In this document: piece by piece, positions 1 through 64,000 of the stretch | Layout: each line of letters starts with the position of its first letter | How positions within the stretch are numbered: the stretch's first letter is position 1 | From: Diaphorobacter sp. HDW4B | GTDB lineage: Bacteria; Pseudomonadota; Gammaproteobacteria; Burkholderiales; Burkholderiaceae_C | NCBI RefSeq assembly: GCF_011305535.1 | Contig: NZ_CP049906.1 | Location: forward strand, 434,001-498,000 | DNA length: 64,000 bases | Direction: 5' to 3' | Translations under genes and position numbers: made by a program | Notes under the pieces: generated by a model | What the model was told of the DNA's origin: nothing | What the model saw: the letters and a program-made list of their open reading frames with translations, nothing else | Database searches by the model: none

Positions 1-1
1 G

Positions 2-814
2 GCTGCGGATGTGATCGATCTGTTCGATGCAGCGGGCTTCAACGTGGTGATTGTGGAGACGGTCGGCGCAGGCCAGTCGGAGGTGGAAATCATCCGCTAT
101 GCCGACACCAAGATCGTGGTCTGCCCACCGGGGCTGGGCGACGATGTGCAGGCGATCAAGGCCGGGATTCTGGAGATCGCCGACGTGTTCGTGGTCACCA
201 AGGCCGATCTGCCGGACTCGCGCAAGACGGAGTCCGACCTGCGGGCCATGCTGGCGCTGCGAAAGGACAAGAATGCCTTGCCGCCGGTGCTCAAAGTGGT
301 TGCCACCAACGGTGATGGCGTCGATGAACTGGTGCAGGTGCTGTGCGAACGGGGCGAGCGAGGTGTTCGCCACCGGGCGGGCAGCGCCATCGAGACCCAT
401 CAGCAGCTCTCGCGCTTCATCTCCTCGGACAACGTGGCACAGATGCTGGGCATCGAGCTGGTGGCGGCGTCCAAAGGCAGCACGACGCTGCGCATGCAGG
501 TGCAGCGCAAGCACATCAACTTCAACGGCAAGTGCCATGGCGGAATGCTGTTTTCGTTTGGCGACATGGCGCTCGGGCTGGCGTGCAATTCGCATGGGCA
601 ACTGGCGACGCTGGTGGATGGGCAGATGAGCATCTCCACCGCGGTGGATGAAGGCGACTGGTTGATCGCGCATGCCAGCGAGGTGAGCCGTTCACGAAAG
701 ATCGGCAGCTACCAGGTCCGGATTTCTCGGGCCAGAGACGACGCGCACATCGCGCTGATCCACGGAACGGTGTATGTGCTCGATCGACCACCTGTGGGTG
801 CCAACGATGGGTGA
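2..814 (+). CDS. MeaB/ArgK-type GTPase fused to PaaI-like hotdog thioesterase (5' partial)
   Basis: The reading frame is open to the left edge, so the N-terminus, including the P-loop, lies outside the window. The first ~115 visible residues match the later half of a MeaB/ArgK GTPase: ETVGAGQSE (G3 region) and VVTKADLP (G4, TKAD instead of NKAD). The sequence then passes into a hotdog thioesterase with the PaaI-type signature NFNGKCHGGMLFSFGDMA at about residues 168-185. The usual MeaB C-terminal dimerisation arm is absent and the hotdog domain takes its place. MeaB proteins load and protect B12-dependent acyl-CoA mutases, and PaaI-type enzymes hydrolyse acyl-CoAs, so the fusion would couple mutase maintenance to removal of an acyl-CoA. 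A second, unfused MeaB lies at 13796-14722. A mutase for this copy may lie to the left of the window (inference). Confidence 0.8.
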   Translation, partial: AADVIDLFDAAGFNVVIVETVGAGQSEVEIIRYADTKIVVCPPGLGDDVQAIKAGILEIADVFVVTKADLPDSRKTESDLRAMLALRKDKNALPPVLKVVATNGDGVDELVQVLCERGERGVRHRAGSAIETHQQLSRFISSDNVAQMLGIELVAASKGSTTLRMQVQRKHINFNGKCHGGMLFSFGDMALGLACNSHGQLATLVDGQMSISTAVDEGDWLIAHASEVSRSRKIGSYQVRISRARDDAHIALIHGTVYVLDRPPVGANDG

Positions 815-892
815 GGTGTGAGGGATGACCGAAGGCGGCGGAAAGTCTTCGTGAGCATTGTCTGAACCAACAAAAACCACGGAGGTATTGCC

Positions 893-2974
893 ATGGTGTC
901 ATCCATCGCCCTGAAGGCCCGGCAAGACCGGAACAGCTCAATGCCCTCGCAGGCAAGCGGTGCCGAAGATCGAACGGCGCTCATGGACAGAAATTCGGTC
1001 AGGGGAGTCGATGTGCAAACCACGTTTCCACGGTTGATGCTGCTGCAGGCCGAGAGCCGCGCCAAGGCTGCGGCGCTGCGCGAGAAGGAGTACGGCATCT
1101 GGCAGACCACCACCTGGTCGGAGCTGTCCCGGCTCGTGCAGGCGCTCGCTTGCGGTCTGCATTTGGCCGGACTGCAGCGCGGCGAGCATCTGGTGCTGCT
1201 TGGCAGCAATCGGCCACGACTGCAGGCGTGCATGCTGGCCGCACAGTCGCTGGGTGCGATTCCGGTGCCGCTGTATCAGGACGCGGTGGCGACGGAGTGC
1301 GTTTTCCCGATCAACAATGCCGAGGTTCGATTCTGTGTGGTCGAGGATCAGGAGCAGGTGGACAAGCTGCTCGAAGTGCGCGAGCGCTGCCCGCAGCTGC
1401 TGCGCATCTGGTATGACGAGCCACGGGGCCTGCGCAACTATGAAGAGACGGGTCTCGCGGCCATCGACACGCTCATTCAGGAAGGGCAGCAGTTTGCACA
1501 GGCCCATCCGGATTTCTTTCGCCAGCAGGTGGAGCAGGGCAGCCCATCGGATGTGGCGGCCATGTTCTTCACCAGCGGAACGACCGGCAATCCCAAGGGC
1601 GTGGTGCACACGCACGCGTCGCTGATAGACCGGGCGCAAGCGGGTGCGAATTTCGACAAGCTGACGAGCTCGGAAGAGGTGCTGGCCTATCTTCCGCCCG
1701 CATGGATCGGGCAGAACATCTTCTCCTACGCGCAGTGGCTGGTCGTGGGCTATGTGGTCAACTGCCCCGAGAGCGCCAGCACGGTGTCCATCGATCTCAA
1801 GGAGGTCGGACCCACGTATTACTTCGCACCGCCCCGAGTGTTCGAGGGCCTGCTCACCAACGTCATGATCCGCATGGAAGATGCTGGGCCGGTCATGCGC
1901 TGGATGTTCCACGCGTGCATGGCGGTGGCCAAGCGCGTGGGGCCTGCGTTGCTCGACCGCAAGCCGGTTGGTCTGCTCGATCGCATCAAGTACCAGATCG
2001 GCAATGCCTGCATCTACGGGCCGCTGCGCAACAACCTGGGGTTCTCGCGCGTGCGCATCGCCTACACGGCGGGCGAGGCCATCGGCCCGGACCTGTTCAG
2101 CTTCTATCGTTCGATCGGCGTGAACCTCAAGCAGCTCTATGGCTCCACCGAGACGGCGGTTTTCGTGTGCCTGCATCCGGACGACGATGCGCGCTCCGAC
2201 ACCGTGGGCATTCCGTGCGATGGCGTGCAGATCAAGATCAGCGACAGCGGCGAGGTGCTGGTCCAATCGCCCGGGCTGCTCAAGGAGTACTACAAGAATC
2301 CTCAGGCAACCGCCGAGGTGATTTCGGCAGATGGCTGGTATCACACGAGTGATGCGGGCTTCATCGACGCCAGCGGGCATCTGAAGATCATCGACCGCGT
2401 GAAGGACGTGGGGCGGCTCAAGGGTGGTGCGTTTGGGAACGCCATGTTTGCGCCCAAGTATGTCGAGAACAAACTGAAGTTCTTCTCCTTCATCAAGGAG
2501 GCCGTGGCCTTCGGCGATGGACGTGACCGTGTCTGCGTGATGGTGAACATCGACTTCGATGCGGTCGGCAACTGGGCCGAGCGCAGAAACATGCCTTATG
2601 CCGGCTACACCGATCTGGCTGCCAAGCCGGAGGTGTGCGAGCTGGTGCGCGAATGCGTCGAGCAGGTCAATGCCGAACTGGCTCGCGACGCGTTGCTGGC
2701 CGGCAGCCAGGTCAGCCGTTTTCTGGTGCTGCACAAGGAGCTTGATGCGGACGACGGCGAGCTCACGCGCACCAACAAGGTCCGGCGTGGCTTCATCGGC
2801 GAGAAGTATGCGGTGCTGGTCGATGCGCTCTACAGCCAGCAGGCGGAGCAATACGTCGAGACGCAGGTGAAGTACGAGGACGGTCGCACCGGCAGCATCA
2901 GTGCCACGCTGAAGCTGCACGATGCCAGAACTTTTGCGCCGACACAGACAGATGCGGGAGTGGGCACGCCATGA
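893..2974 (+). CDS. AMP-forming acyl-CoA synthetase (long-chain/aryl type)
   Basis: This 693-residue adenylate-forming ligase activates a carboxylic acid to its CoA thioester through an acyl-AMP. The phosphate-binding motif FFTSGTTGNPKG is near residues 223-234, the YGSTE motif near 416, and IIDRVKD near the C-terminal hinge. Its length and C-terminal region resemble the large FACL class usually found beside LIV-type ABC transporters. The ATG is preceded by GGAGG with a 7-base spacer, which fixes the start. The gene overlaps the ABC ATPase that follows by 4 bases (ATGA), so ligase and importer are translationally coupled. The cluster probably imports an organic acid and activates it at once. 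The substrate cannot be read from the sequence. Confidence 0.9.
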   Translation: MVSSIALKARQDRNSSMPSQASGAEDRTALMDRNSVRGVDVQTTFPRLMLLQAESRAKAAALREKEYGIWQTTTWSELSRLVQALACGLHLAGLQRGEHLVLLGSNRPRLQACMLAAQSLGAIPVPLYQDAVATECVFPINNAEVRFCVVEDQEQVDKLLEVRERCPQLLRIWYDEPRGLRNYEETGLAAIDTLIQEGQQFAQAHPDFFRQQVEQGSPSDVAAMFFTSGTTGNPKGVVHTHASLIDRAQAGANFDKLTSSEEVLAYLPPAWIGQNIFSYAQWLVVGYVVNCPESASTVSIDLKEVGPTYYFAPPRVFEGLLTNVMIRMEDAGPVMRWMFHACMAVAKRVGPALLDRKPVGLLDRIKYQIGNACIYGPLRNNLGFSRVRIAYTAGEAIGPDLFSFYRSIGVNLKQLYGSTETAVFVCLHPDDDARSDTVGIPCDGVQIKISDSGEVLVQSPGLLKEYYKNPQATAEVISADGWYHTSDAGFIDASGHLKIIDRVKDVGRLKGGAFGNAMFAPKYVENKLKFFSFIKEAVAFGDGRDRVCVMVNIDFDAVGNWAERRNMPYAGYTDLAAKPEVCELVRECVEQVNAELARDALLAGSQVSRFLVLHKELDADDGELTRTNKVRRGFIGEKYAVLVDALYSQQAEQYVETQVKYEDGRTGSISATLKLHDARTFAPTQTDAGVGTP

Positions 2975-3768
2975 GCAAAAAGAAAATCGGCGACGTCATT
3001 CTCGATGTCCGCAACATCAGCCTGCGGTTCGGCGGCGTCAAGGCGCTCACCGACATCAGTCTGGATGTGCGTGCACACGAGGTGCGATCGATCATCGGGC
3101 CCAATGGCGCGGGCAAGAGCTCGATGCTCAACTGCATCAACGGGGTCTACACGCCGCAGGAAGGAACGATCACGTTCAAGGGCCGGGCGTTCAAGCACCT
3201 GAGCAGCCGCGAGGTGGCGGAGATGGGCGTGGCGCGAACCTTCCAGAACCTGGCGCTGTTCAAGGGCATGAGCGTCATCGACAACATCATGACCGGTCGC
3301 AATCTGCGCGTCAGAAGCAGTCTGCTCTCACAAGCCTTCCGCAACCCCTTCGGTCTGGGCGGAGCGCAGCGCGAGGAGGAGACACATCGCGCCTTTGTCG
3401 AACACATCATCGATTTTCTGGAGATCCAGGCCCACCGCAAGACACCCGTCGGGCAACTGCCCTATGGCCTGCAAAAGCGTGTCGATCTGGGGCGCGCGCT
3501 GGCGATGGAGCCCGAGGTGCTGCTGCTCGATGAGCCGATGGCGGGCATGAATCTCGAAGAAAAGCAGGACATGTGCCGCTTCATTCTGGATGTGAACGAC
3601 GAGTTCGGCACGACCATCGTGCTGATCGAGCATGACATGGGCGTGGTCATGGACATCTCCGACCGCGTCGTGGTGCTCGACTACGGCAAGAAGATCGCCG
3701 ATGGCACGCCGGATGAAGTGCTTCACAACGAAGAAGTGATCCGGGCCTATCTCGGCACTGCGCACTGA
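2971..3768 (+). CDS. LIV-type ABC transporter ATP-binding protein (LivG-like)
   Basis: This is the cytoplasmic ATPase of a branched-chain-amino-acid-type importer. Walker A GPNGAGKS lies at residues 43-50, a degenerate signature LPYGLQ at 163-168 and Walker B LLLDEP at about 184-189, followed by an H-loop in LIEHDMG. The 265 residues and the long insert before the signature fit the LivG subfamily. Its start overlaps the ligase stop, and the permeases, binding protein and second ATPase follow in order. Position next to an acyl-CoA ligase suggests an organic acid rather than leucine as cargo (inference). Confidence 0.93.
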   Translation: MSKKKIGDVILDVRNISLRFGGVKALTDISLDVRAHEVRSIIGPNGAGKSSMLNCINGVYTPQEGTITFKGRAFKHLSSREVAEMGVARTFQNLALFKGMSVIDNIMTGRNLRVRSSLLSQAFRNPFGLGGAQREEETHRAFVEHIIDFLEIQAHRKTPVGQLPYGLQKRVDLGRALAMEPEVLLLDEPMAGMNLEEKQDMCRFILDVNDEFGTTIVLIEHDMGVVMDISDRVVVLDYGKKIADGTPDEVLHNEEVIRAYLGTAH

Positions 3769-3787
3769 CAGGAACAGGAGACCTCCC

Positions 3788-4717
3788 ATGTCGTTCTTCC
3801 TTGAAACCTTGTTCGGTGGGCTGATGGCAGGAATGCTCTACGCGCTGGTGGCGCTGGGCTTTGTGCTGATCTTCAAGGCCTCCGGCGTGTTCAATTTCGC
3901 GCAAGGGGCGATGGTGCTGTTCGCTGCGCTGGCCATGGCGCGCTTCGCCGAATGGATTCCGCAGTGGTTCGGCATCCAGAGCCTGTGGGTCGCCAACGTT
4001 CTTGCCTTCGTGCTGGCAGGCCTGTGCATGCTGGTGATCGCCTGGCTGGTGGAGCGGCTGGCCTTGCGCTATCTGGTCAATCAGGAAGGTGCCACGCTGC
4101 TGATGGCGACGCTAGGCATCTCGTATTTTCTGGATGGCCTGGGGCAGACCATCTTCGGCAGCAACATCTACCAGATCAACATCGGCATGCCCAAGGACCC
4201 GGTGTTCCTGCTGGACAGCGCCTTCGAGGGCGGCGTGCTGATCAATCAGGAGGATCTCTACGCCGCCATGATTGCCGCGGTGCTGGTCGCGGTGCTGTCG
4301 GTGTTCTTTCAGAAGACCGGCACCGGACGCGCCCTGCGCGCGGTGGCGGACGACCATCAGGCGGCGCTGTCGATCGGCATTCCGCTCAATCGCATCTGGG
4401 TCATCGTCTGGAGCGTCGCCGGTGTCGTGGCGCTGGTGGCCGGAATGATCTGGGGCTCCAAGCTGGGCGTGCAGTTCTCGCTTGCCACCGTGGCCTTGCG
4501 GGCGCTGCCCGTGATCATCCTGGGCGGCCTCACCTCGGTGCCGGGCGCCATCATCGGCGGGCTGATCATCGGTGTCGGAGAAAAGCTCTCCGAGGTCTAT
4601 CTGGGGCCGCTCGTGGGCGGCGGCATCGAGATCTGGTTTGCCTACGTGCTGGCGCTGCTGTTTCTGCTGATCCGTCCGCAAGGACTGTTCGGCGAAAAGA
4701 TCATCGATCGCGTCTGA
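3788..4717 (+). CDS. LIV-type ABC transporter permease (LivH-like)
   Basis: This inner-membrane permease of 309 residues has about eight hydrophobic segments. It carries LivH landmarks: an N-terminal GLMAGMLYALVALGFVLIF-like helix, FNFAQGAM shortly after, and GLTSVPGAIIGGLIIG near the C-terminus. It forms the membrane channel with the LivM-like partner encoded next. An AGGAGA ribosome-binding site precedes the ATG. It lies 19 bases after the LivG-like gene in the same operon. Confidence 0.93.
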   Translation: MSFFLETLFGGLMAGMLYALVALGFVLIFKASGVFNFAQGAMVLFAALAMARFAEWIPQWFGIQSLWVANVLAFVLAGLCMLVIAWLVERLALRYLVNQEGATLLMATLGISYFLDGLGQTIFGSNIYQINIGMPKDPVFLLDSAFEGGVLINQEDLYAAMIAAVLVAVLSVFFQKTGTGRALRAVADDHQAALSIGIPLNRIWVIVWSVAGVVALVAGMIWGSKLGVQFSLATVALRALPVIILGGLTSVPGAIIGGLIIGVGEKLSEVYLGPLVGGGIEIWFAYVLALLFLLIRPQGLFGEKIIDRV

Positions 4718-4763
4718 TCGCATCGGCCTGTCATCCCCATCACGACAACCAGAAGGGACCCCC

Positions 4764-5840
4764 ATGCTCTACAGAGAAAACGGACAGATCAAGACGAGCT
4801 ACCGCGCGGATCAGCAGATTCTGCCCATTGCGCAGGACCGCTATGCCATGCTCGTGCTGCTGGCGCTGGCCTGTCTGTTCATCCCCTCGGTGGCAACCGA
4901 CTACGTGCTGCGCGCGATTGCCATTCCCTTTCTCATCATGTCGCTCGCCGCGCTGGGCGTGAACATACTGGTCGGCTATTGCGGACAGATCTCGCTGGGC
5001 TCCGGTGCCTTCATGGCGATCGGTGCCTACGGTGCCTTCAATTTCATGGCGCGTGTTCCCGACATGCCGCTTGTGCCGGCCATCCTGCTCGGTGGCCTGC
5101 TGGCCATGATCTACGGCGTGATCTTCGGTCTGCCCAGTCTTCGCGTGAAGGGTCTCTATCTGGCGGTTGCCACGCTGGCGGCGCAGTTCTTCAGCGACTG
5201 GCTGTTCCTGCGCGTGAAGTGGCTGACCAACCATTCGTCCTCGGGTTCGGTGTCGGTCAGCCATCTGCATGTGGGTGGCTGGATGATCGACACGCCGGTG
5301 CACAAATACCTGTTCTGCCTTGCGTTCGTGATCTTCTTTGCGCTGATCGCCAAGAACCTCGTGCGCAGTGCCGCAGGCCGCGAGTGGATGGCGATACGTG
5401 ACATGGACGTGGCGGCGGCCGTGATCGGCATTCGCCCCATGTACGCCAAGCTCAGCGCGTTTGCGGTGAGCTCCTTCATCATCGGCGTGGCGGGTGCCCT
5501 GTGGGCCTTCGTGCATCTGGGTGCGTGGGAGCCTGCTGCATTCTCGGTCGAGATCTCGTTTCGCCTGCTGTTCATGGTGATCATCGGCGGCATGGGCTCC
5601 ATCATGGGCAGCTTTCTCGGTGCGGGCTTCATCGTGCTCCTGCCCATCTTTCTGAGCCAGGCTCTGCCCGCGCTGGCCGGAATCTTCGGTCTCACCATCT
5701 CCACGGCGACCATCGCCCACATCGAAACCATGATCTTCGGTGCATTGATCGTCTGGTTTCTGATCGTCGAGCCGCACGGGCTCAGCAAATTGTGGTCGCT
5801 CGGAAAACAGCGTTTGAGGATCTGGCCATTTCCTCATTGA
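4764..5840 (+). CDS. LIV-type ABC transporter permease (LivM-like)
   Basis: This second permease of the importer has 358 residues. It shows the LivM pattern GYCGQISLGSGAFMAIGAYG at about residues 71-90, the loop LPSLRVKGLYLAVATLA, the EAA-like segment GREWMAIRDMDVAA, and IGGMGSIMGSFLGAGFI toward the C-terminus. About ten hydrophobic helices are visible. It lies between the LivH-like permease and the periplasmic binding protein of the same operon. An AAGGGA sequence precedes the start. Confidence 0.93.
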   Translation: MLYRENGQIKTSYRADQQILPIAQDRYAMLVLLALACLFIPSVATDYVLRAIAIPFLIMSLAALGVNILVGYCGQISLGSGAFMAIGAYGAFNFMARVPDMPLVPAILLGGLLAMIYGVIFGLPSLRVKGLYLAVATLAAQFFSDWLFLRVKWLTNHSSSGSVSVSHLHVGGWMIDTPVHKYLFCLAFVIFFALIAKNLVRSAAGREWMAIRDMDVAAAVIGIRPMYAKLSAFAVSSFIIGVAGALWAFVHLGAWEPAAFSVEISFRLLFMVIIGGMGSIMGSFLGAGFIVLLPIFLSQALPALAGIFGLTISTATIAHIETMIFGALIVWFLIVEPHGLSKLWSLGKQRLRIWPFPH

Positions 5841-5913
5841 CCCCGGGGGCGCAGTTCCCGAGGCCACCGTGATTCCGGCCATTTTTGAACAACAAAGGAC
5901 AGGAGACAAGACG

Positions 5914-7239
5914 ATGAAACGCAAGCTCACTACCCTATGCGCGGCCCTGGCTGCGCTGGTGTCCATTGCGGCAGGCCCCGCCGCCGCGCAGGACAAGCAG
6001 CAGTTCTTTCCCATGCTGACGTTCCGAACGGGCCCCTATGCGCCCAGCGGAACGCCCTGGGCCAATGGCTTTGTCGACTACTACAAGCTGGTCAATCTCA
6101 GCGGCGGCATCAACGGTGTGCGGGTGCTGTGGGAAGAGTGCGAAACCGGCTACGCCACGGATCGCGGCGTCGAATGCTACGAACGCCTGAAGGACAAGCA
6201 TGGCGGTGCGACGGTGTTCCAGACCATGTCCACCGGCATCACCTTCGCGCTGACGGAGCGTGGCGCAGCCGACAAGATTCCAATCCTCACCCCTGCCTAC
6301 GGTGTGAGCGAGAGCGCCGATGGCGAGGCCTACAAATGGAGCTTCCCGATCGGAGGAACGCACTGGGCGTCTGCCGACACGCAGTTCCAGTATCTGGCGC
6401 AGAAGGCCGGTGGCGTCGACAAACTCAAGGGCAAGAAGGTCACTCTGGTCTATCACGACAGCCCATATGGCAAGGAAGCCATCCCGGTGCTGACGGCGCG
6501 GGCCAAGGCGGCGGGCTTCGATTTGGTGACGCTGCCGGTTTCTCATCCCGGTGTCGATCAGAAGGCCACCTGGCTGCAGATTCGCCAGAACCGTCCTGAC
6601 TATGTGTTGCTCTGGGGTTGGGGCGTGATGAATTCCACCGCTTTGAAGGAAGCCCAGTCGACCGGCTTTCCCCGCAATCGCATGATCGGGGTCTGGCCAT
6701 CGGGTTCCGAGTCCGACGTGAAAGGTGTGTCCGGATCCGACGGATACAGCGCGGTGCTGATTCTGCCCGGGCCGGGCGCCAACTCGAAGATCGCCAAGGA
6801 AGTGCTGGACAAGCTCCATGCCAAGGGACAGGGCTCCGGGCCGAAGGAGGAAGTGGGCGAGGCGCTCTACATGCGCGGCATGATGAACGCGATGATGTCG
6901 GTCGAGGGCGTGCGCCGTGCGCAGGAGAAATTCGGCAAGGGGCAGGTCATGACTCCGGTGCAGGCACGTTGGGGCTACGAGAACCTCAACATCGACCAGA
7001 AGCGGCTGGAGGAGCTGGGCATTGCGGACATCATGCGGCCCATCGCCACCACCTGCAAGGACCACATGGGACCGTCGTCCGCACGCGCCTACACTTGGGA
7101 CGGCAGCAAGTGGAGCGTGAGTTCCGACTGGCTGCAGGCCGACCAGAACGTGCTGCGGCCGCTGCTCAAGACGTCGGCCGACAAATATCTGGCCGACAAG
7201 AAGCTGACGCGCCGAGCCGCCGAAGACTGCAACTCTTGA
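5914..7239 (+). CDS. ABC transporter periplasmic substrate-binding protein (COG0683 type)
   Basis: This 441-residue binding protein has a clear Sec signal peptide: MKRK, a hydrophobic core, then AAGPAAAQ. The ATG at this position has AGGAGA 7-8 bases upstream and starts exactly at the signal peptide, so it is preferred over upstream in-frame codons. The mature part has the two-lobe periplasmic type I pattern, with a conserved YHDSPYGKE segment and an N-terminal region that contacts the ligand. It delivers substrate to the permeases encoded just before it. Compared with amino-acid-binding LivK proteins it is longer and of the type often paired with aromatic or fatty acid ligases. The ligand is unknown. 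Confidence 0.9.
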   Translation: MKRKLTTLCAALAALVSIAAGPAAAQDKQQFFPMLTFRTGPYAPSGTPWANGFVDYYKLVNLSGGINGVRVLWEECETGYATDRGVECYERLKDKHGGATVFQTMSTGITFALTERGAADKIPILTPAYGVSESADGEAYKWSFPIGGTHWASADTQFQYLAQKAGGVDKLKGKKVTLVYHDSPYGKEAIPVLTARAKAAGFDLVTLPVSHPGVDQKATWLQIRQNRPDYVLLWGWGVMNSTALKEAQSTGFPRNRMIGVWPSGSESDVKGVSGSDGYSAVLILPGPGANSKIAKEVLDKLHAKGQGSGPKEEVGEALYMRGMMNAMMSVEGVRRAQEKFGKGQVMTPVQARWGYENLNIDQKRLEELGIADIMRPIATTCKDHMGPSSARAYTWDGSKWSVSSDWLQADQNVLRPLLKTSADKYLADKKLTRRAAEDCNS

Positions 7240-7314
7240 GCGATCAGCCACTCACCAGAGACTGACCTGCGGGGGCGCGGCACGGCTGTGTCCCCGCATT
7301 CCGGAACACAGCAC

Positions 7315-8124
7315 ATGAACAGCAGCAAAACGGTTCTCAACGTCAACGGCATCGAGGTGATCTACAACCACGTCATCCTGGTGCTCAAGGGCGTGTCGCT
7401 GACCTTGGCCGAAGGGCAGGTCGCCGCGATTCTGGGCGGCAATGGCGCAGGCAAGACCACGGCTTTGCGCGCCATCTCCAACTTGCTCAAAGGGGAACGC
7501 GGCGAGGTCACCAAGGGCAGCATCGAGTTGCGCGGCGAGCGCATCGACAGCCTCTCGCCAGCCGAGCTGGTGCAGCGCGGAGTCGTGCAGGTCATGGAGG
7601 GGCGTCACTGTTTTGCACACCTCACGATCGAGGAGAACCTGCTCACCGGCTGCTACACACGCAGCGACCGTGCCGAGATCGCGCGCAATCTGGAGAAGGT
7701 CTACAGCTACTTTCCGCGTCTCAAGACCCGCCGCAGTTCGCAGGCGGCCTATACCTCCGGCGGCGAACAGCAGATGTGCGCCATCGGCCGCGCGCTGATG
7801 ACCAACCCGAGCGTCGTGCTGCTCGACGAGCCTTCGATGGGGCTGGCCCCGCAGATCGTGGAAGAGGTGTTCGAGATCGTGAAGGACCTCAACCGCAAGG
7901 AGCGCGTGAGCTTTCTGATTGCCGAGCAGAACACCAACATGGCGCTGAAGTACGCGGACTACGGCTACATCCTCGAAAGCGGCCGCGTCGTCATGGATGG
8001 CCACGCCGAAGACCTGCGCAACAACGAGGACGTGAAAGAGTTCTATCTGGGCGTGGGCGGTGAGCAGCGCAAGAGCTTTCGGGAGGTCAAAAGCTACAAG
8101 CGGCGCAAGCGTTGGCTGGCGTGA
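7315..8124 (+). CDS. LIV-type ABC transporter ATP-binding protein (LivF-like)
   Basis: This second ATPase of the importer has 269 residues. Walker A GGNGAGKT is at residues 41-48, the signature YTSGGEQQM is unusually diverged from LSGGQ, and Walker B is VVLLDEPSMG. The C-terminal tail is strongly basic (SYKRRKRW) and longer than in classical LivF. The ATG used here begins the conserved region. An in-frame GTG 27 bases upstream is possible but adds residues with no family match. The gene closes the ligase-transporter operon, and a TetR regulator on the opposite strand converges on it. Confidence 0.9.
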   Translation: MNSSKTVLNVNGIEVIYNHVILVLKGVSLTLAEGQVAAILGGNGAGKTTALRAISNLLKGERGEVTKGSIELRGERIDSLSPAELVQRGVVQVMEGRHCFAHLTIEENLLTGCYTRSDRAEIARNLEKVYSYFPRLKTRRSSQAAYTSGGEQQMCAIGRALMTNPSVVLLDEPSMGLAPQIVEEVFEIVKDLNRKERVSFLIAEQNTNMALKYADYGYILESGRVVMDGHAEDLRNNEDVKEFYLGVGGEQRKSFREVKSYKRRKRWLA

Positions 8125-8152
8125 GGCCGCTTGCTTTGCAGCCGGGTTCCGA

Positions 8153-8911
8153 TCAACGCTTGGAGCCAGTGGCTTTGGATTTTCCGGCTACCGCTTCAGC
8201 CGTAGGCCGAAACACCGCCAGAAGCTGCTTTGCAACCGTCGCTGGCGAGTCGCGTCCTGGCCGGTACCAGGTCAGGGCCCAGTTGAAAGCGCCGAGGATC
8301 GCCAGCTGGAAGTAGTGCCGCTTCACTCCGGTGGGCAGCTCTACGGCGTCGGTCAATCGCGAGAGGACGGTTTCGTATCGGTCGCGTTCTTTCACCAGCG
8401 CGGCTCGCAGTTCTTCGGAGCGGAAGGTGGACCAGTCGGCGAGCACGGCGGAGGCGGAGGTGTCGCGGGAGAACAGCGATTCGAGGTGGGCGACGAAGCC
8501 TGCCTCCAGCCGCTTCCATGGATCGGTGTGGGGCGCTGTGGCTTTTTCCACGGCGGCGATCAAGGTGTTGATGCCCTCGGCATAGACCGCGGTGAACAGT
8601 TCGTCCTTGGAGCCGAAGTGGTGATAGAGCGAGCCCGGAAGAATTCCGAACGCGGCCGCGATGTCGCGCATCGAGGTGTTCTCGTAGCCTTTGGAGCCAA
8701 ACAGCCGTGCGGATTCCTCGAGCAACTGGCTCTTGCGGTTGTCCGGCAAGGGATCGGACGAAGATTTTCTGGCGCGTGATGTGCGTTGCGGGGTGTCCGC
8801 AGTGGCGTTCGAGGCGGGTTCGCCTCCATGGTTGTTTTTGGTTGGCGGTTGGTCCATGGATTTATTTTGCCAGCAGCCGGCCCCTGCCCGGGATTGCTGG
8901 CTGGCGGCCAT
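8153..8911 (-). CDS. TetR/AcrR-family transcriptional regulator
   Basis: This 252-residue protein has a TetR helix-turn-helix. The helix segment RDIAAAFGILPGSLYHHFGSK lies at about residues 82-102, followed by a divergent ligand-binding domain. The first ~55 residues are polar and probably disordered. The ATG at 8911 has AGGA seven bases upstream. A second Met 18 codons later lacks such a site. The gene starts three bases after the stop of the IclR gene, so the two regulators form one leftward unit. TetR proteins of this type often respond to acyl-CoAs, and the obvious targets are the ligase-ABC operon and the mutase operon on either side (inference). Confidence 0.88.
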   Translation of the reverse strand: MAASQQSRAGAGCWQNKSMDQPPTKNNHGGEPASNATADTPQRTSRARKSSSDPLPDNRKSQLLEESARLFGSKGYENTSMRDIAAAFGILPGSLYHHFGSKDELFTAVYAEGINTLIAAVEKATAPHTDPWKRLEAGFVAHLESLFSRDTSASAVLADWSTFRSEELRAALVKERDRYETVLSRLTDAVELPTGVKRHYFQLAILGAFNWALTWYRPGRDSPATVAKQLLAVFRPTAEAVAGKSKATGSKR

Positions 8912-8914
8912 GTC

Positions 8915-9667
8915 TCAATCCTGCACCAATTGTCTGGACAGAAAGCTGCAGCTGGCGACCAAAAGGCGTGCCATTTCGGGCAGGTTTTCTTCGATGCGGT
9001 GCTTGGGCCCGGCCACGGCCACGGCCAGGGGCTGGCTTTGCACATTGATGAAGGCGGCCACGGCCCAGACGTCGCTCACGTTTTCGCCGCGCGTGACAAA
9101 GTAGCCTTGCTTGCGGCTGGAGACGATGTCGTCGATCAGCACGTCATGCTCCACCTTGGTGGCCTTGGTGATGGCCTGCAGCTTGCGCTCCTGCAGCCAG
9201 TCACGCAGTTCTGCTTCCTTGAGGCTGCCCAGCAGGGCCTTGCCGATGGAGCTGGAATGCAGCGGTTTGAACTCGCCGGGCTTGGCCGAATAGCGGATGG
9301 AGTGCAGCCCTTCGACCACCTGCAGATAGATCACAGAATCGCCTTGCCGCTTGCCGAGGATGATGGTCTCGCGTGTGGCGTCGCGCAGGCGCTCCAGCAC
9401 GGGCGTGGCACGTTCGACCAGCGGGTCCTTGGCGGCGATGTCGCGCATCACATCGAACATGCGGCGCGTCGGGTAGAGAGCGCGCGGGCGGCTGAGCGAA
9501 TACAGATAGCCGCGCGCGGTGAGCGTTCCGACGATGGCGTGGCATGTGCTCTTGGGCATGTCGACCGCCTCGGCCAATTCGGTCAGTGACAGCGGGGCGA
9601 GGCTGTGCTGAAACGCTTCGAAGATGTCGATCACGCGGTCGATGGATGTGGCGTTGGTTGTGGCCAT
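8915..9667 (-). CDS. IclR-family transcriptional regulator
   Basis: This 250-residue IclR protein has an N-terminal winged helix (LTELAEAVDMPKSTCHAIVG) and a C-terminal effector domain with SSIGKALLG and the SVSDVWAVAAFI-like region. The chosen ATG has GGAG seven bases upstream. An in-frame ATG 36 bases earlier lacks this site. It is divergently transcribed from the hydratase-mutase operon, with 181 bases between them that contain an inverted repeat, so it probably controls that operon in response to its substrate. It is followed at once by the TetR gene. Confidence 0.9.
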   Translation of the reverse strand: MATTNATSIDRVIDIFEAFQHSLAPLSLTELAEAVDMPKSTCHAIVGTLTARGYLYSLSRPRALYPTRRMFDVMRDIAAKDPLVERATPVLERLRDATRETIILGKRQGDSVIYLQVVEGLHSIRYSAKPGEFKPLHSSSIGKALLGSLKEAELRDWLQERKLQAITKATKVEHDVLIDDIVSSRKQGYFVTRGENVSDVWAVAAFINVQSQPLAVAVAGPKHRIEENLPEMARLLVASCSFLSRQLVQD

Positions 9668-9760
9668 GTTCTGTCTCCTTTTTTGAACGCGTTCCGAATA
9701 CAAATTCAGCCCGCTGAATAACTATCCAAATAACGGCCTGAATCATCGCAGATTTGCCAA

Positions 9761-9782
9761 TTTGTTCAACAGGTCGAACAAA
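9761..9782. promoter_or_regulatory. Candidate IclR operator
   Basis: The perfect inverted repeat TTTGTTC-N8-GAACAAA lies in the divergent intergenic region between the IclR gene and the hydratase gene. A further TGTTC follows within 5 bases. Position and symmetry fit an operator for the neighbouring IclR protein. The assignment is inference. Confidence 0.5.
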
Positions 9783-9848
9783 TGTTCTTGTTATTGAATT
9801 TTGTCCCAATACGATGGAAGCACGACAAAGAACGGAGACAAGAACAAA

Positions 9849-10628
9849 GTGCAGACCATTCAGGACATCGGCGTCGAGCAGGACGCCCACGGCGTGGTGT
9901 GGATCACCATCGACCGCGCGCACAAGCACAACGCGCTGGCGGGCAGCGTGCTGGCCTCGCTGGCGCAGGCGGTGGCCACCGCTGGGGTGTTGCCGACCAC
10001 GCGCTTCATCGTGATTCGCGGCGCGGGCGAGCGCTTCTTTGCAGCGGGTGGCGATCTGGTGGAGTTGTCTTTCGTGCGCGACGAGGTGGCAACGCATGCC
10101 ATGGCCGATCGCTCACGCAGTGCGCTGGATGCGATTCGCGAATGTCCGCTCCCCGTGCTGGCCTTTCTCAACGGTGACGCCATCGGCGGCGGCGCGGAAC
10201 TGGCGGTGGCCTGCGACATGCGGCTGCAGGCAGCACATGCGCGCATCGGCTACATCCAGGCCAAGCTGGCCATCAGCAGCGCTTGGGGCGGCGGAGCCGA
10301 CCTGTGCCAACTGGTGGGTGCCAGCCGCGCGATGCGCATGATGGCGCGCTGCGAACTCATCGACGCCACGCAGTCCCTGCAATGGGGGCTGGCCGATGCG
10401 GTCATCAGCGACGGCCATGACGGCGCGGACATGAAGGCGTTTCTCGAGCCCATGCTGAACTGCTCCCTGCATGTGCTGCGCGCCATCAAGGCACAGACCA
10501 CGGCCTGGCGCACTTCTCAATCCTATGAACAAAGGCGCGACGTGGAGCGCGCCCAGGTGCTTTCCACATGGCTGCATGACGACCACTGGAAGGCATCGGA
10601 CCGATTTCTTGCGAAAGGCAGCAAATGA
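9849..10628 (+). CDS. Enoyl-CoA hydratase/isomerase family protein
   Basis: This crotonase-fold protein has 259 residues from a GTG start with GGAG about 10 bases upstream. An alternative TTG lies 48 bases earlier. The oxyanion-hole segment FFAAGGDLVE and the segment GDAIGGGAELAVACDM are present and keep the first catalytic glutamate. The second segment, normally PExxxGxxPG, is YIQAKLAISSAWGGG here, so the second catalytic Glu is missing. That argues for an unusual reaction or substrate rather than plain hydration. It is the first gene of the mutase operon and overlaps the large-subunit gene by 4 bases. Confidence 0.85.
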   Translation: MQTIQDIGVEQDAHGVVWITIDRAHKHNALAGSVLASLAQAVATAGVLPTTRFIVIRGAGERFFAAGGDLVELSFVRDEVATHAMADRSRSALDAIRECPLPVLAFLNGDAIGGGAELAVACDMRLQAAHARIGYIQAKLAISSAWGGGADLCQLVGASRAMRMMARCELIDATQSLQWGLADAVISDGHDGADMKAFLEPMLNCSLHVLRAIKAQTTAWRTSQSYEQRRDVERAQVLSTWLHDDHWKASDRFLAKGSK

Positions 10629-12250
10629 ACAGCAGAGACGACAACCTGCAGCCCGAGGCCGTGGAGCCGCAGTTGCGCCCCGTGTCGCCCAGCGGCATTG
10701 AGGTGCCGACTTGTGTGGACGCGAGCAGCGTGGACGAGCAGCGCATCGGCCAACCGGGCGAGTACCCCTTCACCCGCGGCATTTTTCCCGATGGCTATCA
10801 GGGCCGACTGTGGACGATCCGCCAGTACTCCGGCTTCGGCACGGCCGAGGAATCGAACGAGCGCTACAAGTTCCTGCTTGAAAAAGGGCAGACCGGACTG
10901 TCGGTGGCGCTCGATCTGCCCACGCAATGCGGGCTTGATCCCACGCATCCGATGGCACGGCCCGAGATCGGCAAGGTCGGCGTGTCGCTGTCCAACCTGA
11001 GCGAGGCGGAGATTCTGTTCAAGGATCTGGATCTCTCGCGCATCTCGACCTCGTTCACCATCAACGGCACGGCAGCGATCATCTATGCGATGTATCTGGC
11101 CGTGGCGGACAAGCAAGGCGTGCCGCGCTCCAAGCTCACCGGCACGATCCAGAACGACATCCTCAAGGAGTATGTGGCACGCGGGACCTGGATCTTTCCG
11201 GTGCGTCCATCGATGCGTCTGATCGCCGATTCGATTCTGTATTCGAACGAGGTGTCGCCGCGCTTCAACCCGATCAGCATTGCCGGGGCCCATGTCCGCG
11301 ATGCCGGTGCGACCGCTGCGGAAGAGATGGCCTACACGCTGGCGAACGGTCTGGCGTATGTGGATGAGCTGCGCTCGCGCGGCGGCGATGTGGAGAAGTT
11401 CGCCAAGCGCCTGTCGTTCTTCTTCTATGTGCACATGGATTTCTTCGACGAGATCGCGAAGTTCCGTGCGGGGCGCCGGATCTGGGCGCGTCTCATGAAA
11501 GAGCGCTATGGAGCGCAGGACCCCAAGGCCCAGCATTTCCGCTTCGGCGTGGTGTGCGGCGGCTCGTCGCTGGTCGCACCGCAGCCCTACAACAACGTGG
11601 TGCGCGTGGCGGTCGAGACGATGGCGGCGGTGTTCGGTGGCGCGCAGTCGATCTTCACCTGCGCGTTCGACGAAGCCTTCCAGATTCCGACCGAGTTCTC
11701 CGCCGAACTGGCGGTGCGCACACAGCAGATTCTGGCGTACGAGAGCGGCATCGGTCGCAGCGTCGATCCATTGGGCGGCAGCTACTTCCTTGAGCAGCAC
11801 ACCGACCGCATGGAAGCGCAGATCGAGCAGGTGATGCAGGAGATCGACGCCTACGGCGGCGTGGTGCGCGCCATCGAGGACGGCTGGATCCAGATGCGTC
11901 TGGCCGAGCGTGGGCTCGAACGCAAGCTCGACACCGATGCAGGCCGCAACGTGGTGATCGGGCAGAACCACTTCAAGAAGGAAAACGAGGAAATCAAGGT
12001 GGGCGAGGTGTTCACGCTCGACCCGACCGTGGCCCAGCGTGCGCTCGAAAAATTCCAGCGCGTGATGGACACGCGGGACAACGCGGCGGTGAGCGCATCA
12101 CTGACCAAGCTGTCGGTTGCGGCCGCCAAGGACAACGAGAACGTCATGCCCTATCTGGTCGAGTGCTGTCACGCCTACGCCACCGTGGGCGAGATGGTGG
12201 AGTGCCTCAAGGCGCAATGGGGTGAATTCAAGGAGCCGGTGAACTTATGA
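10625..12250 (+). CDS. B12-dependent acyl-CoA mutase, large subunit (divergent active site)
   Basis: This 541-residue protein is the substrate-binding TIM-barrel half of a split methylmalonyl-CoA-mutase-type enzyme. Family landmarks are clear: YPFTRGIFP, RLWTIRQYSGFGTAEESN, GTIQNDILKEY and DPLGGSYFLE. By recalled alignment to the Propionibacterium enzyme, Tyr68, Gln176, Arg198, His223 and Glu350 match Tyr89, Gln197, Arg207, His244 and Glu370. Others do not: Tyr243 is Ala222, the HSQ segment 328-330 is Gly-Val-Val at 308-310, and Asn366 is Cys346. The YDSDHP loop is LDPTHP. It is not a typical MCM, ICM, ECM or HCM, and its substrate is open. The gene overlaps both neighbours by 4 bases. Confidence 0.9.
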   Translation: MNSRDDNLQPEAVEPQLRPVSPSGIEVPTCVDASSVDEQRIGQPGEYPFTRGIFPDGYQGRLWTIRQYSGFGTAEESNERYKFLLEKGQTGLSVALDLPTQCGLDPTHPMARPEIGKVGVSLSNLSEAEILFKDLDLSRISTSFTINGTAAIIYAMYLAVADKQGVPRSKLTGTIQNDILKEYVARGTWIFPVRPSMRLIADSILYSNEVSPRFNPISIAGAHVRDAGATAAEEMAYTLANGLAYVDELRSRGGDVEKFAKRLSFFFYVHMDFFDEIAKFRAGRRIWARLMKERYGAQDPKAQHFRFGVVCGGSSLVAPQPYNNVVRVAVETMAAVFGGAQSIFTCAFDEAFQIPTEFSAELAVRTQQILAYESGIGRSVDPLGGSYFLEQHTDRMEAQIEQVMQEIDAYGGVVRAIEDGWIQMRLAERGLERKLDTDAGRNVVIGQNHFKKENEEIKVGEVFTLDPTVAQRALEKFQRVMDTRDNAAVSASLTKLSVAAAKDNENVMPYLVECCHAYATVGEMVECLKAQWGEFKEPVNL

Positions 12251-12675
12251 GCACGCAACAGCAACCGCAACAGAAATCCGCCAAACTGGCGTCCAAGCGC
12301 ATCCTGATCGGCAAGCCGGGACTGGATGGGCATGACATCGGCGCGAAGATCATCGCGCTCACGCTGCGCAACGCCGGAGCCGAAGTGATCTACACCGGCC
12401 TGCGCCGCAGCCCGGCGCAGATCGCACAGGTGGCCGTGGACGAGGGCGTCGACGCTGTCGGCCTGAGCATTCTTTCGGGCAGCCACAAGGAACTGGTGGC
12501 CGATGTGATCGCCCAACTGCGCGAGATGAATGCGCTGGATGTGAAGGTGTTCGTCGGCGGCACGATTCCGGCGGAGGACCACGAATCGCTGCGCCAGCTG
12601 GGCGTGAGCGCGGTGTTCACCGCCGACATGCCGCTCGAGCGCGTGGTCGTCTCTCTGGCAGAAAGCCTGGCATGA
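12247..12675 (+). CDS. B12-dependent acyl-CoA mutase, small (cobalamin-binding) subunit
   Basis: This 142-residue B12-binding Rossmann domain has the base-off motif DGHDIG at residues 27-32, where His29 coordinates cobalt. It also has SILSGS at about 74-79 and VGGTIP at 103-108, which form the nucleotide-tail pocket. It works as a heteromer with the large subunit encoded just upstream (4-base ATGA overlap) and needs the MeaB chaperone two genes on. The size matches small subunits of isobutyryl- and 2-hydroxyisobutyryl-CoA mutases. All motif residues are intact, so the unit is expected to bind cobalamin. Confidence 0.93.
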   Translation: MSTQQQPQQKSAKLASKRILIGKPGLDGHDIGAKIIALTLRNAGAEVIYTGLRRSPAQIAQVAVDEGVDAVGLSILSGSHKELVADVIAQLREMNALDVKVFVGGTIPAEDHESLRQLGVSAVFTADMPLERVVVSLAESLA

Positions 12676-13799
12676 CGGCGCCGCTGGCGGGCATACGCAT
12701 CATCGAGGTCGGCCACATGCTGGCAGGACCTTACTGCGGGCTGATGCTCGCGGACATGGGCGCGGAGGTCATCAAGATCGAGACTCCCGAAGGAGACATC
12801 GCGCGTGCGGTGAGCCCGCACTTCGTGGGTCCGCACAATGCGTATTTCGCCAGCCTCAACCGCAACAAGAAGAGCGTGGTGCTTGACCTCGCAAGCGAGG
12901 AGGGGCAGGAGTCGCTCGCGCGTCTGGCCGAGTCGGCACATGCGCTGGTCACCAATCTGCGCCCGTCGGCGATCCGCAAGCTCGGGCTGACCTACGACGC
13001 GCTGCGACACAGCAATCCCAAACTGGTCTGCGTGGCGCTGACCGGATATGGCCTCGAAGGTCCGTTCGCCGACAACCCTGCATATGACTACGTGATTCAG
13101 GCGCTGACTGGCGTGATGGCGCTCACGGGCGATCCGTCTGCGCCGCCGACCAAGGCGGGTTACTCGGCGGTCGACAACTCGGCGGGGCTGGTCGCGGCCG
13201 TGGGCCTGCTGGCCAAGATCGTGCAGGGGCAGGGCGGGCAGGTCGATGTGGCGATGTATGACGTGATGCTCTCGCAGCTCAACTATCTGGCCGGTGCGGC
13301 GCTGAATGCGGGCGAGACCATCGAGCGCCTTGCCGACTCGTCCCACCCCTATGTGGTGCCGGCGCAGATCTTCGCGACGGCGGATGGCTGGCTCACGCTG
13401 TTCATCACGCACGACAAGTTCTGGAAGATCTTCTGCGAGGAGATCGATCGCCCCGAGTGGGTGGCCGATCCGCGCTACGCCACCATGGCCGCGCGCCGCG
13501 CCAATCGCCCCGAAGTGGTGGCCGCCATCAGCCAGGTGCTGGCCACGGCTTCCGCCGATGACTGGGTGCGTCGTCTGGCTCCATTGGGCGTGGTGGTCGC
13601 GCAGGTGGACACGCTGAACAAGGCGCTTGAAGGCGATCTGGCCAAGTCGCGCGAACTGGTGGTGGCGCTGGGCGATGGCAGCCTGCCGATGCGCGCGGTG
13701 GCCAGTCCCATCCGCTTCAACGATTTCACTCCCGAATATGGCTTGCCGCCGCTGCTCAACGAGCATGCCGAAGCCTTGCTGGGCAAGGACCTCGCATGA
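12672..13799 (+). CDS. CoA-transferase family III (CaiB/BaiF type)
   Basis: This 375-residue class III CoA-transferase moves CoA between acyl-CoA and a free acid through a glutamyl/aspartyl anhydride. The N-terminal GHMLAGPYCGLMLADMGAEVIKIE is typical of the family, and Asp168 in GYSAVDNSAG matches the catalytic aspartate (Asp169 of formyl-CoA transferase). It overlaps the mutase small subunit and the MeaB gene by 4 bases each. In this place it probably makes the CoA ester that the mutase rearranges, or recovers CoA from the product. The acid is unknown. Confidence 0.9.
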   Translation: MTAPLAGIRIIEVGHMLAGPYCGLMLADMGAEVIKIETPEGDIARAVSPHFVGPHNAYFASLNRNKKSVVLDLASEEGQESLARLAESAHALVTNLRPSAIRKLGLTYDALRHSNPKLVCVALTGYGLEGPFADNPAYDYVIQALTGVMALTGDPSAPPTKAGYSAVDNSAGLVAAVGLLAKIVQGQGGQVDVAMYDVMLSQLNYLAGAALNAGETIERLADSSHPYVVPAQIFATADGWLTLFITHDKFWKIFCEEIDRPEWVADPRYATMAARRANRPEVVAAISQVLATASADDWVRRLAPLGVVVAQVDTLNKALEGDLAKSRELVVALGDGSLPMRAVASPIRFNDFTPEYGLPPLLNEHAEALLGKDLA

Positions 13800-14722
13800 A
13801 TCGTCCGGCACTCGACCGTTGGGCATTGAGCCGCGCACTGACCCGGCTGGCCAATGCAAATGCGTCGGATCTGGCGCAGCTCGCTGCGATGCCGCAGGCC
13901 GACGCGCCCGCGCGCCGCATCGGCATCACGGGTGCGCCGGGGGCGGGCAAAAGCACACTGGTCGGGCATCTGGCAACCCAGCGTCTGGCCAAGGGGCGCC
14001 TCGGCGTGCTGGCGGTCGATCCGAGCAGCCCGCACAGCGGCGGCGCGATTCTGGGTGACCGGGTGCGCATGGACGACATCGAGGGCAGCAGCGAGCTGTA
14101 CATCCGATCGCTGGGTTCACGCCGCACGACCGATGGGCTGGCCGACAACCTCGCCGAAATGCTCGATCTGATGGATCAGCATGGGTTCGACGAGGTGCTG
14201 CTGGAGACCGTAGGCGTTGGTCAGGCCGAGTACGCGGTGCGTGCGCAGGTCGACACGCTGGTGCTGGTGCTGCTGCCCGACAGCGGCGACGTGGTGCAGG
14301 CCATGAAGGCCGGAATCATGGAGATGGCCGACATCTTCGTGGTCAACAAGGCGGACCTGCCAGGCGCGCAGCGCATGGTCACCGATCTGCGCCGCATCGC
14401 CGCCGTGGCGCGACACGAGAAGGATGTGTGGATTCCGCCGATTCTGCTGGCCTCGTACACACAGCCCGAATCGATACAGGCGCTGTCGGAGGCCATCGAC
14501 CAGCACCAGCGCTGGCTCGGGCGATCGGAGGAACGGCGAATGGCGGTGCAGACAGCGCGTGCGCGCTACCGACTGCGCCGTGCGCTGGAACTGAGGTTGG
14601 CGGAATTCATTGGTGCGCAGCGCGAGGAATTTTTTTTGAATGATTTTGCCAAACAAATGTTTGGTGCATTGGATACTCTGCGCTCCGCGTTGCGTGATGA
14701 ACAGACAGGAGGAGTCAAGTGA
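13796..14722 (+). CDS. MeaB/ArgK-type GTPase, mutase chaperone
   Basis: This 308-residue G3E-family GTPase has P-loop GAPGAGKST at 46-54, LAVDPSSPHSGGAILGDRVRM after it, ETVGVGQ (G3) and VVNKADLPG (G4). It keeps the C-terminal helical dimerisation arm that the fused copy at the left edge lacks. MeaB proteins gate delivery of adenosylcobalamin and eject inactive cofactor from the mutase. It overlaps the CoA-transferase gene by 4 bases, and its stop overlaps the Bug gene start by one base. Confidence 0.93.
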   Translation: MNRPALDRWALSRALTRLANANASDLAQLAAMPQADAPARRIGITGAPGAGKSTLVGHLATQRLAKGRLGVLAVDPSSPHSGGAILGDRVRMDDIEGSSELYIRSLGSRRTTDGLADNLAEMLDLMDQHGFDEVLLETVGVGQAEYAVRAQVDTLVLVLLPDSGDVVQAMKAGIMEMADIFVVNKADLPGAQRMVTDLRRIAAVARHEKDVWIPPILLASYTQPESIQALSEAIDQHQRWLGRSEERRMAVQTARARYRLRRALELRLAEFIGAQREEFFLNDFAKQMFGALDTLRSALRDEQTGGVK

Positions 14723-15684
14723 TGAAACGTAGATGCATGCTGTTGGCCGCCGTGTTCGTGCTCTGTGCGGGCACCGCGACGGCCGCTCCCCAGTTCCCAT
14801 CCAAGCCCGTGCGAATCATCGTTCCGCAGACGCCGGGAGGGGCCTCCGACGCGCTGGCGCGCATCGTCTCCGTGAAGCTGTCCGAGAAATGGGGACAGCC
14901 CGTCGTCGTGGAAAACCGCCCCGGCGCAGGTGGCAACATCGGCATGGAGGCTGTGGCTGCATCACCCGCTGACGGCACGGTGCTGCTCATGACCTATGTG
15001 GGCACGCAGGCCATCAACGGTTCGCTCTACCGCAGTCTGGGCTTCGACCCAGTGAACGATTTCACGGCAGTCGCCACGCTTGCCACCTTGCCGTTCGTGC
15101 TCGTCAGCCGACCGGGGGCGACGTTCAGCACCGTTCCGCAGCTGGTGGACGCAGCGAAGGCAGGACGCGTGACCTTCGGCTCGGCAGGCAATGGCTCGGT
15201 GAATCATCTGCTCGGCGAGATGTTCAACGCGGACGCCAAGGTCAAGCTCGAACATGTTCCGTATCGCGGCGCGGCGCAGGCGCTGCAGGACTTGCTGGGT
15301 GGTCAGATCGATGTGGTCTTCACCAGCCTGCCGTCGGTGGCCGGGCAATTGCGCAACGGCAATCTGCGCCCCATCGCAGTGACCAGCGCCAAGCGGTCCA
15401 GAACCTTTGCGCAGATTCCCTCGGTGGCCGAATCGGGCTTTGCCGACTTCGACGTCACGCCGTGGTTTGGCCTGATGGCACCCAAGAACGTGCCTGCCGA
15501 TGTGGTCAAGAAGATCAATGCCGATGTGAACGATGTGCTGCGTCTGCCCGAGGTGGTGGCGAGCTTCGAGGCGCAGGGTGCGGAGCCCTATCCCCGCTCG
15601 CCCGAGCAGTTCGCCCACCAGTTGCGAGCCGATGCGGTGAAGTGGGGCGGCGTGGTGCGTCTGTCCGGCGCGAAAGTGGACTGA
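14722..15684 (+). CDS. Bug/TctC-family periplasmic receptor
   Basis: This tripartite-tricarboxylate-type solute receptor has a Sec signal peptide (cleavage after ATAA), then FPSKPVRIIVPQTPGG and NRPGAGGNIG, the two conserved ligand-contact loops. It has 320 residues. The ATG overlaps the last base of the MeaB stop and has GGAGGAG 7 bases upstream. A GTG one codon earlier is less likely. No TctA/TctB membrane genes are nearby, which is usual for the expanded Bug family. It probably binds the carboxylate that feeds the mutase pathway. Confidence 0.9.
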   Translation: MKRRCMLLAAVFVLCAGTATAAPQFPSKPVRIIVPQTPGGASDALARIVSVKLSEKWGQPVVVENRPGAGGNIGMEAVAASPADGTVLLMTYVGTQAINGSLYRSLGFDPVNDFTAVATLATLPFVLVSRPGATFSTVPQLVDAAKAGRVTFGSAGNGSVNHLLGEMFNADAKVKLEHVPYRGAAQALQDLLGGQIDVVFTSLPSVAGQLRNGNLRPIAVTSAKRSRTFAQIPSVAESGFADFDVTPWFGLMAPKNVPADVVKKINADVNDVLRLPEVVASFEAQGAEPYPRSPEQFAHQLRADAVKWGGVVRLSGAKVD

Positions 15685-15688
15685 CGCC

Positions 15689-15991
15689 ATGGCACGCACA
15701 CACATCAGGCAATGCAAGCGCGCCATCCACACGGCAGCGGTGGCGGGCGAGGCCTCGCAGGCACAGGTCGCGGCGGCGCGGGATGCGGCGCTCGCGCTGC
15801 TCCAGCGCAGCGTGGACATGCGCCACAAGCAGTTGGCACTCATCAGATTGTTGGAGGCAGTGAAGCTGAGCGCCGAAATCAACGGCGGCATCTGGGACTA
15901 CTGCCTGGGCGCGGCGCGCGCCACCGGAACTCCCGAGGAGCTTCGGATGTTGCACGCCCTTCGATTTCGCACGCTCGGCGAGGTGAGCTGA
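15689..15991 (+). CDS. Small hypothetical protein
   Basis: This is a 100-residue Ala-rich, helical protein with no signal peptide or membrane segment that I recognise. It starts four bases after the Bug gene stop and has no clear ribosome-binding site, which suggests translational coupling. The sequence has a balanced amino-acid content, and nothing else occupies the stretch. It lies between two periplasmic receptor genes in an otherwise tight operon. I cannot assign a function. Confidence 0.5.
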   Translation: MARTHIRQCKRAIHTAAVAGEASQAQVAAARDAALALLQRSVDMRHKQLALIRLLEAVKLSAEINGGIWDYCLGAARATGTPEELRMLHALRFRTLGEVS

Positions 15992-16045
15992 CGGTATCTC
16001 TCGAACGTGTTTTTGGAGTGGGGCATTACAACGCAGGAGACTCTC

Positions 16046-17299
16046 ATGTTGAAACTCGAGAAGGTAGGGGGCAAGGGGAAGCGACATCATCTGGCCAAGG
16101 CCGCGATGCTGTTGTGCGCGGCGACCGCCGTGACCTGGGGCGCAGGAGTGCGTGCCCAGACAAGCGACGATGTGGTGCGCATCGGCGTGCTGGCCGACAT
16201 GTCGGGCCTGTATGCCGACATGGGTGGTGCGGGCGTTGTCGAGGCCGTCAAGTTCGCGGTGGCCGACATGGGCGGCAGCGTGAACGGCAAGAAGATCGAG
16301 GTGGTGAACGCCAATCACTCGGCCAAGGCCGACATCGCCGCGACCAGAGCGCGCGAGTGGTTCGACACGCAGGGTGTGGACATGATCATCAGCGGACCCA
16401 GCTCGGGCACCAGCCTGGCGATTGCCAAGGTGGCCACCGAGAAGAAGAAGGTCGTGATGGTCACGGGCGGCGTGGCGGCGCAGCTCACCAACGAGGAATG
16501 CTCGCCCTACACCGTGCACTATCTCTACGACACCGTGGCGTTGGCGCGCGGCACGGGCTCGGCGATGACCAAGCAGGGCGGCAAGAACTGGTACTTCCTC
16601 ACGGTGGACTATGCCTTCGGCGAATCGCTGGAACGCGAGACCACGCAGGTCGTCAAGGCGCAGGGCGGCAAGGTGGTGGGCAGCGTCAAGCATCCGCTGT
16701 CGGCCAACGATTTTTCTTCGTTCCTGCTGCAGGCCAAGGCATCCGGTGCGCAGGTGCTGGGGCTGGCCAATGGCGGTGGCGACACCATCAACTCCATCAA
16801 GGCGGCCAACGAATTCGGCATCACCCAAAGCATGAAGATCGCGGGGCTGATGCTGTTCCTGACCGATGTGCACTCGCTCGGTCTGAAGCTCACCAGCGGC
16901 ATCAACCTGACCGAAGCCTGGTATTGGGATACCGATGACAAGACCCGCGCGTGGGCCAAGCGCTTCAACGACAAGATGAAGAAGATGCCCACCAGCATGC
17001 AGGCGGCAAGCTACTCGGCAGCGCTGCAGTACCTGAACGCTGTCAAAGCTGCTGGAACGGACCAGTCCGAGACGGTGATGAAGCAACTGCGGACACAGAA
17101 GATCGACGACATGTACACCTCCAGCGGTCGCATCCGCGAGGACGGCCGCATGGTGCATGACCTGCGTCTCATGGAGGTCAAGTCGCCTGCCGAATCCAAG
17201 CGGCCATGGGACTACTACAAGGAGATTCAGGTGATCCCCGGGGAGCAGGCCTTCGCCTCCAAGGCGGAGTCCAAATGCAAGCTGTGGACAGGAGGGTGA
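16046..17299 (+). CDS. ABC transporter substrate-binding protein (LivK/COG0683 type), orphan
   Basis: This 417-residue periplasmic binding protein has a signal peptide whose hydrophobic stretch ends near GVRAQ. The ATG has AGGAGA five bases upstream. An earlier in-frame codon at 16007 has no such site. The start of the mature domain, VRIGVLADMSGLYADMGG, and the segment VDYAFGESLE are typical of type I folds. No permease or ATPase genes accompany it, so it either borrows the importer encoded at 2971-8124 or acts as a sensor. Its location in the catabolic operon suggests the same class of ligand. Confidence 0.88.
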   Translation: MLKLEKVGGKGKRHHLAKAAMLLCAATAVTWGAGVRAQTSDDVVRIGVLADMSGLYADMGGAGVVEAVKFAVADMGGSVNGKKIEVVNANHSAKADIAATRAREWFDTQGVDMIISGPSSGTSLAIAKVATEKKKVVMVTGGVAAQLTNEECSPYTVHYLYDTVALARGTGSAMTKQGGKNWYFLTVDYAFGESLERETTQVVKAQGGKVVGSVKHPLSANDFSSFLLQAKASGAQVLGLANGGGDTINSIKAANEFGITQSMKIAGLMLFLTDVHSLGLKLTSGINLTEAWYWDTDDKTRAWAKRFNDKMKKMPTSMQAASYSAALQYLNAVKAAGTDQSETVMKQLRTQKIDDMYTSSGRIREDGRMVHDLRLMEVKSPAESKRPWDYYKEIQVIPGEQAFASKAESKCKLWTGG

Positions 17300-17371
17300 G
17301 CCAACGAAGCACTGAACGCATCCATTCCCAGAGTCAATCAATCACATGGAAAAAATCCAGGAGACAAAGTC

Positions 17372-18460
17372 ATGAACGCCAAGAGCAATATCGACAAGAA
17401 CACCACGCAGCCGTCCGAGGCTGTACGCAAAGCCATTCAGGAAGCCAAGGAGCTTCCGATTCTGGATGTCGGTCCCTACCTCGCGGGCGTGCCCGGTGCG
17501 CTCGAGCAGTTGGGCGCCGATGTGCGCCACATCCAGGAAAATCTCGGCTTCTTCGCGATCATCAACCATGGCATTCCGCAGGAGTTGATCGACGAATCGT
17601 TCCGCCAGACGGCGCAGCTGTTCGAGATTCCGATGGACGAAAAGCTCAAGCACCGCGTGGGCTACCACCATCAGGGCTATCTGCCGCCCAAGGCGTCGAT
17701 CCTGCAGTCCAAGGTCATTCAGGACAAGATTGCGGTGAACACCAAGAAGGACACCAACTCGGCGTGGCTGTTCATGCGCAATCGTGATGCGGATGACCCG
17801 AAGGTCAAGAACAACGTGCGCCATCGTGGTCTCAACCAATGGCCCGACAGCCTGCCGGATTTCAAGAAGACGCTCCACAACTATCAGACGTCCATGGAGA
17901 AGCTGGCCGTGAAGCTGATGCCCATCTACGCGCGTGCATTGGACCTGCGCGGGGACTACTTCGACAACATGTTCAAGGCGCCCGAGTACTACCAGCGCTG
18001 CGCTTACTACCATCCAGAAGAGAAGATGGAAGAAGGCCAGTACGCACTGGCTCCGCACTCCGATGGCAGCTTTCTCACGCTGCTGCCGATGACGCCCGTG
18101 CCCGGACTGCAGGTGATGACACCCGCCAAGGAATGGCTGAGCGTGCGCTACGTGAAGGACGCGTTGATCGTGAACACCGGCCAGGTGCTCAACCGCATGT
18201 CCAACGACCGCTTCATCGCCACACCGCACCGCGTGGTCAACCCGCCGCACAAACGCTACGCGCTCACGTTCTTCTTCTACCCGGATGACGATGCCAGCGT
18301 TGCGCCCATCCCCGAATGCGTGGCGCCAGGCGAGCAGCCGAAGTACGACTCGCGCTCGTTCTACGAGTTCTTCGTGCCCTATCTGGACGATCTCTACCAC
18401 TACAACGACAAGGAGTTCATGAAGGAGGTGGAGCCAGAGCGCGCTGCCATGCAGAGCTGA
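17372..18460 (+). CDS. Isopenicillin-N-synthase-like 2OG-Fe(II)-type oxygenase
   Basis: This 362-residue non-haem iron enzyme has a DIOX_N domain (GFFAIINHGIP at about 59-69) and a C-terminal jelly roll. Iron ligands are visible: His229 and Asp231 in APHSDGSF and His286 in ATPHRVVN. Arg295 in HKRYALTF takes the place of the 2-oxoglutarate-binding RxS arginine, with Ala instead of Ser two residues on. The start has AGGAGA 8 bases upstream. It probably hydroxylates or oxidatively trims a substrate whose product is passed to the aldehyde dehydrogenase and SDR that follow (inference). Confidence 0.88.
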   Translation: MNAKSNIDKNTTQPSEAVRKAIQEAKELPILDVGPYLAGVPGALEQLGADVRHIQENLGFFAIINHGIPQELIDESFRQTAQLFEIPMDEKLKHRVGYHHQGYLPPKASILQSKVIQDKIAVNTKKDTNSAWLFMRNRDADDPKVKNNVRHRGLNQWPDSLPDFKKTLHNYQTSMEKLAVKLMPIYARALDLRGDYFDNMFKAPEYYQRCAYYHPEEKMEEGQYALAPHSDGSFLTLLPMTPVPGLQVMTPAKEWLSVRYVKDALIVNTGQVLNRMSNDRFIATPHRVVNPPHKRYALTFFFYPDDDASVAPIPECVAPGEQPKYDSRSFYEFFVPYLDDLYHYNDKEFMKEVEPERAAMQS

Positions 18461-18571
18461 GCTGGATGAGAGTCGCTGCCGCGTGAGGGAGCCCCACTGC
18501 GTCGCTTTTCAGCATGGCCGACGTTGGTGGTGATTGCACGCGGCAGCCCATCGGATTTGCAGGGAGTCAAT

Positions 18572-20011
18572 GTGAAGAAGAGTCAGTTGCTTATTGACGG
18601 TCAATGGGTGGATGCGCTTGCAGGAGAGACGATCGATGTGATCGACCCTTGCACGGCCATTCCTTTTGGAACGATTGCGCGTGGACAGGTGCAGGATGTG
18701 GACCGCGCGGTCAAAGCCGCACAAGGCGCGCTTGACGGTGCCTGGGGCCGCATGACGGCGACCGAGCGCGGGCGGATTCTGCAGCGCCTCGCGCAGATCA
18801 TCGTGGCCAACGGCGAGGAGCTTGCGCAGCTCGAAGCGCGCGACACCGGCAAGCCCATGAGCGTGGCGCGTGCCGACGCGGCTGCCGTGGCGCGCTATTT
18901 TGAATTCTATGGAGGCGCTGCCGACAAGATTCACGGGCAGACCATTCCTTATCTCAACGGCTACAACGTGAGCGTGGTGCGCGTGCCGCATGGCGTGACC
19001 GGGCACATCATTCCGTGGAACTATCCGGCGCAGATGATGGGCCGCACGCTGGCACCGGCGCTGGCCATGGGCAATGCTGCGGTGGTCAAGCCGTCTGAGG
19101 ACGCGTGCCTGTCCGCACTCAAACTGGCGGAACTGGCGATGGAGGCGGGGCTGCCGCCGGGCGCGCTCAACATCGTGACGGGTTATGGCGCAGAGGCCGG
19201 TGCGGCACTCACGGCCCATCCCGGCGTGAATTTCGTCACCTTCACCGGATCGCCCGAGGCGGGCATTCTGGTGCAGCAGGCCACGGCGCGCAACAACGTG
19301 CCCTGCGTGCTTGAACTCGGCGGCAAGTCGCCGCAGATCGTGTTCGAGGATGCCGATTTCGACAAGGCCATTCCCATCATCGTCAAGGCGATCTCGCAGA
19401 ACGCGGGCCAGACCTGCTCGGCGGGCAGTCGCCTGCTGATTCAGCAAAGCGTGTACGACGATGTGATCAAGGCCGTGGCCAAGCGCTTCTCGCAATTGCG
19501 CGTCGGCACCCCCGAGATGGACCTGGACTGCGGCCCGCTGATCAGCGCCAGGCAGCAGTCGCGCGTGCATGCCTTCATCCGCAATGCCGTGGAGCAGGGT
19601 ATTCCGTTGCTGGCGCAGGGCGAGCTGGCCGATGGCCTGTCGAACAAGGGCTTCTTCATCGCACCCGCGCTGTTCGGACAGGTGCCGCGCGACACGCGCA
19701 TTGCCACGCAGGAGATCTTCGGTCCTGTGCTTTCGGCGATTCCGTTCTTCAACGAAGAGGATGCGATCCAGCTGGCCAACGCGACCGAATTCGGTCTGGT
19801 CGCAGGCGTGTGGACCGAGAACGGCAGCCGTCAGTCACGAGTGGCGCAACGTGTGGCGAGCGGACAGGTATTCATCAACTGCTATGGCGCAGGAGGCGGC
19901 GTGGAGCTGCCTTTCGGTGGCGTCAAGAAGAGCGGCTATGGCCGCGAAAAGGGCTTTGTGGCGCTTGAGGAAATGAGCACCACCAAGACCATCGTCCAGC
20001 ATTTCGAGTAA
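18572..20011 (+). CDS. NAD(P)-dependent aldehyde dehydrogenase
   Basis: This 479-residue ALDH oxidises an aldehyde to its acid. The catalytic Glu248 is in LELGGKS and the nucleophile Cys282 in NAGQTCSAGS. The segments IIPWNYPAQM and FGGVKKSGYGREKG are also typical. A GTG with AGGGAG five bases upstream gives the standard ALDH N-terminus (LLIDGQWVDA). In-frame codons up to 48 bases earlier add no family sequence. It sits between the iron oxygenase and an SDR, as expected for stepwise oxidation of a side chain. The substrate is unknown. Confidence 0.92.
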   Translation: MKKSQLLIDGQWVDALAGETIDVIDPCTAIPFGTIARGQVQDVDRAVKAAQGALDGAWGRMTATERGRILQRLAQIIVANGEELAQLEARDTGKPMSVARADAAAVARYFEFYGGAADKIHGQTIPYLNGYNVSVVRVPHGVTGHIIPWNYPAQMMGRTLAPALAMGNAAVVKPSEDACLSALKLAELAMEAGLPPGALNIVTGYGAEAGAALTAHPGVNFVTFTGSPEAGILVQQATARNNVPCVLELGGKSPQIVFEDADFDKAIPIIVKAISQNAGQTCSAGSRLLIQQSVYDDVIKAVAKRFSQLRVGTPEMDLDCGPLISARQQSRVHAFIRNAVEQGIPLLAQGELADGLSNKGFFIAPALFGQVPRDTRIATQEIFGPVLSAIPFFNEEDAIQLANATEFGLVAGVWTENGSRQSRVAQRVASGQVFINCYGAGGGVELPFGGVKKSGYGREKGFVALEEMSTTKTIVQHFE

Positions 20012-20052
20012 GCAACAAGCATCACCACAGATCACCACAGGAGACACCCATC

Positions 20053-20805
20053 ATGACAGCACTGAACAACAAGACAGCCATCATCACCGGCGCAGGCAGC
20101 GGCTTCGGCGCAGCCATCGCCAAAGCCTACGTGGCGCAAGGTGCCAAGGTGGTGCTGGCCGATCTGCGACTGGATGCCGCGCAGGCCGTGGCTGCGGAAC
20201 TCGGCAAGAACGCACTGGCCGTGGCCTGCGACGTCAGCCGCGCCGATCAAGTGAAGGCCATGGTCAAGCAATGTGTGGAGCACTTCGGCGCACCGAACAT
20301 CGTGGTCAACAACGCAGGCACCACGCACCGCAACCAGTCCATGCTCGAAGTGGACGAGGCCACGTTCGACCGCGTCTTCAACGTCAACGTGAAGTCCATC
20401 TACCACATGACCCGCGCGGTGGTGCCGCTGATGCAGGCCGCCAAGGACGGCGTGATCATCAACATCGGCTCGGTAGGCAGCATCCGTCCACGCCCGGGCC
20501 TGACTTGGTACAACAGCTCCAAGGGAGCGGTCAAAGTGATGACCAAGTCCATGGCCGTCGAGCTGGCACCCGACGGCATCCGCGTGAATCTGATTGCTCC
20601 CGTCATGTCCCCCACAGGCTTGCTGCAGGACTTCATGGGCGTGGCGGACACGGCCGAAAATCGAGCGAAATTCGTCTCCACGATTCCGCTTGGCCGCATG
20701 TGCGACGCGATGGACGTGGCCAATGCGGCCGTGTTCCTGGCGAGTGCACAGGCGCAGTTCCTGACAGGGGTGGAACTGCCTGTGGATGGAGGCCGCTCGA
20801 TCTGA
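20053..20805 (+). CDS. Short-chain dehydrogenase/reductase
   Basis: This 250-residue classical SDR has the cofactor motif TGAGSGFG at residues 12-19, NNAG near 90, and the catalytic Tyr153-x3-Lys157 (YNSSK). ADLR after the second strand suggests NAD(H) preference. AGGAGA lies 8 bases before the ATG. It ends the long catabolic operon and is followed by a strong hairpin terminator. It probably interconverts a hydroxy and keto acid or alcohol and aldehyde of the pathway. Confidence 0.92.
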   Translation: MTALNNKTAIITGAGSGFGAAIAKAYVAQGAKVVLADLRLDAAQAVAAELGKNALAVACDVSRADQVKAMVKQCVEHFGAPNIVVNNAGTTHRNQSMLEVDEATFDRVFNVNVKSIYHMTRAVVPLMQAAKDGVIINIGSVGSIRPRPGLTWYNSSKGAVKVMTKSMAVELAPDGIRVNLIAPVMSPTGLLQDFMGVADTAENRAKFVSTIPLGRMCDAMDVANAAVFLASAQAQFLTGVELPVDGGRSI

Positions 20806-20846
20806 GGGCGATGCGTTTCGGCTGATTCGGATTGAACTGTAGTTGC

Positions 20847-20885
20847 CCCTGCTGGCGGATGGTGTCTGCCAGCAGGGTACTTTTT
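20847..20885 (+). terminator. Rho-independent terminator
   Basis: CCCTGCTGGC pairs perfectly with GCCAGCAGGG across an 11-base loop, followed by TAC and five T. It ends the rightward operon whose last gene is the SDR, 41 bases after the stop. Confidence 0.85.
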
Positions 20886-20956
20886 GGTTAGCGGATCAAT
20901 CTTTTTTTTCGCTGCGCATGGCCCTGACTTGCTTGTCGGCGACTACTGCTGGCTGC

Positions 20957-21968
20957 TTACAGCTTCACATCCGTCCCAGCCAACACCTTCCCCACGCGCT
21001 CGTAATCCGCCACCAGTTCGGCATGCAGTGCTGCGGAGTCGCGCAGGCTGCTGGTTTCGAATCCGGCGTTGGTGATCGTGTTCTTGAACGTGGGGTCGTT
21101 CAGTGCGGCATGAACTTGCTGGTGAATCTGTTGCTGCAGATGGGCGGGCATGGTGCTGCTGGCCCACAGGCCCATCCAGCCGGTATAGGTGAGTTCGGGC
21201 TGGCCGAGTTCCTTGAAGGTCGGCACCTCGGGTAGCAGGGGCGAGCGCTGAGGTGAGGAGATGGCGATGGCTTTGATCTTGCCTGTGCGGATGAAGGGCA
21301 GGGAGGTGGCGAGGCCATCGAACATCAGTGGGATGTGACCGCCCATCACGTCGTTGAGCGCGGGTGTGGAGCCTTTGTAGCCCACATGGGTCAGTTTCGC
21401 GCCCGAGCAGCAGTCCGGCGACGTGCGACATGGTGCCGGGGCTGTAGGAGGCGTAGCTCAAGCCTTCAGTCCTGGACTTGGAAAGATCGATCACGTCCTT
21501 GAGGCTTTTCACCGGCAGGTCGGGCGCGGTGACCAGCACCAGTCCGCCGCGCGAGAGCTGGGCCAGCGGGACGATGGCTTTGCGCATGTCTTGGCGCATC
21601 TTGACGATGTGCGGGATTTCGCTGACGAGGGAGCTCACGCCGACCATCAGCGTGAGGCCGTCCTGAGGCGCGGCCAGCAGGTCGTTCACCGCGATCACAC
21701 CGGCTGCGCCGGGTTTGTTGTCCACGATGAAGGCTTGCTTGGTGCTGCGGTTGAGCGCCTCGCTGAGTGCCTCGCTGAGTGCGCGAGCCACCACGTCCGC
21801 ATTGGCTCCGGCTGGGCCCGCCACCACCAGACGCACGGGTTTGCTCGGCCAGTTTGCTGTTGTGCTGGTCTGGGCAAAAGCGGGCAATCCCAGGCTGCTG
21901 AAAGCCAGCGCGGAGCTTGTGCGCAGGAGGCTTCGACGGGTCAACCGGTTGTTGTCTTTTGTATTCAT
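20957..21968 (-). pseudogene. Frameshifted Bug/TctC-family receptor
   Basis: The N-terminal part (signal with TRRSLLR, Tat-like, then ANWPSKPVRLVVAGPAGA) reads in one frame to about SHVAGLLLG. The rest (HVGYKGSTPALNDVMGG to the end) reads in another. Comparison with the paralogue at 38802-39794 shows about four codons missing at the junction (near 21385-21400), so a small deletion of about 11 bases rather than a single-base error explains the shift. The gene also carries a 12-base tandem duplication at 21757-21780 that repeats SEAL. The product is probably non-functional. It is divergent from an AraC regulator, as live Bug genes often are. Confidence 0.85.
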
Positions 21969-22073
21969 GGTGGTATCGAGTCGGAGTGGGGGTCGGTAAG
22001 AAAAATGGTGGATGGTTCAAAGACCTTCGAGCGTTGAATGTAGAGAAATGGCGTTAATATTTTTCTCTTTGCA

Positions 22074-22099
22074 CGCCAAGTTTTTTGCTTTATGCGCCA
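22074..22099. promoter_or_regulatory. Direct-repeat operator for AraC-type regulator
   Basis: Two copies of CGCCA start at 22074 and 22095, exactly 21 bases apart. This is the usual two-turn spacing of AraC-family half-sites. An inverted AAATGGCG lies at 22046. They are in the intergenic region between the disrupted Bug gene and the AraC gene at 22170. Assignment is inference from spacing. Confidence 0.45.
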
Positions 22100-22169
22100 T
22101 TTGGTGTAAACCCTGATTAGCATCAAAGAGATAAAAATCAAGACTTCGCCGGGTGTTTTGGGTGTTGAT

Positions 22170-23174
22170 ATGGATACGCTGGTTAGAACGGTGACCCTGA
22201 ACGGGTTCTTGAATGTGTGCACTTCGCACGGATTGAATGCGCACGCCCTGCTGGGCAAGGTGGGGCTGGATGCCAGCGCGCTGGTGGATGTGGAGCGCCA
22301 CATTTCTGCGGAGGCGTTTTGCCGTCTGCTGGATCTGGCCGCTGTGGAGGCGCGCTGCCCGTCCTTTGGCATACAGATGGCGATGAATCGCGCGATGCTG
22401 GACTTCGGCATTCTGGGCGTGATGATGCGCCACAAGCCTTGTCTGCGTGACATGCTGCAGGTGGCGATCGATTACCAGCGCCTGCTCAATGCCGCCACGG
22501 CGCAGTCGCTTGAAACTTCGAGCGAGCTGAGCATTCTTCGCTTCGAGCTGCTGGTGAACACGCAGGTGCCACAGACCCAAGCCTCCGAGCTGGTGGCGGG
22601 CGTGCAGATGCGCATCTGCCAGTCGGTGCTGGGCGAGGCATGGTCGCCACGCGAGGTGCATTTCATGCACGCCGCGCCTCAGGAGCTGTTTCAGCACAAG
22701 AAGGTGTTCGGCTGCCCGATTCTGTTTGGTTCGGAATTCAACGGCCTGGTGCTCAAGACCAGCGACCTGAGCGTGCCCAATCCTGTGGCCGACCCCGAAC
22801 TGGTGCGTTATGCCGAGAGCGTGCTGCTGCCGATGAAGGCGCTGGGCGAGAACTCGTTGCTGCAGGAAGTGCGCAAGAACATCTACATGTTGATGCCGCT
22901 GGAGCAGGCGCGCATCGAACGCGTGGCCGAGCAGATGCACACCAGCACGCGCACGCTGCAACGCCAGCTTGACCAGAGCGGCACGAGCTTTTCCGAGCTG
23001 CTCGACAACGTGCGCCGCAATCTGGTGCTGCGCTACATGAGCAATAGCCGCTACACCATCGGCCAGGTGGCGTCGCTCACGGGTTACTCCAGACAGGCGT
23101 CTTTCACGCGCTGGTTCCAGATGAGCTTCGGCATGAGTCCGCGGGAATGGCGGCGGGGCGGGTTGGTTTCCTAG
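22170..23174 (+). CDS. AraC-family regulator (OruR/ArgR-like)
   Basis: This 334-residue regulator has an Arabinose_bd-type N-terminal domain (about 1-220) and an AraC DNA-binding domain at the C-terminus. Both helix-turn-helices are visible: RVAEQMHTSTRTLQRQL, and TIGQVASLTGYSRQASFTRW ending in FGMSPREWRR. The ATG is used; a TTG twelve bases earlier is also in frame. It is divergent from the frameshifted receptor gene, so its target may have decayed. It resembles the regulator at 41135-42115, which also faces a Bug-containing operon. Confidence 0.88.
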   Translation: MDTLVRTVTLNGFLNVCTSHGLNAHALLGKVGLDASALVDVERHISAEAFCRLLDLAAVEARCPSFGIQMAMNRAMLDFGILGVMMRHKPCLRDMLQVAIDYQRLLNAATAQSLETSSELSILRFELLVNTQVPQTQASELVAGVQMRICQSVLGEAWSPREVHFMHAAPQELFQHKKVFGCPILFGSEFNGLVLKTSDLSVPNPVADPELVRYAESVLLPMKALGENSLLQEVRKNIYMLMPLEQARIERVAEQMHTSTRTLQRQLDQSGTSFSELLDNVRRNLVLRYMSNSRYTIGQVASLTGYSRQASFTRWFQMSFGMSPREWRRGGLVS

Positions 23175-23373
23175 GTTGTGATTCCGCAGGTGGAGCAGTT
23201 GTGAGCCAACTTTCTTTCATGGATTCCATTTGGAGAGGTCTTCAGGCTGCATTCCGTATGTTGGTTGATACCCCACGTTGAATTATTGGTGTCTTGCGCC
23301 TATTCCGAGAAATCGAAATTCGATGTTTGGAGGTAGCATTTGGTAGCATGTCTTCTTCATCTATGGAGGGGAT

Positions 23374-24474
23374 ATGGAGTTTCTTGAAAGCTTGAATGCG
23401 CTGGCGGCCAAGGTTCGGCAGCAGGGTTCGTCCATCGCCACGGAGGAGGCAACGAAGAACGCGTTTGTGATGCCGTTCATCAAGAACGTGCTTGGGTACG
23501 ATGTTTTTGACCCTCAAGAGGTGGTCCCGGAGTACGTCTGCGACATCGGGACCAAAAAAGGCGAAAAGATCGACTACGCCATTCTCAAGGATGGGCAAAT
23601 CCAGATGCTCATTGAATGCAAGAAGATTGGCGAGCCGCTCAACGTCAATCATGCGAGTCAGCTGTTCAGATACTTTCATGTGACAACGGCACGGATTTCC
23701 ATTCTGACGAACGGTCAGGTCTACAAGTTTTTCACGGATCTGGATGCACCTAACAAGATGGACGAAAAGCCATTCTTGGAGCTGGACTTGCTGGACGTGG
23801 ACGAGCACTCAGTGCCGGAACTCAACAAGCTGACGAAGTCCACATTCGACGTGGAGTCCATCATCAGTGCGGCAGGTGAACTGAAGTACATCGGGCAGAT
23901 CAAGCGCGAGATTGCAGCGCAGTTTGCTGCGCCTGGCGATGAATTCCTCCGCTTCTTCATCACGCGGGTGTACGACGGCACGATCACGGCAAAAGTGCGA
24001 GAGCAATTTCAGCCGCTTTTGGAGAAGGCGATCAGCCAGTACACGGCCGACTTGGTGAATGACCGTTTGAAGTCAGCCATCACAGGTGTGAGTGCAACGA
24101 TGCCCATCGTGATCAGCACACCGAGCCCTGTCACTGCAACTGTGTCAGTCGAGCCTACAACCGGCGTCGATGATGAAGAGGTCCGAGTGGTGACGACCGA
24201 GGAGGAGATGGAGGGCTACTTCATCGTGAAGTCGATCATTCGTCCGGTCGTCGAGTCAAGTCGAATTGGGCACCGCGATACGCAAAGCTACTTCGGGATT
24301 TTGTTGGACGACAACAATCGCAAGCCAGTTTGCCGCCTGCACTTCAATCGGGGGCAGAAGTATCTTGGAATACTCGATCAAGACAAGAAGGAAACGCGGC
24401 ATCCGATTTCAAACCTCGATGAGATCTATGGATTCTCCGAGGCGTTGATCGATGCAACAAAACGGGTGGCGTAA
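23374..24474 (+). CDS. Stand-alone type I restriction HsdR-N-like nuclease-domain protein
   Basis: This 366-residue protein starts with an HsdR N-terminal-type PD-(D/E)xK nuclease fold: Asp67 in EKIDYAIL and Glu81-x-Lys83 in LIECKK. No helicase domain follows. Instead there is a helical middle (about 150-240), an acidic linker and a C-terminal domain with FGILLDDNNRKPVCRLHF. No HsdM/HsdS genes are near. Proteins of this kind are widespread as solitary genes and of unknown role, with defence often suspected. GC content is lower than in the flanking catabolic genes, which suggests transfer. GGAGGGGAT precedes the ATG. Confidence 0.82.
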   Translation: MEFLESLNALAAKVRQQGSSIATEEATKNAFVMPFIKNVLGYDVFDPQEVVPEYVCDIGTKKGEKIDYAILKDGQIQMLIECKKIGEPLNVNHASQLFRYFHVTTARISILTNGQVYKFFTDLDAPNKMDEKPFLELDLLDVDEHSVPELNKLTKSTFDVESIISAAGELKYIGQIKREIAAQFAAPGDEFLRFFITRVYDGTITAKVREQFQPLLEKAISQYTADLVNDRLKSAITGVSATMPIVISTPSPVTATVSVEPTTGVDDEEVRVVTTEEEMEGYFIVKSIIRPVVESSRIGHRDTQSYFGILLDDNNRKPVCRLHFNRGQKYLGILDQDKKETRHPISNLDEIYGFSEALIDATKRVA

Positions 24475-24606
24475 GGTCGATTTTGTGTAGGCTGAGTTGC
24501 CGCGCCATTGAAATTCGTCCCCAAATTTCAGTTCGAATGACTGCAACAGATGGGGCAACGGAGGGTCACGCTTGCTGCGGCAAGCGCGGCAATGTGAACC
24601 TCTTGT

Positions 24607-24642
24607 AGCCCAGCGTCTTGACAGCGTCACAGACGCTGGGCT
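24607..24642 (-). terminator. Long perfect hairpin downstream of acyl-CoA dehydrogenase
   Basis: A 12-base arm, AGCCCAGCGTCT, pairs perfectly with AGACGCTGGGCT across a 12-base loop. It lies 55 bases past the acyl-CoA dehydrogenase stop (leftward). No T run follows, so it may stabilise the 3' end or act as a Rho-assisted terminator. The rest of the 24475-24697 gap shows no gene. Confidence 0.55.
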
Positions 24643-24697
24643 TGGAGTCCGTCGCTCCACATTTGGCGCAACGTACTGCCGGAAGCTGGGCAACTGA

Positions 24698-26488
24698 TCA
24701 GAACGCTTCCAACGGCAGTGCCAACACGCTGCCCGCGCCGTTGAGGATCGAGTCTCTCAGACCGGAAATGCGGGGCAGGATGTGCTCGGCGTAGAACTGG
24801 GCGGTGATCAGCTTGGCTTCCAGAAAGGATTCGTCTTCGCCCGCCTGCAGCAGTTCCTGCGCGATCACTACCGAGCGCGCCATCTGCCAACCCGCGATGA
24901 GGTAGCTGGTGATCATCAGATACGGCACGCTGCCCGCGAACACTTCGTTGGGCGATGCTTTGGCATTGCCCACGACGTAGTCCACGACTTCCAGAAATGT
25001 CTTGCGCGCCGATGCAAGGCGCTGCGCGATCGCGCGGGCAACGGCTGTGTCGCTTGCCAGCAGTTGCTGCTCGGTGGCTTCGATCTGCACTGCGATGGAG
25101 CGCGCGAGTTGGCCGCCATCGCGCACGGTCTTGCGTCCGACGAGGTCGTTGGCCTGAATGGCGGTCGTGCCTTCGTAGATCGGAAGAATGCGTGCATCGC
25201 GGTAGTGCTGTGCGGCTCCCGTTTCCTCGATGAAGCCCATGCCGCCATGCACTTGCACGCCAAGGCTTGCGACTTCGACGCTGGTTTCGGTGCAGTAAGT
25301 CTTGACCAGCGGAACCAGGAAGTCGTAGAACGCGTGGGCCTGCGCGGCCGCTGCGGCGTCGGGGTTGTGGTGGGCATTGTCGGCGGCTCCTGCGGCTGTT
25401 GCAGCGAGTGCGCGGCCTGCTTCATTCAAGGCGCGCATGGTCATGAGCATGCGTCGTACATCGGGGTGGTGGACGATGGTGGCGCTGCCCTTGGCACTGC
25501 CATCGACCGGACGGCTTTGCACGCGATCCTTTGCGTAAGCGGTGGCGCGTTGATAAGCATGCTCGGCCACGCCAAGGCCCTGCAGGCCCACGGCATAGCG
25601 TGCGGCATTCATCATGATGAACATGTACTCGAGGCCGTGATTTTCTTCGCCGACCAGATAGCCGATGGCACCGCCGTTGTCGCCGTACTGCAGCACGCAG
25701 GTGGGCGATGCCTTGATGCCCATCTTGTGTTCGATGGACACGCATTGCACATCATTGCGTGCACCCAGCGAGCCATTGGCGTTCACCAGCAGCTTGGGCA
25801 CGATGAACAGGCTGATGCCCTTGACGCCGTCGGGCGCACCGGGCACGCGGGCGAGCACCAGATGCACGATGTTTTCCGCCATGTCGTGCTCACCCCAGGA
25901 GATGAAGATCTTGGTGCCGAACACCTTGTAGGTGCCATCGGCCTGCGCTTCGGCCTTGGTGCGGATCAGCGAGAGATCCGATCCGGCCTGTGGTTCGGTC
26001 AGGTTCATGGTGCCCGTCCATTGGCCTGCGACGAGCTTGTGCAGATAGGTCGCCTTGAGCTCATCGCTGCCTGCTGTGAGCAAGGCTTCGATGGCCCCGT
26101 CGGTGAGCACCGGGCACATGGCGAAGCTCAGATTCGAGCTGTTGAGCACCTCGACGCAGGCCGCAGCAATGGCGCGCGGAATGCCTTGGCCGCCGAACTC
26201 CGCCGGGTGCTGCAGACCCTGCCAACCACCTTCGGCGTACTGCACATAGGCCTGCTTGAAGCCGGGCGTTGCGGTCACTTTGCCGTCGTTCCAGGTGGAT
26301 GGCTGTGTGTCACCCAGAACGCCCAGCGGCGCAACGACGCCATCGCAAAAACGCGCGCATTCCTCCAGCACCGCCTGCGCCGTTTCGAGACCGTAGTCGC
26401 CCAATCCGGGCAGTTGGGCGATGTCGTCGATCCGGGCCAGATGGGCCAGATTGAAAAGCATGTCTTTGACGGGAGCGGAATATGTCAT
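24698..26488 (-). CDS. Acyl-CoA dehydrogenase (long form with C-terminal extension, DmdC/AcdA-like)
   Basis: This 596-residue flavoprotein oxidises an acyl-CoA to the enoyl-CoA. It has the N-terminal extension typical of the 3-methylmercaptopropionyl-CoA dehydrogenase-like group, the segment WTGTMNLTEPQAGSDLS (FAD/substrate region), YEGTTAIQANDLVGRK with its catalytic-type glutamate, and an ACDH_C-type tail. An AAGGAT ribosome site lies upstream. It is divergent, across a 589-base AT-rich gap, from the oxidoreductase operon. The same frame stays open for 43 codons after its TGA. Confidence 0.92.
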   Translation of the reverse strand: MTYSAPVKDMLFNLAHLARIDDIAQLPGLGDYGLETAQAVLEECARFCDGVVAPLGVLGDTQPSTWNDGKVTATPGFKQAYVQYAEGGWQGLQHPAEFGGQGIPRAIAAACVEVLNSSNLSFAMCPVLTDGAIEALLTAGSDELKATYLHKLVAGQWTGTMNLTEPQAGSDLSLIRTKAEAQADGTYKVFGTKIFISWGEHDMAENIVHLVLARVPGAPDGVKGISLFIVPKLLVNANGSLGARNDVQCVSIEHKMGIKASPTCVLQYGDNGGAIGYLVGEENHGLEYMFIMMNAARYAVGLQGLGVAEHAYQRATAYAKDRVQSRPVDGSAKGSATIVHHPDVRRMLMTMRALNEAGRALAATAAGAADNAHHNPDAAAAAQAHAFYDFLVPLVKTYCTETSVEVASLGVQVHGGMGFIEETGAAQHYRDARILPIYEGTTAIQANDLVGRKTVRDGGQLARSIAVQIEATEQQLLASDTAVARAIAQRLASARKTFLEVVDYVVGNAKASPNEVFAGSVPYLMITSYLIAGWQMARSVVIAQELLQAGEDESFLEAKLITAQFYAEHILPRISGLRDSILNGAGSVLALPLEAF

Positions 26489-27077
26489 GCGGCGAATCCT
26501 TTGTTGTCTCTGTACTGAGGGCGTGAGTTTGCTGGCAACAAGAAATACGCAAATGACTCGGATTTGAATATGTCTTGCTGCGCGAATTTTCTATATGAAC
26601 GCGCAATGCTTAATGGGCTTTGGCGTCATTTGATTCTAGTTTGAAGGTGTGAAGGATTAACTGCCTTGAAACGCTGTCGGCGTGCCGTGGGTCGAAGGGA
26701 CGTGCCTCGGTGCTTGCCTTGTTGCCGCTTGCTGTCATGTTTGGTGCTGAGGTTTTGTCAATGAATTCAACTGGTTGCAGATATTCTGAGGGGCGCTCCG
26801 CATGCGCTTGAGAGGGGCTCTCCCTGTCTAGGGGTTTTCCATGGATGTCGCGAAAAGAAAAAAACTTGGCGCGGCTAGAGAAATACTGATCTGGAGGGTA
26901 AATATAGTTGATTGCTGTGAAATCAATGAAGTGTTTGCCTTGTCGATTGCGTATCTCATTCATTGGATGCGCCGCTTGAATATGGTGAATGGTTTCTATG
27001 GTTTTTATCGAATTTGAATATCACGTAATCGCCGGCGGTTCGGCATTACCTTGCAGCAAGTGAATTGGAGTGTATGT
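26489..27077. other. Long divergent intergenic region
   Basis: This 589-base region lies between acyl-CoA dehydrogenase (left) and quinone oxidoreductase (right). It is clearly AT-richer than the genes around it. A small inverted repeat, TTGATT-N7-AATCAA, lies at 26908-26926. An open frame on the minus strand (26610-26963) has no protein-like features, and I do not call it. It probably holds both promoters and regulator sites, but no regulator gene is adjacent. Confidence 0.6.
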
Positions 27078-28058
27078 ATGGCAAAGATGACCCGCTTTCA
27101 TGAAGTTGGTGGACCGGAAGTTCTGCGTTATGAAGACGTCGAGGTGGGCGAGCCCGGAGCGGGTCAGGTGCGCCTTGTGCACGGTGCGGTCGCGCTGAAC
27201 TTTGCCGACACCTATTTCCGCTCGGGTCTCTATCCCGCGCCGCTGCCATCGGGCATCGGCAGCGATGCCTGCGGCACGGTGACGGCCGTGGGCGCCGGCG
27301 TGACGAACGTGAAGGTCGGCGATCGCGTGACCTACACCGGCGCGCACAACACGCTGGGTGCCTACAGCACGGAGCGCCTGATCGATGCGGCTGCGCTGAT
27401 CCGCCTGCCCGACGCCATCGACTTCGAGACCGCTGCCGCGATCACCATGCGTGGTTTGACGGCCGCGTATCTGATGCGCCGCATCTACGAATTCAAGGGC
27501 GGCGAAACCATTCTGCTGCACGCCGCTGCCGGTGGCGTGGGTCTGCTGGTGTCGCAATGGGCCAAGCTGCAGGGCATCACGGTGATCGGCACGGTGTCGT
27601 CCGATGCCAAGGCCGAAGTCGCCAAGGCCCATGGCTGCGACCACACCATCAACTACAGCCACGAGGATGTGGCTGCACGCGTGCGCGAGATCACCAACGG
27701 CGTGGGTGTGAACGTGGTGTTCGACAGCGTGGGCAAGGACACGTTCGAAGGCTCGCTCAACAGCTTGAAGCGTCGCGGCCTGATGGTGTGCGTGGGCACG
27801 GCGTCCGGAATGATTCCGCCGTTCAATCCGCAGATTCTCGCGATGAAGGGTTCTCTGTTCCTGACCCGTCCGGCATCGGCCGACTATCTTGCCGACCCGG
27901 TCGAGAAGGCTGCGCTTGCCGAAGAACTGTTCGCGCATATCGCGTCCGGCCGCATCCGCGCCGACATCAGCGAGCGCTACGAACTCGCCGACGCCGTGCA
28001 GGCGCATCGCGACATGGAAGCGCGAAAGATCATCGGCTCGGCCATCTTCACTGTCTGA
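27078..28058 (+). CDS. NADPH:quinone oxidoreductase, zinc-free MDR family
   Basis: This 326-residue protein has ALNFADTYFRSG near the N-terminus and the Rossmann loop LHAAAGGVGLLVSQWAK at about 147-163, both typical of QOR/crystallin-type reductases. The structural-zinc cysteines of alcohol dehydrogenases are absent. GGAG lies seven bases before the ATG. It is first in a run of co-directional genes with TauD-like dioxygenase, small hydrolase, DsbA-like protein, Rieske ferredoxin and ligase. It could reduce an enoyl or quinoid intermediate. Confidence 0.9.
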   Translation: MAKMTRFHEVGGPEVLRYEDVEVGEPGAGQVRLVHGAVALNFADTYFRSGLYPAPLPSGIGSDACGTVTAVGAGVTNVKVGDRVTYTGAHNTLGAYSTERLIDAAALIRLPDAIDFETAAAITMRGLTAAYLMRRIYEFKGGETILLHAAAGGVGLLVSQWAKLQGITVIGTVSSDAKAEVAKAHGCDHTINYSHEDVAARVREITNGVGVNVVFDSVGKDTFEGSLNSLKRRGLMVCVGTASGMIPPFNPQILAMKGSLFLTRPASADYLADPVEKAALAEELFAHIASGRIRADISERYELADAVQAHRDMEARKIIGSAIFTV

Positions 28059-28092
28059 GCATCCAACAAACACAACAGGGGACAACAGCATC

Positions 28093-28941
28093 ATGAAAGT
28101 GGAACAACTGACCTGCGCCATTGGCGCGGAGCTGACCGGCGTGCGCCTGAGCGACGCGGTGCACGACGAAGGCCTGTTCGCAGAAATTCGCGCTGCGCTG
28201 TTCAAGCACCGCGTGCTCTTTCTGCGCAATCAGGAGATTGCGCGTGCCGACCACACGGCCTTCGCACGCAAGTTCGGTGAACTCGAAGACCATCCGGTGG
28301 TGGGCAGCGATCCTGAAAATCCGGGGCTGCTGCAGATCTACAAGACGCCCGAGAGCCCACCGGAGCGTTATGAAAACGCCTGGCACTCGGACACCACCTG
28401 GCGCGAGGTGCCGCAGTTCGGCGCGGTGCTGCGCTGCATCGAATGCCCGCCTGTGGGGGGCGACACGATGTGGGCCAACATGGTGCTGGCATATGAGCGT
28501 CTGCCCCAGACCGTGAAGGATCAGATCGCCGACCTGCGCGCACGTCACAGCATCGAGTTCTCGTTCGGTGCCGCCATGCCGATGGAAAAGCGTCTGGCAC
28601 TCAAGGAGCGCTTTCCTGATCCTGAACATCCAGTGGTGCGCACGCACAAGGATACGGGCGAGAAGATTCTCTACGTGAACGGCTTCACCACGCACTTCAC
28701 CAACTACCACACGGCATCTCGCGTGCGCGTTGGGCAGGATCACAGCCATGGCGGGCCTGAACTGCTGCGCTACTTGATCAGCCAGGCGCAGATCCCCGAG
28801 TATCAGGTGCGCTGGCGCTGGCAACCCAACAGCATCGCCATCTGGGACAACAGCGCCACGCAGCACTACGCGGTGATGGACTATCCGCCATGCCATCGCA
28901 AGATGGAGCGTGCGGGCATCATCGGCACCCAGCCGTTCTGA
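28093..28941 (+). CDS. TauD/TfdA-family 2-oxoglutarate dioxygenase
   Basis: This 282-residue enzyme is an Fe(II)/2OG dioxygenase of the taurine/2,4-D type. The metal triad is visible as His98-x-Asp100 (WHSDTTW) and His258 (ATQHYAVMDY), with a 2OG-binding arginine in the KMERAG region. TauD-type enzymes hydroxylate carbon next to a heteroatom and so release sulfite, phenol or amine. The gene lies 34 bases after the oxidoreductase. The substrate is not evident. Confidence 0.92.
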   Translation: MKVEQLTCAIGAELTGVRLSDAVHDEGLFAEIRAALFKHRVLFLRNQEIARADHTAFARKFGELEDHPVVGSDPENPGLLQIYKTPESPPERYENAWHSDTTWREVPQFGAVLRCIECPPVGGDTMWANMVLAYERLPQTVKDQIADLRARHSIEFSFGAAMPMEKRLALKERFPDPEHPVVRTHKDTGEKILYVNGFTTHFTNYHTASRVRVGQDHSHGGPELLRYLISQAQIPEYQVRWRWQPNSIAIWDNSATQHYAVMDYPPCHRKMERAGIIGTQPF

Positions 28942-28951
28942 GGGGATGACG

Positions 28952-29536
28952 ATGAATGCCTACCCGGACGACATCACGTTCCTGATCGTTCCTGGCCTGC
29001 GCGACCATGTGGAAGACCACTGGCAGACGCATCTGCAGAAGGAGCTGCATGCCGCTGGCCGACGCGCCGTGACCGTGCCACCGCTGGAGAGTGACAAGCT
29101 CAGCCGCGCCGCGCGCGTGCAGGTGCTCAGCGACACGCTGGCAGGCATAGCAGGCCGCGTGGTCATCGTGGCGCACAGCGCTGGCGTGATGACGACCGTG
29201 CACTGGGCGCAGCAGCAGTCGCAATCTGCGCGTGCGATTCACGGTGCGCTGCTGGCCACTCCAGCGGACGTGGAAGAGCCCATGCCTGTGGGTTACCCCA
29301 CGGTCTATCAGTTGGCGGAAAACGGCTGGACACCGATTCCACGCAAGCCACTGCCGTTTCCAACGCTTTTGGCGGCCAGCCGCAACGACCCGCTTGCACG
29401 CTTCGAGCGAGCCCAAGATTTGGCGCAGAAATGGCAAGCGCAACTGGTCGATCTGGGCGAAGTCGGGCACCTCAATCCTGCTGCCGGATATGGTCGTTGG
29501 GATGGCGTGCATGCCTTGCTCAAGCAACTGGTCTGA
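28952..29536 (+). CDS. RBBP9/YdeN-family alpha/beta hydrolase
   Basis: This serine hydrolase of 194 residues has the nucleophile elbow AHSAG, an Asp in SRNDPLA and a His in VGHLN near the C-terminus, which together form a triad. The start at 28952 is preferred because GAGGGG stands 6 bases upstream. The ATG six bases earlier would leave no spacing. It lies 10 bases after the dioxygenase stop. RBBP9-like proteins act on small esters or amides. Confidence 0.85.
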   Translation: MNAYPDDITFLIVPGLRDHVEDHWQTHLQKELHAAGRRAVTVPPLESDKLSRAARVQVLSDTLAGIAGRVVIVAHSAGVMTTVHWAQQQSQSARAIHGALLATPADVEEPMPVGYPTVYQLAENGWTPIPRKPLPFPTLLAASRNDPLARFERAQDLAQKWQAQLVDLGEVGHLNPAAGYGRWDGVHALLKQLV

Positions 29537-29545
29537 GGCGCGGCC

Positions 29546-30208
29546 ATGGTGAATCCTGCAACTGATTGGGCGCGCACCATGCGCATCGATTTTCATCTCG
29601 ACCTGATCTGCCCTTGGTGCTGGATCGGCATGCGGCACCTGTTTGCCGCGTGCAAGGTGCTGCGTGCGGATCAGCCGGAACTTGTCATCGACGTGCACTG
29701 GCATGCCGCCACGCTGCTGCCGCAGATTCCCGAGCAGGGCGTGCCTTATCAGACGTTCTATGTGAACCGTCTGGGCAGCGCCGCAGCGGTGGCGGCGAGG
29801 CGCGAACAGGTGCAGGTAGCGGCAAGCACCGTCGGGCTGACGCTGAACTTCGACGCCATCGAGACGTTTTCCAATACCGGGTTGGTCTGCGCGCTGGTGA
29901 ACCTCGCGCAGCAGCAGTTGGATGCGCAGGCGATGTACTTCTTCGTCGAGTCGATTTTTGCGGCCTACTTCATGCACGGCAAAGACATCGGCTCGCTGAG
30001 TACTTTGCGCGAACTGGCCGATGCTGCAGGGCTCACGCTGGACATGGATCGCCTGAGCGCACAGCGCTCGCAACCCGCACCCGGCCTGCACACGGGCGTG
30101 CCGCACATCGTGGTCGATCGCCGTTGGTCTACCACCGGGGCGGTGCCTGCCGTCGAGCTGCTCTCGATGATGGCCAGGAGTCTCGCGACGCGCGCTGCGG
30201 ATGTCTGA
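29546..30208 (+). CDS. DsbA-family (FrnE/HCCA-isomerase-like) protein
   Basis: This 220-residue thioredoxin-fold protein has a CPWC motif early (LDLICPWCWIG) and a helical insertion typical of FrnE and 2-hydroxychromene-2-carboxylate isomerases. No signal peptide is seen, so it is cytoplasmic, unlike true DsbA. A second ATG 33 bases downstream is a possible start. It overlaps the Rieske gene by 8 bases. It may act as a glutathione-dependent isomerase or thiol reductase of the pathway. Confidence 0.85.
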   Translation: MVNPATDWARTMRIDFHLDLICPWCWIGMRHLFAACKVLRADQPELVIDVHWHAATLLPQIPEQGVPYQTFYVNRLGSAAAVAARREQVQVAASTVGLTLNFDAIETFSNTGLVCALVNLAQQQLDAQAMYFFVESIFAAYFMHGKDIGSLSTLRELADAAGLTLDMDRLSAQRSQPAPGLHTGVPHIVVDRRWSTTGAVPAVELLSMMARSLATRAADV

Positions 30209-30584
30209 CACCACCTTGATCGCCGCTGGTTCGGCGAAGGATTTGCCGCCCGGTGCACGCAAGCTGGTCTTCGTGCCGGGTGGCGAATCCGTTGTACTTT
30301 TCAATCTCAACGGGCAATTTCACGCTCTTGAGAACAGTTGCCCGCACGCGGGCGCTTCAATGGCCAACGGCGTCTGCGAGGGCCTTGTTCTGAGCTGCCC
30401 TGCGCATGGTCTGAAATTCAACATACAGAACGGCCAGTGCACCGCATCGCCCCAACTGCGCATTCGCACGCATGAGGTGATCGTGCGAGGCGACGCGCTG
30501 TGGGTGCGCATCGAGCAGAAGTCCTCCATGCCATCCGCGCATTCCGACCGGCCACTTTCTTCCACCACGTCATCCCTAGATTGA
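30201..30584 (+). CDS. Rieske-type [2Fe-2S] ferredoxin
   Basis: This 127-residue soluble Rieske protein has cluster ligands Cys47-x-His49 (SCPHAG) and Cys66-x2-His69 (SCPAHG). It resembles the ferredoxin components of oxygenase systems (NirD/BphF type). No matching terminal oxygenase or reductase is in the window, so its electron partner is unknown. It overlaps the DsbA-like gene by 8 bases. The last ~25 residues are Ser/Pro-rich. Confidence 0.9.
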   Translation: MSDTTLIAAGSAKDLPPGARKLVFVPGGESVVLFNLNGQFHALENSCPHAGASMANGVCEGLVLSCPAHGLKFNIQNGQCTASPQLRIRTHEVIVRGDALWVRIEQKSSMPSAHSDRPLSSTTSSLD

Positions 30585-30595
30585 GGCGACACCTT

Positions 30596-32248
30596 ATGCC
30601 GTCCACCGACCACTTGCTCACGCCGACACCATCGGCCTACACCTTTCCGCTGCTCATCAAGCAGTTGCTGCTCAACTCGATGAGCCTGCATGGCGATCAG
30701 GAGATCACCTACCGCGGCGAGATGCGCTACACCTACCGCGACTTCAACAGCCGCATCGCGCAACTGGCCAATGCCCTTGAAGGCCTGGGCGTGCGCGCTG
30801 GCAACACCGTGGCTGTGATGGATTGGGACAGCCATCGCTATCTGGAGAGCTATTTCGGCGTGCCGATGATGGGCGCGACACTGTTCACCGTGAATGTGCG
30901 CCTGTCGCCCGCGCAGATTCTCTACACACTCAATGATGCCGACACCGATGTGCTGCTGGTGCACACCGACTTCCTGCCCATCATCGAGCAGATCCGCCAC
31001 GAACTGCCACGCATTCGCCAGATCGTCGTGCTCTCGGACGACGGCAAGCTGCCTGCCACCAGCTTCACCGTGGCGGGCGAATACGAAGCGTTGGTCAACA
31101 GCGCCATGGCGGACTACAGCTTTCCCGAACTCGAAGAGAACACCAAGGCCGTCACCTTCTACACGACCGGCACCACGGGCGACCCGAAGGGTGTGTGCTA
31201 CAGCCACCGCCACATCGTGCTGCATGCCATGGCCACGGCACTCAGCGTGTGCTCGCCCGGCGGCTCGCAGCGCCTGTCCACGGCCGATGTGTACATGCCG
31301 ATCACGCCGATGTTCCACGTGCTCGGCTGGGGCTTTCCATACATCACCATCCTGCTTGGTTTGCGCACCGTGTTGCCGGGGCGTTATCTGCCGGAAATGC
31401 TGCTCAAGTTGCGTGAGACCGAGAAGGTCACGTTCTCGCATTGCGTGCCGACGATTCTGCAAATGCTGGTGAGCGGCGCGGACAAGAGCGGTCAGGACCT
31501 GTCGGGCTGGAAGGTCATCATCGGTGGCTCCGCGCTGCCACCAGGCCTGTGCGAAGCCGCGCAGGCCAAGGGCATGGATGTGTTCGCGGGCTATGGCATG
31601 TCCGAGACCGGACCGGTCGTGTCGCTCGCGCTCACCCCCGCACAGGGCGCGCCTGACAACAAGGCCGACGATCTGAAGCTGCGCACTTCCACCGGCCGCC
31701 CCACGCTGATGGTGGACTTCCGCGTGGTCGATGAAGACATGAGGGATGTGCCGCGCGACGGCGTGACACGCGGCGAAATCGTGCTGCGCTCGCCCGCGCT
31801 CACACCGCTGTATTTCAAGAAGCCCGAGGCGTCGGAAGAACTCTGGCGCGGCGGCTATCTGCACACGCAGGACATCGCCGTGATGTACCCCGATGGCGTG
31901 GTGCAGATCGTCGATCGCCTGAAGGACGTGATCAAGACCGGCGGCGAGTGGGTGTCATCCATCGAAGTCGAAGGCCTCATCACCCAGGTGCCCGGCGTGC
32001 AGGAAGCCGCCGTCATCGGTGTGCCCGATGCGAAGTGGGGCGAGCGCCCCATGGCCTTCGTCGTGGCCAAGGACGACGTCACTGCCGAAGCCGTTCGCGC
32101 GCATCTGCAAGGCCATGTGCAGGCCAAGCGCCTGAGCGCCTATGCGGTTCCCGAGTTGGAACGCATCCGCTTCGTGGCCGAGATTCCAAAGACCAGCGTG
32201 GGCAAGGTCAACAAGAAACAACTGCGCGCCGAGCCGATGGGCGCATAA
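30596..32248 (+). CDS. Fatty-acid/medium-chain acyl-CoA ligase (AlkK-like)
   Basis: This 550-residue adenylate-forming ligase has YTTGTTGDPKG near residues 190-200, YGMSETGP, and the hinge/C-domain segments IVDRLKDVIKTGGEWVSS and PKTSVGKVNKKQLR with the catalytic lysine. The ATG begins the conserved N-terminus and lies 12 bases after the Rieske stop. It ends the oxidoreductase operon and is followed by a strong terminator. It activates a fatty or related acid for beta-oxidation, in line with the acyl-CoA dehydrogenase encoded divergently upstream. Confidence 0.92.
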   Translation: MPSTDHLLTPTPSAYTFPLLIKQLLLNSMSLHGDQEITYRGEMRYTYRDFNSRIAQLANALEGLGVRAGNTVAVMDWDSHRYLESYFGVPMMGATLFTVNVRLSPAQILYTLNDADTDVLLVHTDFLPIIEQIRHELPRIRQIVVLSDDGKLPATSFTVAGEYEALVNSAMADYSFPELEENTKAVTFYTTGTTGDPKGVCYSHRHIVLHAMATALSVCSPGGSQRLSTADVYMPITPMFHVLGWGFPYITILLGLRTVLPGRYLPEMLLKLRETEKVTFSHCVPTILQMLVSGADKSGQDLSGWKVIIGGSALPPGLCEAAQAKGMDVFAGYGMSETGPVVSLALTPAQGAPDNKADDLKLRTSTGRPTLMVDFRVVDEDMRDVPRDGVTRGEIVLRSPALTPLYFKKPEASEELWRGGYLHTQDIAVMYPDGVVQIVDRLKDVIKTGGEWVSSIEVEGLITQVPGVQEAAVIGVPDAKWGERPMAFVVAKDDVTAEAVRAHLQGHVQAKRLSAYAVPELERIRFVAEIPKTSVGKVNKKQLRAEPMGA

Positions 32249-32285
32249 GCAGAAACAGAAACAGCGTTTTCATTGCAAGTGATTG

Positions 32286-32320
32286 GGCCTGCCGGCGCGC
32301 GCTTCGGCAGGCCTTTTTTT
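32286..32320 (+). terminator. Rho-independent terminator
   Basis: GGCCTGCCG pairs perfectly with CGGCAGGCC over a 10-base loop and is followed by seven T. It ends the operon that closes with the acyl-CoA ligase. Confidence 0.92.
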
Positions 32321-32466
32321 GTCGCTTTCCCCGTCCACATGTGAGCACATGAATGTGGCGTTGATCGGTCGCAAGTTGATATGGGTGTGGCTGCATTACG
32401 TTCACTTTGCAGGCAGGCCTGCATGGGCGTGATTGCCTGTAAATACTGCTTTTTGGAGGTGACCGG

Positions 32467-33582
32467 ATGAGAAGGAAGACGCCGCAATCGGAAGGCGACA
32501 TGCCCATTGCTTTGCCGGTTGGTTATGCCAACATCCATGGCGGAATTGTGCAACTGCTAGATGCCGCACGCCACGCGGTGGTGCGCAGCGTCAACGCCTT
32601 GATGACGGCGAGCTATTGGGAGATTGGCCGCCGGATCTTCGAAGCCGAACAGAAAGGAAGGCGACGGGCGGGTTATGGCGAGCAGTTGCTGGCCAGACTG
32701 TCGCTCGATCTGACTGCCAGATTCGGGCGTGGATTCAGTCCGGACAATCTGGAAAACATGCGGCGTTTTTTCCTGGCTTATCCGCAGACGGGAATTTCCG
32801 AGACAGCGTCTCGGAAATTGAATCTCTCCGAATTGGCCCAGACATTCACGCTGCCGTGGTCGGCCTACGTTCGGCTGCTGTCTGTGACGGATGTAGGTGC
32901 TCGGCGGTTCTACGAGACTGAAGCGCTGCGCGGCGGCTGGAGCGTACGGCAGCTCGATCGACAGATCGGCAGTCAGTTCTACGAACGCACGATATTGTCA
33001 AAGAACAAGGCGGCAATGCTGCTCAAAGGGCGCATGTCCGGATCCGAAGATGTGATCTCGCCGGACGATGCGATCAAAGATCCGTATGTACTGGAGTTTC
33101 TTGACCTCAAGGATGAGTACTCGGAATCGGATTTCGAGGCAGCGCTGATTCAACGGCTGGAAGACTTCCTGATTGAACTGGGCGAAGGATTCACCTTTGT
33201 CGGACGGCAGCGTCGCTTGCGTATTGACCAGACATGGTATCGAGTGGATCTGGTGTTCTTCCATCGCAAGCTGCGCTGTCTGGTCATCGTCGATCTGAAA
33301 TTGGGTCGTCTGACCCATTCTGATGTGGGGCAGATGCATATGTACTGCAACTACGCCAAGGAGCACTGGGCATATCCTGATGAAAATCCTCCCGTGGGCC
33401 TGATTCTTTGTACCGACAAGGGGCATGCCTTGGCGCGATACGCATTGGATGGGTTGCCCAGCAAGGTCATGGCGGCCAACTACAGAATGCTTTTGCCGAA
33501 CGCCGAAATGCTTCAAAGAGAGCTGGAAAAGGCGAGACGACGGCTCGAATTCCGCTCATCGCAGGACAGATCCCAAGAGTGA
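32467..33582 (+). CDS. DUF1016/YhcG-family PDDEXK nuclease
   Basis: This 371-residue protein has the two-part YhcG architecture. The N-terminal helical domain (ASYWEIGRRIFEAEQ, FGRGFSPDNLENMRRFF) is followed by a PD-(D/E)xK domain with YRVDLVFFHR and VIVDLKLG near residues 258-278 and QMHMYCNYAKEHW after it. GGAGG with a 7-base spacer fixes the start. YhcG-like proteins are usually solitary mobile-genome-associated nucleases. This copy sits alone between a terminator and the porin gene. A defence or DNA-repair role is a guess. Confidence 0.88.
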   Translation: MRRKTPQSEGDMPIALPVGYANIHGGIVQLLDAARHAVVRSVNALMTASYWEIGRRIFEAEQKGRRRAGYGEQLLARLSLDLTARFGRGFSPDNLENMRRFFLAYPQTGISETASRKLNLSELAQTFTLPWSAYVRLLSVTDVGARRFYETEALRGGWSVRQLDRQIGSQFYERTILSKNKAAMLLKGRMSGSEDVISPDDAIKDPYVLEFLDLKDEYSESDFEAALIQRLEDFLIELGEGFTFVGRQRRLRIDQTWYRVDLVFFHRKLRCLVIVDLKLGRLTHSDVGQMHMYCNYAKEHWAYPDENPPVGLILCTDKGHALARYALDGLPSKVMAANYRMLLPNAEMLQRELEKARRRLEFRSSQDRSQE

Positions 33583-33743
33583 GTTGCGCTGCATCCTGGC
33601 GACAATGGCATTGCCCATTCTTAGCGCTTTTCAAGCCATGAAACCAGTACCTATGGGAATCCCGTAGTGGCGTGAATTGAGAAATCAATGGCGTGGAAAG
33701 TGGAAAGCCAAAACGCTCCGAAAGTGACACTGCAACCCGAATC

Positions 33744-33767
33744 TTCAAGCGGCAGACAACGCTTGAA
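33744..33767 (+). promoter_or_regulatory. Hairpin in the porin leader
   Basis: TTCAAGCG pairs perfectly with CGCTTGAA over 8 bases, 32 bases before the porin start. It could be a post-transcriptional control element, as porin mRNAs are common small-RNA targets, or an operator. Nothing else is recognised in 33583-33799. Confidence 0.35.
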
Positions 33768-33799
33768 AAGCATTCGAACAGAACCACTCAGGAGACGAC

Positions 33800-35023
33800 T
33801 TGAAAGCATCAAAACAAACGGCAGTGAAAGCCGCATTGGGTCTGGCCTTGGCATCTGCATTGCCAGCATTCGCGCAAAGCAGCGTGACCATGTCGGGCGT
33901 GGTGGACGCGGGCTTGCTCAGCATGTCCAACTACAGCAAGGGCGTGGGTTATCTGCCCACCAAGGCGCACGAGGGCTCGGATGTGCGCGCCAAGGACGGC
34001 GGTCTGGGATCGAGTCATTTCGGCTTCAAGGGGACCGAGGATTTGGGCGGCGGCCTGCGTGCCAATTTCGATGTGCGCGGCAATCTGAACGTGTTCAACG
34101 GCACGACGGGTGGCCCCAATTCGAGCACCACGAATTCGTTCTTCAACCAGATGGCGACCGTGGGTCTGTCGGGTGACTTCGGCGACGTCAAGCTTGGCCG
34201 TCAGTTCTCGCCTGTGGCGTGGGCGATGATGCACACCGACGTGCGCGGCATGCGCTATTTTGGCTCCACGCTGACCGCGCTGGTCGGTATGAATGCGGCA
34301 AGCAGCTCGTGGATCGGCAACAACTCCAACTCTGCCTACGGCACGATCTACAACGACAACACGGTGCGCTATACCACACCGACATGGGCAAACCTCACTT
34401 TTGATTTTGCATACTCGTTCGGTGAAGGGGGTGGTAAGGCCAATTCCCAGCAGTCGGTGACGGCGCTGTACACGGCCAATGGCTTGAAGCTCTCGGCCCT
34501 GTACTACAACGGTTATGGCAACAACTACGGCACGGCTGTGGCGCTCTACACCGCGGCCAACAAGGGTGATGCGGCAGCGGGTCAGCGTGCGGCACAGGCG
34601 GCGGGCTTCTCTCCGACGGCCAACACCAACCGCCTGTACCAAGTGGGTGCGCTCTACAACTGGGGTACCTACACCGTTGGCGGTCAGTATTTCATGGCCC
34701 GCAATCCGGACCATGTCTATATGCCGGGCGGCTCGGACAGCCTTGACATGTGGAACATCGGTGTGGGCTGGAAGCCTGTCCCCAAGATCAATCTGACCGC
34801 CGCCTACTACCAGACCAATGACAACCGCAATGCGGGCCACAAGTCGACGCAGTTCGTCGTGGGTGGGGAATACCTGCTGTCCAAGCGCACCTGGCTGTAT
34901 CTGCAGGGCGCGGCAGTCACCAACAAGGGCGACAACATGGCGCTGAGCCCGATGTATGCCACGCCGGTTGCGGCGGGCAAGAACGTGCATGCCTTCATGG
35001 CGGGCGTTCGCCACAACTTCTGA
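33800..35023 (+). CDS. Outer-membrane porin (Burkholderiales Gram-negative porin family)
   Basis: This 407-residue trimeric beta-barrel porin has a signal peptide ending ALPAFAQ and then SSVTMSGVVDAGL, the typical first strand. The barrel ends in FMAGVRHNF with the C-terminal Phe that the BAM complex recognises. The start is a TTG with AGGAGA just upstream. No ATG precedes the signal peptide, so TTG is well supported. It lies upstream of an MFS transporter and may provide outer-membrane entry for the same substrate. Confidence 0.92.
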   Translation: MKASKQTAVKAALGLALASALPAFAQSSVTMSGVVDAGLLSMSNYSKGVGYLPTKAHEGSDVRAKDGGLGSSHFGFKGTEDLGGGLRANFDVRGNLNVFNGTTGGPNSSTTNSFFNQMATVGLSGDFGDVKLGRQFSPVAWAMMHTDVRGMRYFGSTLTALVGMNAASSSWIGNNSNSAYGTIYNDNTVRYTTPTWANLTFDFAYSFGEGGGKANSQQSVTALYTANGLKLSALYYNGYGNNYGTAVALYTAANKGDAAAGQRAAQAAGFSPTANTNRLYQVGALYNWGTYTVGGQYFMARNPDHVYMPGGSDSLDMWNIGVGWKPVPKINLTAAYYQTNDNRNAGHKSTQFVVGGEYLLSKRTWLYLQGAAVTNKGDNMALSPMYATPVAAGKNVHAFMAGVRHNF

Positions 35024-35151
35024 GCGGCAGCTTCCGCATTTCTTGAATGATCCGGCACACAATCGAGGCGGCGCATCGCGCAGTGTTCGGTGGGTCGCCG
35101 GATCAGGCCGCCGACTGAATGGAATCCCTCAAGGGAAATTGGAGACGTACG

Positions 35152-36450
35152 ATGATTGCAGCCGACATGCAGAACAATGCCACGGCACCCACGGAATACA
35201 CCGTGACCAAGACGCGCGCGTGGTTCGCCTTCGCCATGATCTTTCTGTTGATGATGTCCGACTACATCGATCGGCAGATCATCGTGTCGCTGTTTCCGCA
35301 CTTGAAGGAGGAGTGGGGTCTGTCCGACAAGCAACTCGGCGGCCTCGTGTCGGTGATCTCGGTGGTGGTGGCCGTCGGCAGCATTCCTGTGGCTTTGCTG
35401 GCAGACCGCTTTGGTCGCGTCAAGAGCATCTTCGTGATGGCGTCGGTCTGGAGCATGGCGACCATCTCCTGCATGTTTGCGCGCAACTATGCCCAGCTCT
35501 TTGCTGCGCGCGCCGTGGTCGGTCTGGGTGAAACGGGTTACGGCTCAGTGGGTTCGGCGCTCATCAACGCGCTGTTTCCCAAGCGTCTGCATGCCACGCT
35601 GCTGGGCGCGTTCTTCGCGGCCAGCTCGTTCGGTGCAGTGCTGGGCGTGGTGATGGGCGGCGTGATTGCGGAGCACTGGGGCTGGCGTGCGGCCTTCGGT
35701 GCCGTGGGCTTTCCGGGGCTGGTGATGGCGCTGCTGTTCCTGCTTGTGCCGGACTACAAGAACGTGGTGGTCAAGATGCGCCCCACGATCGACAGCACCA
35801 AGCCCAAGGCGCATCTGATGCGCATGCTGACGACGCTCAGCCGTGGCCCGACGATGCTGATGCTGTGCATTGCCGGTTCGTTCCAGATGATTCTCGTGTC
35901 GACCATGTGGTCGTGGATGCCCAGCTACCTCAACCGTTATCAGGGCATGTCGGCAGGCAATGCGGCCAAGTACGCGGCCTTGCTCGTGCTGTGCGGCGCA
36001 TGCGGCGCCATGTTCTGGGGCTGGGTCGCCGACCGCGTGGGTCGCCGTCGCATGTCCAACAAACTGGTGATGCTGTGCTTCACCACCGTGATCACCGCGC
36101 TGCTGTTCATGCTGGCGTTCACGCTGCCGCTGTCGCACTCGGCGCAATACATCATGATCCTGTTCGCAGGCTTTTCGATGACCTGCACCGTGGGCGTATC
36201 GGTCAGCGCGGTGCTCGACATCACGCACCCCGGTCTGCGTTCGACGGGCGCTGCGGTGCACGCGTTTGCGATCAACCTGTTCGGTCTGGCCGTGGGTCCG
36301 TTCCTGAGCGGTGTGATCTCCGACATGTGGAGCCTGCAGACCGCCATGGCCGTGGTGCCAGCGGTGGGTTTCGTGGCGGCGATCTTCTATTGGAAAGCCT
36401 CGCGCACCTATGAGGCGGACGCTGCCGCAGTGGCCGCCAATTTGCACTGA
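35152..36450 (+). CDS. MFS transporter (organic acid/aromatic acid type)
   Basis: This 432-residue major facilitator has 12 hydrophobic segments. The loop 2-3 motif is ADRFGRVKS and its repeat is ADRVGRRRMSN, both typical of the AAHS/ACS families. The ATG used has GGAGA 7-8 bases upstream; an earlier in-frame ATG at 35119 lacks this. Placed between the porin and the BKACE operon, it probably imports the acid degraded by the latter. A bidirectional terminator follows. Confidence 0.9.
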   Translation: MIAADMQNNATAPTEYTVTKTRAWFAFAMIFLLMMSDYIDRQIIVSLFPHLKEEWGLSDKQLGGLVSVISVVVAVGSIPVALLADRFGRVKSIFVMASVWSMATISCMFARNYAQLFAARAVVGLGETGYGSVGSALINALFPKRLHATLLGAFFAASSFGAVLGVVMGGVIAEHWGWRAAFGAVGFPGLVMALLFLLVPDYKNVVVKMRPTIDSTKPKAHLMRMLTTLSRGPTMLMLCIAGSFQMILVSTMWSWMPSYLNRYQGMSAGNAAKYAALLVLCGACGAMFWGWVADRVGRRRMSNKLVMLCFTTVITALLFMLAFTLPLSHSAQYIMILFAGFSMTCTVGVSVSAVLDITHPGLRSTGAAVHAFAINLFGLAVGPFLSGVISDMWSLQTAMAVVPAVGFVAAIFYWKASRTYEADAAAVAANLH

Positions 36451-36470
36451 TCCATCGAATTTCTTCCAAC

Positions 36471-36508
36471 AAAAAGGGGCTGCCGAATGATTCGGAAGCC
36501 CCTTTTTT
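36471..36508. terminator. Bidirectional terminator between convergent genes
   Basis: AAAAAGGGGCT pairs with AGCCCCTTTTT, with an inner CCGAA/TTCGG stem after one mismatch and a 3-base loop. A and T runs on both sides let it serve the rightward MFS gene and the leftward BKACE operon. Confidence 0.9.
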
Positions 36509-36526
36509 CTGGTGCGCTTTGCGTGA

Positions 36527-37462
36527 TCAGAAGGCCACGTTCTTCTTACCCTTCAGTTGCAGCATGGCGCGGGTTTCATCGGGCGTGGCGACTTCGAGGT
36601 TCAGCGACTTCAGCACCGTGACGATGCGATTGACCTGCTGTGCATTGCTGGTCGCGAGCTTGCCCGGACCATCCCACAGCGAGTCTTCGAGACCCACGCG
36701 CACGTTGCCGCCCATGGTGGCGGACATGGTCGCCAGCGGCATCTGGCTGCGGCCAGCACCCAGCACCGACCAGTAGTAGTCGTTGCCGAACAGGCGCTCC
36801 GCCGTGCGGCGCATGTGCATCACGTCGTCGGGATGCGTGCCGATGCCGCCGAGCAGACCGAACACGGACTGGATGAAGAACGGGGGCTTCAAGATGCCGC
36901 GATCGATGAAGTGTGCTGCCGTGTAGAGATGGCTGGTGTCGTAGCACTCGATCTCGAAGCGTGTGCCGTTGTCGGCACAGGATTCGAGGATGTAGCGGAT
37001 TTCCTTGAAGGTGTTGCGGAACACGCGGTCTTCCGAGCCTTCGAGATAGGGCTGTTCCCAGTCGTACTTGAATTCTTTCTGGCGCGCGAGCATGGGGTAG
37101 AGGCCGAAGTTCATCGAGCCCATGTTGAGCGAGGCGACTTCGGGCTTGAGTTGCAGCGCAGGTTGCAGGCGTTCCTCGACCAGCATGTTGGGCGCGCCGC
37201 CGGTGGTGATGTTGATGATCGCATCCGAACGCTCGGCGATCTGCGGCAGGAATTGGCGGAACAGCGCGGGCTCCTGCGAAGGCTTGCCGTTCTTGGGATC
37301 ACGCGCGTGCAGGTGGACGATGGATGCACCAGCCTCGGCAGCGGTGACGGCTTCGTCTTCGATCTGTTGGGGCGTGACGGGCAGGTGAGGGGACATCGAA
37401 GGCGTGTGAATGCCTCCGGTGATCGCGCAGGTCACGATCACTTTTTTCTGGGGTGCGGCCAT
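36527..37462 (-). CDS. BKACE (DUF849) beta-keto acid cleavage enzyme
   Basis: This 311-residue enzyme is a TIM-barrel zinc protein that condenses a beta-keto acid with acetyl-CoA to give acetoacetate and a new acyl-CoA. Zinc ligands His50-x-His52 (VHLHARD) and Glu259 (VGLEDSLW) are visible. AGGAG precedes the ATG. It is the last gene of a leftward operon that also holds a second BKACE (39914-40972). The two differ in length and active-site context and so probably in substrate. Confidence 0.92.
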   Translation of the reverse strand: MAAPQKKVIVTCAITGGIHTPSMSPHLPVTPQQIEDEAVTAAEAGASIVHLHARDPKNGKPSQEPALFRQFLPQIAERSDAIINITTGGAPNMLVEERLQPALQLKPEVASLNMGSMNFGLYPMLARQKEFKYDWEQPYLEGSEDRVFRNTFKEIRYILESCADNGTRFEIECYDTSHLYTAAHFIDRGILKPPFFIQSVFGLLGGIGTHPDDVMHMRRTAERLFGNDYYWSVLGAGRSQMPLATMSATMGGNVRVGLEDSLWDGPGKLATSNAQQVNRIVTVLKSLNLEVATPDETRAMLQLKGKKNVAF

Positions 37463-37505
37463 GGTGGCTCCTGGTGATTGAAATGGAGTGAAACGAAGGC
37501 TTGGA

Positions 37506-38264
37506 TCACATGGCGGTCTTGCCGCCGTTGACTTGCAAGATCTGGCCGGTGATGTAGCTCGCTGCGGGCGATGTGATGTAGAGAATCGCGTCGGCCACTT
37601 CGTCGGGTGTGCCGATGCGGTTCATCGGAATCGTGCTGGCGACCATAGGAATGTTCTGTGCGCCGCCGGCAATGCGGTCCAGCATTTCGGTGGCGATGGG
37701 GCCGGGCGCGACCGCGTTCACGCGCACGTTGTGCTGGCAGCCTTCAAGCGCGACAGACTTGGTGAAGCCTTCGATCGCGTGCTTGCTTGCCACATACATC
37801 GGAGCCATGGCGTTGCCACGGCTGCCCATGGTGGATGACAGGTTCACGATGCTGCCCGACTTCTGGGCCGACATCACGCGCATCTCGTGTTTGAGGCACA
37901 GAAACGTGCCCAGCGCGTTGGCGTTGAATGCGGCCGTGTAGGTCTCCACCGTCTGCTCGATGATGGAGCCGCGCGTGCCTTCGAGACCGGCACTGTTCAC
38001 TGCCACATCGAGGCGGCCAAAGCGCTGCACGCAGGCGTCGATGAGTGCTGTGACTTGCGCTTCATCGGCCACATCGGCACGCACGAAGATCGCCTGCGCG
38101 CCCAGTTGCTGGAGTTCATTTTCCAGCTTGGAGCCGGCTTCGGCATTGCGTCCGCTCACGACGAGCTTGGCACCCTGGTGTGCGAAGGCGATGGCGGCTG
38201 CGCGGCCGATGCCTGAGGTGGCTCCGGTGACGAGCACGACCTGGTTTTCAAATGGCTTGGTCAT
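37506..38264 (-). CDS. Short-chain dehydrogenase/reductase
   Basis: This 252-residue classical SDR has TGATSGIG, NSAG-type and YVASKHAIEG motifs, with Tyr/Lys catalytic residues. The ATG at 38264 has AGGAG eight bases upstream; upstream in-frame Met codons are not used. The charged end of the second strand (VSGRN) suggests NADP(H). In the BKACE operon it would oxidise a 3-hydroxy acid to the beta-keto acid that BKACE cleaves (inference). Confidence 0.92.
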   Translation of the reverse strand: MTKPFENQVVLVTGATSGIGRAAAIAFAHQGAKLVVSGRNAEAGSKLENELQQLGAQAIFVRADVADEAQVTALIDACVQRFGRLDVAVNSAGLEGTRGSIIEQTVETYTAAFNANALGTFLCLKHEMRVMSAQKSGSIVNLSSTMGSRGNAMAPMYVASKHAIEGFTKSVALEGCQHNVRVNAVAPGPIATEMLDRIAGGAQNIPMVASTIPMNRIGTPDEVADAILYITSPAASYITGQILQVNGGKTAM

Positions 38265-38371
38265 GAAAAAAGCTCCTTGGAATAGTAGAAAAATGGACAT
38301 GCGGCAGCCGCACCTGGTGCCTTGGCACCGGCGCGGCGGTTTCAACATTTCGGGATCAGAAGATCAGAAGA

Positions 38372-38788
38372 TCAGGCGGAGGTCTTCTGTGCTTCGTGGC
38401 GGGCCACTTCTTCGAGCAGCATCGGCGCACCCATGCTGTTGGCATGCAGGCCCAGCACGCTCACGCCCTGCAGCACGGCGGCAATTTCGTCCTTGGTGGC
38501 GCCCAGTTCCAATGCGCGGCGGATGTGGCGACGCGTGCCGGGGCCATACATGTGCGTGCACGAGGCATCGACCGCGATGGCGATGAACTCCCACACCTTG
38601 GGCTCGATCAGCCCCTTGGCCATGGGGTGCATGGCCATGTCGAGGAATTTCTCGGTCCAGACAGGATCGAGTTCGGTGAAGCTGTTCCACTCCGGATTCC
38701 AGTAGCCATTGGCGCGCAGACTGTCGCTGATGGGCGTGGCGGGTGGTTTGTTCTGCTGATTATTCTGTGGCTTGTTCTGATCGTTCAT
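38372..38788 (-). CDS. Carboxymuconolactone-decarboxylase-family protein
   Basis: This 138-residue AhpD-like fold protein has a Gln/Asn-rich N-terminal tail and the core EFIAIAVDASCTHMYGPGTRRHIRRA. The core keeps one cysteine (CTHM) where AhpD has CxxC, and it has a following His. It is therefore closer to the decarboxylase/hydrolase side of the family than to peroxiredoxin reductases. GAGGAGGAG stands before the start. It is embedded in the BKACE operon and probably decarboxylates or hydrolyses an intermediate. Confidence 0.87.
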   Translation of the reverse strand: MNDQNKPQNNQQNKPPATPISDSLRANGYWNPEWNSFTELDPVWTEKFLDMAMHPMAKGLIEPKVWEFIAIAVDASCTHMYGPGTRRHIRRALELGATKDEIAAVLQGVSVLGLHANSMGAPMLLEEVARHEAQKTSA

Positions 38789-38801
38789 GCGGCGCTCCTC
38801 C

Positions 38802-39794
38802 TCAAGGCTTGTAGTTCATGGCTTTGAGCGCTTTTCCGGTGCGCTCGTTTTCTGTCTTGAGCATGGTCTGCAGTTCGGCCTCGGTCTGTGCCGGGTTGCC
38901 TGCATCCATGCCGAGCGCGGCGAGTTGGCTCTTCACTTCCGCAGATGCCACAGCCTTGAGCAGCAACTGGCGCATGCGGTTGCGGATGTCGGCTGGCACG
39001 TCGGGCGTGGACCACACGGACGTGCCCATGATTTGCGTGAGATTCGGATAGCCCGCTTCGGCCAGCGTCGGCACATCCGGCATGAATGGCGAGCGAGCAG
39101 CGGACGTGACCGCGAGCGGGCGGATCTTGCCGGTCTTGGCCAGCGGCAGTGCCGTGCCCATGCCGTCGAACATGAACTGGATCTGTCCACCCATCACATC
39201 GGTGAGCGCGGGTGGCGAGCCCTTGTAGCCCACATGTTCCATGTCCAGGCCCGCAGCCTTGTTGAACTGCATGCCCTTGATGTGCGAGAGCGTGCCGGGG
39301 CTGTACGACGCATACGAAATCTTGCCCGGATGCGCCTTCACATAGGCGACCACATCGGCCACGTTCTTCACCGGCAGCTTGGGATCGGCCACCAGCACCA
39401 GCGGCACGCTCGCGACCTCGGCAATCGGCGCAAGGTCCTTGAACGGGTCATATCGGAAACTGTAGCTGTAGGGATTTTCGGTGACCAGCGAGTTGGGTGA
39501 GAGCACAAGCATGTAGCCGTCGCGCGGTGCACCCAGCATGGTTTCCACCGAGATGATGCCGCCCGCACCGGGCTTGTTTTCGACGATCACGGCCTGCTTG
39601 AGATCGTGCCGGATGCTCTCCGCCACGGTGCGCGCGATCATGTCGGACGCGCCGCCTGCAGGTGCAGGAACGATCAGGCGTATGGGTTGCTTGGTGGGCC
39701 AGGCGCTTTGCGCCAGAGCCTGCGTGACTGGCAATGCGCAAAGCAGGGCGGCGACGCACGCGCGGCGCGTGAAAGTGGGGGAGCGGAAGTTCAT
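38802..39794 (-). CDS. Bug/TctC-family periplasmic receptor
   Basis: This intact 330-residue receptor has a signal peptide ending QALAQ, then WPTKQPIRLIVPAPAGGASD and NKPGAGG, the ligand-contact loops. It is the closest paralogue in the window to the broken gene at 20957-21968 (shared SYASYSPGT and HVGYKGS segments). No membrane subunits are nearby. It lies between the CMD-family gene and the second BKACE in one leftward operon and probably captures the acid that the operon degrades. Confidence 0.92.
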   Translation of the reverse strand: MNFRSPTFTRRACVAALLCALPVTQALAQSAWPTKQPIRLIVPAPAGGASDMIARTVAESIRHDLKQAVIVENKPGAGGIISVETMLGAPRDGYMLVLSPNSLVTENPYSYSFRYDPFKDLAPIAEVASVPLVLVADPKLPVKNVADVVAYVKAHPGKISYASYSPGTLSHIKGMQFNKAAGLDMEHVGYKGSPPALTDVMGGQIQFMFDGMGTALPLAKTGKIRPLAVTSAARSPFMPDVPTLAEAGYPNLTQIMGTSVWSTPDVPADIRNRMRQLLLKAVASAEVKSQLAALGMDAGNPAQTEAELQTMLKTENERTGKALKAMNYKP

Positions 39795-39815
39795 TTGTCT
39801 CTTTGCAATGTGTGA

Positions 39816-39838
39816 CGCAAGGCCGATGAGGCCTTGCG
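39816..39838 (-). promoter_or_regulatory. Intra-operon hairpin
   Basis: CGCAAGGCC and GGCCTTGCG form a perfect 9-base stem with a 5-base loop between the second BKACE gene and the Bug receptor gene. No T run follows on either strand. It may set relative expression of the two parts of the operon by pausing or mRNA processing. Confidence 0.45.
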
Positions 39839-39913
39839 CATGAGTCCGTTCTGGTGACGACTTCAGATGGCGCGCTCAAGCAGTCTCTTCAAGCGGCCTT
39901 GTTGTGCGGCCTT

Positions 39914-40972
39914 TTAGGCAACCTTTTGCAGATAACCTTGCTGACCACCATTGCGGTTCGGTGCAAAGCCGTTCTTTGCCAGCGACTCTTCCACGGTGTC
40001 GTAGAACACGCCGATCTGGCACATCTCACGTGCTTGTGCTGGCGTGGCGATGGGGCGGCTGCATTCCTTGGCGATGCGCACCAGCTGTTCGATCTGCTCG
40101 ACGGTGCCCATCTTCTTGGTGCGAGTCTGGTTCCACAGGTTGTCTTCCGTGCCGCAGCGCACGTGCAGGCCCATGGCGATGCCCATCATGTTGATCGGAA
40201 GAACATTGAGCACCGAGGCTTCCACGGTCAGGATCGCGCCGTCCGGCACTGCGCGCACGAAGTTGGCCAGGCTGTAGATGCTGGGTGCATCCATGCCGCC
40301 GCCGATGGCCACCCAGTTCATCACCAGTGGACCCTTGTAGATGCCGCGACGCATCAGGCGCTCGACCGACTCGAAGCTGTTGATGTTGTAGCACTGGAAA
40401 GCGCTCTGGATGCCCGCTGCGGTCAGGCGCTTGATGTGCTCTTCGGCCCAGCCCGGTTGCGCAGGCACGGTCATTTCCTTGTAGGCGTTGAAGACGGCTG
40501 GGTCTTCCATCGACGTGCCCTTGATGTCGCGTGCGTCGAACTGCTCGAGGATGTTCATCTGCGAGGTGTTGATCGTCACGGTCACCTGATCGGGCTTGGG
40601 GTCGAGCTCGGCCAGCATGTGGCGTGTGTCGTCGCTCAGCCACTTGGCGGCGGCGCCGTCGGTCTCTGGTGCGAAGCTGATCGAGCCACCCACCTGGATG
40701 ATCATCTCTGGCACGCGGGCGCGCACACCGGCGATCAGCTCGTTGAACTTCGACAGGCGCTTGCTGCCGCGACCGTCGAGCTCACGCACGTGCAGGTGCA
40801 GCACCTGCGCACCGGCGTTGTAGCAGTCGACCGCCTTCTGGATCTGCTCTTCCATCGTCACCGCGATTTCGCCGGGGAAATCGTCGGGCATCCACGAAGG
40901 TGCGTAGGGCGCTGCAGTGATGATCAGCGGTTGCTGGTTTTCGGGAAACAGGTGGCCGTCGAGAAAATTCAT
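39914..40972 (-). CDS. BKACE (DUF849) beta-keto acid cleavage enzyme, second copy
   Basis: This 352-residue member of the beta-keto acid cleavage family has zinc ligands His59-x-His61 (VLHLHVRE) and a Glu in RCGTEDNLW. It is about 40 residues longer than the first copy, and its segments around the pocket (SISFAPETDGAAAKW) differ. GGAAAG precedes the ATG. It is the first gene of the leftward operon and directly faces the AraC regulator at 41135. Having two BKACEs in one operon suggests two successive or parallel acetyl-CoA-dependent cleavages. Confidence 0.9.
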   Translation of the reverse strand: MNFLDGHLFPENQQPLIITAAPYAPSWMPDDFPGEIAVTMEEQIQKAVDCYNAGAQVLHLHVRELDGRGSKRLSKFNELIAGVRARVPEMIIQVGGSISFAPETDGAAAKWLSDDTRHMLAELDPKPDQVTVTINTSQMNILEQFDARDIKGTSMEDPAVFNAYKEMTVPAQPGWAEEHIKRLTAAGIQSAFQCYNINSFESVERLMRRGIYKGPLVMNWVAIGGGMDAPSIYSLANFVRAVPDGAILTVEASVLNVLPINMMGIAMGLHVRCGTEDNLWNQTRTKKMGTVEQIEQLVRIAKECSRPIATPAQAREMCQIGVFYDTVEESLAKNGFAPNRNGGQQGYLQKVA

Positions 40973-41073
40973 GTTGTGCTTTCCGGTTCAGTAGCGGGTG
41001 ATGAATGAAGGCGTGCAAAGCGCCTCGTCCGGATCTGAATTTAGGGAGATTGCGGCCTTGATGTTTGACATAA

Positions 41074-41100
41074 TGGGACGCTTATTTATCCGATTGGGAC
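41074..41100. promoter_or_regulatory. Direct-repeat operator for AraC-type regulator
   Basis: TGGGAC occurs at 41074 and 41095, 21 bases apart in the same orientation, between the divergent BKACE operon and AraC gene. The two-turn spacing is that of AraC-family half-sites. A TTGACA lies just upstream at 41065. Confidence 0.5.
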
Positions 41101-41134
41101 ATCAAGGGAAAACCCCTTCCTCCCCCGAAAAGCC

Positions 41135-42115
41135 ATGACCGCCCTGATGCGCAGCGCCAGCCTCACGCATTACTCCGATCTCGCCGTCAGCGTCGGCCTC
41201 GTGCCGCACGAGATGCTTGCCATGGTGGGCTTGCCGCGTTCGTGCCTCGACAACACCGAGCTGCGCATTCCTGCGGCGGCGGTGATGCGGCTGATGGAAA
41301 TCTCGGGCGAAATGTCTGGCGAGGAAGCCTTCGGTCTTCGCCTGTCGGTCACGCGCAGACTGTCCTCGTTCGGCGTCGTGGGCATGCTCGCGCGCGATGA
41401 ACCCACATTGCGTCAGGCGCTCGACACGCTCACGCGGTATCTCTATCTGCACAACGAAAGTCTGACCACGCAGATCCACGAATCGGGCGGCGTGGCGGTG
41501 ATCGAACAGCTGTTTTTGCCCTCGGTGAATGCGGGCAGACAAGCCATCGAAATGGCCATGGGCGCGCTGTACCACACGCTCTGCCTCGCGCTCGGCAAGG
41601 GCTGGCAGCCGCGCAGCATCAGCTTCATGCACCCGCCGCCTGCCAACCTGTCGTGGCACCGCAGCATTCTGGGCAGCAATCTGCTGTTCTCGCAGGACCA
41701 CAACGGCATCGCGCTACTGTCCTCCGACATGGATGCGCCACTCGACTTTGCCGACCCCGTCATGCGCCAGCAGATGCGGCAACTGGTGAACGACAAGGAG
41801 CTGCCGGTCACCGGCTATTCATTCCGCGACGAAGTTGTGCAACTCATCATGGCCCTGCTGCCCACCGGCCGCTGCAGCGCCGACCAGATCGCCATGCACC
41901 TGGGCGTGGACCGCCGCACCGTGCACCGCCGACTGGTCGCGCATGGCACGACCTTCATGCAACTGCTCGACGAAATCCGCGCCGAGCAAGCCCAACGCCT
42001 GCTCGGCTACGGCGACCGCAAACTCTCCGACATCGCACCGCTGCTGGGCTTCAGCAGCCTGAGCGCGTTTTCTAGGTGGAGGGCGGGGAGGCGTGCGATG
42101 ACAGACGAGGGTTGA
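41135..42115 (+). CDS. AraC-family regulator with atypical C-terminus
   Basis: This 326-residue protein has an Arabinose_bd-like N-terminal domain and an AraC DNA-binding domain (DQIAMHLGVDRRTVHRRL, then LSDIAPLLGFSSLSAFSRW). After SAFSRW the expected FGxxPxxWR motif is replaced by RAGRRAMTDEG and a stop, so the last helix is altered or lost. Both helix-turn-helices are intact and it may still bind DNA. It faces the BKACE operon and is its probable regulator. Confidence 0.83.
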   Translation: MTALMRSASLTHYSDLAVSVGLVPHEMLAMVGLPRSCLDNTELRIPAAAVMRLMEISGEMSGEEAFGLRLSVTRRLSSFGVVGMLARDEPTLRQALDTLTRYLYLHNESLTTQIHESGGVAVIEQLFLPSVNAGRQAIEMAMGALYHTLCLALGKGWQPRSISFMHPPPANLSWHRSILGSNLLFSQDHNGIALLSSDMDAPLDFADPVMRQQMRQLVNDKELPVTGYSFRDEVVQLIMALLPTGRCSADQIAMHLGVDRRTVHRRLVAHGTTFMQLLDEIRAEQAQRLLGYGDRKLSDIAPLLGFSSLSAFSRWRAGRRAMTDEG

Positions 42116-42155
42116 ACTGAAGGCCGATGGCTGCGTTGCAATGAGTTTTGTTTCC

Positions 42156-42188
42156 AATACTACCCATATTCAAGAAATGGGTAGTATT
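42156..42188. promoter_or_regulatory. HipB operator O1
   Basis: AATACTACCCAT and ATGGGTAGTATT form a perfect 12-base inverted repeat with a 9-base spacer upstream of the HipB-like gene. It shares ACTACCCA with a second site at 42221. This is typical of cooperative antitoxin autoregulation. Confidence 0.7.
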
Positions 42189-42220
42189 AGATACATTGCT
42201 GAGGATAATTTTGTATCGTA

Positions 42221-42249
42221 AACTACCCATGAAATGCTTGTGGGTAGTT
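42221..42249. promoter_or_regulatory. HipB operator O2
   Basis: AACTACCCA-N11-TGGGTAGTT repeats the core of the upstream operator and overlaps the predicted start codon of the antitoxin gene. A GATAAT -10-like box lies between the two sites at 42204-42209. Occupied operators would block both the promoter and the start region. Confidence 0.65.
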
Positions 42250-42584
42250 CAATGCACACTTCTGAGCTGTCTTCCTCTTCCGATACGCCCTCCGTGAGAG
42301 AGGTGCTTCAAGACGCCGTCTCGAAGTCCCCTCTGTCGATTGTCGAGATCGCCGAAAAATCCGGTGTGAGCCGCAAGGCGCTCTACAGCCTTCTCAAGGG
42401 CGATGCCGACCCGCGCCTGTCCACCATCGAAGCGCTGGCACACACCTTGGGTCTGGGCATTGTCGTGGCCCCCAAGGCGGTGGAGCAGCTTCAGCTTCAC
42501 AGGCCCGTGCTCAGGCAAGCTTCAGAGCACTCGAAGATCCGGCGTTTGCTGACGGCTCATGAAGAGAAGGCCAGAAAGGACTGA
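42234..42584 (+). CDS. HipB-like antitoxin (XRE-type helix-turn-helix)
   Basis: This 116-residue protein has an XRE fold: SIVEIAEKSGVSRKALYSLLKGDADPRLSTIEALA at about 35-69, then LGLGIVVAP. It precedes the HipA-like kinase by 4 bases, as HipB does in HipBA systems. It should neutralise the kinase and repress the operon through the two palindromes upstream. An alternative start at 42252 would remove six residues. Neither start has a strong ribosome site, so a leaderless or weakly translated mRNA is possible. Confidence 0.85.
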   Translation: MLVGSSMHTSELSSSSDTPSVREVLQDAVSKSPLSIVEIAEKSGVSRKALYSLLKGDADPRLSTIEALAHTLGLGIVVAPKAVEQLQLHRPVLRQASEHSKIRRLLTAHEEKARKD

Positions 42585-42588
42585 CGCC

Positions 42589-44085
42589 ATGGACCTGAGC
42601 ATTCTCCAAATCTCCATGGCGGGGCCGGATGGCAAGCCGTCGATTCCACTCGGTCTGCTGTTTCGGTACGGTGCCGACCAGCCCAATGGGATTGTGCGAT
42701 TCATCCCGGGGACTGCCTACATCCGCAACCCCGATCGCCCTGTGTTGAGCCTGCTGTTCACCGGCGATACGGAAGAGGAGAGTCAACGTCTTCTGGCGGA
42801 CTTCTATACCGCAGACTTCAATGGCCTGCGCGCGGATTCCGGCAAGCCCGGACCGAATGGCCTGCATCCCTTGCTGTTGCCTGCCTGGTTCCAGAATCTG
42901 CTTCCCGAAGGCACTTTCCGCGAACACATTGCCCAGATTCGCGGCTGCGACGTGACGAACCATTTCGAGCTGCTCGCGGCATGTGGCGCCGATCTGCCCG
43001 GCGCGGTGTATGCGTTGCCGTATGAGGGTGTGACGCCCGAGCTGATGCAGACTTTGGTGACCAACAATCAGGACGCTCTCGAAGTGTCGGTTGTCGAGAC
43101 TCCGCTGGTCGAGGGCATTTCATTGTCCGGTGTGCAGCCCAAGCTCGGTGTGAACGAGGACAGCAAGGGGCGCTATGTGGCCCGCACCAAGCTCAGCGAG
43201 GTCTCGCACATCATCGCCAAGCTGCCGGTCGTCGACTATCCCAGAATGCCCGAGGTGGAACACCTCAGCATGGAGCTGGCACGCATGGCGGGCGTGGATG
43301 CTTGCCAGACCCGCCTCGTGCCGCTGGAAAAGCTTCTGGCCGATCACGTCTATGACCTGGGCTCGCCGGACGAACGCACCACGATGTTCCTCGCGGTGCC
43401 GAGATATGACCGCGACAAGCCGTCGCGGGTGCATGCGGAGGACATGGCACAAGTGCTTGGGTTTCTTCCGCATGAGAAGTACACCACCAAGGTGTCGTAC
43501 TCCCTGCTGATGCAGGTGTTCATGGGCTACCCCAGTCTTGGCGAAGCCGCAGTGCTCGAGCTGCTGCGGCGTCTGGCCGTCAATGAACTCATCGGCAATG
43601 CCGACTGCCACCTGAAGAACATCGGCGTCTACTACCCAAACGGAGTGGACCCGGAGCTGCCTCCTGCCTACGACATCGTGGCGCACCATGTCTTCAATGG
43701 TGCGCAGGGGCATGCGCTCTACATCCTGCCGGAGCGAATGCAAAAGGATCTGGAGGCAAGGCAGTTCAAGGAACTGGAACGAAAGCACCTCGCGGAACAC
43801 GACAAGCCCATGTCGGCAGCGCAAAGTGCCGCTGCGTCCAAGCTGCAGTTGCTGCGACCCAGCACGCTCAAGGTGCTGGCCGAAGAGGTTCAGCTTCCGT
43901 ACAAGCTCCTGCAGACCACCGTGGACAAGGTCGTCACACTGGCCGCCAGAACATGGCCAGCAGCCATCGATGCCAGCGAGTTAACAGCTGTGCAGAAGAC
44001 CAGGATGAAGTCGTTTCTTGAAGGGCATCCAGCCGTGCAAGCCGTGCGGCGACGGCAAAGTCTGCAGAAGACGAAGAGCCTTTGA
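42589..44085 (+). CDS. HipA-like Ser/Thr kinase toxin
   Basis: This 498-residue HipA-family kinase has the N-terminal couple_HipA region (PLLLPAWFQNLLPEGTFRE), the autophosphorylation/P-loop-like segment SLSGVQPK at 178-185, the catalytic NADCHLKN at 337-344 and the metal-binding YDIV at 361-364. All key residues are present, so it should be active. HipA enzymes phosphorylate glutamyl-tRNA synthetase or other targets and induce growth arrest. It is about 50 residues longer than E. coli HipA. The start ATG follows the HipB stop by 4 bases. Confidence 0.9.
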   Translation: MDLSILQISMAGPDGKPSIPLGLLFRYGADQPNGIVRFIPGTAYIRNPDRPVLSLLFTGDTEEESQRLLADFYTADFNGLRADSGKPGPNGLHPLLLPAWFQNLLPEGTFREHIAQIRGCDVTNHFELLAACGADLPGAVYALPYEGVTPELMQTLVTNNQDALEVSVVETPLVEGISLSGVQPKLGVNEDSKGRYVARTKLSEVSHIIAKLPVVDYPRMPEVEHLSMELARMAGVDACQTRLVPLEKLLADHVYDLGSPDERTTMFLAVPRYDRDKPSRVHAEDMAQVLGFLPHEKYTTKVSYSLLMQVFMGYPSLGEAAVLELLRRLAVNELIGNADCHLKNIGVYYPNGVDPELPPAYDIVAHHVFNGAQGHALYILPERMQKDLEARQFKELERKHLAEHDKPMSAAQSAAASKLQLLRPSTLKVLAEEVQLPYKLLQTTVDKVVTLAARTWPAAIDASELTAVQKTRMKSFLEGHPAVQAVRRRQSLQKTKSL

Positions 44086-44230
44086 AACGGCTTTGAACGT
44101 GCTCAGGCGGCACGCACACCCAACGGCGACAGCCCTTGCATCTTGGAAGTGATCGACACCGTCAACAGGTCAGACTCATTGACTGGTTTGGATGGATGCC
44201 GCATTCATCGCAAATGTCATCAAACATTCG

Positions 44231-44331
44231 CATACACGATATGTGTATGTTTGGTGTCAATCAAATAGCAAAACCAATTGACATTACTATTGATCTATTG
44301 AAATCTACTTGTCATTAGTATTTTAAATACT
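44231..44331. promoter_or_regulatory. AT-rich region with two palindromes upstream of surface-protein gene
   Basis: The gap 44086-44357 is strongly AT-rich from about 44210. CATACAC-N5-GTGTATG (44231-44249) and AGTATTT-T-AAATACT (44317-44331) are perfect inverted repeats. A TTGACA stands at 44278, but I find no well-spaced -10. Candidate promoter and regulator sites for the glycine-rich protein. Confidence 0.4.
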
Positions 44332-44357
44332 CACTGACTTGAAATGACGAGGGATCA

Positions 44358-45668
44358 ATGACTGTTTCAATATTTCATCCGCTCATGTGGGCTGCGGCTG
44401 GCTTGGCTGTTGTCGGCCCTGCGTATGCCGATACATACACCGTTCCGCCAGGCATCAATACCCTGACAGTGGAGCTCAAGGGCGGTGGCGGCGGTGCGGG
44501 CGGCGCTGACGCTGGCGGAGCCGGTGGAGTGGGCATCAATGGCTCACAGATGGTGATTCAACTGGCCGTGCAACCCGGCCTGAGCGTTGACTATGGCGTG
44601 GCAAAAGGTGGAACCAGCGGCGGCTCGTACGACGCGACCAAGGGGACCGCTTCAGTGGCCGGAGCCAGTGGATTCGGCAGTGGAGGCGCAGGTGGTGCCG
44701 GGCCACTTGCTAACTTAACACCATCCCCTGACCCCCAAAGCGGCAGTGGCGGAGGCGGCAGCGGCGGCGGTGCCAGCTACGTTTCATACAACGGACTATG
44801 GGCGCGAGCCGGTGGTGGAGGCGGAGGCGGCGCTGGAAGCTGGGGACGCGCTGCCTACACCGTGACGATTCCTGCTGTCGCGCCGGTGGAAACAGCCGCT
44901 TGCGCCACAGCTGCCGATGGAGCGGCCGGTGAAGATGGCACGGGGACGCGTGCCGGCAGTCCCAACCGAGGCGGAGGCGGTGGAGGCGGCGGAGGCGGTG
45001 GTTACCAAGGTGCGGCAGGTACCGGCGGTGCGGCTGGCTGGGATAGCGCTGGCGCAGATGTGGACGGTGCCCATGCAGGTGGTGTCGGTGGTTCATGCTA
45101 TTCGACAGGCATCACGCTGAGCAGCAGCAACCCCACGGGTGGTGGCGCTGGATCGACTACCCCACCAACCACTTCGGACGGCACAGTCATTCCCCCCGCA
45201 GCGGCCAATGGTGAAGATGGCAGTGTGATCGTGACACCAGGTCCGGTGGCCCCAGTCACTCCAACGGCCAAGGCCGGTGATTCGTCGGCAACGCTTGATG
45301 TCACCTTGCCGCCAACCATCCAACCCGGCGATGTGACCAGCTATGAATTCAGCTGCACCCCGATCATGGGCGCGGGCAATCCGCTGACCACAAGCAGTCT
45401 GCCATTGACCGTCATGGGGCTGACCAACGGCACCACATACACCTGCACCGTGATCGCCAATCTGGTCGATCCCAACACCAAGCTGCCCTACAAGACGCCA
45501 GTTGGACCGACCGCCCAGGTCACGCCCACGGCACCCACTGTGCCAACGACACCAACCGTACCGACAGCTCCTGCTGAGGCGACCCCGGTGCCAAGTCTGG
45601 GTGGAATGGGCATTGTCCTTTTGAGTGGATTACTGGCGTTCTTTGGACTCCGTCGCAAGCACGGCTGA
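44358..45668 (+). CDS. Secreted glycine-rich protein with FN3-like domain and IPTL-CTERM-like tail
   Basis: This 436-residue protein has a signal peptide ending GPAYA, then TYTVPPGINTLTVELKGGGG and a long Gly-rich domain (about 35-310) with several Gly-only runs. A fibronectin-III-like module (PVTPTAKAGDSSATLDVTL to NGTTYTCTVIANLV) and a Pro/Thr linker follow. The C-terminus PVPSLGGMGIVLLSGLLAFFGLRRK has the motif, hydrophobic helix and basic end of IPTL-CTERM/PEP-CTERM-type sorting tags. It is probably exported, processed and attached to or released from the surface. GAGGG precedes the ATG. The function is unknown. Confidence 0.85.
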   Translation: MTVSIFHPLMWAAAGLAVVGPAYADTYTVPPGINTLTVELKGGGGGAGGADAGGAGGVGINGSQMVIQLAVQPGLSVDYGVAKGGTSGGSYDATKGTASVAGASGFGSGGAGGAGPLANLTPSPDPQSGSGGGGSGGGASYVSYNGLWARAGGGGGGGAGSWGRAAYTVTIPAVAPVETAACATAADGAAGEDGTGTRAGSPNRGGGGGGGGGGGYQGAAGTGGAAGWDSAGADVDGAHAGGVGGSCYSTGITLSSSNPTGGGAGSTTPPTTSDGTVIPPAAANGEDGSVIVTPGPVAPVTPTAKAGDSSATLDVTLPPTIQPGDVTSYEFSCTPIMGAGNPLTTSSLPLTVMGLTNGTTYTCTVIANLVDPNTKLPYKTPVGPTAQVTPTAPTVPTTPTVPTAPAEATPVPSLGGMGIVLLSGLLAFFGLRRKHG

Positions 45669-46394
45669 TATACGCCGTTGAGTGCTTCAGCGACCTCATG
45701 AGACCCTTCAGTGAAATGAAGGAGTTTCCGTTTCGCTGAAAAGGGAAATGATCCTCCCGCCACCTCACTCCGGAGCTCGTAGGTGGTAGGGGGCTGGTTC
45801 AGCGACGCGAGCGAAGCGCTGTTGCCAGTACCTTCACTTATTGCCAATTCCAAGCCCGCGTATATGTCAGATGGGGGCATGGGTTGAGCATTTTCACGGC
45901 GATCCATGCGTCAGGCCTGTGAACGACATGAGGAGACAGAAAATGCGTAGGCGAGGGTCGGCTGCCCAAGTGTGAGAGGTTGGCGAACGCAGTCACGGCA
46001 TCGTAAATTACTCGGATTACATGAAATTCAGTAAGCTTGCAAAATATGATTATTTAAAAGAATTGAGTTGCATGACATGAGAATTCCGTTCAAATGGAAG
46101 AGTGATGCGCGGTGCATCACTTAAATTGAACAAGGGTTAACCCTTTAGTTTCAAAATGAAATTTTATAATGTGAAATATTGACGTGTCATATGCTCCTCA
46201 GACAGTTCCGCAAACTGCATTCCCGCTGTGCACTGCACAATCTGAGACACAGGTCGTGCTGTCGCCCAAGTCATTGTGATGCGTGAGTCGTGCAGCGGGT
46301 TCTGGTTCGCCATCGCAAGACTTCAATCGTTTTTGCCAGGACGTCCACATATCTCGCAACTGATGTACGACACAGCTTCTGCATGCTGAATCAG
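45669..46394. other. Gene-poor, AT-rich intergenic region with palindromes
   Basis: I see no convincing gene here. An AT-rich block (about 46000-46190) contains AGTGATGC-N5-GCATCACT (46101-46121) and the perfect palindrome AAGGGTTAACCCTT (46132-46145). It lies between the surface-protein gene and a decayed gene. The stretch 45669-45960 has several short imperfect hairpins that may end the surface-protein transcript. Confidence 0.6.
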
Positions 46395-46650
46395 TCACGC
46401 TTGGTCGTCGTCGGCATCATGCTGCGCGTAAAACTGCAAGGTACCGAACGTCTGCTTGACCAGCGATGCAAAGACCTGGGGAGTTCCCTCGTGGGCCGCG
46501 AGGCGCTGCGCAGAGCACATCGATGGTGTCGAATCAGCCCTCCCCACTCTGCAGACCAAACGACATCTTGGATTCGTTGAGCGGGTTGTCCCATTCGGAA
46601 AACATCTTGGGATACTTGAATCGCAGTTGTCGCTCGAGTTCGGCGTTCAT
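46395..46650 (-). pseudogene. Decayed small phage-associated-type hypothetical gene
   Basis: Reading leftward from ATG at 46650 gives MNAELERQLRFKYPKMFSEW and on to GLQSGEG, then a TGA where relatives (as I recall them, with ECGDGWFDLID-like sequences) have Trp. FDTIDVLC follows, then a +1 shift into AQRLAAHEGTPQVFASLVKQ and TFGTLQFYAQHD before a stop. The segments match a family common near prophages and in accessory DNA. One nonsense change and one frameshift mark it as a pseudogene. Confidence 0.65.
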
Positions 46651-46749
46651 CACTGTGCCTTTGTTGAACGCAGGTTGCGATTCATGCGCAGAGTGAGTTC
46701 ACTGCGTCCGCGACTGGCTCGCACTTATCTGGCAATGGATTGCTCTGAC

Positions 46750-47313
46750 TCACTGCCCGATCAGTTCGACGATATGCGGTACCAGGTCCAGCACGTTCTT
46801 GAACTGATGGCCTCGCTTGTCGTGGAACTGGAGGATTTGGGCATGCCGGAGCTCCTTGACCGTGCGGGGCACATCGATGCGTTCGTCATCCATGGCGATG
46901 GCCACTTTGACATTCGCCCATAGCACTTCCGAGTATCCTGTATCCGGCCACGAATTCTGGTCTTTTGAATCTGGTTTGTAGTGACTCAGTGCGGCTTCCA
47001 TGCCTGCACGTTCTGGATGGTCCCGAAACACCGTCAATTCGGGGCGTAGACTGGGATTGATCAGGAATGCCTTGGTGTCGTAACGCCCACTCAAAAGTAG
47101 TGAGTACAAACCTCCAAGACTCGATCCGATAACGGCACTTATTCGTTCGCTTTGAACGATATGGGCCAAAGCAGGAAGATCTATTCGTGGGTCTGAATGG
47201 TGCGTTGGGATGAAGACCGTGTGTCCCAGCGACTCCAATGCGGCCTTGAGCGATGTGGTTTTCTCGCTGTTGCCGGATGAGCCGTGTCTGTGAATGTAGA
47301 GAATTTTTCCCAT
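46750..47313 (-). CDS. YqiA/UPF0227-like alpha/beta hydrolase
   Basis: This 187-residue small esterase-like protein starts MGKILYIHRHGSS and has the nucleophile elbow GSSLGGLYSLLL, Asp/His-containing C-terminal segments (AMDDERIDV, HDKRGHQFKN) and the FLINPSLRP segment typical of UPF0227. A GTG 42 bases upstream is an alternative start. It is divergent from the PP2C-like gene, and the shared 288-base gap carries two copies of the island operator, so it is probably part of that regulon. Confidence 0.82.
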   Translation of the reverse strand: MGKILYIHRHGSSGNSEKTTSLKAALESLGHTVFIPTHHSDPRIDLPALAHIVQSERISAVIGSSLGGLYSLLLSGRYDTKAFLINPSLRPELTVFRDHPERAGMEAALSHYKPDSKDQNSWPDTGYSEVLWANVKVAIAMDDERIDVPRTVKELRHAQILQFHDKRGHQFKNVLDLVPHIVELIGQ

Positions 47314-47497
47314 GGATCGTAGTGGTTCCTTGCTTGCAAATTGTGGTTCAGTCACCAGCCCTCTTCATTTCCCGGAGGCATGCGTTCGTCATCGACAAGC
47401 AGTTTTTGGATGAGCGCGTGGACGGTGTGTGTATGCTTGTCATCTCCAATTTTGCGCCTGTCTTGCGGCGGTGATGAGCTTAATTATCTGCACGCAG

Positions 47498-47550
47498 GCG
47501 ACAGTTTGTGTCGCATGAAAAAGCGGTTTGCATGCGACGCACTTTGTCAT
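47498..47550. promoter_or_regulatory. Island operator, two copies (GCGAC-N7-GTCGC)
   Basis: GCGAC-AGTTTGT-GTCGC at 47498-47514 is followed by ATG. A second, one-sided copy, GCGAC-N7-GTCAT, lies at 47534-47550. The halves GTCGCATG (47510) and CATGCGAC (47531) are also inverted to each other. The element lies between the divergent hydrolase and PP2C-like genes and recurs at 48741 and 54609. Confidence 0.65.
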
Positions 47551-47601
47551 CTCAGAGATCAAACTTCGAGACGCTTCAACTCTCGATGACATTGAATATC
47601 C

Positions 47602-48708
47602 ATGAGACAGACCAGTACCGCCCAGCCCTTCGCCGTAGAGGTAGGAGCCTTTCAGTTTTCTCGCATTCGGGATGAGGTCAAGCACAAGCCGGCTGCTCAG
47701 CCAAATGCCATGTTGATGAATCTGGGCGCGGTGCAGCATCTTCTGCAGGAGCAATCCATCTATTGCGCGCCGCCCGTTGTCAGTGCCGATGGGGTGTGGC
47801 TTTCGGTGGCAGGGGGGAGTCGAGAGACATCCGCCGATGCGCAATCCAGCCGTACGCTTTTGGCAGCACTGCATGGACTTCTGGATGCGTTTCCCGTGGG
47901 CGGCGATGTGGCTGGTCGTCACTCTGCCTTGCCGGTGCGCGCATTGCATGCGAGGAAGACGTCGGCCAAGCGTCACATGGACAAGCTGACGCCTGAAGCT
48001 TTTCCTTCCGTCGCGTCCTTGCATGTGAGCGATGGTCAGATCTGCGCTGTCCATTGCGGTGAAGCGCGCATCTGGCGGCTGCGCCATACCGAGTCGGAGC
48101 ATGTGGAAGTCAAATTGCTCAGCCGCGCAAAACAGGATGCATCCGATCGCGAATTGGATATGGTGCAAATCGATCTGCGCTCGTGTGGCAACACCTGGGT
48201 CCATGCGAACTATTCGGACGTGCGCGAGGGTGATGTGTACCTGCTGTCGCTCGCGGGCATTCATGACGTGCATGCCGGCATGGACCTCGCGCAATTGTGG
48301 AACCCTGCCGAGAGCCTGCACTACAACCTGCACACGCTGGAATGCGTCTGGCGCTCATGGGGCATGGACGAGCAGATTTCGGTCGTGGCGCTGAAGTGCC
48401 ATGGATCGGATGCGGTGACCGATTCTTCGTCGGTGTGCAGAGCCACTGGCGAGCAGGTGGGACGTCTGCAGGATCTGATTCGGTCCTCGACAGATTGCGT
48501 TTCCATTTCCTGGATCCAGCGACGTATGCGAGTGGGCTATCTCCATGCATGGGAGCTGCTGGAGCATCTTTTCCTGGAGGGCACTCTCGTGCGGCATTGG
48601 AAAGAAGATGAAGAGGGAGGAGCGCGCCTGTTCTGCGCATCTCGTCCCGGTGGCCAGCCAAAGCCGGGACAGATCTGGCTGCGCCCACAGACCTGGCTCA
48701 ACGTCTGA
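47602..48708 (+). CDS. PP2C-like protein with C-terminal FtsK-gamma-like winged helix
   Basis: This 368-residue protein has a PP2C-fold pattern over about 1-267: SADGVWLSVAGG (VADGMGG-like), ASLHVSDGQICAVHCGEAR (ending where PP2Cs have GDSR), EGDVYLLSLAGIHDV (SDGLTD-like) and a final DEQISVVALKC. Key metal aspartates appear replaced (GDSR to GEAR, DG to AG), so it may be a pseudophosphatase. Residues ~288-330 (VSISWIQRRMRVGY, LLEHLFLEGTLV) match the FtsK gamma DNA-reading winged helix. I know no described protein with this fusion. It precedes the tandem AAA+ gene. Confidence 0.7.
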   Translation: MRQTSTAQPFAVEVGAFQFSRIRDEVKHKPAAQPNAMLMNLGAVQHLLQEQSIYCAPPVVSADGVWLSVAGGSRETSADAQSSRTLLAALHGLLDAFPVGGDVAGRHSALPVRALHARKTSAKRHMDKLTPEAFPSVASLHVSDGQICAVHCGEARIWRLRHTESEHVEVKLLSRAKQDASDRELDMVQIDLRSCGNTWVHANYSDVREGDVYLLSLAGIHDVHAGMDLAQLWNPAESLHYNLHTLECVWRSWGMDEQISVVALKCHGSDAVTDSSSVCRATGEQVGRLQDLIRSSTDCVSISWIQRRMRVGYLHAWELLEHLFLEGTLVRHWKEDEEGGARLFCASRPGGQPKPGQIWLRPQTWLNV

Positions 48709-48740
48709 TGGACTGTGGACCAGCCGGTGGATTTTTTCAT

Positions 48741-48757
48741 GCGACACAAAACGTCGC
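48741..48757. promoter_or_regulatory. Island operator (GCGAC-N7-GTCGC)
   Basis: A perfect GCGAC-ACAAAAC-GTCGC inverted repeat ends 21 bases before the AAA+ ATPase start. Read on the other strand it is followed by the same ATG as the copy at 47498. The position would block transcription or translation of the ATPase gene. Confidence 0.65.
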
Positions 48758-48778
48758 GTCCCTTGAGATGATGAAGCT

Positions 48779-50959
48779 ATGGAAAATCAAGTCATATCCA
48801 CCATTGAGGTACCTTGCTCGACGTCGGGCAGCCTGATTCGCGTGGACCCTGTCATATACCTCTGGATTCTGCGCATCCTGCTGCGTCTTGGCGGCCACCG
48901 CAAGTTCATCAAAACCTTTGGGTTCATGGACGATGAATTGGCCGAGGCCATCGGTATGGAGACATGGCTGGAGGACGGCGTCGCCACCTCGCGCAAGGAT
49001 CTGCGGGCAATCGTGAAACGGAACAAGTTTCGCATGGATGAAACGGTCGAGTTCGACGCGTCGGGTGCCTTGGCCCATGTGCGTGAAGAGCATGAGGCGC
49101 TGGAGCCACAAGCGGCCAGTCTGACCATGCGCGGTTGCCTGCGCCGCAACGTGGAACAACTGGCCGAGCTGGCGGGGTTGAGTCATGTGGACTGTCGGAT
49201 TCTGGAGTTCGCTGTGCTCATGCACAACGAACAGATGCTTCATGAAGCGGTGGGCTTGTTGGGGAACCTGACATCGACCAAAGCCTTCCATGCACTCTCC
49301 GTCATTCTGGATCTGCCTGAGCCGGACGTTCGCGCAGCGCTGGGCGTGCAGGGCGTTCTGTCACGTTCCGGATTGCTGACGCTGGATCGCACCAGCTCGG
49401 CGGAGCTTCATGCCAAGCTGTGTCTGCTGTGCGAAGTCTTTGCCGATCTGATGGCGACCTCGGACATCGCGCCTGTCGGGTTGCTGCGAGGCACGGTCAC
49501 AGCAGCTGCTCCCGGTCACCTGCAGCTCTCCGACTACACGCACATCCAGCCTTCTCTGGACATTTTGCTGCCCTATCTGCGCCAAGCCACCAAGTCGCGC
49601 AAGAGTGGGGTCAACATCTTTCTGCATGGCGCTCCGGGCACGGGCAAGAGCCAGCTGGTCCGCACGCTTGCCAAGGAATTGCAGAGCGAGCTGTTCGAAG
49701 TCGCTTGCGAGGATGAGGATGGCGACGCGCTCAAGGGTGAGCGCCGACTGCGCTCTTACAGGGCTGCGCAGAGCTTCTTTGCACACCGACAGGCGCTGAT
49801 GGTGTTCGACGAGGTGGAGGACGTGTTCTCCTGCAGCGATGAAGGCTTCTCCCGAGGTACCGACAGCACCGCTCAAGTGCGCAAGGGCTGGATCAATCGC
49901 ATGCTGGAGGAGAACCCGATGCCGACGTTCTGGCTCTCCAACTCCATGCGTGGCCTGGATCCGGCCTTTGTTCGGCGTTTCGACATGGTGATCGAATTGC
50001 CTGTGCCGCCCAGAAGTCAGCGCGAAAAGATTCTGAAGGACAGTGCTGCCGACCTGCTCGAGCCCTACCGGCTTGCGCGACTTGCCGAAGCCGAAGTGCT
50101 GGCCCCGGCCATCATTGCCAAGGCCGGTTCCGTCGTTCGTGCAATCCAGCAGGATCTGGAGCCCGGCAAGGTGGGCGAGTCCTTCGAGCGCCTGATCTCC
50201 AGCACGATCGAGGCGCAGGGGCACAGTCCCTTGTCGTCGAACGACATGCATCGCCTTCCCGAAATCTACGACCCCGGCTTCATTCATGCCGATGTCGATC
50301 TGGCCAGCGTGGCGAACGGACTTCAGTCGGTGGGCAGTGGCCGACTCTGTCTGTATGGACCTTCTGGCACTGGGAAAACCGCGTACGGGCGTTGGCTCGC
50401 GCAGCAACTGGGTGTGCCGCTGCACGTCAAACGGGCCTCGGACCTGATGTCCATGTGGGTCGGTGGCAACGAGAAAAACATCTCGCGCGCGTTTCGCAAC
50501 GCGCAGGACGATGGCGCGGTGTTGCTGATGGACGAGGTGGACAGCTTTCTGCAGGACAGGCGTGGCGTCAGGAGTGGCTGGGAGGTGAACCTCGTCAACG
50601 AGATGCTCACGCAGATGGAGTCGTTTTCCGGCGTGTTCATCGCCTCGACCAATCTGATGGACAACCTGGACCAGGCCGCGTTGCGACGCTTTGACCTCAA
50701 GGTGAAGTTTGATTTTCTGCGTGCGGAGCAGGCCCGTGCGCTGCTGCTCAGGCATTGCGTGGCGCTGGGTTTGCAAGCGCCGCGCAGCGATGCAATGGAG
50801 CGCCTCGATCGCTTGCAGCAGCTGACGCCCGGCGATTTTGCGGTCGTGCTGCGCCAGCATCGCTTTCGACTATTCGACAGTGCGGACATGCTGGTGTCCG
50901 CTCTGGATGCGGAATGCGCTGTCAAGGAGTCGGCCAAACGCAGCATCGGCTTCCGTTGA
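48779..50959 (+). CDS. Tandem AAA+ ATPase
   Basis: This 726-residue protein has a helical N-terminal region (1-250) and two AAA+ modules. D1 has GAPGTGKS at 284-291, Walker B VFDEVED at 342-348 and RRFD at 399-402. D2 has GPSGTGKT at 527-534, LLMDEVDS at 582-589 and RRFD at 636-639. Both carry complete ATPase motifs and Asn sensors (LSNSMRG, ASTNLMD). The layout recalls Cdc48/FtsH-type remodelers, without their known N- or protease domains. It lies between the PP2C-like/FtsK-gamma gene and the nuclease and probably remodels a protein or DNA-bound partner from this set. Confidence 0.9.
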   Translation: MENQVISTIEVPCSTSGSLIRVDPVIYLWILRILLRLGGHRKFIKTFGFMDDELAEAIGMETWLEDGVATSRKDLRAIVKRNKFRMDETVEFDASGALAHVREEHEALEPQAASLTMRGCLRRNVEQLAELAGLSHVDCRILEFAVLMHNEQMLHEAVGLLGNLTSTKAFHALSVILDLPEPDVRAALGVQGVLSRSGLLTLDRTSSAELHAKLCLLCEVFADLMATSDIAPVGLLRGTVTAAAPGHLQLSDYTHIQPSLDILLPYLRQATKSRKSGVNIFLHGAPGTGKSQLVRTLAKELQSELFEVACEDEDGDALKGERRLRSYRAAQSFFAHRQALMVFDEVEDVFSCSDEGFSRGTDSTAQVRKGWINRMLEENPMPTFWLSNSMRGLDPAFVRRFDMVIELPVPPRSQREKILKDSAADLLEPYRLARLAEAEVLAPAIIAKAGSVVRAIQQDLEPGKVGESFERLISSTIEAQGHSPLSSNDMHRLPEIYDPGFIHADVDLASVANGLQSVGSGRLCLYGPSGTGKTAYGRWLAQQLGVPLHVKRASDLMSMWVGGNEKNISRAFRNAQDDGAVLLMDEVDSFLQDRRGVRSGWEVNLVNEMLTQMESFSGVFIASTNLMDNLDQAALRRFDLKVKFDFLRAEQARALLLRHCVALGLQAPRSDAMERLDRLQQLTPGDFAVVLRQHRFRLFDSADMLVSALDAECAVKESAKRSIGFR

Positions 50960-51037
50960 ACGGCCCGTTTGATCGGCCTATTTTCTGCCGATCTCATGAC
51001 ACAATTCGTCACATCAGCGAAGAGGGACGAGACAAGA

Positions 51038-52537
51038 ATGCGCACGCTTTCCAAATCGAAATTGCTGGCCTTCCGCCAGTGTCCAAGGCGGCTCTGGTTG
51101 GAGGTGCACAAGCCCGAGTTGCGCGAGGACTCCAGCGCCACGCAGGCAAGTTTCGCCACGGGGCACAAGGTGGGTGAGATTGCCCAGCGGCTCTACGACC
51201 CCAACGGTGTCGGCGCGGTGCTCGATCCTTTCACTGAAGGATTTGATGAGGCCTTCGCACGCACCCAGACCTTGCTGCGGACCAAGCAGCCTATCTTCGA
51301 GGCGGGCTACAAAGCAGGAGGTGCGTTGGCGTTCGCTGACGTCATGCTGCCCGTGTCGCGCGCTGGAAAGTCCGTTTGGCGCATGGTGGAGGTCAAATCA
51401 TCCACCTCCGTCAAAAGTTATCACCGTGACGATGCGGCCGTGCAGGCCTTTGTGGCACGAGCGTGTGGCGTACCACTTTCTGCCATCGCACTGGCGCACA
51501 TCGACAGCTCCTGGGTGTATCCGGGCGGTGGCGACTACGAGGGCCTGCTTGTCGAAAGCGATTTGACCGAAGAGGCCTTCGCCAGAGAATCGGAGGTCCG
51601 CGACTGGATTGCTGGAGCGCAGTCGGTTGCGGCATCAAAGCGTGAGCCGAGCGTCGCCACGGGAGAGCAGTGCAATGACCCATATGCCTGTGGTTTCGCC
51701 GCGCATTGCCAGAGCCAGGAAACCCAGGCGGAGCAGCCCATTCACTGGCTGCCGGGGCCGTTCAGCGCGGCCCTGAAGACCCATGTGGCCGACAACGGTT
51801 TGACCGAACTGCGCGATGTGCCGGACAGCTTGCTCAACGAGCGGCAAAGGCGGGTCAAGTCGCAAACGCTTTCGGGCAAGGCGCACTTCGAGCAAGCCGC
51901 TGCGGCGCAGTCGTTGAGCGCCTACAAACTGCCCGCCTATTTCATGGACTTCGAGACCATCCAATTTGCGGTTCCGATCTGGAAGGGCACGAGACCCTAC
52001 CAACAGATTCCGTTCCAGTTCAGCGTGCATCGACTCTCGCGCACCGGCAAGCTGGAGCAGCAGGCGTTTCTCGATCTGTCGGGCAACGACCCATGCAGAT
52101 GTTTTGCCGAGGCCCTCATCGATGCCTGCGGAGAACGTGGCCCGATCTATGTCTACAACGGCGCGTTCGAGAAAAAGCGCATCAGCGATCTGGCCGAGTT
52201 CTTTGCCGATCTCTCGGAGTCGCTGCTGGCCTTGAACGAACGTGTGGTCGATCTGCTGCCGATCGCGCGCGCACATTTCTATCACCCGAGCCAGAAGGGC
52301 AGTTGGAGCATCAAGGCGGTGCTGCCTGCGCTTTGCCCCGATCTGAAATATGCCGATCTGGATGGCGTGCAGGACGGAGGGGCTGCCATGGATGCCTATC
52401 TGGAAGCTCTGGCGGTGCAGACGACACCCGCGCGCAAAGCGGAAATCGAAAAGCAATTGCTGGCGTATTGCGCGCTGGACACCTACGCACTGGTCCGACT
52501 GTGGGCCGCATTCACCGGAAACACACTGAAGAGTTGA
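51038..52537 (+). CDS. Fe-S RecB/Cas4-like nuclease with C-terminal DEDD exonuclease domain (DUF2779 type)
   Basis: This 499-residue protein has an N-terminal RecB/Cas4-like PD-(D/E)xK domain: Cys15 in FRQCPRRLW, Asp101 in ADVMLP, Glu118-x-Lys120 in VEVKSS, and a C-x5-C-x5-C cluster at 212, 218 and 224 that with Cys15 would hold a [4Fe-4S] centre. The C-terminal half begins YFMDFETIQF (Asp304-x-Glu306), contains YVYNGAFEKKRI and ends with CALDTYALVRLW, which together look like a DEDD-type exonuclease. Both sites look intact. The start at 51038 begins the conserved MRTLSKSKLL. It is 1 base from the WYL gene. Confidence 0.85.
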   Translation: MRTLSKSKLLAFRQCPRRLWLEVHKPELREDSSATQASFATGHKVGEIAQRLYDPNGVGAVLDPFTEGFDEAFARTQTLLRTKQPIFEAGYKAGGALAFADVMLPVSRAGKSVWRMVEVKSSTSVKSYHRDDAAVQAFVARACGVPLSAIALAHIDSSWVYPGGGDYEGLLVESDLTEEAFARESEVRDWIAGAQSVAASKREPSVATGEQCNDPYACGFAAHCQSQETQAEQPIHWLPGPFSAALKTHVADNGLTELRDVPDSLLNERQRRVKSQTLSGKAHFEQAAAAQSLSAYKLPAYFMDFETIQFAVPIWKGTRPYQQIPFQFSVHRLSRTGKLEQQAFLDLSGNDPCRCFAEALIDACGERGPIYVYNGAFEKKRISDLAEFFADLSESLLALNERVVDLLPIARAHFYHPSQKGSWSIKAVLPALCPDLKYADLDGVQDGGAAMDAYLEALAVQTTPARKAEIEKQLLAYCALDTYALVRLWAAFTGNTLKS

Positions 52538-52538
52538 T

Positions 52539-53513
52539 ATGCCGAAACGACCCGATACCCTGGAGACCGTGAAGCTGGCGATGGAACTGCTCAAACGCAT
52601 TCCACGCCACGGAAAAATCACCGCGCAGCAACTGCATGAGCAATTGATGGACGCGGGCATCCAACGCGAGCTGCGCTCGGTGCAGCGTCAGTTGGAAATG
52701 CTCAGCGAACATTTCGACATCGAGCGCGATGATCGCAGCCGTCCTTATGGCTACTCATGGCAGAAGGACTCCAAGGCTTTTGCGCTGCCTTATCTCACGA
52801 CACAGGAAGCGCTATTGTTGCGTCTGGCCGAGGAGCATCTCAGGCAACTGCTGCCAACGCGTCTGATGCGCTCCATGGATGCCTTCTTTGCGCAGGCGCG
52901 TCGCAATCTGCATGGCAACGAAAATGCGAAGCTGGAGCGCGAGTGGCCCAAGAAGATCCGGGTCGTGGCAACCAGCCAGCCTCTGTTGCCGCCGACGATT
53001 TCGCAGGACGTATTCGCGTCGGTGACCGAAGCCCTCTATTCCAACAAATGGCTGACGCTGGACTACCGCAATGCCAACAAGAAGCGCAGCACGGCCGAAG
53101 TGATGCCGCTGGGCTTGGCACAACAGGGACCGAGGTTCTATCTGGTGTGCCGTTACCGCGACTACCAGAACGAGCGCAGTCTGGCCATGCACCGCATTCT
53201 CGGAGCCAAGGTCAGCACGCTTTCATTCGATCGTCCGTCGGAGTTCGATCTGAAAAAATACGACGACGACGGCCGCTTTGGTTTCGGCAACGGCAAGCGC
53301 GTTCGCTTGTCCTTCCAGATCGAGAACGCCGCCGGATACCACTTGCTGGAATCGATGTTGTCGCAGGACCAGCAATCGGAAGAGTTGCCCAATGGTGACC
53401 TGAAGATCACCGCTACCGTGGTGGACAGCGCCATGCTGGAGTGGTGGCTGCGAGGCTTCGGTGATGCGGTGAAAGAGGTCACGCGCACGCCAGTGGACGA
53501 GGTTGCCGTTTGA
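52539..53513 (+). CDS. WYL-domain transcriptional regulator
   Basis: This 324-residue regulator has an N-terminal winged helix (about 5-70, with HEQLMDAGIQRELRSVQRQL), a WYL domain (WLTLDYRNAN, then FYLVCRYRDYQNERSLAMHRI) and a C-terminal WCX region ending EWWLRGFGD. It starts 1 base after the nuclease stop. WYL proteins sense nucleic acid or nucleotide ligands and often control defence genes. This one is the best candidate for binding the GCGAC-N7-GTCGC sites upstream of the same genes (inference). Confidence 0.88.
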   Translation: MPKRPDTLETVKLAMELLKRIPRHGKITAQQLHEQLMDAGIQRELRSVQRQLEMLSEHFDIERDDRSRPYGYSWQKDSKAFALPYLTTQEALLLRLAEEHLRQLLPTRLMRSMDAFFAQARRNLHGNENAKLEREWPKKIRVVATSQPLLPPTISQDVFASVTEALYSNKWLTLDYRNANKKRSTAEVMPLGLAQQGPRFYLVCRYRDYQNERSLAMHRILGAKVSTLSFDRPSEFDLKKYDDDGRFGFGNGKRVRLSFQIENAAGYHLLESMLSQDQQSEELPNGDLKITATVVDSAMLEWWLRGFGDAVKEVTRTPVDEVAV

Positions 53514-53557
53514 GCGTTCGGCGGCAAGCGGCGCGCTGCGTCGGAGCTGGCGCGTAG

Positions 53558-53917
53558 TCAGTAGTAAGGGGTGGGCTCGCGGCCCAACCCCGCGATGAAC
53601 CACTCGATGTTCTTCTTCTTCAACTTGAGCAGGTAAAGAATCTTGCTGCAGAACACCGCCGGACCTTCGGAGTTGCGCTGCCAGTGAAAAATGCCGTCGA
53701 GCCGACCCACCAGTTCCACGCACGCATCGTAGGTCTTGTCGTTGTAGCTCGACGATCAGTAGATGCGGATGGCGAGCATCTTTTCGTCTTCGCTGAGCTT
53801 GGATTTCTCCAGAACTGCAAAGGGCGCTTCGCGAAAAATGAAGGCATCCGTGAAAACGGTCCGAAAAAACTCCTGAGACAACTCACCTTTTCTGGTGCTG
53901 GATGTCGTGCTGCTCAT
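53558..53917 (-). pseudogene. Small gene interrupted by in-frame TGA
   Basis: From ATG at 53917 (preceded by a very strong GGAGGAG site) the frame reads MSSTTSSTRKGELSQEFFRT to LAIRIY, then TGA at 53756-53758. It continues in the same frame with SSSYNDKTYDACVELVGRLD and on to a stop at 53558. Both halves look like real protein, with 53 and 65 codons. A TGG-to-TGA nonsense change is the simplest reading; readthrough cannot be excluded. It follows the Cys-rich gene by 24 bases as the second gene of a leftward operon. The family is unknown. Confidence 0.65.
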
Positions 53918-53941
53918 TGGATCTCCTCCCTCGTTGGTCAA

Positions 53942-54520
53942 TCAGTTGGATTTGGCGATCAGCGCATTCACGTTGTTCACCAACGACTGCACCCTCGCGA
54001 CGCGGTGCTCTGCTTGAAGGCATTGCTCCCAGAAGGACTCCTCGAACACTTTGTTCAGAGCGATTTCAAAGCGCTCCCCTGAATCGAGGAGGTCCACGAT
54101 TCCGTGTGCGATGGAGTAGTACTCGTTCGACATTCCCTCGTTCATATTGCAGCAGGTACCCATCGGATCGGCCTGCCACAGCAGCAGACTCATGGTGTTT
54201 ACGTCGATACGTCGATTGACCAGAACGGGCTTGGGCTGACGAAACACGTCGAGGCGATCCTGCTCTTCCAGCTTGTCGGTCAATTGAACAAGATGTTCTT
54301 CACGCTGCTCAGGTGAGAGCTTGGCAGCATCGAAGCGTGCAGCAAAGGCTTGGGTCACGGCTTCTCTGGCGCTGCTTCCATTGGCGCGCTGCTGCACGAT
54401 GGTCTGCGCTTCCGGCAGGTATTCAAATTCACCGCTCACTTCAAGACCATCGAAGCATCCGCAACCGGTCTGCATGATGTCCATCTGCACGAGGACGTCG
54501 TTGAGAAATTCTTTGTCCAT
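53942..54520 (-). CDS. Hypothetical protein with CxC and CC motifs
   Basis: This 192-residue acidic, mainly helical protein starts MDKEFLNDVLVQMD with AGAGGT about 9 bases upstream. Cys20 and Cys22 (TGCGCFDG) and a Cys-Cys pair (GTCCNMNEG) might bind metal. I recognise no family. It has no signal peptide or membrane segment. An island operator copy lies about 90 bases upstream and the TGA-interrupted gene lies downstream, so the two form a unit of the same regulon (inference). Confidence 0.65.
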   Translation of the reverse strand: MDKEFLNDVLVQMDIMQTGCGCFDGLEVSGEFEYLPEAQTIVQQRANGSSAREAVTQAFAARFDAAKLSPEQREEHLVQLTDKLEEQDRLDVFRQPKPVLVNRRIDVNTMSLLLWQADPMGTCCNMNEGMSNEYYSIAHGIVDLLDSGERFEIALNKVFEESFWEQCLQAEHRVARVQSLVNNVNALIAKSN

Positions 54521-54608
54521 GGGCTCTGTACCTCTTGTTTGAAACTCGGATCGGGTGCCGACACCATTTGCTGAACCGGCTCTTTTGATTCCCAATGTAG
54601 TGTTCGAG

Positions 54609-54625
54609 ACGACAAATCGTGTCGC
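54609..54625. promoter_or_regulatory. Island operator (ACGAC-N7-GTCGC)
   Basis: ACGAC-AAATCGT-GTCGC differs by one base from the perfect palindrome at 48741 and shares GTGTCGCA with the copies at 47498 and 48741. It lies upstream of the leftward Cys-rich gene. Confidence 0.55.
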
Positions 54626-54688
54626 ACTCGACAGGTCGTGGGGTTCATACGTGATTTGAGCGTGCTGCTTTTTTCCCCTTGCAGACCG

Positions 54689-55597
54689 TTATCGTTTGGT
54701 GGTGCTCTTCTTGCCCGCAGCATCAAACCCCGGCGCCAGTGGCGCGCTGGAGACTCCGTCCAGTTGAGCTGGGTCCTGCAGGCGCAGTCGAAACTCGGGT
54801 CCACGCAAGGAGGCCTCCGGGCTGCAGTCCACCTGCCATTGACGCAGAACATAGCCTGCCACGGCGGCGCGCAGATGCACCACCAGTCGCCCATTCTTCA
54901 TGCCAAAGTCCTTGGCAATGACCTTGGGGTGCGGGTGTGCGGGGTGGGGCACCAAGGTCAACGCCAGCTGTCGTTGCCATTGTTCATCGGCCTCGATCAG
55001 TTCGTCGGCTGTTGGCGGCGCAAGAGCATCCGATGTCTTCACCCGCTCCATGCGCGTCAACACCAGATCCCGAAAATGCCCTTTCACCCGATCGAATGCC
55101 CGCACATGCCAACGCAGGCCGGAGTCCACGATGGAATGCGGCACGATCACGCGCTCCCCAGGCCCTTTCTTCATGGAGTGGTAGGTCAACGAAAGCGTCT
55201 GTCGGTTGCGGATGGCGCGCGTAATGGTGGCCAGCGTGTCCAGTGACGGCTGGTTCAGGCGCTCCGGCGTCGCATGCGAAATCAGCTCGCCAGTGGCCAC
55301 AGGTTCGCCCGCACCGAAGCCGGAAGTCAGTGCTGCAAGCGTGCGGTTCACATCATGCTGGAACAGCGGGCGAAAGCTCGGCAGGTAGCGGTACACCTTC
55401 TGCTCGTACTGAACGTTCTTCGGTGCCAGTTCCTTGTAGAGCGCCATGTCTCTGGTTCCCGCAGCCGTGGCTACTTCGAAGCGCTCCAGCACATGCTTTC
55501 GTGCCACCTCGCCGAAGAACCACACGCGGAACTCGATGAAGGCAAGGCGCTGTCGTTGAGCGGCGGACAGGGTCGCGGGGGCTGTGGCGTTGTTCAT
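54689..55597 (-). CDS. BrxR/CapW-like WYL-domain regulator
   Basis: This 302-residue protein has the N-terminal winged helix typical of BrxR/CapW proteins (RQRLAFIEFRVWFFGEVARK, then ELAPKNVQYEQKVYRYLPSF), a WYL domain (LSLTYHSMKKGPGERVIVPH, GLRWHVRAFD) and a C-terminal domain. The ATG at 55597 is used; a TTG 54 bases upstream is possible. It is divergent from the phosphatase gene across 102 bases that contain an inverted repeat. BrxR/CapW proteins repress phage-defence operons, which suggests it controls the phosphatase. Confidence 0.85.
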   Translation of the reverse strand: MNNATAPATLSAAQRQRLAFIEFRVWFFGEVARKHVLERFEVATAAGTRDMALYKELAPKNVQYEQKVYRYLPSFRPLFQHDVNRTLAALTSGFGAGEPVATGELISHATPERLNQPSLDTLATITRAIRNRQTLSLTYHSMKKGPGERVIVPHSIVDSGLRWHVRAFDRVKGHFRDLVLTRMERVKTSDALAPPTADELIEADEQWQRQLALTLVPHPAHPHPKVIAKDFGMKNGRLVVHLRAAVAGYVLRQWQVDCSPEASLRGPEFRLRLQDPAQLDGVSSAPLAPGFDAAGKKSTTKR

Positions 55598-55642
55598 GTG
55601 GAGTTGTGGCTCAAATGCAATAGAGGCGAAGTCTAGCACCAA

Positions 55643-55687
55643 TGAAATCAAATTGATGCCATAATGAAAGCGATTAAAATGATTTCA
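55643..55687. promoter_or_regulatory. Inverted repeat in divergent WYL/phosphatase promoter
   Basis: TGAAATCA (55643) and TGATTTCA (55680) are inverted copies 29 bases apart in the AT-rich gap between the BrxR-like gene and the phosphatase gene. The left copy overlaps ATCAA-A-TTGAT. These are candidate half-sites for the WYL regulator. Confidence 0.45.
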
Positions 55688-55699
55688 CATGGAGGATTC

Positions 55700-56776
55700 A
55701 TGAAGCTGGTTCAAGGGTTGGCATCGGGTGATCTGGACATTGTTGGCGATGTGCATGGCGAATACGACGCGCTGTGCCAATTGCTTCAACACCTGGGATA
55801 TGACGAGCAAGGCAACCACCCACAAGGGCGGAGTCTGGTGTTCGTCGGTGATCTGTGCGACCGCGGGCCGAACACACCAGCAGTCCTCGCACGGGTGCAG
55901 CAACTGGTTCAGGCTGGCCGGGCGCAGGTGGCGCTGGGAAACCACGAAATCAACTTGCTGCGTGACGATGCCAAGGACGGCGCCGGATGGTTCTTCGACG
56001 AACGGGAGCAACGCGATCAGCACAAGTACGCACCGTTCGCTCGCGTGGCGGACACGGAGCGCGAGCGGGTTCTGGCGTTCGTCTCCACGCTTCCCATCGC
56101 GTTGGAGCGGGATGACATCCGCATCGTCCATGCCTCCTGGCTGCAGGACAAGATCGACCGAGTGCGTGACCTTCCCTTGAGCGCCCTGTGTGATCAATAC
56201 GATGCGTGGGAGGGCTCTGCCGACGAGATCGCCAGCACTACCGACTTGGGTCAGCGCATGCAAGACGAACTCGTCGACTGGCCCTGGGGTCTGGAAGACC
56301 GCGACCGCACCCCACCGTTTCTGCATGCGCGCGCCGAACACGAAGCCAACAAGCAGATGCTTAATCCGCTGAAAGTGTTGACCTCCGGGGTCGAGCGCAA
56401 GGGCCGCAAGCCATTCTTCGCCGGTGGCAAATGGCGCTTCGCCGATCGAGTCGCCTGGTGGGATGACTACGAGCATGCAACGCCCGTGGTGGTGGGGCAC
56501 TACTGGCGCCGACTCAACCCGATCAACCGCGCCGACGTGGGCAAGGAAGACATCGACCTGTTCGACGAAATCAAGCCCCTGCACTGGCATGGAAAGCGTG
56601 GCAACGTCTTCTGCGTCGACTACTCCGCAGGCGGCCGCTGGGCCGAGCGCAAGGCCAGCGCGCCGCTGGGCAAGGACTACAAACTCGCCGCGCTGCGCTG
56701 GCCAGAGCGGGTTCTGACCTTCGACGATGGCAGCACCCTTGCAACCGAAGGTTTTGAGAAGGGCGGCGACATCTGA
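55700..56776 (+). CDS. PP1/PNKP-like metallophosphoesterase
   Basis: This 358-residue calcineurin-type phosphatase has GDVHG at 16-20, GDLCDRGP at 50-57, GNHE at 80-83, a His in IVHASW and VVVGHYW. All metal-binding motifs are intact. It resembles bacterial PrpA/ApaH and the phosphatase module of bacterial PNKP, which removes terminal phosphates from nucleic acids. GGAGG lies just upstream of the ATG. A BrxR-like regulator faces it and a small hypothetical gene follows, so a role in RNA/nucleotide processing during stress or infection is plausible. Confidence 0.88.
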   Translation: MKLVQGLASGDLDIVGDVHGEYDALCQLLQHLGYDEQGNHPQGRSLVFVGDLCDRGPNTPAVLARVQQLVQAGRAQVALGNHEINLLRDDAKDGAGWFFDEREQRDQHKYAPFARVADTERERVLAFVSTLPIALERDDIRIVHASWLQDKIDRVRDLPLSALCDQYDAWEGSADEIASTTDLGQRMQDELVDWPWGLEDRDRTPPFLHARAEHEANKQMLNPLKVLTSGVERKGRKPFFAGGKWRFADRVAWWDDYEHATPVVVGHYWRRLNPINRADVGKEDIDLFDEIKPLHWHGKRGNVFCVDYSAGGRWAERKASAPLGKDYKLAALRWPERVLTFDDGSTLATEGFEKGGDI

Positions 56777-56863
56777 TCGGGCAGTCGATCCACGCAAGTC
56801 CGGTCAGTTCCACAACCGATTGGGCCGAGCTTCATCGGCCCGGAAAGGCAAGGTGATCTCTTT

Positions 56864-57322
56864 ATGTACAACATCCACAGACACGAAATCTACCGATTCG
56901 AGAACGATGGACTGCTGTACCGGACGTACTACTTCGAAGACGGAGAGATCGCCTTCACCGTGACCGGCGACACACTGCGGCTAGGTCTCGTCACCAAGGA
57001 GGACCTCCAGTGGAGCTGGGACTGGATGGAATCGCTGCCCTGTGTGCAGGAGACCTCCACGCTCGTCAACGCACACTCCCAACCATTGCGCGTACTGCGC
57101 CATATCGCACAGCGGATCGCGCAATATGTGGGGAAACACCGGTCCATGTTCTTCTATTACAAGGTGGTCAACGATCCTCGGCAGATGAGGATCTATGACC
57201 GGCTTGTGGCGCGCCATGCGGGCGTGGCCGGGCTTTATGAGCAGACGCGGGATGCTGCTGGGGAGTATGTGATGTTCACTTTGAAGGGGTCGGTTTGGCT
57301 CGCTCCCACATTGCCAAATTGA
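56864..57322 (+). CDS. Hypothetical protein
   Basis: This 152-residue protein starts MYNIHRHEIYRFENDGLLYR with AAGGTGA 7 bases upstream. It has beta-rich N-terminal and helical central parts, many Tyr/Phe/Trp residues, and no signal or membrane segment. I recognise no family. It lies 87 bases after the phosphatase on the same strand and may be co-transcribed with it. Confidence 0.65.
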   Translation: MYNIHRHEIYRFENDGLLYRTYYFEDGEIAFTVTGDTLRLGLVTKEDLQWSWDWMESLPCVQETSTLVNAHSQPLRVLRHIAQRIAQYVGKHRSMFFYYKVVNDPRQMRIYDRLVARHAGVAGLYEQTRDAAGEYVMFTLKGSVWLAPTLPN

Positions 57323-57521
57323 TGTTCGAGATGCACATTGCCATTTTTCTATTGTTTCGCATGTGTTGTGGCCTATGAATGATGGGTCTATCACTATCTG
57401 GACATCGGGTAATTGAAACTTTCGCTGCCGAGGAAAAAATATCGAAATCGGACATGGTTTGTCCAAACACTCACTTACGATTCGTTTCATCGAACCGAAA
57501 TTCAGCGAGAACAACAGACCA

Positions 57522-58424
57522 ATGTCCACTTCTTCCTTCGACACCATCGCCTACCGCCTCAGCGAGATTCTTTTGCGGCTGAATGCTGGGGAGGCTCTGG
57601 AAATCAAGAAACTGGCCGACGACTTTGCGGTCAATGAGCGCACGATTCGGCGCGATCTGAACGAGAGGTTCAGCTTTTTGGGATTGGAAAAGAAGGGCAG
57701 CCGCTATACCTTGCCGCGCTACAAGCTGGGTACTTACAGTCAACAGGATGTGCAGCGGATCGCGAGCCTGGCTGGGTTGCAAGGCATGTCGCCACGGTTA
57801 TCCAGCGATTTTCTTGGAGACCTGCTCGACAACAGTTTGCGCGGGGCCTTGTTGGTGCATGGCACGCGGGCCGAGGACATCAGCGGCAAGGAGCACGAGT
57901 TGGCGCAACTGCGTGTCGGGATTCAGGATTCCCGCATTGTTCAGTTTGAATATTGCAAGCCGGATGACACGCGCAAGATGGTCAGTGTGAACCCATACAA
58001 GCTGGCTTTGAGTGATGGGTCCTGGTATCTGCAGGCGACGGATCAGGGCAAGGTCAAATCGTATGCAGTATCTCGCATTGATCGCTTGCTGGTGACCTCT
58101 GACAGTTTCTCGCCGGATGCGTCGGTGCACGAATATCTCAAAAGTGAGGACACGATTTGGCTGAATCAGGAAAAGGCCAAGGTCGTGCTCAAGGTGGCTC
58201 CGCCGGCGGCTTCGTATTTTCAGCGGCGTCAGCTGATCGGGAGCCAGAAAATCGAGATGACGCTGGAAGACGGCGAGATTCTGGTGTCGGGATTGATCGC
58301 GCATCCCAACCAGATTCTGCCGGTGGTTCGATATTGGATTCCATATATCCGCGTGATCAGCCCGGACGGGCTGCAGGCTGAGCTGGACGCTCAGCTCAAG
58401 GCTTATCTGGGCGTTCCCGGGTAA
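57522..58424 (+). CDS. WYL-domain transcriptional regulator (third in island)
   Basis: This 300-residue protein has a DeoR-type helix-turn-helix (EIKKLADDFAVNERTIRRDL) near residues 24-43, a WYL domain (VQFEYCKPDDTRKMVSVNPY, GSWYLQATDQ) and a C-terminal WCX-like part. The ATG at 57522 begins STSSFDTIAYRL; an upstream in-frame ATG at 57459 adds an unlikely extension. GGACA-N5-TGTCC at 57451-57465 may be its operator. It ends the island before the zinc-ribbon genes. Confidence 0.87.
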   Translation: MSTSSFDTIAYRLSEILLRLNAGEALEIKKLADDFAVNERTIRRDLNERFSFLGLEKKGSRYTLPRYKLGTYSQQDVQRIASLAGLQGMSPRLSSDFLGDLLDNSLRGALLVHGTRAEDISGKEHELAQLRVGIQDSRIVQFEYCKPDDTRKMVSVNPYKLALSDGSWYLQATDQGKVKSYAVSRIDRLLVTSDSFSPDASVHEYLKSEDTIWLNQEKAKVVLKVAPPAASYFQRRQLIGSQKIEMTLEDGEILVSGLIAHPNQILPVVRYWIPYIRVISPDGLQAELDAQLKAYLGVPG

Positions 58425-58572
58425 TCCACCCATCCATTGGTTTTGAGATGACTGCCGGTTTTTTCCGGTAGCGGGCAGGCTCGTCTACGCATTTTCAACA
58501 TAACCGCTAACAGGGCGGGTGGGCGGAGCCTTGTCCGGATTCCGACGACACAGACAACAGGGAGAAGAAGCA

Positions 58573-58914
58573 ATGTCCTTTTGCAGAGGCTGCGGCCATC
58601 AGATTCATGAGACGGCGGAAAGCTGTCCGCAATGCGGGGCAGTGACCGCTCACAAAGCGTTGCGCGAAGAACAGGGTGGCACCTTGTGGCTTCCCGTGCC
58701 ATCGCTGGTATGCGGCGTCATTGTGGCGCTTGCATTGTTCGATGAAGGCGATTGGGACATGGACCAGGTGATCGGATGCATTGGCTTTTCCGCAGTCGCC
58801 ATGGTGCTTGGAGGCATCAGTCTCGCCAAGCAGAAGAAGGGCGCTGGGATGGCCATTGCGGGCCTGATCTTGGGCGGCATTGGGCTGCTCGGCGCGATGG
58901 GATCGAAATTTTGA
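58573..58914 (+). CDS. Zinc-ribbon membrane protein
   Basis: This 113-residue protein has an N-terminal zinc ribbon (FCRGCGHQIHETAESCPQCG, C-x2-C and C-x2-C) followed by two or three hydrophobic segments (DUF4190-like). GGGAGAAG precedes the ATG. It is the first of four small genes that combine zinc ribbons, membrane segments or lipid anchors. The function is unknown; such proteins often tune membrane assembly or stress sensing. Confidence 0.82.
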   Translation: MSFCRGCGHQIHETAESCPQCGAVTAHKALREEQGGTLWLPVPSLVCGVIVALALFDEGDWDMDQVIGCIGFSAVAMVLGGISLAKQKKGAGMAIAGLILGGIGLLGAMGSKF

Positions 58915-58952
58915 TTTTTTGAATATCAAGTCAACAACCGGAGGTAAGAGAG

Positions 58953-59321
58953 ATGGAAAACCAACCCACTGAGAGCCAATCGATGATGTTTTGTCATGGC
59001 TGCGCAAAGCCGTTGCATGTGTCGGCGGTGACCTGCCCAAGCTGCGGAGCACCGCAGCGCAAGAGTGCCGCATCCACGGTCGACGAGTCCGAGAAAAACA
59101 AGGTGATTGCGGGTGTGCTGGCGCTGCTTCTGGGCGGCTTCGGCATTCACAAGTTCTATACGGGCGCCTGGGGATGGGGGATTGTCTACATCGTCCTGTG
59201 CTGGACTTATGTTCCGGCGCTTGTCGCGTTGGTGGAGGGCATCCGTTATCTGGTGCTTTCCAAGGAGGATTTCTCTCGCAAGGCGGCAGCCATGAATGGG
59301 CCGTTTGCCTGGCTGTGGTGA
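58953..59321 (+). CDS. Zinc-ribbon TM2-domain protein
   Basis: This 122-residue protein has a zinc ribbon (FCHGCAKPL, TCPSCGAP) and then a TM2 domain: VIAGVLALLLGGFGIHKFYTG with its second helix. A strong GGAGG precedes the ATG. It lies 38 bases after the first zinc-ribbon gene, and the ribbons are alike, so the two are probably a diverged pair. Confidence 0.87.
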   Translation: MENQPTESQSMMFCHGCAKPLHVSAVTCPSCGAPQRKSAASTVDESEKNKVIAGVLALLLGGFGIHKFYTGAWGWGIVYIVLCWTYVPALVALVEGIRYLVLSKEDFSRKAAAMNGPFAWLW

Positions 59322-59359
59322 CTCACTCGGATAACAAAAAAGGAAAGAGAGATCCACAC

Positions 59360-59683
59360 TTGAAGCTTGAACGTTTGTTGCCTTTGCTTCTGTTGCCAGG
59401 TGCCGCTCATGCGGGCGGCGGTGGCGGCGGAATACTGGTTCTGATCATTTTTCTGCCGTTGATGATCTGGGCATTCATCAAGATCTGGAGCTACTGGTTC
59501 CGTCTGATCTTTGGTGGCCGTGAGGAGGATCGTCGCCCACGTTACCAAGCGCCGCAGTCCTATCCGAGCAGCACGGTTGTGCAAGCTGGTATGGGCCCTG
59601 ACATGAAGATCTGCCCATTTTGCGCGGAGCCCATTCAGAGCAAGGCCATCAAGTGCAAGCATTGCGGCAGTGATTTGCAGTGA
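59360..59683 (+). CDS. Signal-peptide/membrane protein with C-terminal zinc ribbon
   Basis: This 107-residue protein is read from a TTG at 59360 (MKLERLLPLLLLPGAAHAGG), which gives a good signal-like helix. A second hydrophobic segment and a C-terminal ribbon (KICPFCAEPIQSKAIKCKHC) follow. No ATG lies in a better place, so the start is moderately sure. Topology would place the ribbon on the cytoplasmic side if the first helix stays uncleaved. It lies 38 bases after the TM2 gene. Confidence 0.7.
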   Translation: MKLERLLPLLLLPGAAHAGGGGGGILVLIIFLPLMIWAFIKIWSYWFRLIFGGREEDRRPRYQAPQSYPSSTVVQAGMGPDMKICPFCAEPIQSKAIKCKHCGSDLQ

Positions 59684-59736
59684 TCGGGCCAAGAAGATGG
59701 ACGGACCAGGTGATTGATTTGAGGAAGATGAGAGAG

Positions 59737-60747
59737 ATGAAGAAGATTTCCAAGGCCGTGCTGCCCTTGTTGGCGGCAATCAGTTTGACGGGTTGCTGGG
59801 ACAAGTTCAGCAAAACGGAGGAGCCGCAGCCCCAAGCCCAGCCGCAGGCTGCGAGCCAGCCCAAGAAGGACCCGATCGCGCAACTGCAAAGCATGTTGGC
59901 GTCCAGAGAGGCCATTGGCTTGAACCTCGAATACGTTGTACGCGTATCGGGGCAGGCCATGCGCATCGAGGGGAATCAACAGCAATTCGATCTGCAAGGC
60001 TGCAAGTTCGTGCTGACGACGGACGACGCCAAGCAGTCGATTCTGGGCGTGCAATTGGAGTTGTCCCGCGAGTGCCCTGTGGATGTGGGCCCGATCCTCA
60101 ATGCCGACAAGCCGATCAGGCCTGCCGAGCTGACCTTCGGTATGGCTGAGCAATACTTTCGGCCGGGCAACTATCTGTCCGACTGCCTGTCGATGTGTGG
60201 CAACTCCTACGACCCCAGCATTTTCTGGGCCGCCGAAGGCAGCCGTGCGGATGGGTTCGGAACGGTGGTGTTGAGCGTTCCCATTACGGGTGACGCGGTG
60301 GTGAATGCCGCAAGCCGCTGGCGTGACGCCATGGAGAAATCGGAGTCGGAGGATTGGATCGTCGTTCAGACGGGATTCAACTGCGCACCCGAGAAATACC
60401 GTGATGTCGCAGTGCGCGAATTCTCAGGAATGCATCCGGCTTATCTGAGCTTTGGACACAGCGTCGAGTATCCGGCGTGTTCGGAACCTGTTCCTGCTAC
60501 AGCTCCTGTACCTGTTGCCGTGAACAACGGAATGGTGACCGTTCCCAAGCCTCGCTCGGATTGCGACATGGAATATGGCGCGTATCTCAAATCCAAGGGA
60601 CTGGTGCCCAAGGAAAAGTCCGTCCACGGTCCGGAAGACCGGGACTTTGCGGGATACGGGTGTCCTTATCGCATCGAGCCTGCGCCGGAAAGTCAGGTGA
60701 GTCCTGGTGCCAAGGTGACGTTTCGGTCTGCTTGGGAAGCTGGGTGA
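59737..60747 (+). CDS. Putative lipoprotein
   Basis: This 336-residue protein has an N-terminal lipobox (LLAAISLTGCWDKF), a Pro/Gln linker and a body with several cysteines (DCLSMCGNS). PASTA-like residues near the end (DRDFAGYGCPYRIEP) are followed by PGAKVTFRSAW. The start at 59737 has GAGGA about 11 bases upstream; an ATG 9 bases earlier is an alternative. It is the last of the four-gene zinc-ribbon/membrane group. I recognise no family. Confidence 0.75.
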   Translation: MKKISKAVLPLLAAISLTGCWDKFSKTEEPQPQAQPQAASQPKKDPIAQLQSMLASREAIGLNLEYVVRVSGQAMRIEGNQQQFDLQGCKFVLTTDDAKQSILGVQLELSRECPVDVGPILNADKPIRPAELTFGMAEQYFRPGNYLSDCLSMCGNSYDPSIFWAAEGSRADGFGTVVLSVPITGDAVVNAASRWRDAMEKSESEDWIVVQTGFNCAPEKYRDVAVREFSGMHPAYLSFGHSVEYPACSEPVPATAPVPVAVNNGMVTVPKPRSDCDMEYGAYLKSKGLVPKEKSVHGPEDRDFAGYGCPYRIEPAPESQVSPGAKVTFRSAWEAG

Positions 60748-60803
60748 TTCATTGGGGTTGAGAAGCAGTTTCACTCCCGAATCAATGGAGGGATGACGCT
60801 GCC

Positions 60804-61778
60804 TTATCCCGCCAGCTTCGCCACCTCCATCTGATCCAACAGATCATCCCGATCTGCTTCAAACTGCCTTCCTGCGTCATGCAGCCATTCCCGCAGGTGG
60901 GCGTTGGTGCCGGTGGGCTCGTTCGTGAAGATGAAGTGGTAGTGCGCCTTGGAAGGGACGGCGAAGGGGACGGGGATCACCAGTCGTCCGCTGACGAGTT
61001 CGTCGTAGACCAAGGCGAGGCGTCCCATGGCGATGCCTTGGCCGCTCAGTGCGGCGACGATGGCGAGTTGGGAGAGGTTGAAGTGCACGCCGTTGTGTTT
61101 GGGCGGCGTCTGCCCCATGCCTTCCAGCCAGGTATCCCATTCCACAGTGGGCGGGGCGTTGTGCCATGCGCTGGCGTCGTGCAGCATGAGGTTGCTGGGG
61201 ATGTCGTTCAGGTTGCGGATCTCGGGGTGGCGTTTGAGGAAGTCCGGTGAGGCGACGGGGACCAGCCATTCGCTGAGGAACCGATCTGCATGCAGGTCGG
61301 AATAGTGGCCCGGATCGAAGCGGATGCCGACCTGTATGCCGCTGACGCTCATGCCAATGCGATCGAGGCTGTGGAATTCGCCATAGATGCGCACCGACAT
61401 GCCGGCTTGTTCACGCAACAGATTGCCCACGCGCGGTGTCAGCCACAGCATGGCGAACGACGGCGAGCAGCTCAGATTGAGCGGAGCGTCCTTGCGAGTG
61501 TGGGTTTGCCGCAGTTTATCCACGGCTTGATTGAGTGACTGAAATGCCTGTCCGGACACCAGCGACAGACGTGCCCCCTCGCGTGTGAGCGCCAGGGTCC
61601 TGCCCCCGCGATGCAGCAGTGTCACGCCCAAGTATTCCTCCAGCTTCTTCACCTGCTGACTGATCGATCCCTGTGTCACATGCAGTTCCTTGGCCGCGAC
61701 GGTGAAGCTGCCGTTTCTGGCGACCGCATCAAAACACCTCAGCCAAGTAAGCAATGAAGGGGAGAGTAAATTTTTCAT
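60804..61778 (-). CDS. LysR-family regulator (DsdC/GcvA-like)
   Basis: This 324-residue LysR protein has an N-terminal helix-turn-helix (SFTVAAKELHVTQGSISQQVKKLE) and a periplasmic-type effector domain. It resembles GcvA/DsdC proteins and is divergent from the D-serine dehydratase gene. A perfect T-N11-A palindrome overlaps its start codon. It is probably the D-serine-responsive activator of the dehydratase. Confidence 0.9.
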   Translation of the reverse strand: MKNLLSPSLLTWLRCFDAVARNGSFTVAAKELHVTQGSISQQVKKLEEYLGVTLLHRGGRTLALTREGARLSLVSGQAFQSLNQAVDKLRQTHTRKDAPLNLSCSPSFAMLWLTPRVGNLLREQAGMSVRIYGEFHSLDRIGMSVSGIQVGIRFDPGHYSDLHADRFLSEWLVPVASPDFLKRHPEIRNLNDIPSNLMLHDASAWHNAPPTVEWDTWLEGMGQTPPKHNGVHFNLSQLAIVAALSGQGIAMGRLALVYDELVSGRLVIPVPFAVPSKAHYHFIFTNEPTGTNAHLREWLHDAGRQFEADRDDLLDQMEVAKLAG

Positions 61779-61791
61779 TAGTAATACTAAT
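61777..61791. promoter_or_regulatory. LysR-type operator
   Basis: ATTAGTA-A-TACTAAT is a perfect palindrome with the T-N11-A core of LysR sites. It overlaps the ATG of the LysR gene and lies just upstream of the dehydratase promoter. Confidence 0.65.
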
Positions 61792-61798
61792 AGTCAGA

Positions 61799-61826
61799 TT
61801 GACACTATTGACTTGCCACTTATTGT
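61799..61826 (+). promoter_or_regulatory. Candidate promoter of D-serine dehydratase
   Basis: TTGACA (61799-61804) and TATTGT (61821-61826) are spaced by 16 bases. The LysR site is immediately upstream, where an activator would contact RNA polymerase. TTGTTG-N4-CAACAA follows at 61823. Confidence 0.5.
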
Positions 61827-61905
61827 TGTCGTCAACAAAATGGACCAACTCGCAACTTCGCGCAAACCAGCGCCAAGTGCGCTGAATTCCTAGGGGAAAT
61901 TACTG

Positions 61906-63237
61906 ATGCCGGGACATTTTCGTGATGGGTCGAGTCAGTCAGCCAAGCTCTGGATCAATCCGGAGCATGGTGGACAAGCGCTGGGTGCAGATGATGGAAA
62001 TATTACTATCAATGATGTACTCGCGGCGGAGCAGCGGCTCGCCCGTTTTGCGCCATTGCTGCAAAAGTTGTTCCCTGAGCTGGAAATGAGCAAGGGGATG
62101 GTCGAATCTCCTTTGCTGGCACTGCCTGCTGAAGTCGTGACCAAGGGCGCTGGCGATCATGGGCATTTTTGGGTGAAGGCCGATCACCAGCTCGCGGTGG
62201 CAGGATCGGTGAAAGCACGCGGCGGCTTTCATGAGGTGCTGGAGTTTGCCGAGGGCGTTGCACTGAGTCATGGATTGCTGAAGGATGGCGACGGGTACGA
62301 GGTGCTGGCGTCGAGCACGGCAAGAGAGTGCTTTGCACGCTACGAAGTCGCGGTGGGATCGACTGGCAATCTCGGCATGAGCATCGGGATCATGTCGGCG
62401 GCGTTGGGCTTCAAGGCCAGCGTGCACATGTCGGCAGAGGCCAAGGAGTGGAAGAAGCGCTTGCTGCGCAGTCATGGCGTGATCGTGCATGAGTATCCGG
62501 GCGACTACGGGCAGGCGGTTGCCATTGGCCGCGAGCAGGCGAGCAGCAATCCGTTGGCGCATTTCGTGGATGATGAAAAGTCGACCTCGCTGTTCTGCGG
62601 GTACGCCGTTGCGGCGCTGCGCCTTCAGCGGCAGTTGCTGGAATTGAACGTCCGCGTGGATCGTGAGCATCCGCTGTTCGTCTACATCCCTTGCGGTGTG
62701 GGTGGCGCACCCGGCGGGGTCTGTTATGGCCTCAAGCATGTGTTCGGGGACCATGTGCACTGCTTCTTTGTGGAGCCGGAAGATTCCTCCTGTTTTCTGG
62801 TGCGCATGCAGCATCCCGATGCGGAAGGCATCAGCATCTACGACGCGGGGCAGCACAACAAGACCATCGCCGACGGGCTGGCTGTGCCACAGGCGTCCGA
62901 GTTGGTCTATCCGTTGATGCGCACCCGTCTGGCGGGCATGGTTGTTGCAACCGATGAACGCATGTTGGTGGATCTGTGGCAATTGAAGAGCATGGCTGGC
63001 CTGAAGGTGGAGCCTTCTGCGGCCGCAGCGGTGAGTGGCCCTCGCGCGCTGCTGTGTACCGAGGTGGGGCAGCAGTATCTGCAGGCCAGCGGACTCGCGC
63101 CTTTCATGTCTGCCGCCAATCACATCGTATGGACCACGGGTGGCACCTTGATGCCAACCGATGAGTTCGATCGCTTGTTTGCTCAAGGCCAGCAATTGGC
63201 CAGCCAATCATTTGCATGTGAGCCCAGTGCTGCATGA
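61906..63237 (+). CDS. dsdA: D-serine dehydratase (ammonia-lyase)
   Basis: This 443-residue PLP enzyme converts D-serine to pyruvate and ammonia. Lys103 in GSVKARGG binds the cofactor, and VGSTGNLGMSIG and PCGVGGAPGG are the phosphate-binding segments. Length and motifs match DsdA. It faces the LysR gene, as dsdA faces dsdC in enterobacteria. The next gene is a peptide-type binding protein rather than a DsdX permease. Confidence 0.93.
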   Translation: MPGHFRDGSSQSAKLWINPEHGGQALGADDGNITINDVLAAEQRLARFAPLLQKLFPELEMSKGMVESPLLALPAEVVTKGAGDHGHFWVKADHQLAVAGSVKARGGFHEVLEFAEGVALSHGLLKDGDGYEVLASSTARECFARYEVAVGSTGNLGMSIGIMSAALGFKASVHMSAEAKEWKKRLLRSHGVIVHEYPGDYGQAVAIGREQASSNPLAHFVDDEKSTSLFCGYAVAALRLQRQLLELNVRVDREHPLFVYIPCGVGGAPGGVCYGLKHVFGDHVHCFFVEPEDSSCFLVRMQHPDAEGISIYDAGQHNKTIADGLAVPQASELVYPLMRTRLAGMVVATDERMLVDLWQLKSMAGLKVEPSAAAAVSGPRALLCTEVGQQYLQASGLAPFMSAANHIVWTTGGTLMPTDEFDRLFAQGQQLASQSFACEPSAA

Positions 63238-63292
63238 CCCGTGTTTCCCAAAGCGTTTGCGCACACCATTTTTCAACCAGGAGGATGAGACC

Positions 63293-64000
63293 ATGACCCG
63301 AGCTTTCCATCATTTGAGCAAGGCCGCGATTGCGGTGTCGTTGGTGACCTGCGGACTGATGTCCGTGGCGCAGACCAAGACCACGATCAATGCGGTGATG
63401 CACTCGCCCCTGCGCGTGCTGGACCCGATCATCACCACGGCACACATCACGCGCAATCACGGGTACATGATCTATGACACCTTGCTCGCCACCGACAAGG
63501 ACAGCAAGATTCGCCCTCAGATGGTGCAGGACTGGAAGGCTTCCGATGATGGTCGCACCTACACCTTCAAGTTGCGCGACGGTTTGAAGTGGCACGATGG
63601 AGCGCCCGTCACTGCAGAGGACTGCGTCGCCTCCATCAAGCGCTGGGCCACGCAGGACAAGATGGGCCAGTTGCTCACCAGCGAAATGACGGGCATGAAA
63701 GTGGTGGATGCCTCCACGTTCCAGATCTCGATGAAGGAGCCCAGCGATCTCGCCGTGCGTGCACTGGCCAAGCCCAGTGGCGTGGCGCCGTTCATGATGC
63801 CCAAGCGGATTGCGGACACACCACCCACACAGGCGATCACGCAGTACATCGGCTCCGGTCCGTTCAAGATGGTCACGGCCGAGTTCAAGCCGGGCGTGCA
63901 GGTGGTCTACGAAAAGAACACGGACTACGTGCCGCGCGCCGAGCCTGCAAGCGGTCTGGCCGGTGGCAAGAAGGTGCTCGTCGATCGCGTGAAGTGGATC
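63293..64000 (+). CDS. ABC transporter family-5 (peptide/nickel type) substrate-binding protein (3' partial)
   Basis: The gene runs off the right edge after 236 codons. It starts with a signal peptide (about 30 residues ending MSVAQ) and AGGAGG precedes the ATG. The mature start TTINAVMHSPLRVLDPI and DWKASDDGRTYTFKLRDGLKWHDG are typical of DppA/OppA-type proteins. It lies 55 bases after the D-serine dehydratase and may import the amino compound that enzyme uses. Confidence 0.9.
   Translation, partial: MTRAFHHLSKAAIAVSLVTCGLMSVAQTKTTINAVMHSPLRVLDPIITTAHITRNHGYMIYDTLLATDKDSKIRPQMVQDWKASDDGRTYTFKLRDGLKWHDGAPVTAEDCVASIKRWATQDKMGQLLTSEMTGMKVVDASTFQISMKEPSDLAVRALAKPSGVAPFMMPKRIADTPPTQAITQYIGSGPFKMVTAEFKPGVQVVYEKNTDYVPRAEPASGLAGGKKVLVDRVKWI

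Follow-up and report, generated by a model that had tools for sequence, protein, structure and literature searches.

Four neighbouring genes, P1-P4, in a 64,000-nucleotide stretch of Diaphorobacter sp. HDW4B DNA (the window) appear to form one operon-like unit of a modular ATPase/nuclease conflict system under WYL control, with P1 as a putative dead-phosphatase adaptor. Our confidence in this explanation is evenly divided. They are part of a larger modular group of bacterial genes whose role is probably defence against viruses or DNA damage.

Four co-directional genes for an ATPase, a nuclease and a regulator

The initial annotation had described a four-gene set, and this observation was confirmed: P1-P4 are four co-directional, close-set open reading frames (47602-48708, 48779-50959, 50969-52537 and 52539-53513) with ATPase and nuclease domains matched at these positions (Table 1). 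Only 70 bp separate P1 from P2, and 1 bp separates P3 from P4. The P3 frame opens with TTG at 50969, but since its homologues begin at the position matching ATG 51038, the latter is probably the true start (our own choice, not that of a tool).

Table 1. Coordinates of genes, domains and operator-like elements in the window.
Feature	Position	Strand	Evidence
Operator-like palindrome before P1, one mismatch to TGCGACA-N5-TGTCGCA	47497..47515	.	
Second, inverted operator-like element before P1; fits GACR-N5-YGTCGCAY, >3 mismatches to the 19-bp consensus	47532..47548	-	
P1 residues 1-270, PP2C-fold part, all four metal aspartates replaced (putative pseudophosphatase)	47602..48411	+	profile, alignment, model
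P1 residues 283-347, FtsK-gamma-type winged helix (predicted)	48448..48642	+	Pfam, orthologue, model, alignment
Operator-like palindrome before P2, two mismatches	48740..48758	.	
P2, tandem AAA+ ATPase, 726 aa	48779..50959	+	Pfam, solved-structure comparison
Core-only element GACACAATTCGTC before P3, flanks unconserved	50998..51010	.	
P3, Cas4-like PD-(D/E)XK part and DUF2779 DEDD-type part	51038..52537	+	domain profiles
P4, WYL transcription regulator (winged helix, WYL, WCX)	52539..53513	+	Pfam, PDB matches
Operator-like palindrome, two mismatches, upstream of minus-strand gene 53942-54595	54608..54626	.	

P2 matched Pfam AAA in two stretches (E 7.7e-42), and the solved structures nearest to its second AAA domain (residues 523-645) are Cdc48/VCP-like ATPases. 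For P3, DUF2779 (E 2.2e-41), Cas4 (1.4e-7) and, weakly, PD-(D/E)XK (0.017) were matched and four Fe-S cysteines were read by eye; a search of P3 alone against PDB sequences gave nothing useful. P4 carries WYL (E 2.2e-12), WCX slightly under its cut-off (6.6e-5) and an N-terminal winged helix read by eye, and its PDB matches were the WYL regulators 9cu3, 9pfq and 8tp8 (weak, E 2e-5 to 5e-4). PADLOC-DB 2.0.0 returned single-domain AAA, Cas4 and WYL matches only and did not recognise P1-P4 as one described system, and a literature search for this gene combination found no paper that contained four of its six terms. A widespread AAA+ relative (35-39% identity), whose copy at C2:659524 in this genome, for instance, has DNA polymerase II and MoeA genes as neighbours, was rejected as the same gene: its neighbours differ, and its 20-kb stretch (L067) contained no palindrome of the kind described below at up to two mismatches.

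P1 joins a putative pseudophosphatase to a gamma-type winged helix

By itself, P1 had no PP2C match in Pfam, PADLOC or NCBIfam and found no PP2C chain among PDB sequences. A profile of P1 and six relatives, in contrast, matched solved PstP-type PP2C phosphatases (1txo, E 6.2e-15; 2cm1, E 7.6e-15), and PF13672 was found in P1 relatives (E 2.6e-9, 5.6e-15 and 4.2e-15). In the alignment, P1 has AGG for ADG, GE for GD, LAG for TDG and EQ for DD, at positions which we take to be the metal-binding aspartates of PP2C. Of the 11 sequences aligned, 9 retain the ADG and TDG aspartates; L076, like P1, has lost them. Because its metal aspartates are replaced (by G, E, A and E), P1 was rejected as an active phosphatase; judged from the alignment, it would be a PP2C-fold pseudophosphatase. 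The initial annotation had likewise described a PP2C fold without its metal aspartates. A plasmid search with P1 gave zero matches. The class-wide search with query A2 reached 79 of 369 genomes, where, own genome aside, almost all matches were general PP2C phosphatases by score; only five of these places were fetched.

The C-terminal part of P1 had been annotated as an FtsK-gamma fold, and this assignment held. Pfam FtsK_gamma matches residues 297-327 under its curated cut-off (E 1.6e-5; 25.0 bits versus 30.6), and the orthologue in G300, a second genome of the genus, lies above it (31.4 bits, E 1.6e-7). An AlphaFold model (7-row alignment, mean pLDDT 66.5, pTM 0.65) places helices at 283-296, 302-309 and 313-325 and strands at 330-335 and 342-347, in the order of a winged helix. 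The reading of short oriented DNA motifs, which the initial annotation cited for FtsK gamma, found no support for P1. At the columns of the Asn, Arg and Glu that presumably contact KOPS in E. coli FtsK (N1296, R1300, E1303), P1 has L, E and E; with two of these three contact residues changed, KOPS reading is unlikely, and we rejected it for P1, while a DNA-binding-type winged helix remains supported by profile and model. The same changes would suit a domain that contacts protein instead of DNA. XerD is a known partner of FtsK-gamma, and their interaction is the title subject of PMC5052618; P1 might in this way tie the set to recombination. The fetched loci gave no hint of it, and we regard this as highly unlikely.

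The fusion highlighted in the initial annotation is present in P1 but is no fixed part of the set, occurring at 2 of 14 PP2C-type loci (the window and G300). In other genomes its carrier is a sirtuin, a HAD or SLOG protein, or the nuclease itself. All 11 gamma copies counted as outside FtsK in 36 chosen genomes lie at loci of the set, with SIR2, HAD, SLOG, DUF2779 or pseudo-PP2C as fusion partners and some gamma domains alone; the 36 were not all blind picks, 30 having been taken by P3 and six by other evidence (G206 and G300 partly by gamma itself). Among control genomes 2 of 80 have a non-FtsK copy, followed by a WYL gene in G033 and without one in G085. If only the 29 non-index genomes chosen by P3 are counted, the comparison is 6/29 versus 2/80 (p 0.004). 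Rows that were judged to be FtsK or parts of it from their E-value, their length or their place at a contig edge, with no individual inspection, are left out of these counts; also removed were frames of 615 aa (G280), 415 aa (G187) and 59 aa (G279) and two rows at E 0.009 in the 36-genome set, and among the controls short frames in G055, G019, G008 and G074, a second long frame in G057, a 788-aa frame in G069 and a contig-edge piece in G008. A literature search found no report of a gamma domain outside FtsK. Within the modular set, the gamma domain shuffles between proteins.

Recurrence, neighbours and selection

The neighbourhood recurs. G300 has the same order, partly cut by contig ends, including P1 with its gamma domain (identity 71% for P2, 82% for P3 and 78% for P4). 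Between window and G300, dN/dS was 0.21 for the PP2C part, 0.14 for the gamma part, 0.17 for P2, 0.08 for P3 and 0.11 for P4, values that are rough because dS exceeds 1; by this calculation P1-P4 are under purifying selection. P4 directly follows P3 in 13 of 13 assessable loci (P3 at least 54%), and the P3-P4 pairs of relatives are often found together with P2, intact PP2C and sirtuin genes. In 299 genomes, the P2 clade (our own cut of at least 42% identity; 14 genomes including the own one) was present in five of the seven non-index genomes that have the PP2C part versus 8 of 291 others (p ~1.4e-6 by hand with the clade of 14 genomes, 8.4e-7 with 13). Co-occurrence of P1 with P3 was weak (3/7 versus 26/291, p 0.022).

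Another set member is present at 12 of 14 PP2C loci. P2, P3, P4 and PP2C are each also found without some of the others: L049 has PP2C and no other set member, P3 lacks its P4 partner at L127, L129, L130 and in the fragment L132, and the stretches fetched for the 19 P2-clade loci contain no WYL gene in five cases. Such separation, and the variability and slightly lower G+C of the region within the genus, would fit unrelated genes gathered in an accessory island. But adjacency is repeated, a palindrome is common to the genes and they co-occur even when apart; on these grounds we rejected unrelated neighbours, a reading with hardly any probability left.

As the initial annotation had anticipated, defence genes lie beside relatives' loci (GmrSD or PLD/SNF2 several times, and BREX); some loci are plasmid-borne. 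Sirtuin genes occur in 10 scanned loci (E 1e-10 or better), ADP-ribosylglycohydrolase-type genes in three and a macro-domain gene in one plasmid locus, and SLOG was also seen, which would suit an ADP-ribose-processing conflict system. Section 3.8 of PMC9503650 predicts such systems, made of ADP-ribosylglycohydrolase, a WYL or Nudix regulator, phosphatase, chaperone and REase. However, neither P1-P4 nor the six Pfam-scanned neighbours include an ADP-ribosylglycohydrolase, sirtuin or macro gene, and the part of that paper considered here selects neighbourhoods without sirtuins and names neither DUF2779 nor PP2C. We consider this identity unlikely.

An operator-like palindrome precedes set genes

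The palindrome TGCGAC-N7-GTCGCA, a consensus derived from sites that were then counted with it, occurs 32 times at up to one mismatch in the fetched loci (11 exact, 21 with one mismatch; duplicate locus L161 removed). Just upstream of set genes lie 25 of the 32; the other seven have no set gene by the assignment rule used. One exact copy lies inside a UvrD-type gene (control locus L162). Shuffled sequence gave no exact and ~0.4 one-mismatch copies, and 398 kb of genomic control none and one, respectively. G256 and G086 have copies in front of set genes that are located far apart. With gene starts partly set by hand, the core element was found within 150 bp of 11 of 18 P2 starts versus 10 of 356 control genes; it was absent before 7/18 P2, 11/16 P3, 7/12 PP2C, 7/10 SIR2/F20 and 10/10 P4 starts. 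P4 is usually an inner gene, which bears on the last figure.

The window's own palindromes are imperfect (1, 2 and 2 mismatches), and the pattern for the elements at 47497, 47532, 48740 and 54608 was made after seeing those sites. GACA-N5-TGTC alone was found three times in the window versus 1.25 expected. A plain TGTCGCATG repeat was discarded as no signal, because found and expected numbers were about equal (2 versus 1.97). Gene 53942-54595 is possibly in the same regulon. P4 may be the protein that binds the palindromes; because the window has three WYL genes, it is not proven to be the binder.

The core of the palindrome, CGAC-N7-GTCG, is also that of the DriD site (consensus ATACGAC-N7-GTCGTAT). 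DriD is a Caulobacter WYL regulator that senses ssDNA and whose targets, in the passages of PMC12340889 considered here, include recJ and the endonuclease gene bapE. P1-P4 might accordingly be a DNA-damage rather than an anti-phage module, in which ssDNA acts through a DriD-like activator, P4, and turns on a repair or cell-death nuclease. The solved WYL regulators matched by P4 favour this, but those matches are weak, and both the carriage on plasmids and the neighbouring GmrSD, PLD/SNF2 and BREX genes point to conflict systems. We regard it as a tentative possibility; the damage and conflict readings are not exclusive.

Proposed mechanism

In the conflict-system reading that we prefer, the core would be P4 as DNA-binding WYL regulator and P3 as nuclease with Cas4-like endonuclease and DUF2779 3'-5' exonuclease-type parts. 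P2, a Cdc48-like double AAA+ remodeller, would be the usual addition, and PP2C, sirtuin, HAD, SLOG and ADP-ribosylglycohydrolase would be interchangeable regulatory enzymes. P4 would occupy the palindromes before P1 and P2 and, on binding a nucleic-acid or nucleotide ligand, would turn the genes on when the cell is infected or its DNA damaged. The ligand could be ssDNA, as for DriD, or one of the ADP-ribose type, which has been proposed for related WYL systems. P2 might then unfold or remodel a protein target and P3 degrade nucleic acid. As adaptor, P1 would have kept the partner-binding surface of PP2C and added a winged helix that relatives carry on other subunits; it could thereby direct ATPase and nuclease to marked DNA, as the initial annotation had proposed.

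More speculatively, and with low confidence, the gamma-type winged helix may act as an address tag shared throughout a WYL regulon that is so far undescribed. Depending on the regulatory enzyme of the strain, a sirtuin, SLOG, HAD, dead PP2C or the nuclease itself would carry the tag, which would bring its carrier together on DNA with the AAA+ remodeller and the Cas4-like/DUF2779 nuclease once an ssDNA or nucleotide signal switches on P4 via TGCGAC-N7-GTCGCA. If the proposed regulon is real, island genes that are now scattered and without a name (AAA+ ATPase, DUF2779 nuclease, PP2C, sirtuin, WYL) would be one regulon, findable by its control site, through which the signal would be directly testable. 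Gamma outside FtsK would be a chromosome-segregation domain reused as adaptor, and the DUF2779 nuclease (PMC3985635) would gain a context.

Comparison with known systems

IetAS, BREX and other PADLOC systems were rejected as the identity of the set, their models not fitting. IetA models do match the AAA part of P2 (PADLOC E 1.8e-36, NCBIfam 5e-34), but the NCBIfam score is 118 against a cut-off of 510, and the scanned genes include no protease partner. With the ADP-ribosylglycohydrolase systems of PMC9503650, as far as described in its passages considered here, the set shares a WYL regulator, phosphatase-type partners, REase-type nucleases and swappable modules; unlike them, it lacks an ADP-ribosylglycohydrolase in the window, is centred on AAA+ and DUF2779 nuclease and has sirtuins in relatives.

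The DriD regulon (PMC12340889, in part) is alike in regulator type, palindrome core and nuclease targets. The outer bases differ, however (TG..CA here versus ATA..TAT), P4 binding is predicted only, and DriD activates scattered host genes, whereas set genes cluster in islands. BrxR/CapW-type repressors, in the passages considered of PMC9122601 and, for CapW, PMC9122588, are likewise WYL proteins of defence islands with inverted repeats and a 5-bp spacer, but the arms here are TGCGACA/TGTCGCA and the regulator gene comes last in the window, not first.

A 2014 paper (PMC3985635) predicted that DUF2779 is a 3'-5' exonuclease. Like TM0106/COG2251-type and DUF2779 RecB-like nucleases, P3 joins PD-(D/E)XK and RNase-H-like exonuclease parts in one chain; it differs in having no helicase part, and the passages of that paper considered here describe no such regulated set.

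FtsK gamma, finally, shares with P1 the sequence profile and the predicted winged helix. P1 differs in having no FtsK motor and in two of three KOPS-contact residues, and here the domain is fused to other enzymes.

The gene set and its recurrence

The genes P1-P4 lie on contig C2, one of the two contigs of the 6.21 Mb genome. P1 was assigned to the PP2C family by profile comparison, and its four metal positions read G, E, A and E in place of D. The C-terminal end of P1 is predicted to be an FtsK-gamma-type winged helix (the structure model of P1 is of moderate confidence, mean pLDDT 66.5). P2 comprises two AAA domains, the nearest solved chains to the second being Cdc48/VCP-type ATPases. In P3, a Cas4-like part is combined with DUF2779, which PMC3985635 classes among the 3'-5' exonucleases and describes as fused to a PD-(D/E)XK-like domain; P4 is a WYL regulator. 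A UPF0227 hydrolase gene (46750-47355, minus strand) is divergent from P1.

Coordinates of the set genes in the window and of related features in fetched loci (L-numbers)
Feature	Location	Arrangement
P1	window 47602-48708	co-directional with P2-P4
P2	window 48779-50959	co-directional with P1, P3 and P4
P3	window 51038-52537 (ORF from 50969)	co-directional with P1, P2 and P4
P4	window 52539-53513	co-directional with P1-P3
P1-P3 relic	L048 9013-10134	P1 residues 1-269 joined in frame to P3 residues 449-494
HAD_SAK_2 (RNA-repair-type)-FtsK_gamma fusion	L055 9863-10540	next to WYL and DUF2779 genes; two further adjoining proteins lack a Pfam match
DUF2779 nuclease of genome G187 with C-terminal FtsK-gamma-type domain	L128 9022-10893	

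P1 was present in 3 of the 6 genomes of the genus, as grouped in the search database. In one of them, G300, P1 including its gamma tail, P2, P3 and P4 follow the same order as in the window, on a contig that begins within P1 and stops within P4 (genome 83% complete, 6% contamination); the P2 start reads in two frames there. Between the window and G300, dN/dS was 0.21 for the PP2C part and 0.14 for the gamma part of P1, 0.17 for P2, 0.08 for P3 and 0.11 for P4, values that are rough because dS exceeds 1, but all nonetheless far below 1. The dead phosphatase is therefore being kept. Another genome, G147, holds only the relic, a fusion that probably attests to a former neighbouring arrangement. 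Beside the relic, in Diaphorobacter caeni, a UPF0227 domain is fused to cREC, a cyclic-phosphate processing receiver (L048 10167-11240).

Across the family, relatives of the PP2C part were found in 8 of 299 genomes, our own included (nine match, one through the gamma tail only), and these relatives retain the phosphatase residues. P3 occurs in 30 and the P2 clade in 14 of the 299 genomes, the clade being delimited by us at ≥42% identity (174 genomes have some match, in most cases a widespread relative at 35-39%). The P2 clade is also present in 5 of the 7 non-index PP2C genomes. Most family genomes searched carry a member of the widespread AAA+ relative; the copy in our own genome (C2:659524-661404, 37% identity) lies between the DNA polymerase II and MoeA genes.

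Within the window, the segment 38.8-42.1 kb is conserved, at a single location, in the other genus members (in two only in part), and 60.8-64 kb in three of them. From about 44 to 60.8 kb, matches to genus members are patchy and G+C is 52-61%, versus mostly 60-66% before; the set therefore lies in an accessory region. Positions 53942-58424 hold a 217-aa gene preceded by an operator-like site, two WYL genes, a calcineurin-like phosphatase that matches part of bacterial Pnkp (TIGR04075, E 8.5e-23) and a 152-aa gene, and 53579-57287 matches a single G300 contig (C166) at 73% identity. A HipA-type gene (42559-44085) has a 116-aa ORF directly ahead.

Architecture across loci

We counted architectures by profile search of the ORFs in the fetched loci, some of which are plasmids. 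At least one further set member was detected at 12 of the 14 PP2C loci, the exceptions being L048, with the relic only, and L049, without any other member. P4 lay directly downstream of P3 in all 13 loci with P3 at ≥54% identity and room downstream; at four more P3 loci, outside these 13, the contigs end there. L131 contains fragments of both P3 and P4, and L132 a P3 fragment without P4. Among P3 relatives of lower identity, those in L055, L128 and L151 have a WYL gene a few kb away at most, and no WYL gene was found near those in L127, L129 and L130. For the P2 clade, a WYL gene lay within the fetched stretch at 14 of 19 loci, a count that is weak taken alone because WYL genes are common, and P3 adjoins the P2-clade gene at 6 of 19.

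Other combinations recur. Sirtuin genes were present in 10 of the scanned loci, and F20, an unnamed 244-aa family, in five (L052, L053, L078, L079 and L160). L151, from another family, holds P3, PP2C and WYL genes inside 7 kb, and L117 has PP2C-P3-P4 with a DnaA-like AAA ahead, in place of P2. At L117 425-2079, the DnaA-like gene and an intact PP2C gene stand directly before P3-P4. GmrSD genes adjoin sets in L048, L050, L053, L120 and L129, PLD and SNF2-type genes in L116 and on plasmid L069, and BREX genes on plasmid L073; the SNF2 neighbour on plasmid L071 is as annotated only. No GmrSD, PLD/SNF2-type or BREX gene adjoins the window set. A tubulin/FtsZ-family gene and a macro-domain gene lie beside P2-P3-P4 on the Rhodoferax antarcticus plasmid (L069 7773-9773), and L051 has a weak FtsZ_C match between P2 and P4. 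ADP-ribosylglycohydrolase-type genes accompany P2-type ATPase and WYL genes in L066, L072 and L075.

A putative shared control site

The core GACR-N5-YGTC emerged from an inverted repeat ahead of P1 together with an 18-bp match shared by the upstream regions of P1 and P2. It occurred within 150 bp upstream of 11 of 18 P2 starts versus 10 of 356 control genes from those loci (p 2e-11), and likewise of 5/16 P3, 5/12 PP2C and 3/10 SIR2/F20 starts, but of none of the 10 P4 starts. The flanks extend the core to TGCGACA-N5-TGTCGCA, a consensus built partly from the sites that it counts. In 925 kb of fetched loci, 12 copies were exact and 22 had one mismatch (11 and 21 minus a duplicate locus), versus 0 and 0.4 in Markov shuffles and 0 and 1 in 398 kb from other stretches of genome G256 and of our own. 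The spacer was 5 in 13/13 exact copies (some loci overlap) and never 2-4 or 6-9. The window's sites fall at 47497-47548 ahead of P1, 48740-48758 ahead of P2 and 54608-54626 ahead of the minus-strand 217-aa gene; its copies are imperfect, with 1, 2 and 2 mismatches.

For 25 of the 32 copies, a correctly oriented set gene starts no more than 330 bp downstream. Three of the other seven are immediately followed by, respectively, a P2 fragment, an AAA gene and a second WYL gene; the last four have no gene of this kind. G256 carries copies ahead of P2, of P3 and of the sirtuin-gamma gene, three places separated by more than 1 Mb, and in G086 they precede P2 and PP2C on different contigs. That is, the site is common to set members even where they are not neighbours. 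In a control genome, one exact palindrome falls within a UvrD-type helicase gene (L162 4488).

Two published WYL regulators bear comparison. PMC12340889 describes DriD as an ssDNA-sensing activator with the consensus ATACGAC-N7-GTCGTAT, the core of which is that of our site, written as TGCGAC-N7-GTCGCA. BrxR, according to PMC9122601, is a repressor binding inverted repeats with a 5-bp spacer. The site lies about 30-60 bp from the P2 start codon (two at 112-118), a distance compatible with a repressor close to the start site as well as with an activator and a short leader.

Gamma domains outside FtsK

Among 36 genomes, 30 chosen by P3 and six by other evidence (G206 and G300 partly by gamma itself), we counted 11 gamma domains outside FtsK (E 1e-4 or better), all 11 at set-type loci. 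Two are those of P1 (window and G300). Sirtuins carry one at the N-terminus in G086, G256, G230 and G283, and a cpYpsA-SLOG protein has one in G170. In G206 the domain is C-terminal on a HAD_SAK_2 protein beside WYL and DUF2779 genes, and in G187 the DUF2779 nuclease itself ends in it; G165 and G239 each encode it as a short separate protein. The distance to a set member is about 5 kb or less for ten of the copies and about 11-12 kb for that of G086. Once FtsK was set aside, 80 control genomes held two gamma copies, one followed by a WYL gene; in a blind comparison, 6 of 29 non-index P3 genomes versus 2 of 80 controls were positive (p 0.004). The domain thus distributed appears to move between proteins of such loci. 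At the alignment columns that we take to be the KOPS contacts of FtsK gamma, presumably N, R and E, P1 has L, E and E.

Discussion

We would give an even chance to the reading that the set is an ATPase-nuclease operon under WYL control, part of a modular conflict system in which P1 serves as adaptor. Our literature search, with subscription journals mostly outside its coverage, did not find this gene combination. The closest published idea is that of predicted systems (PMC9503650) that process ADP-ribose and combine WYL regulators with phosphatases; their defining enzyme is absent from the window set.
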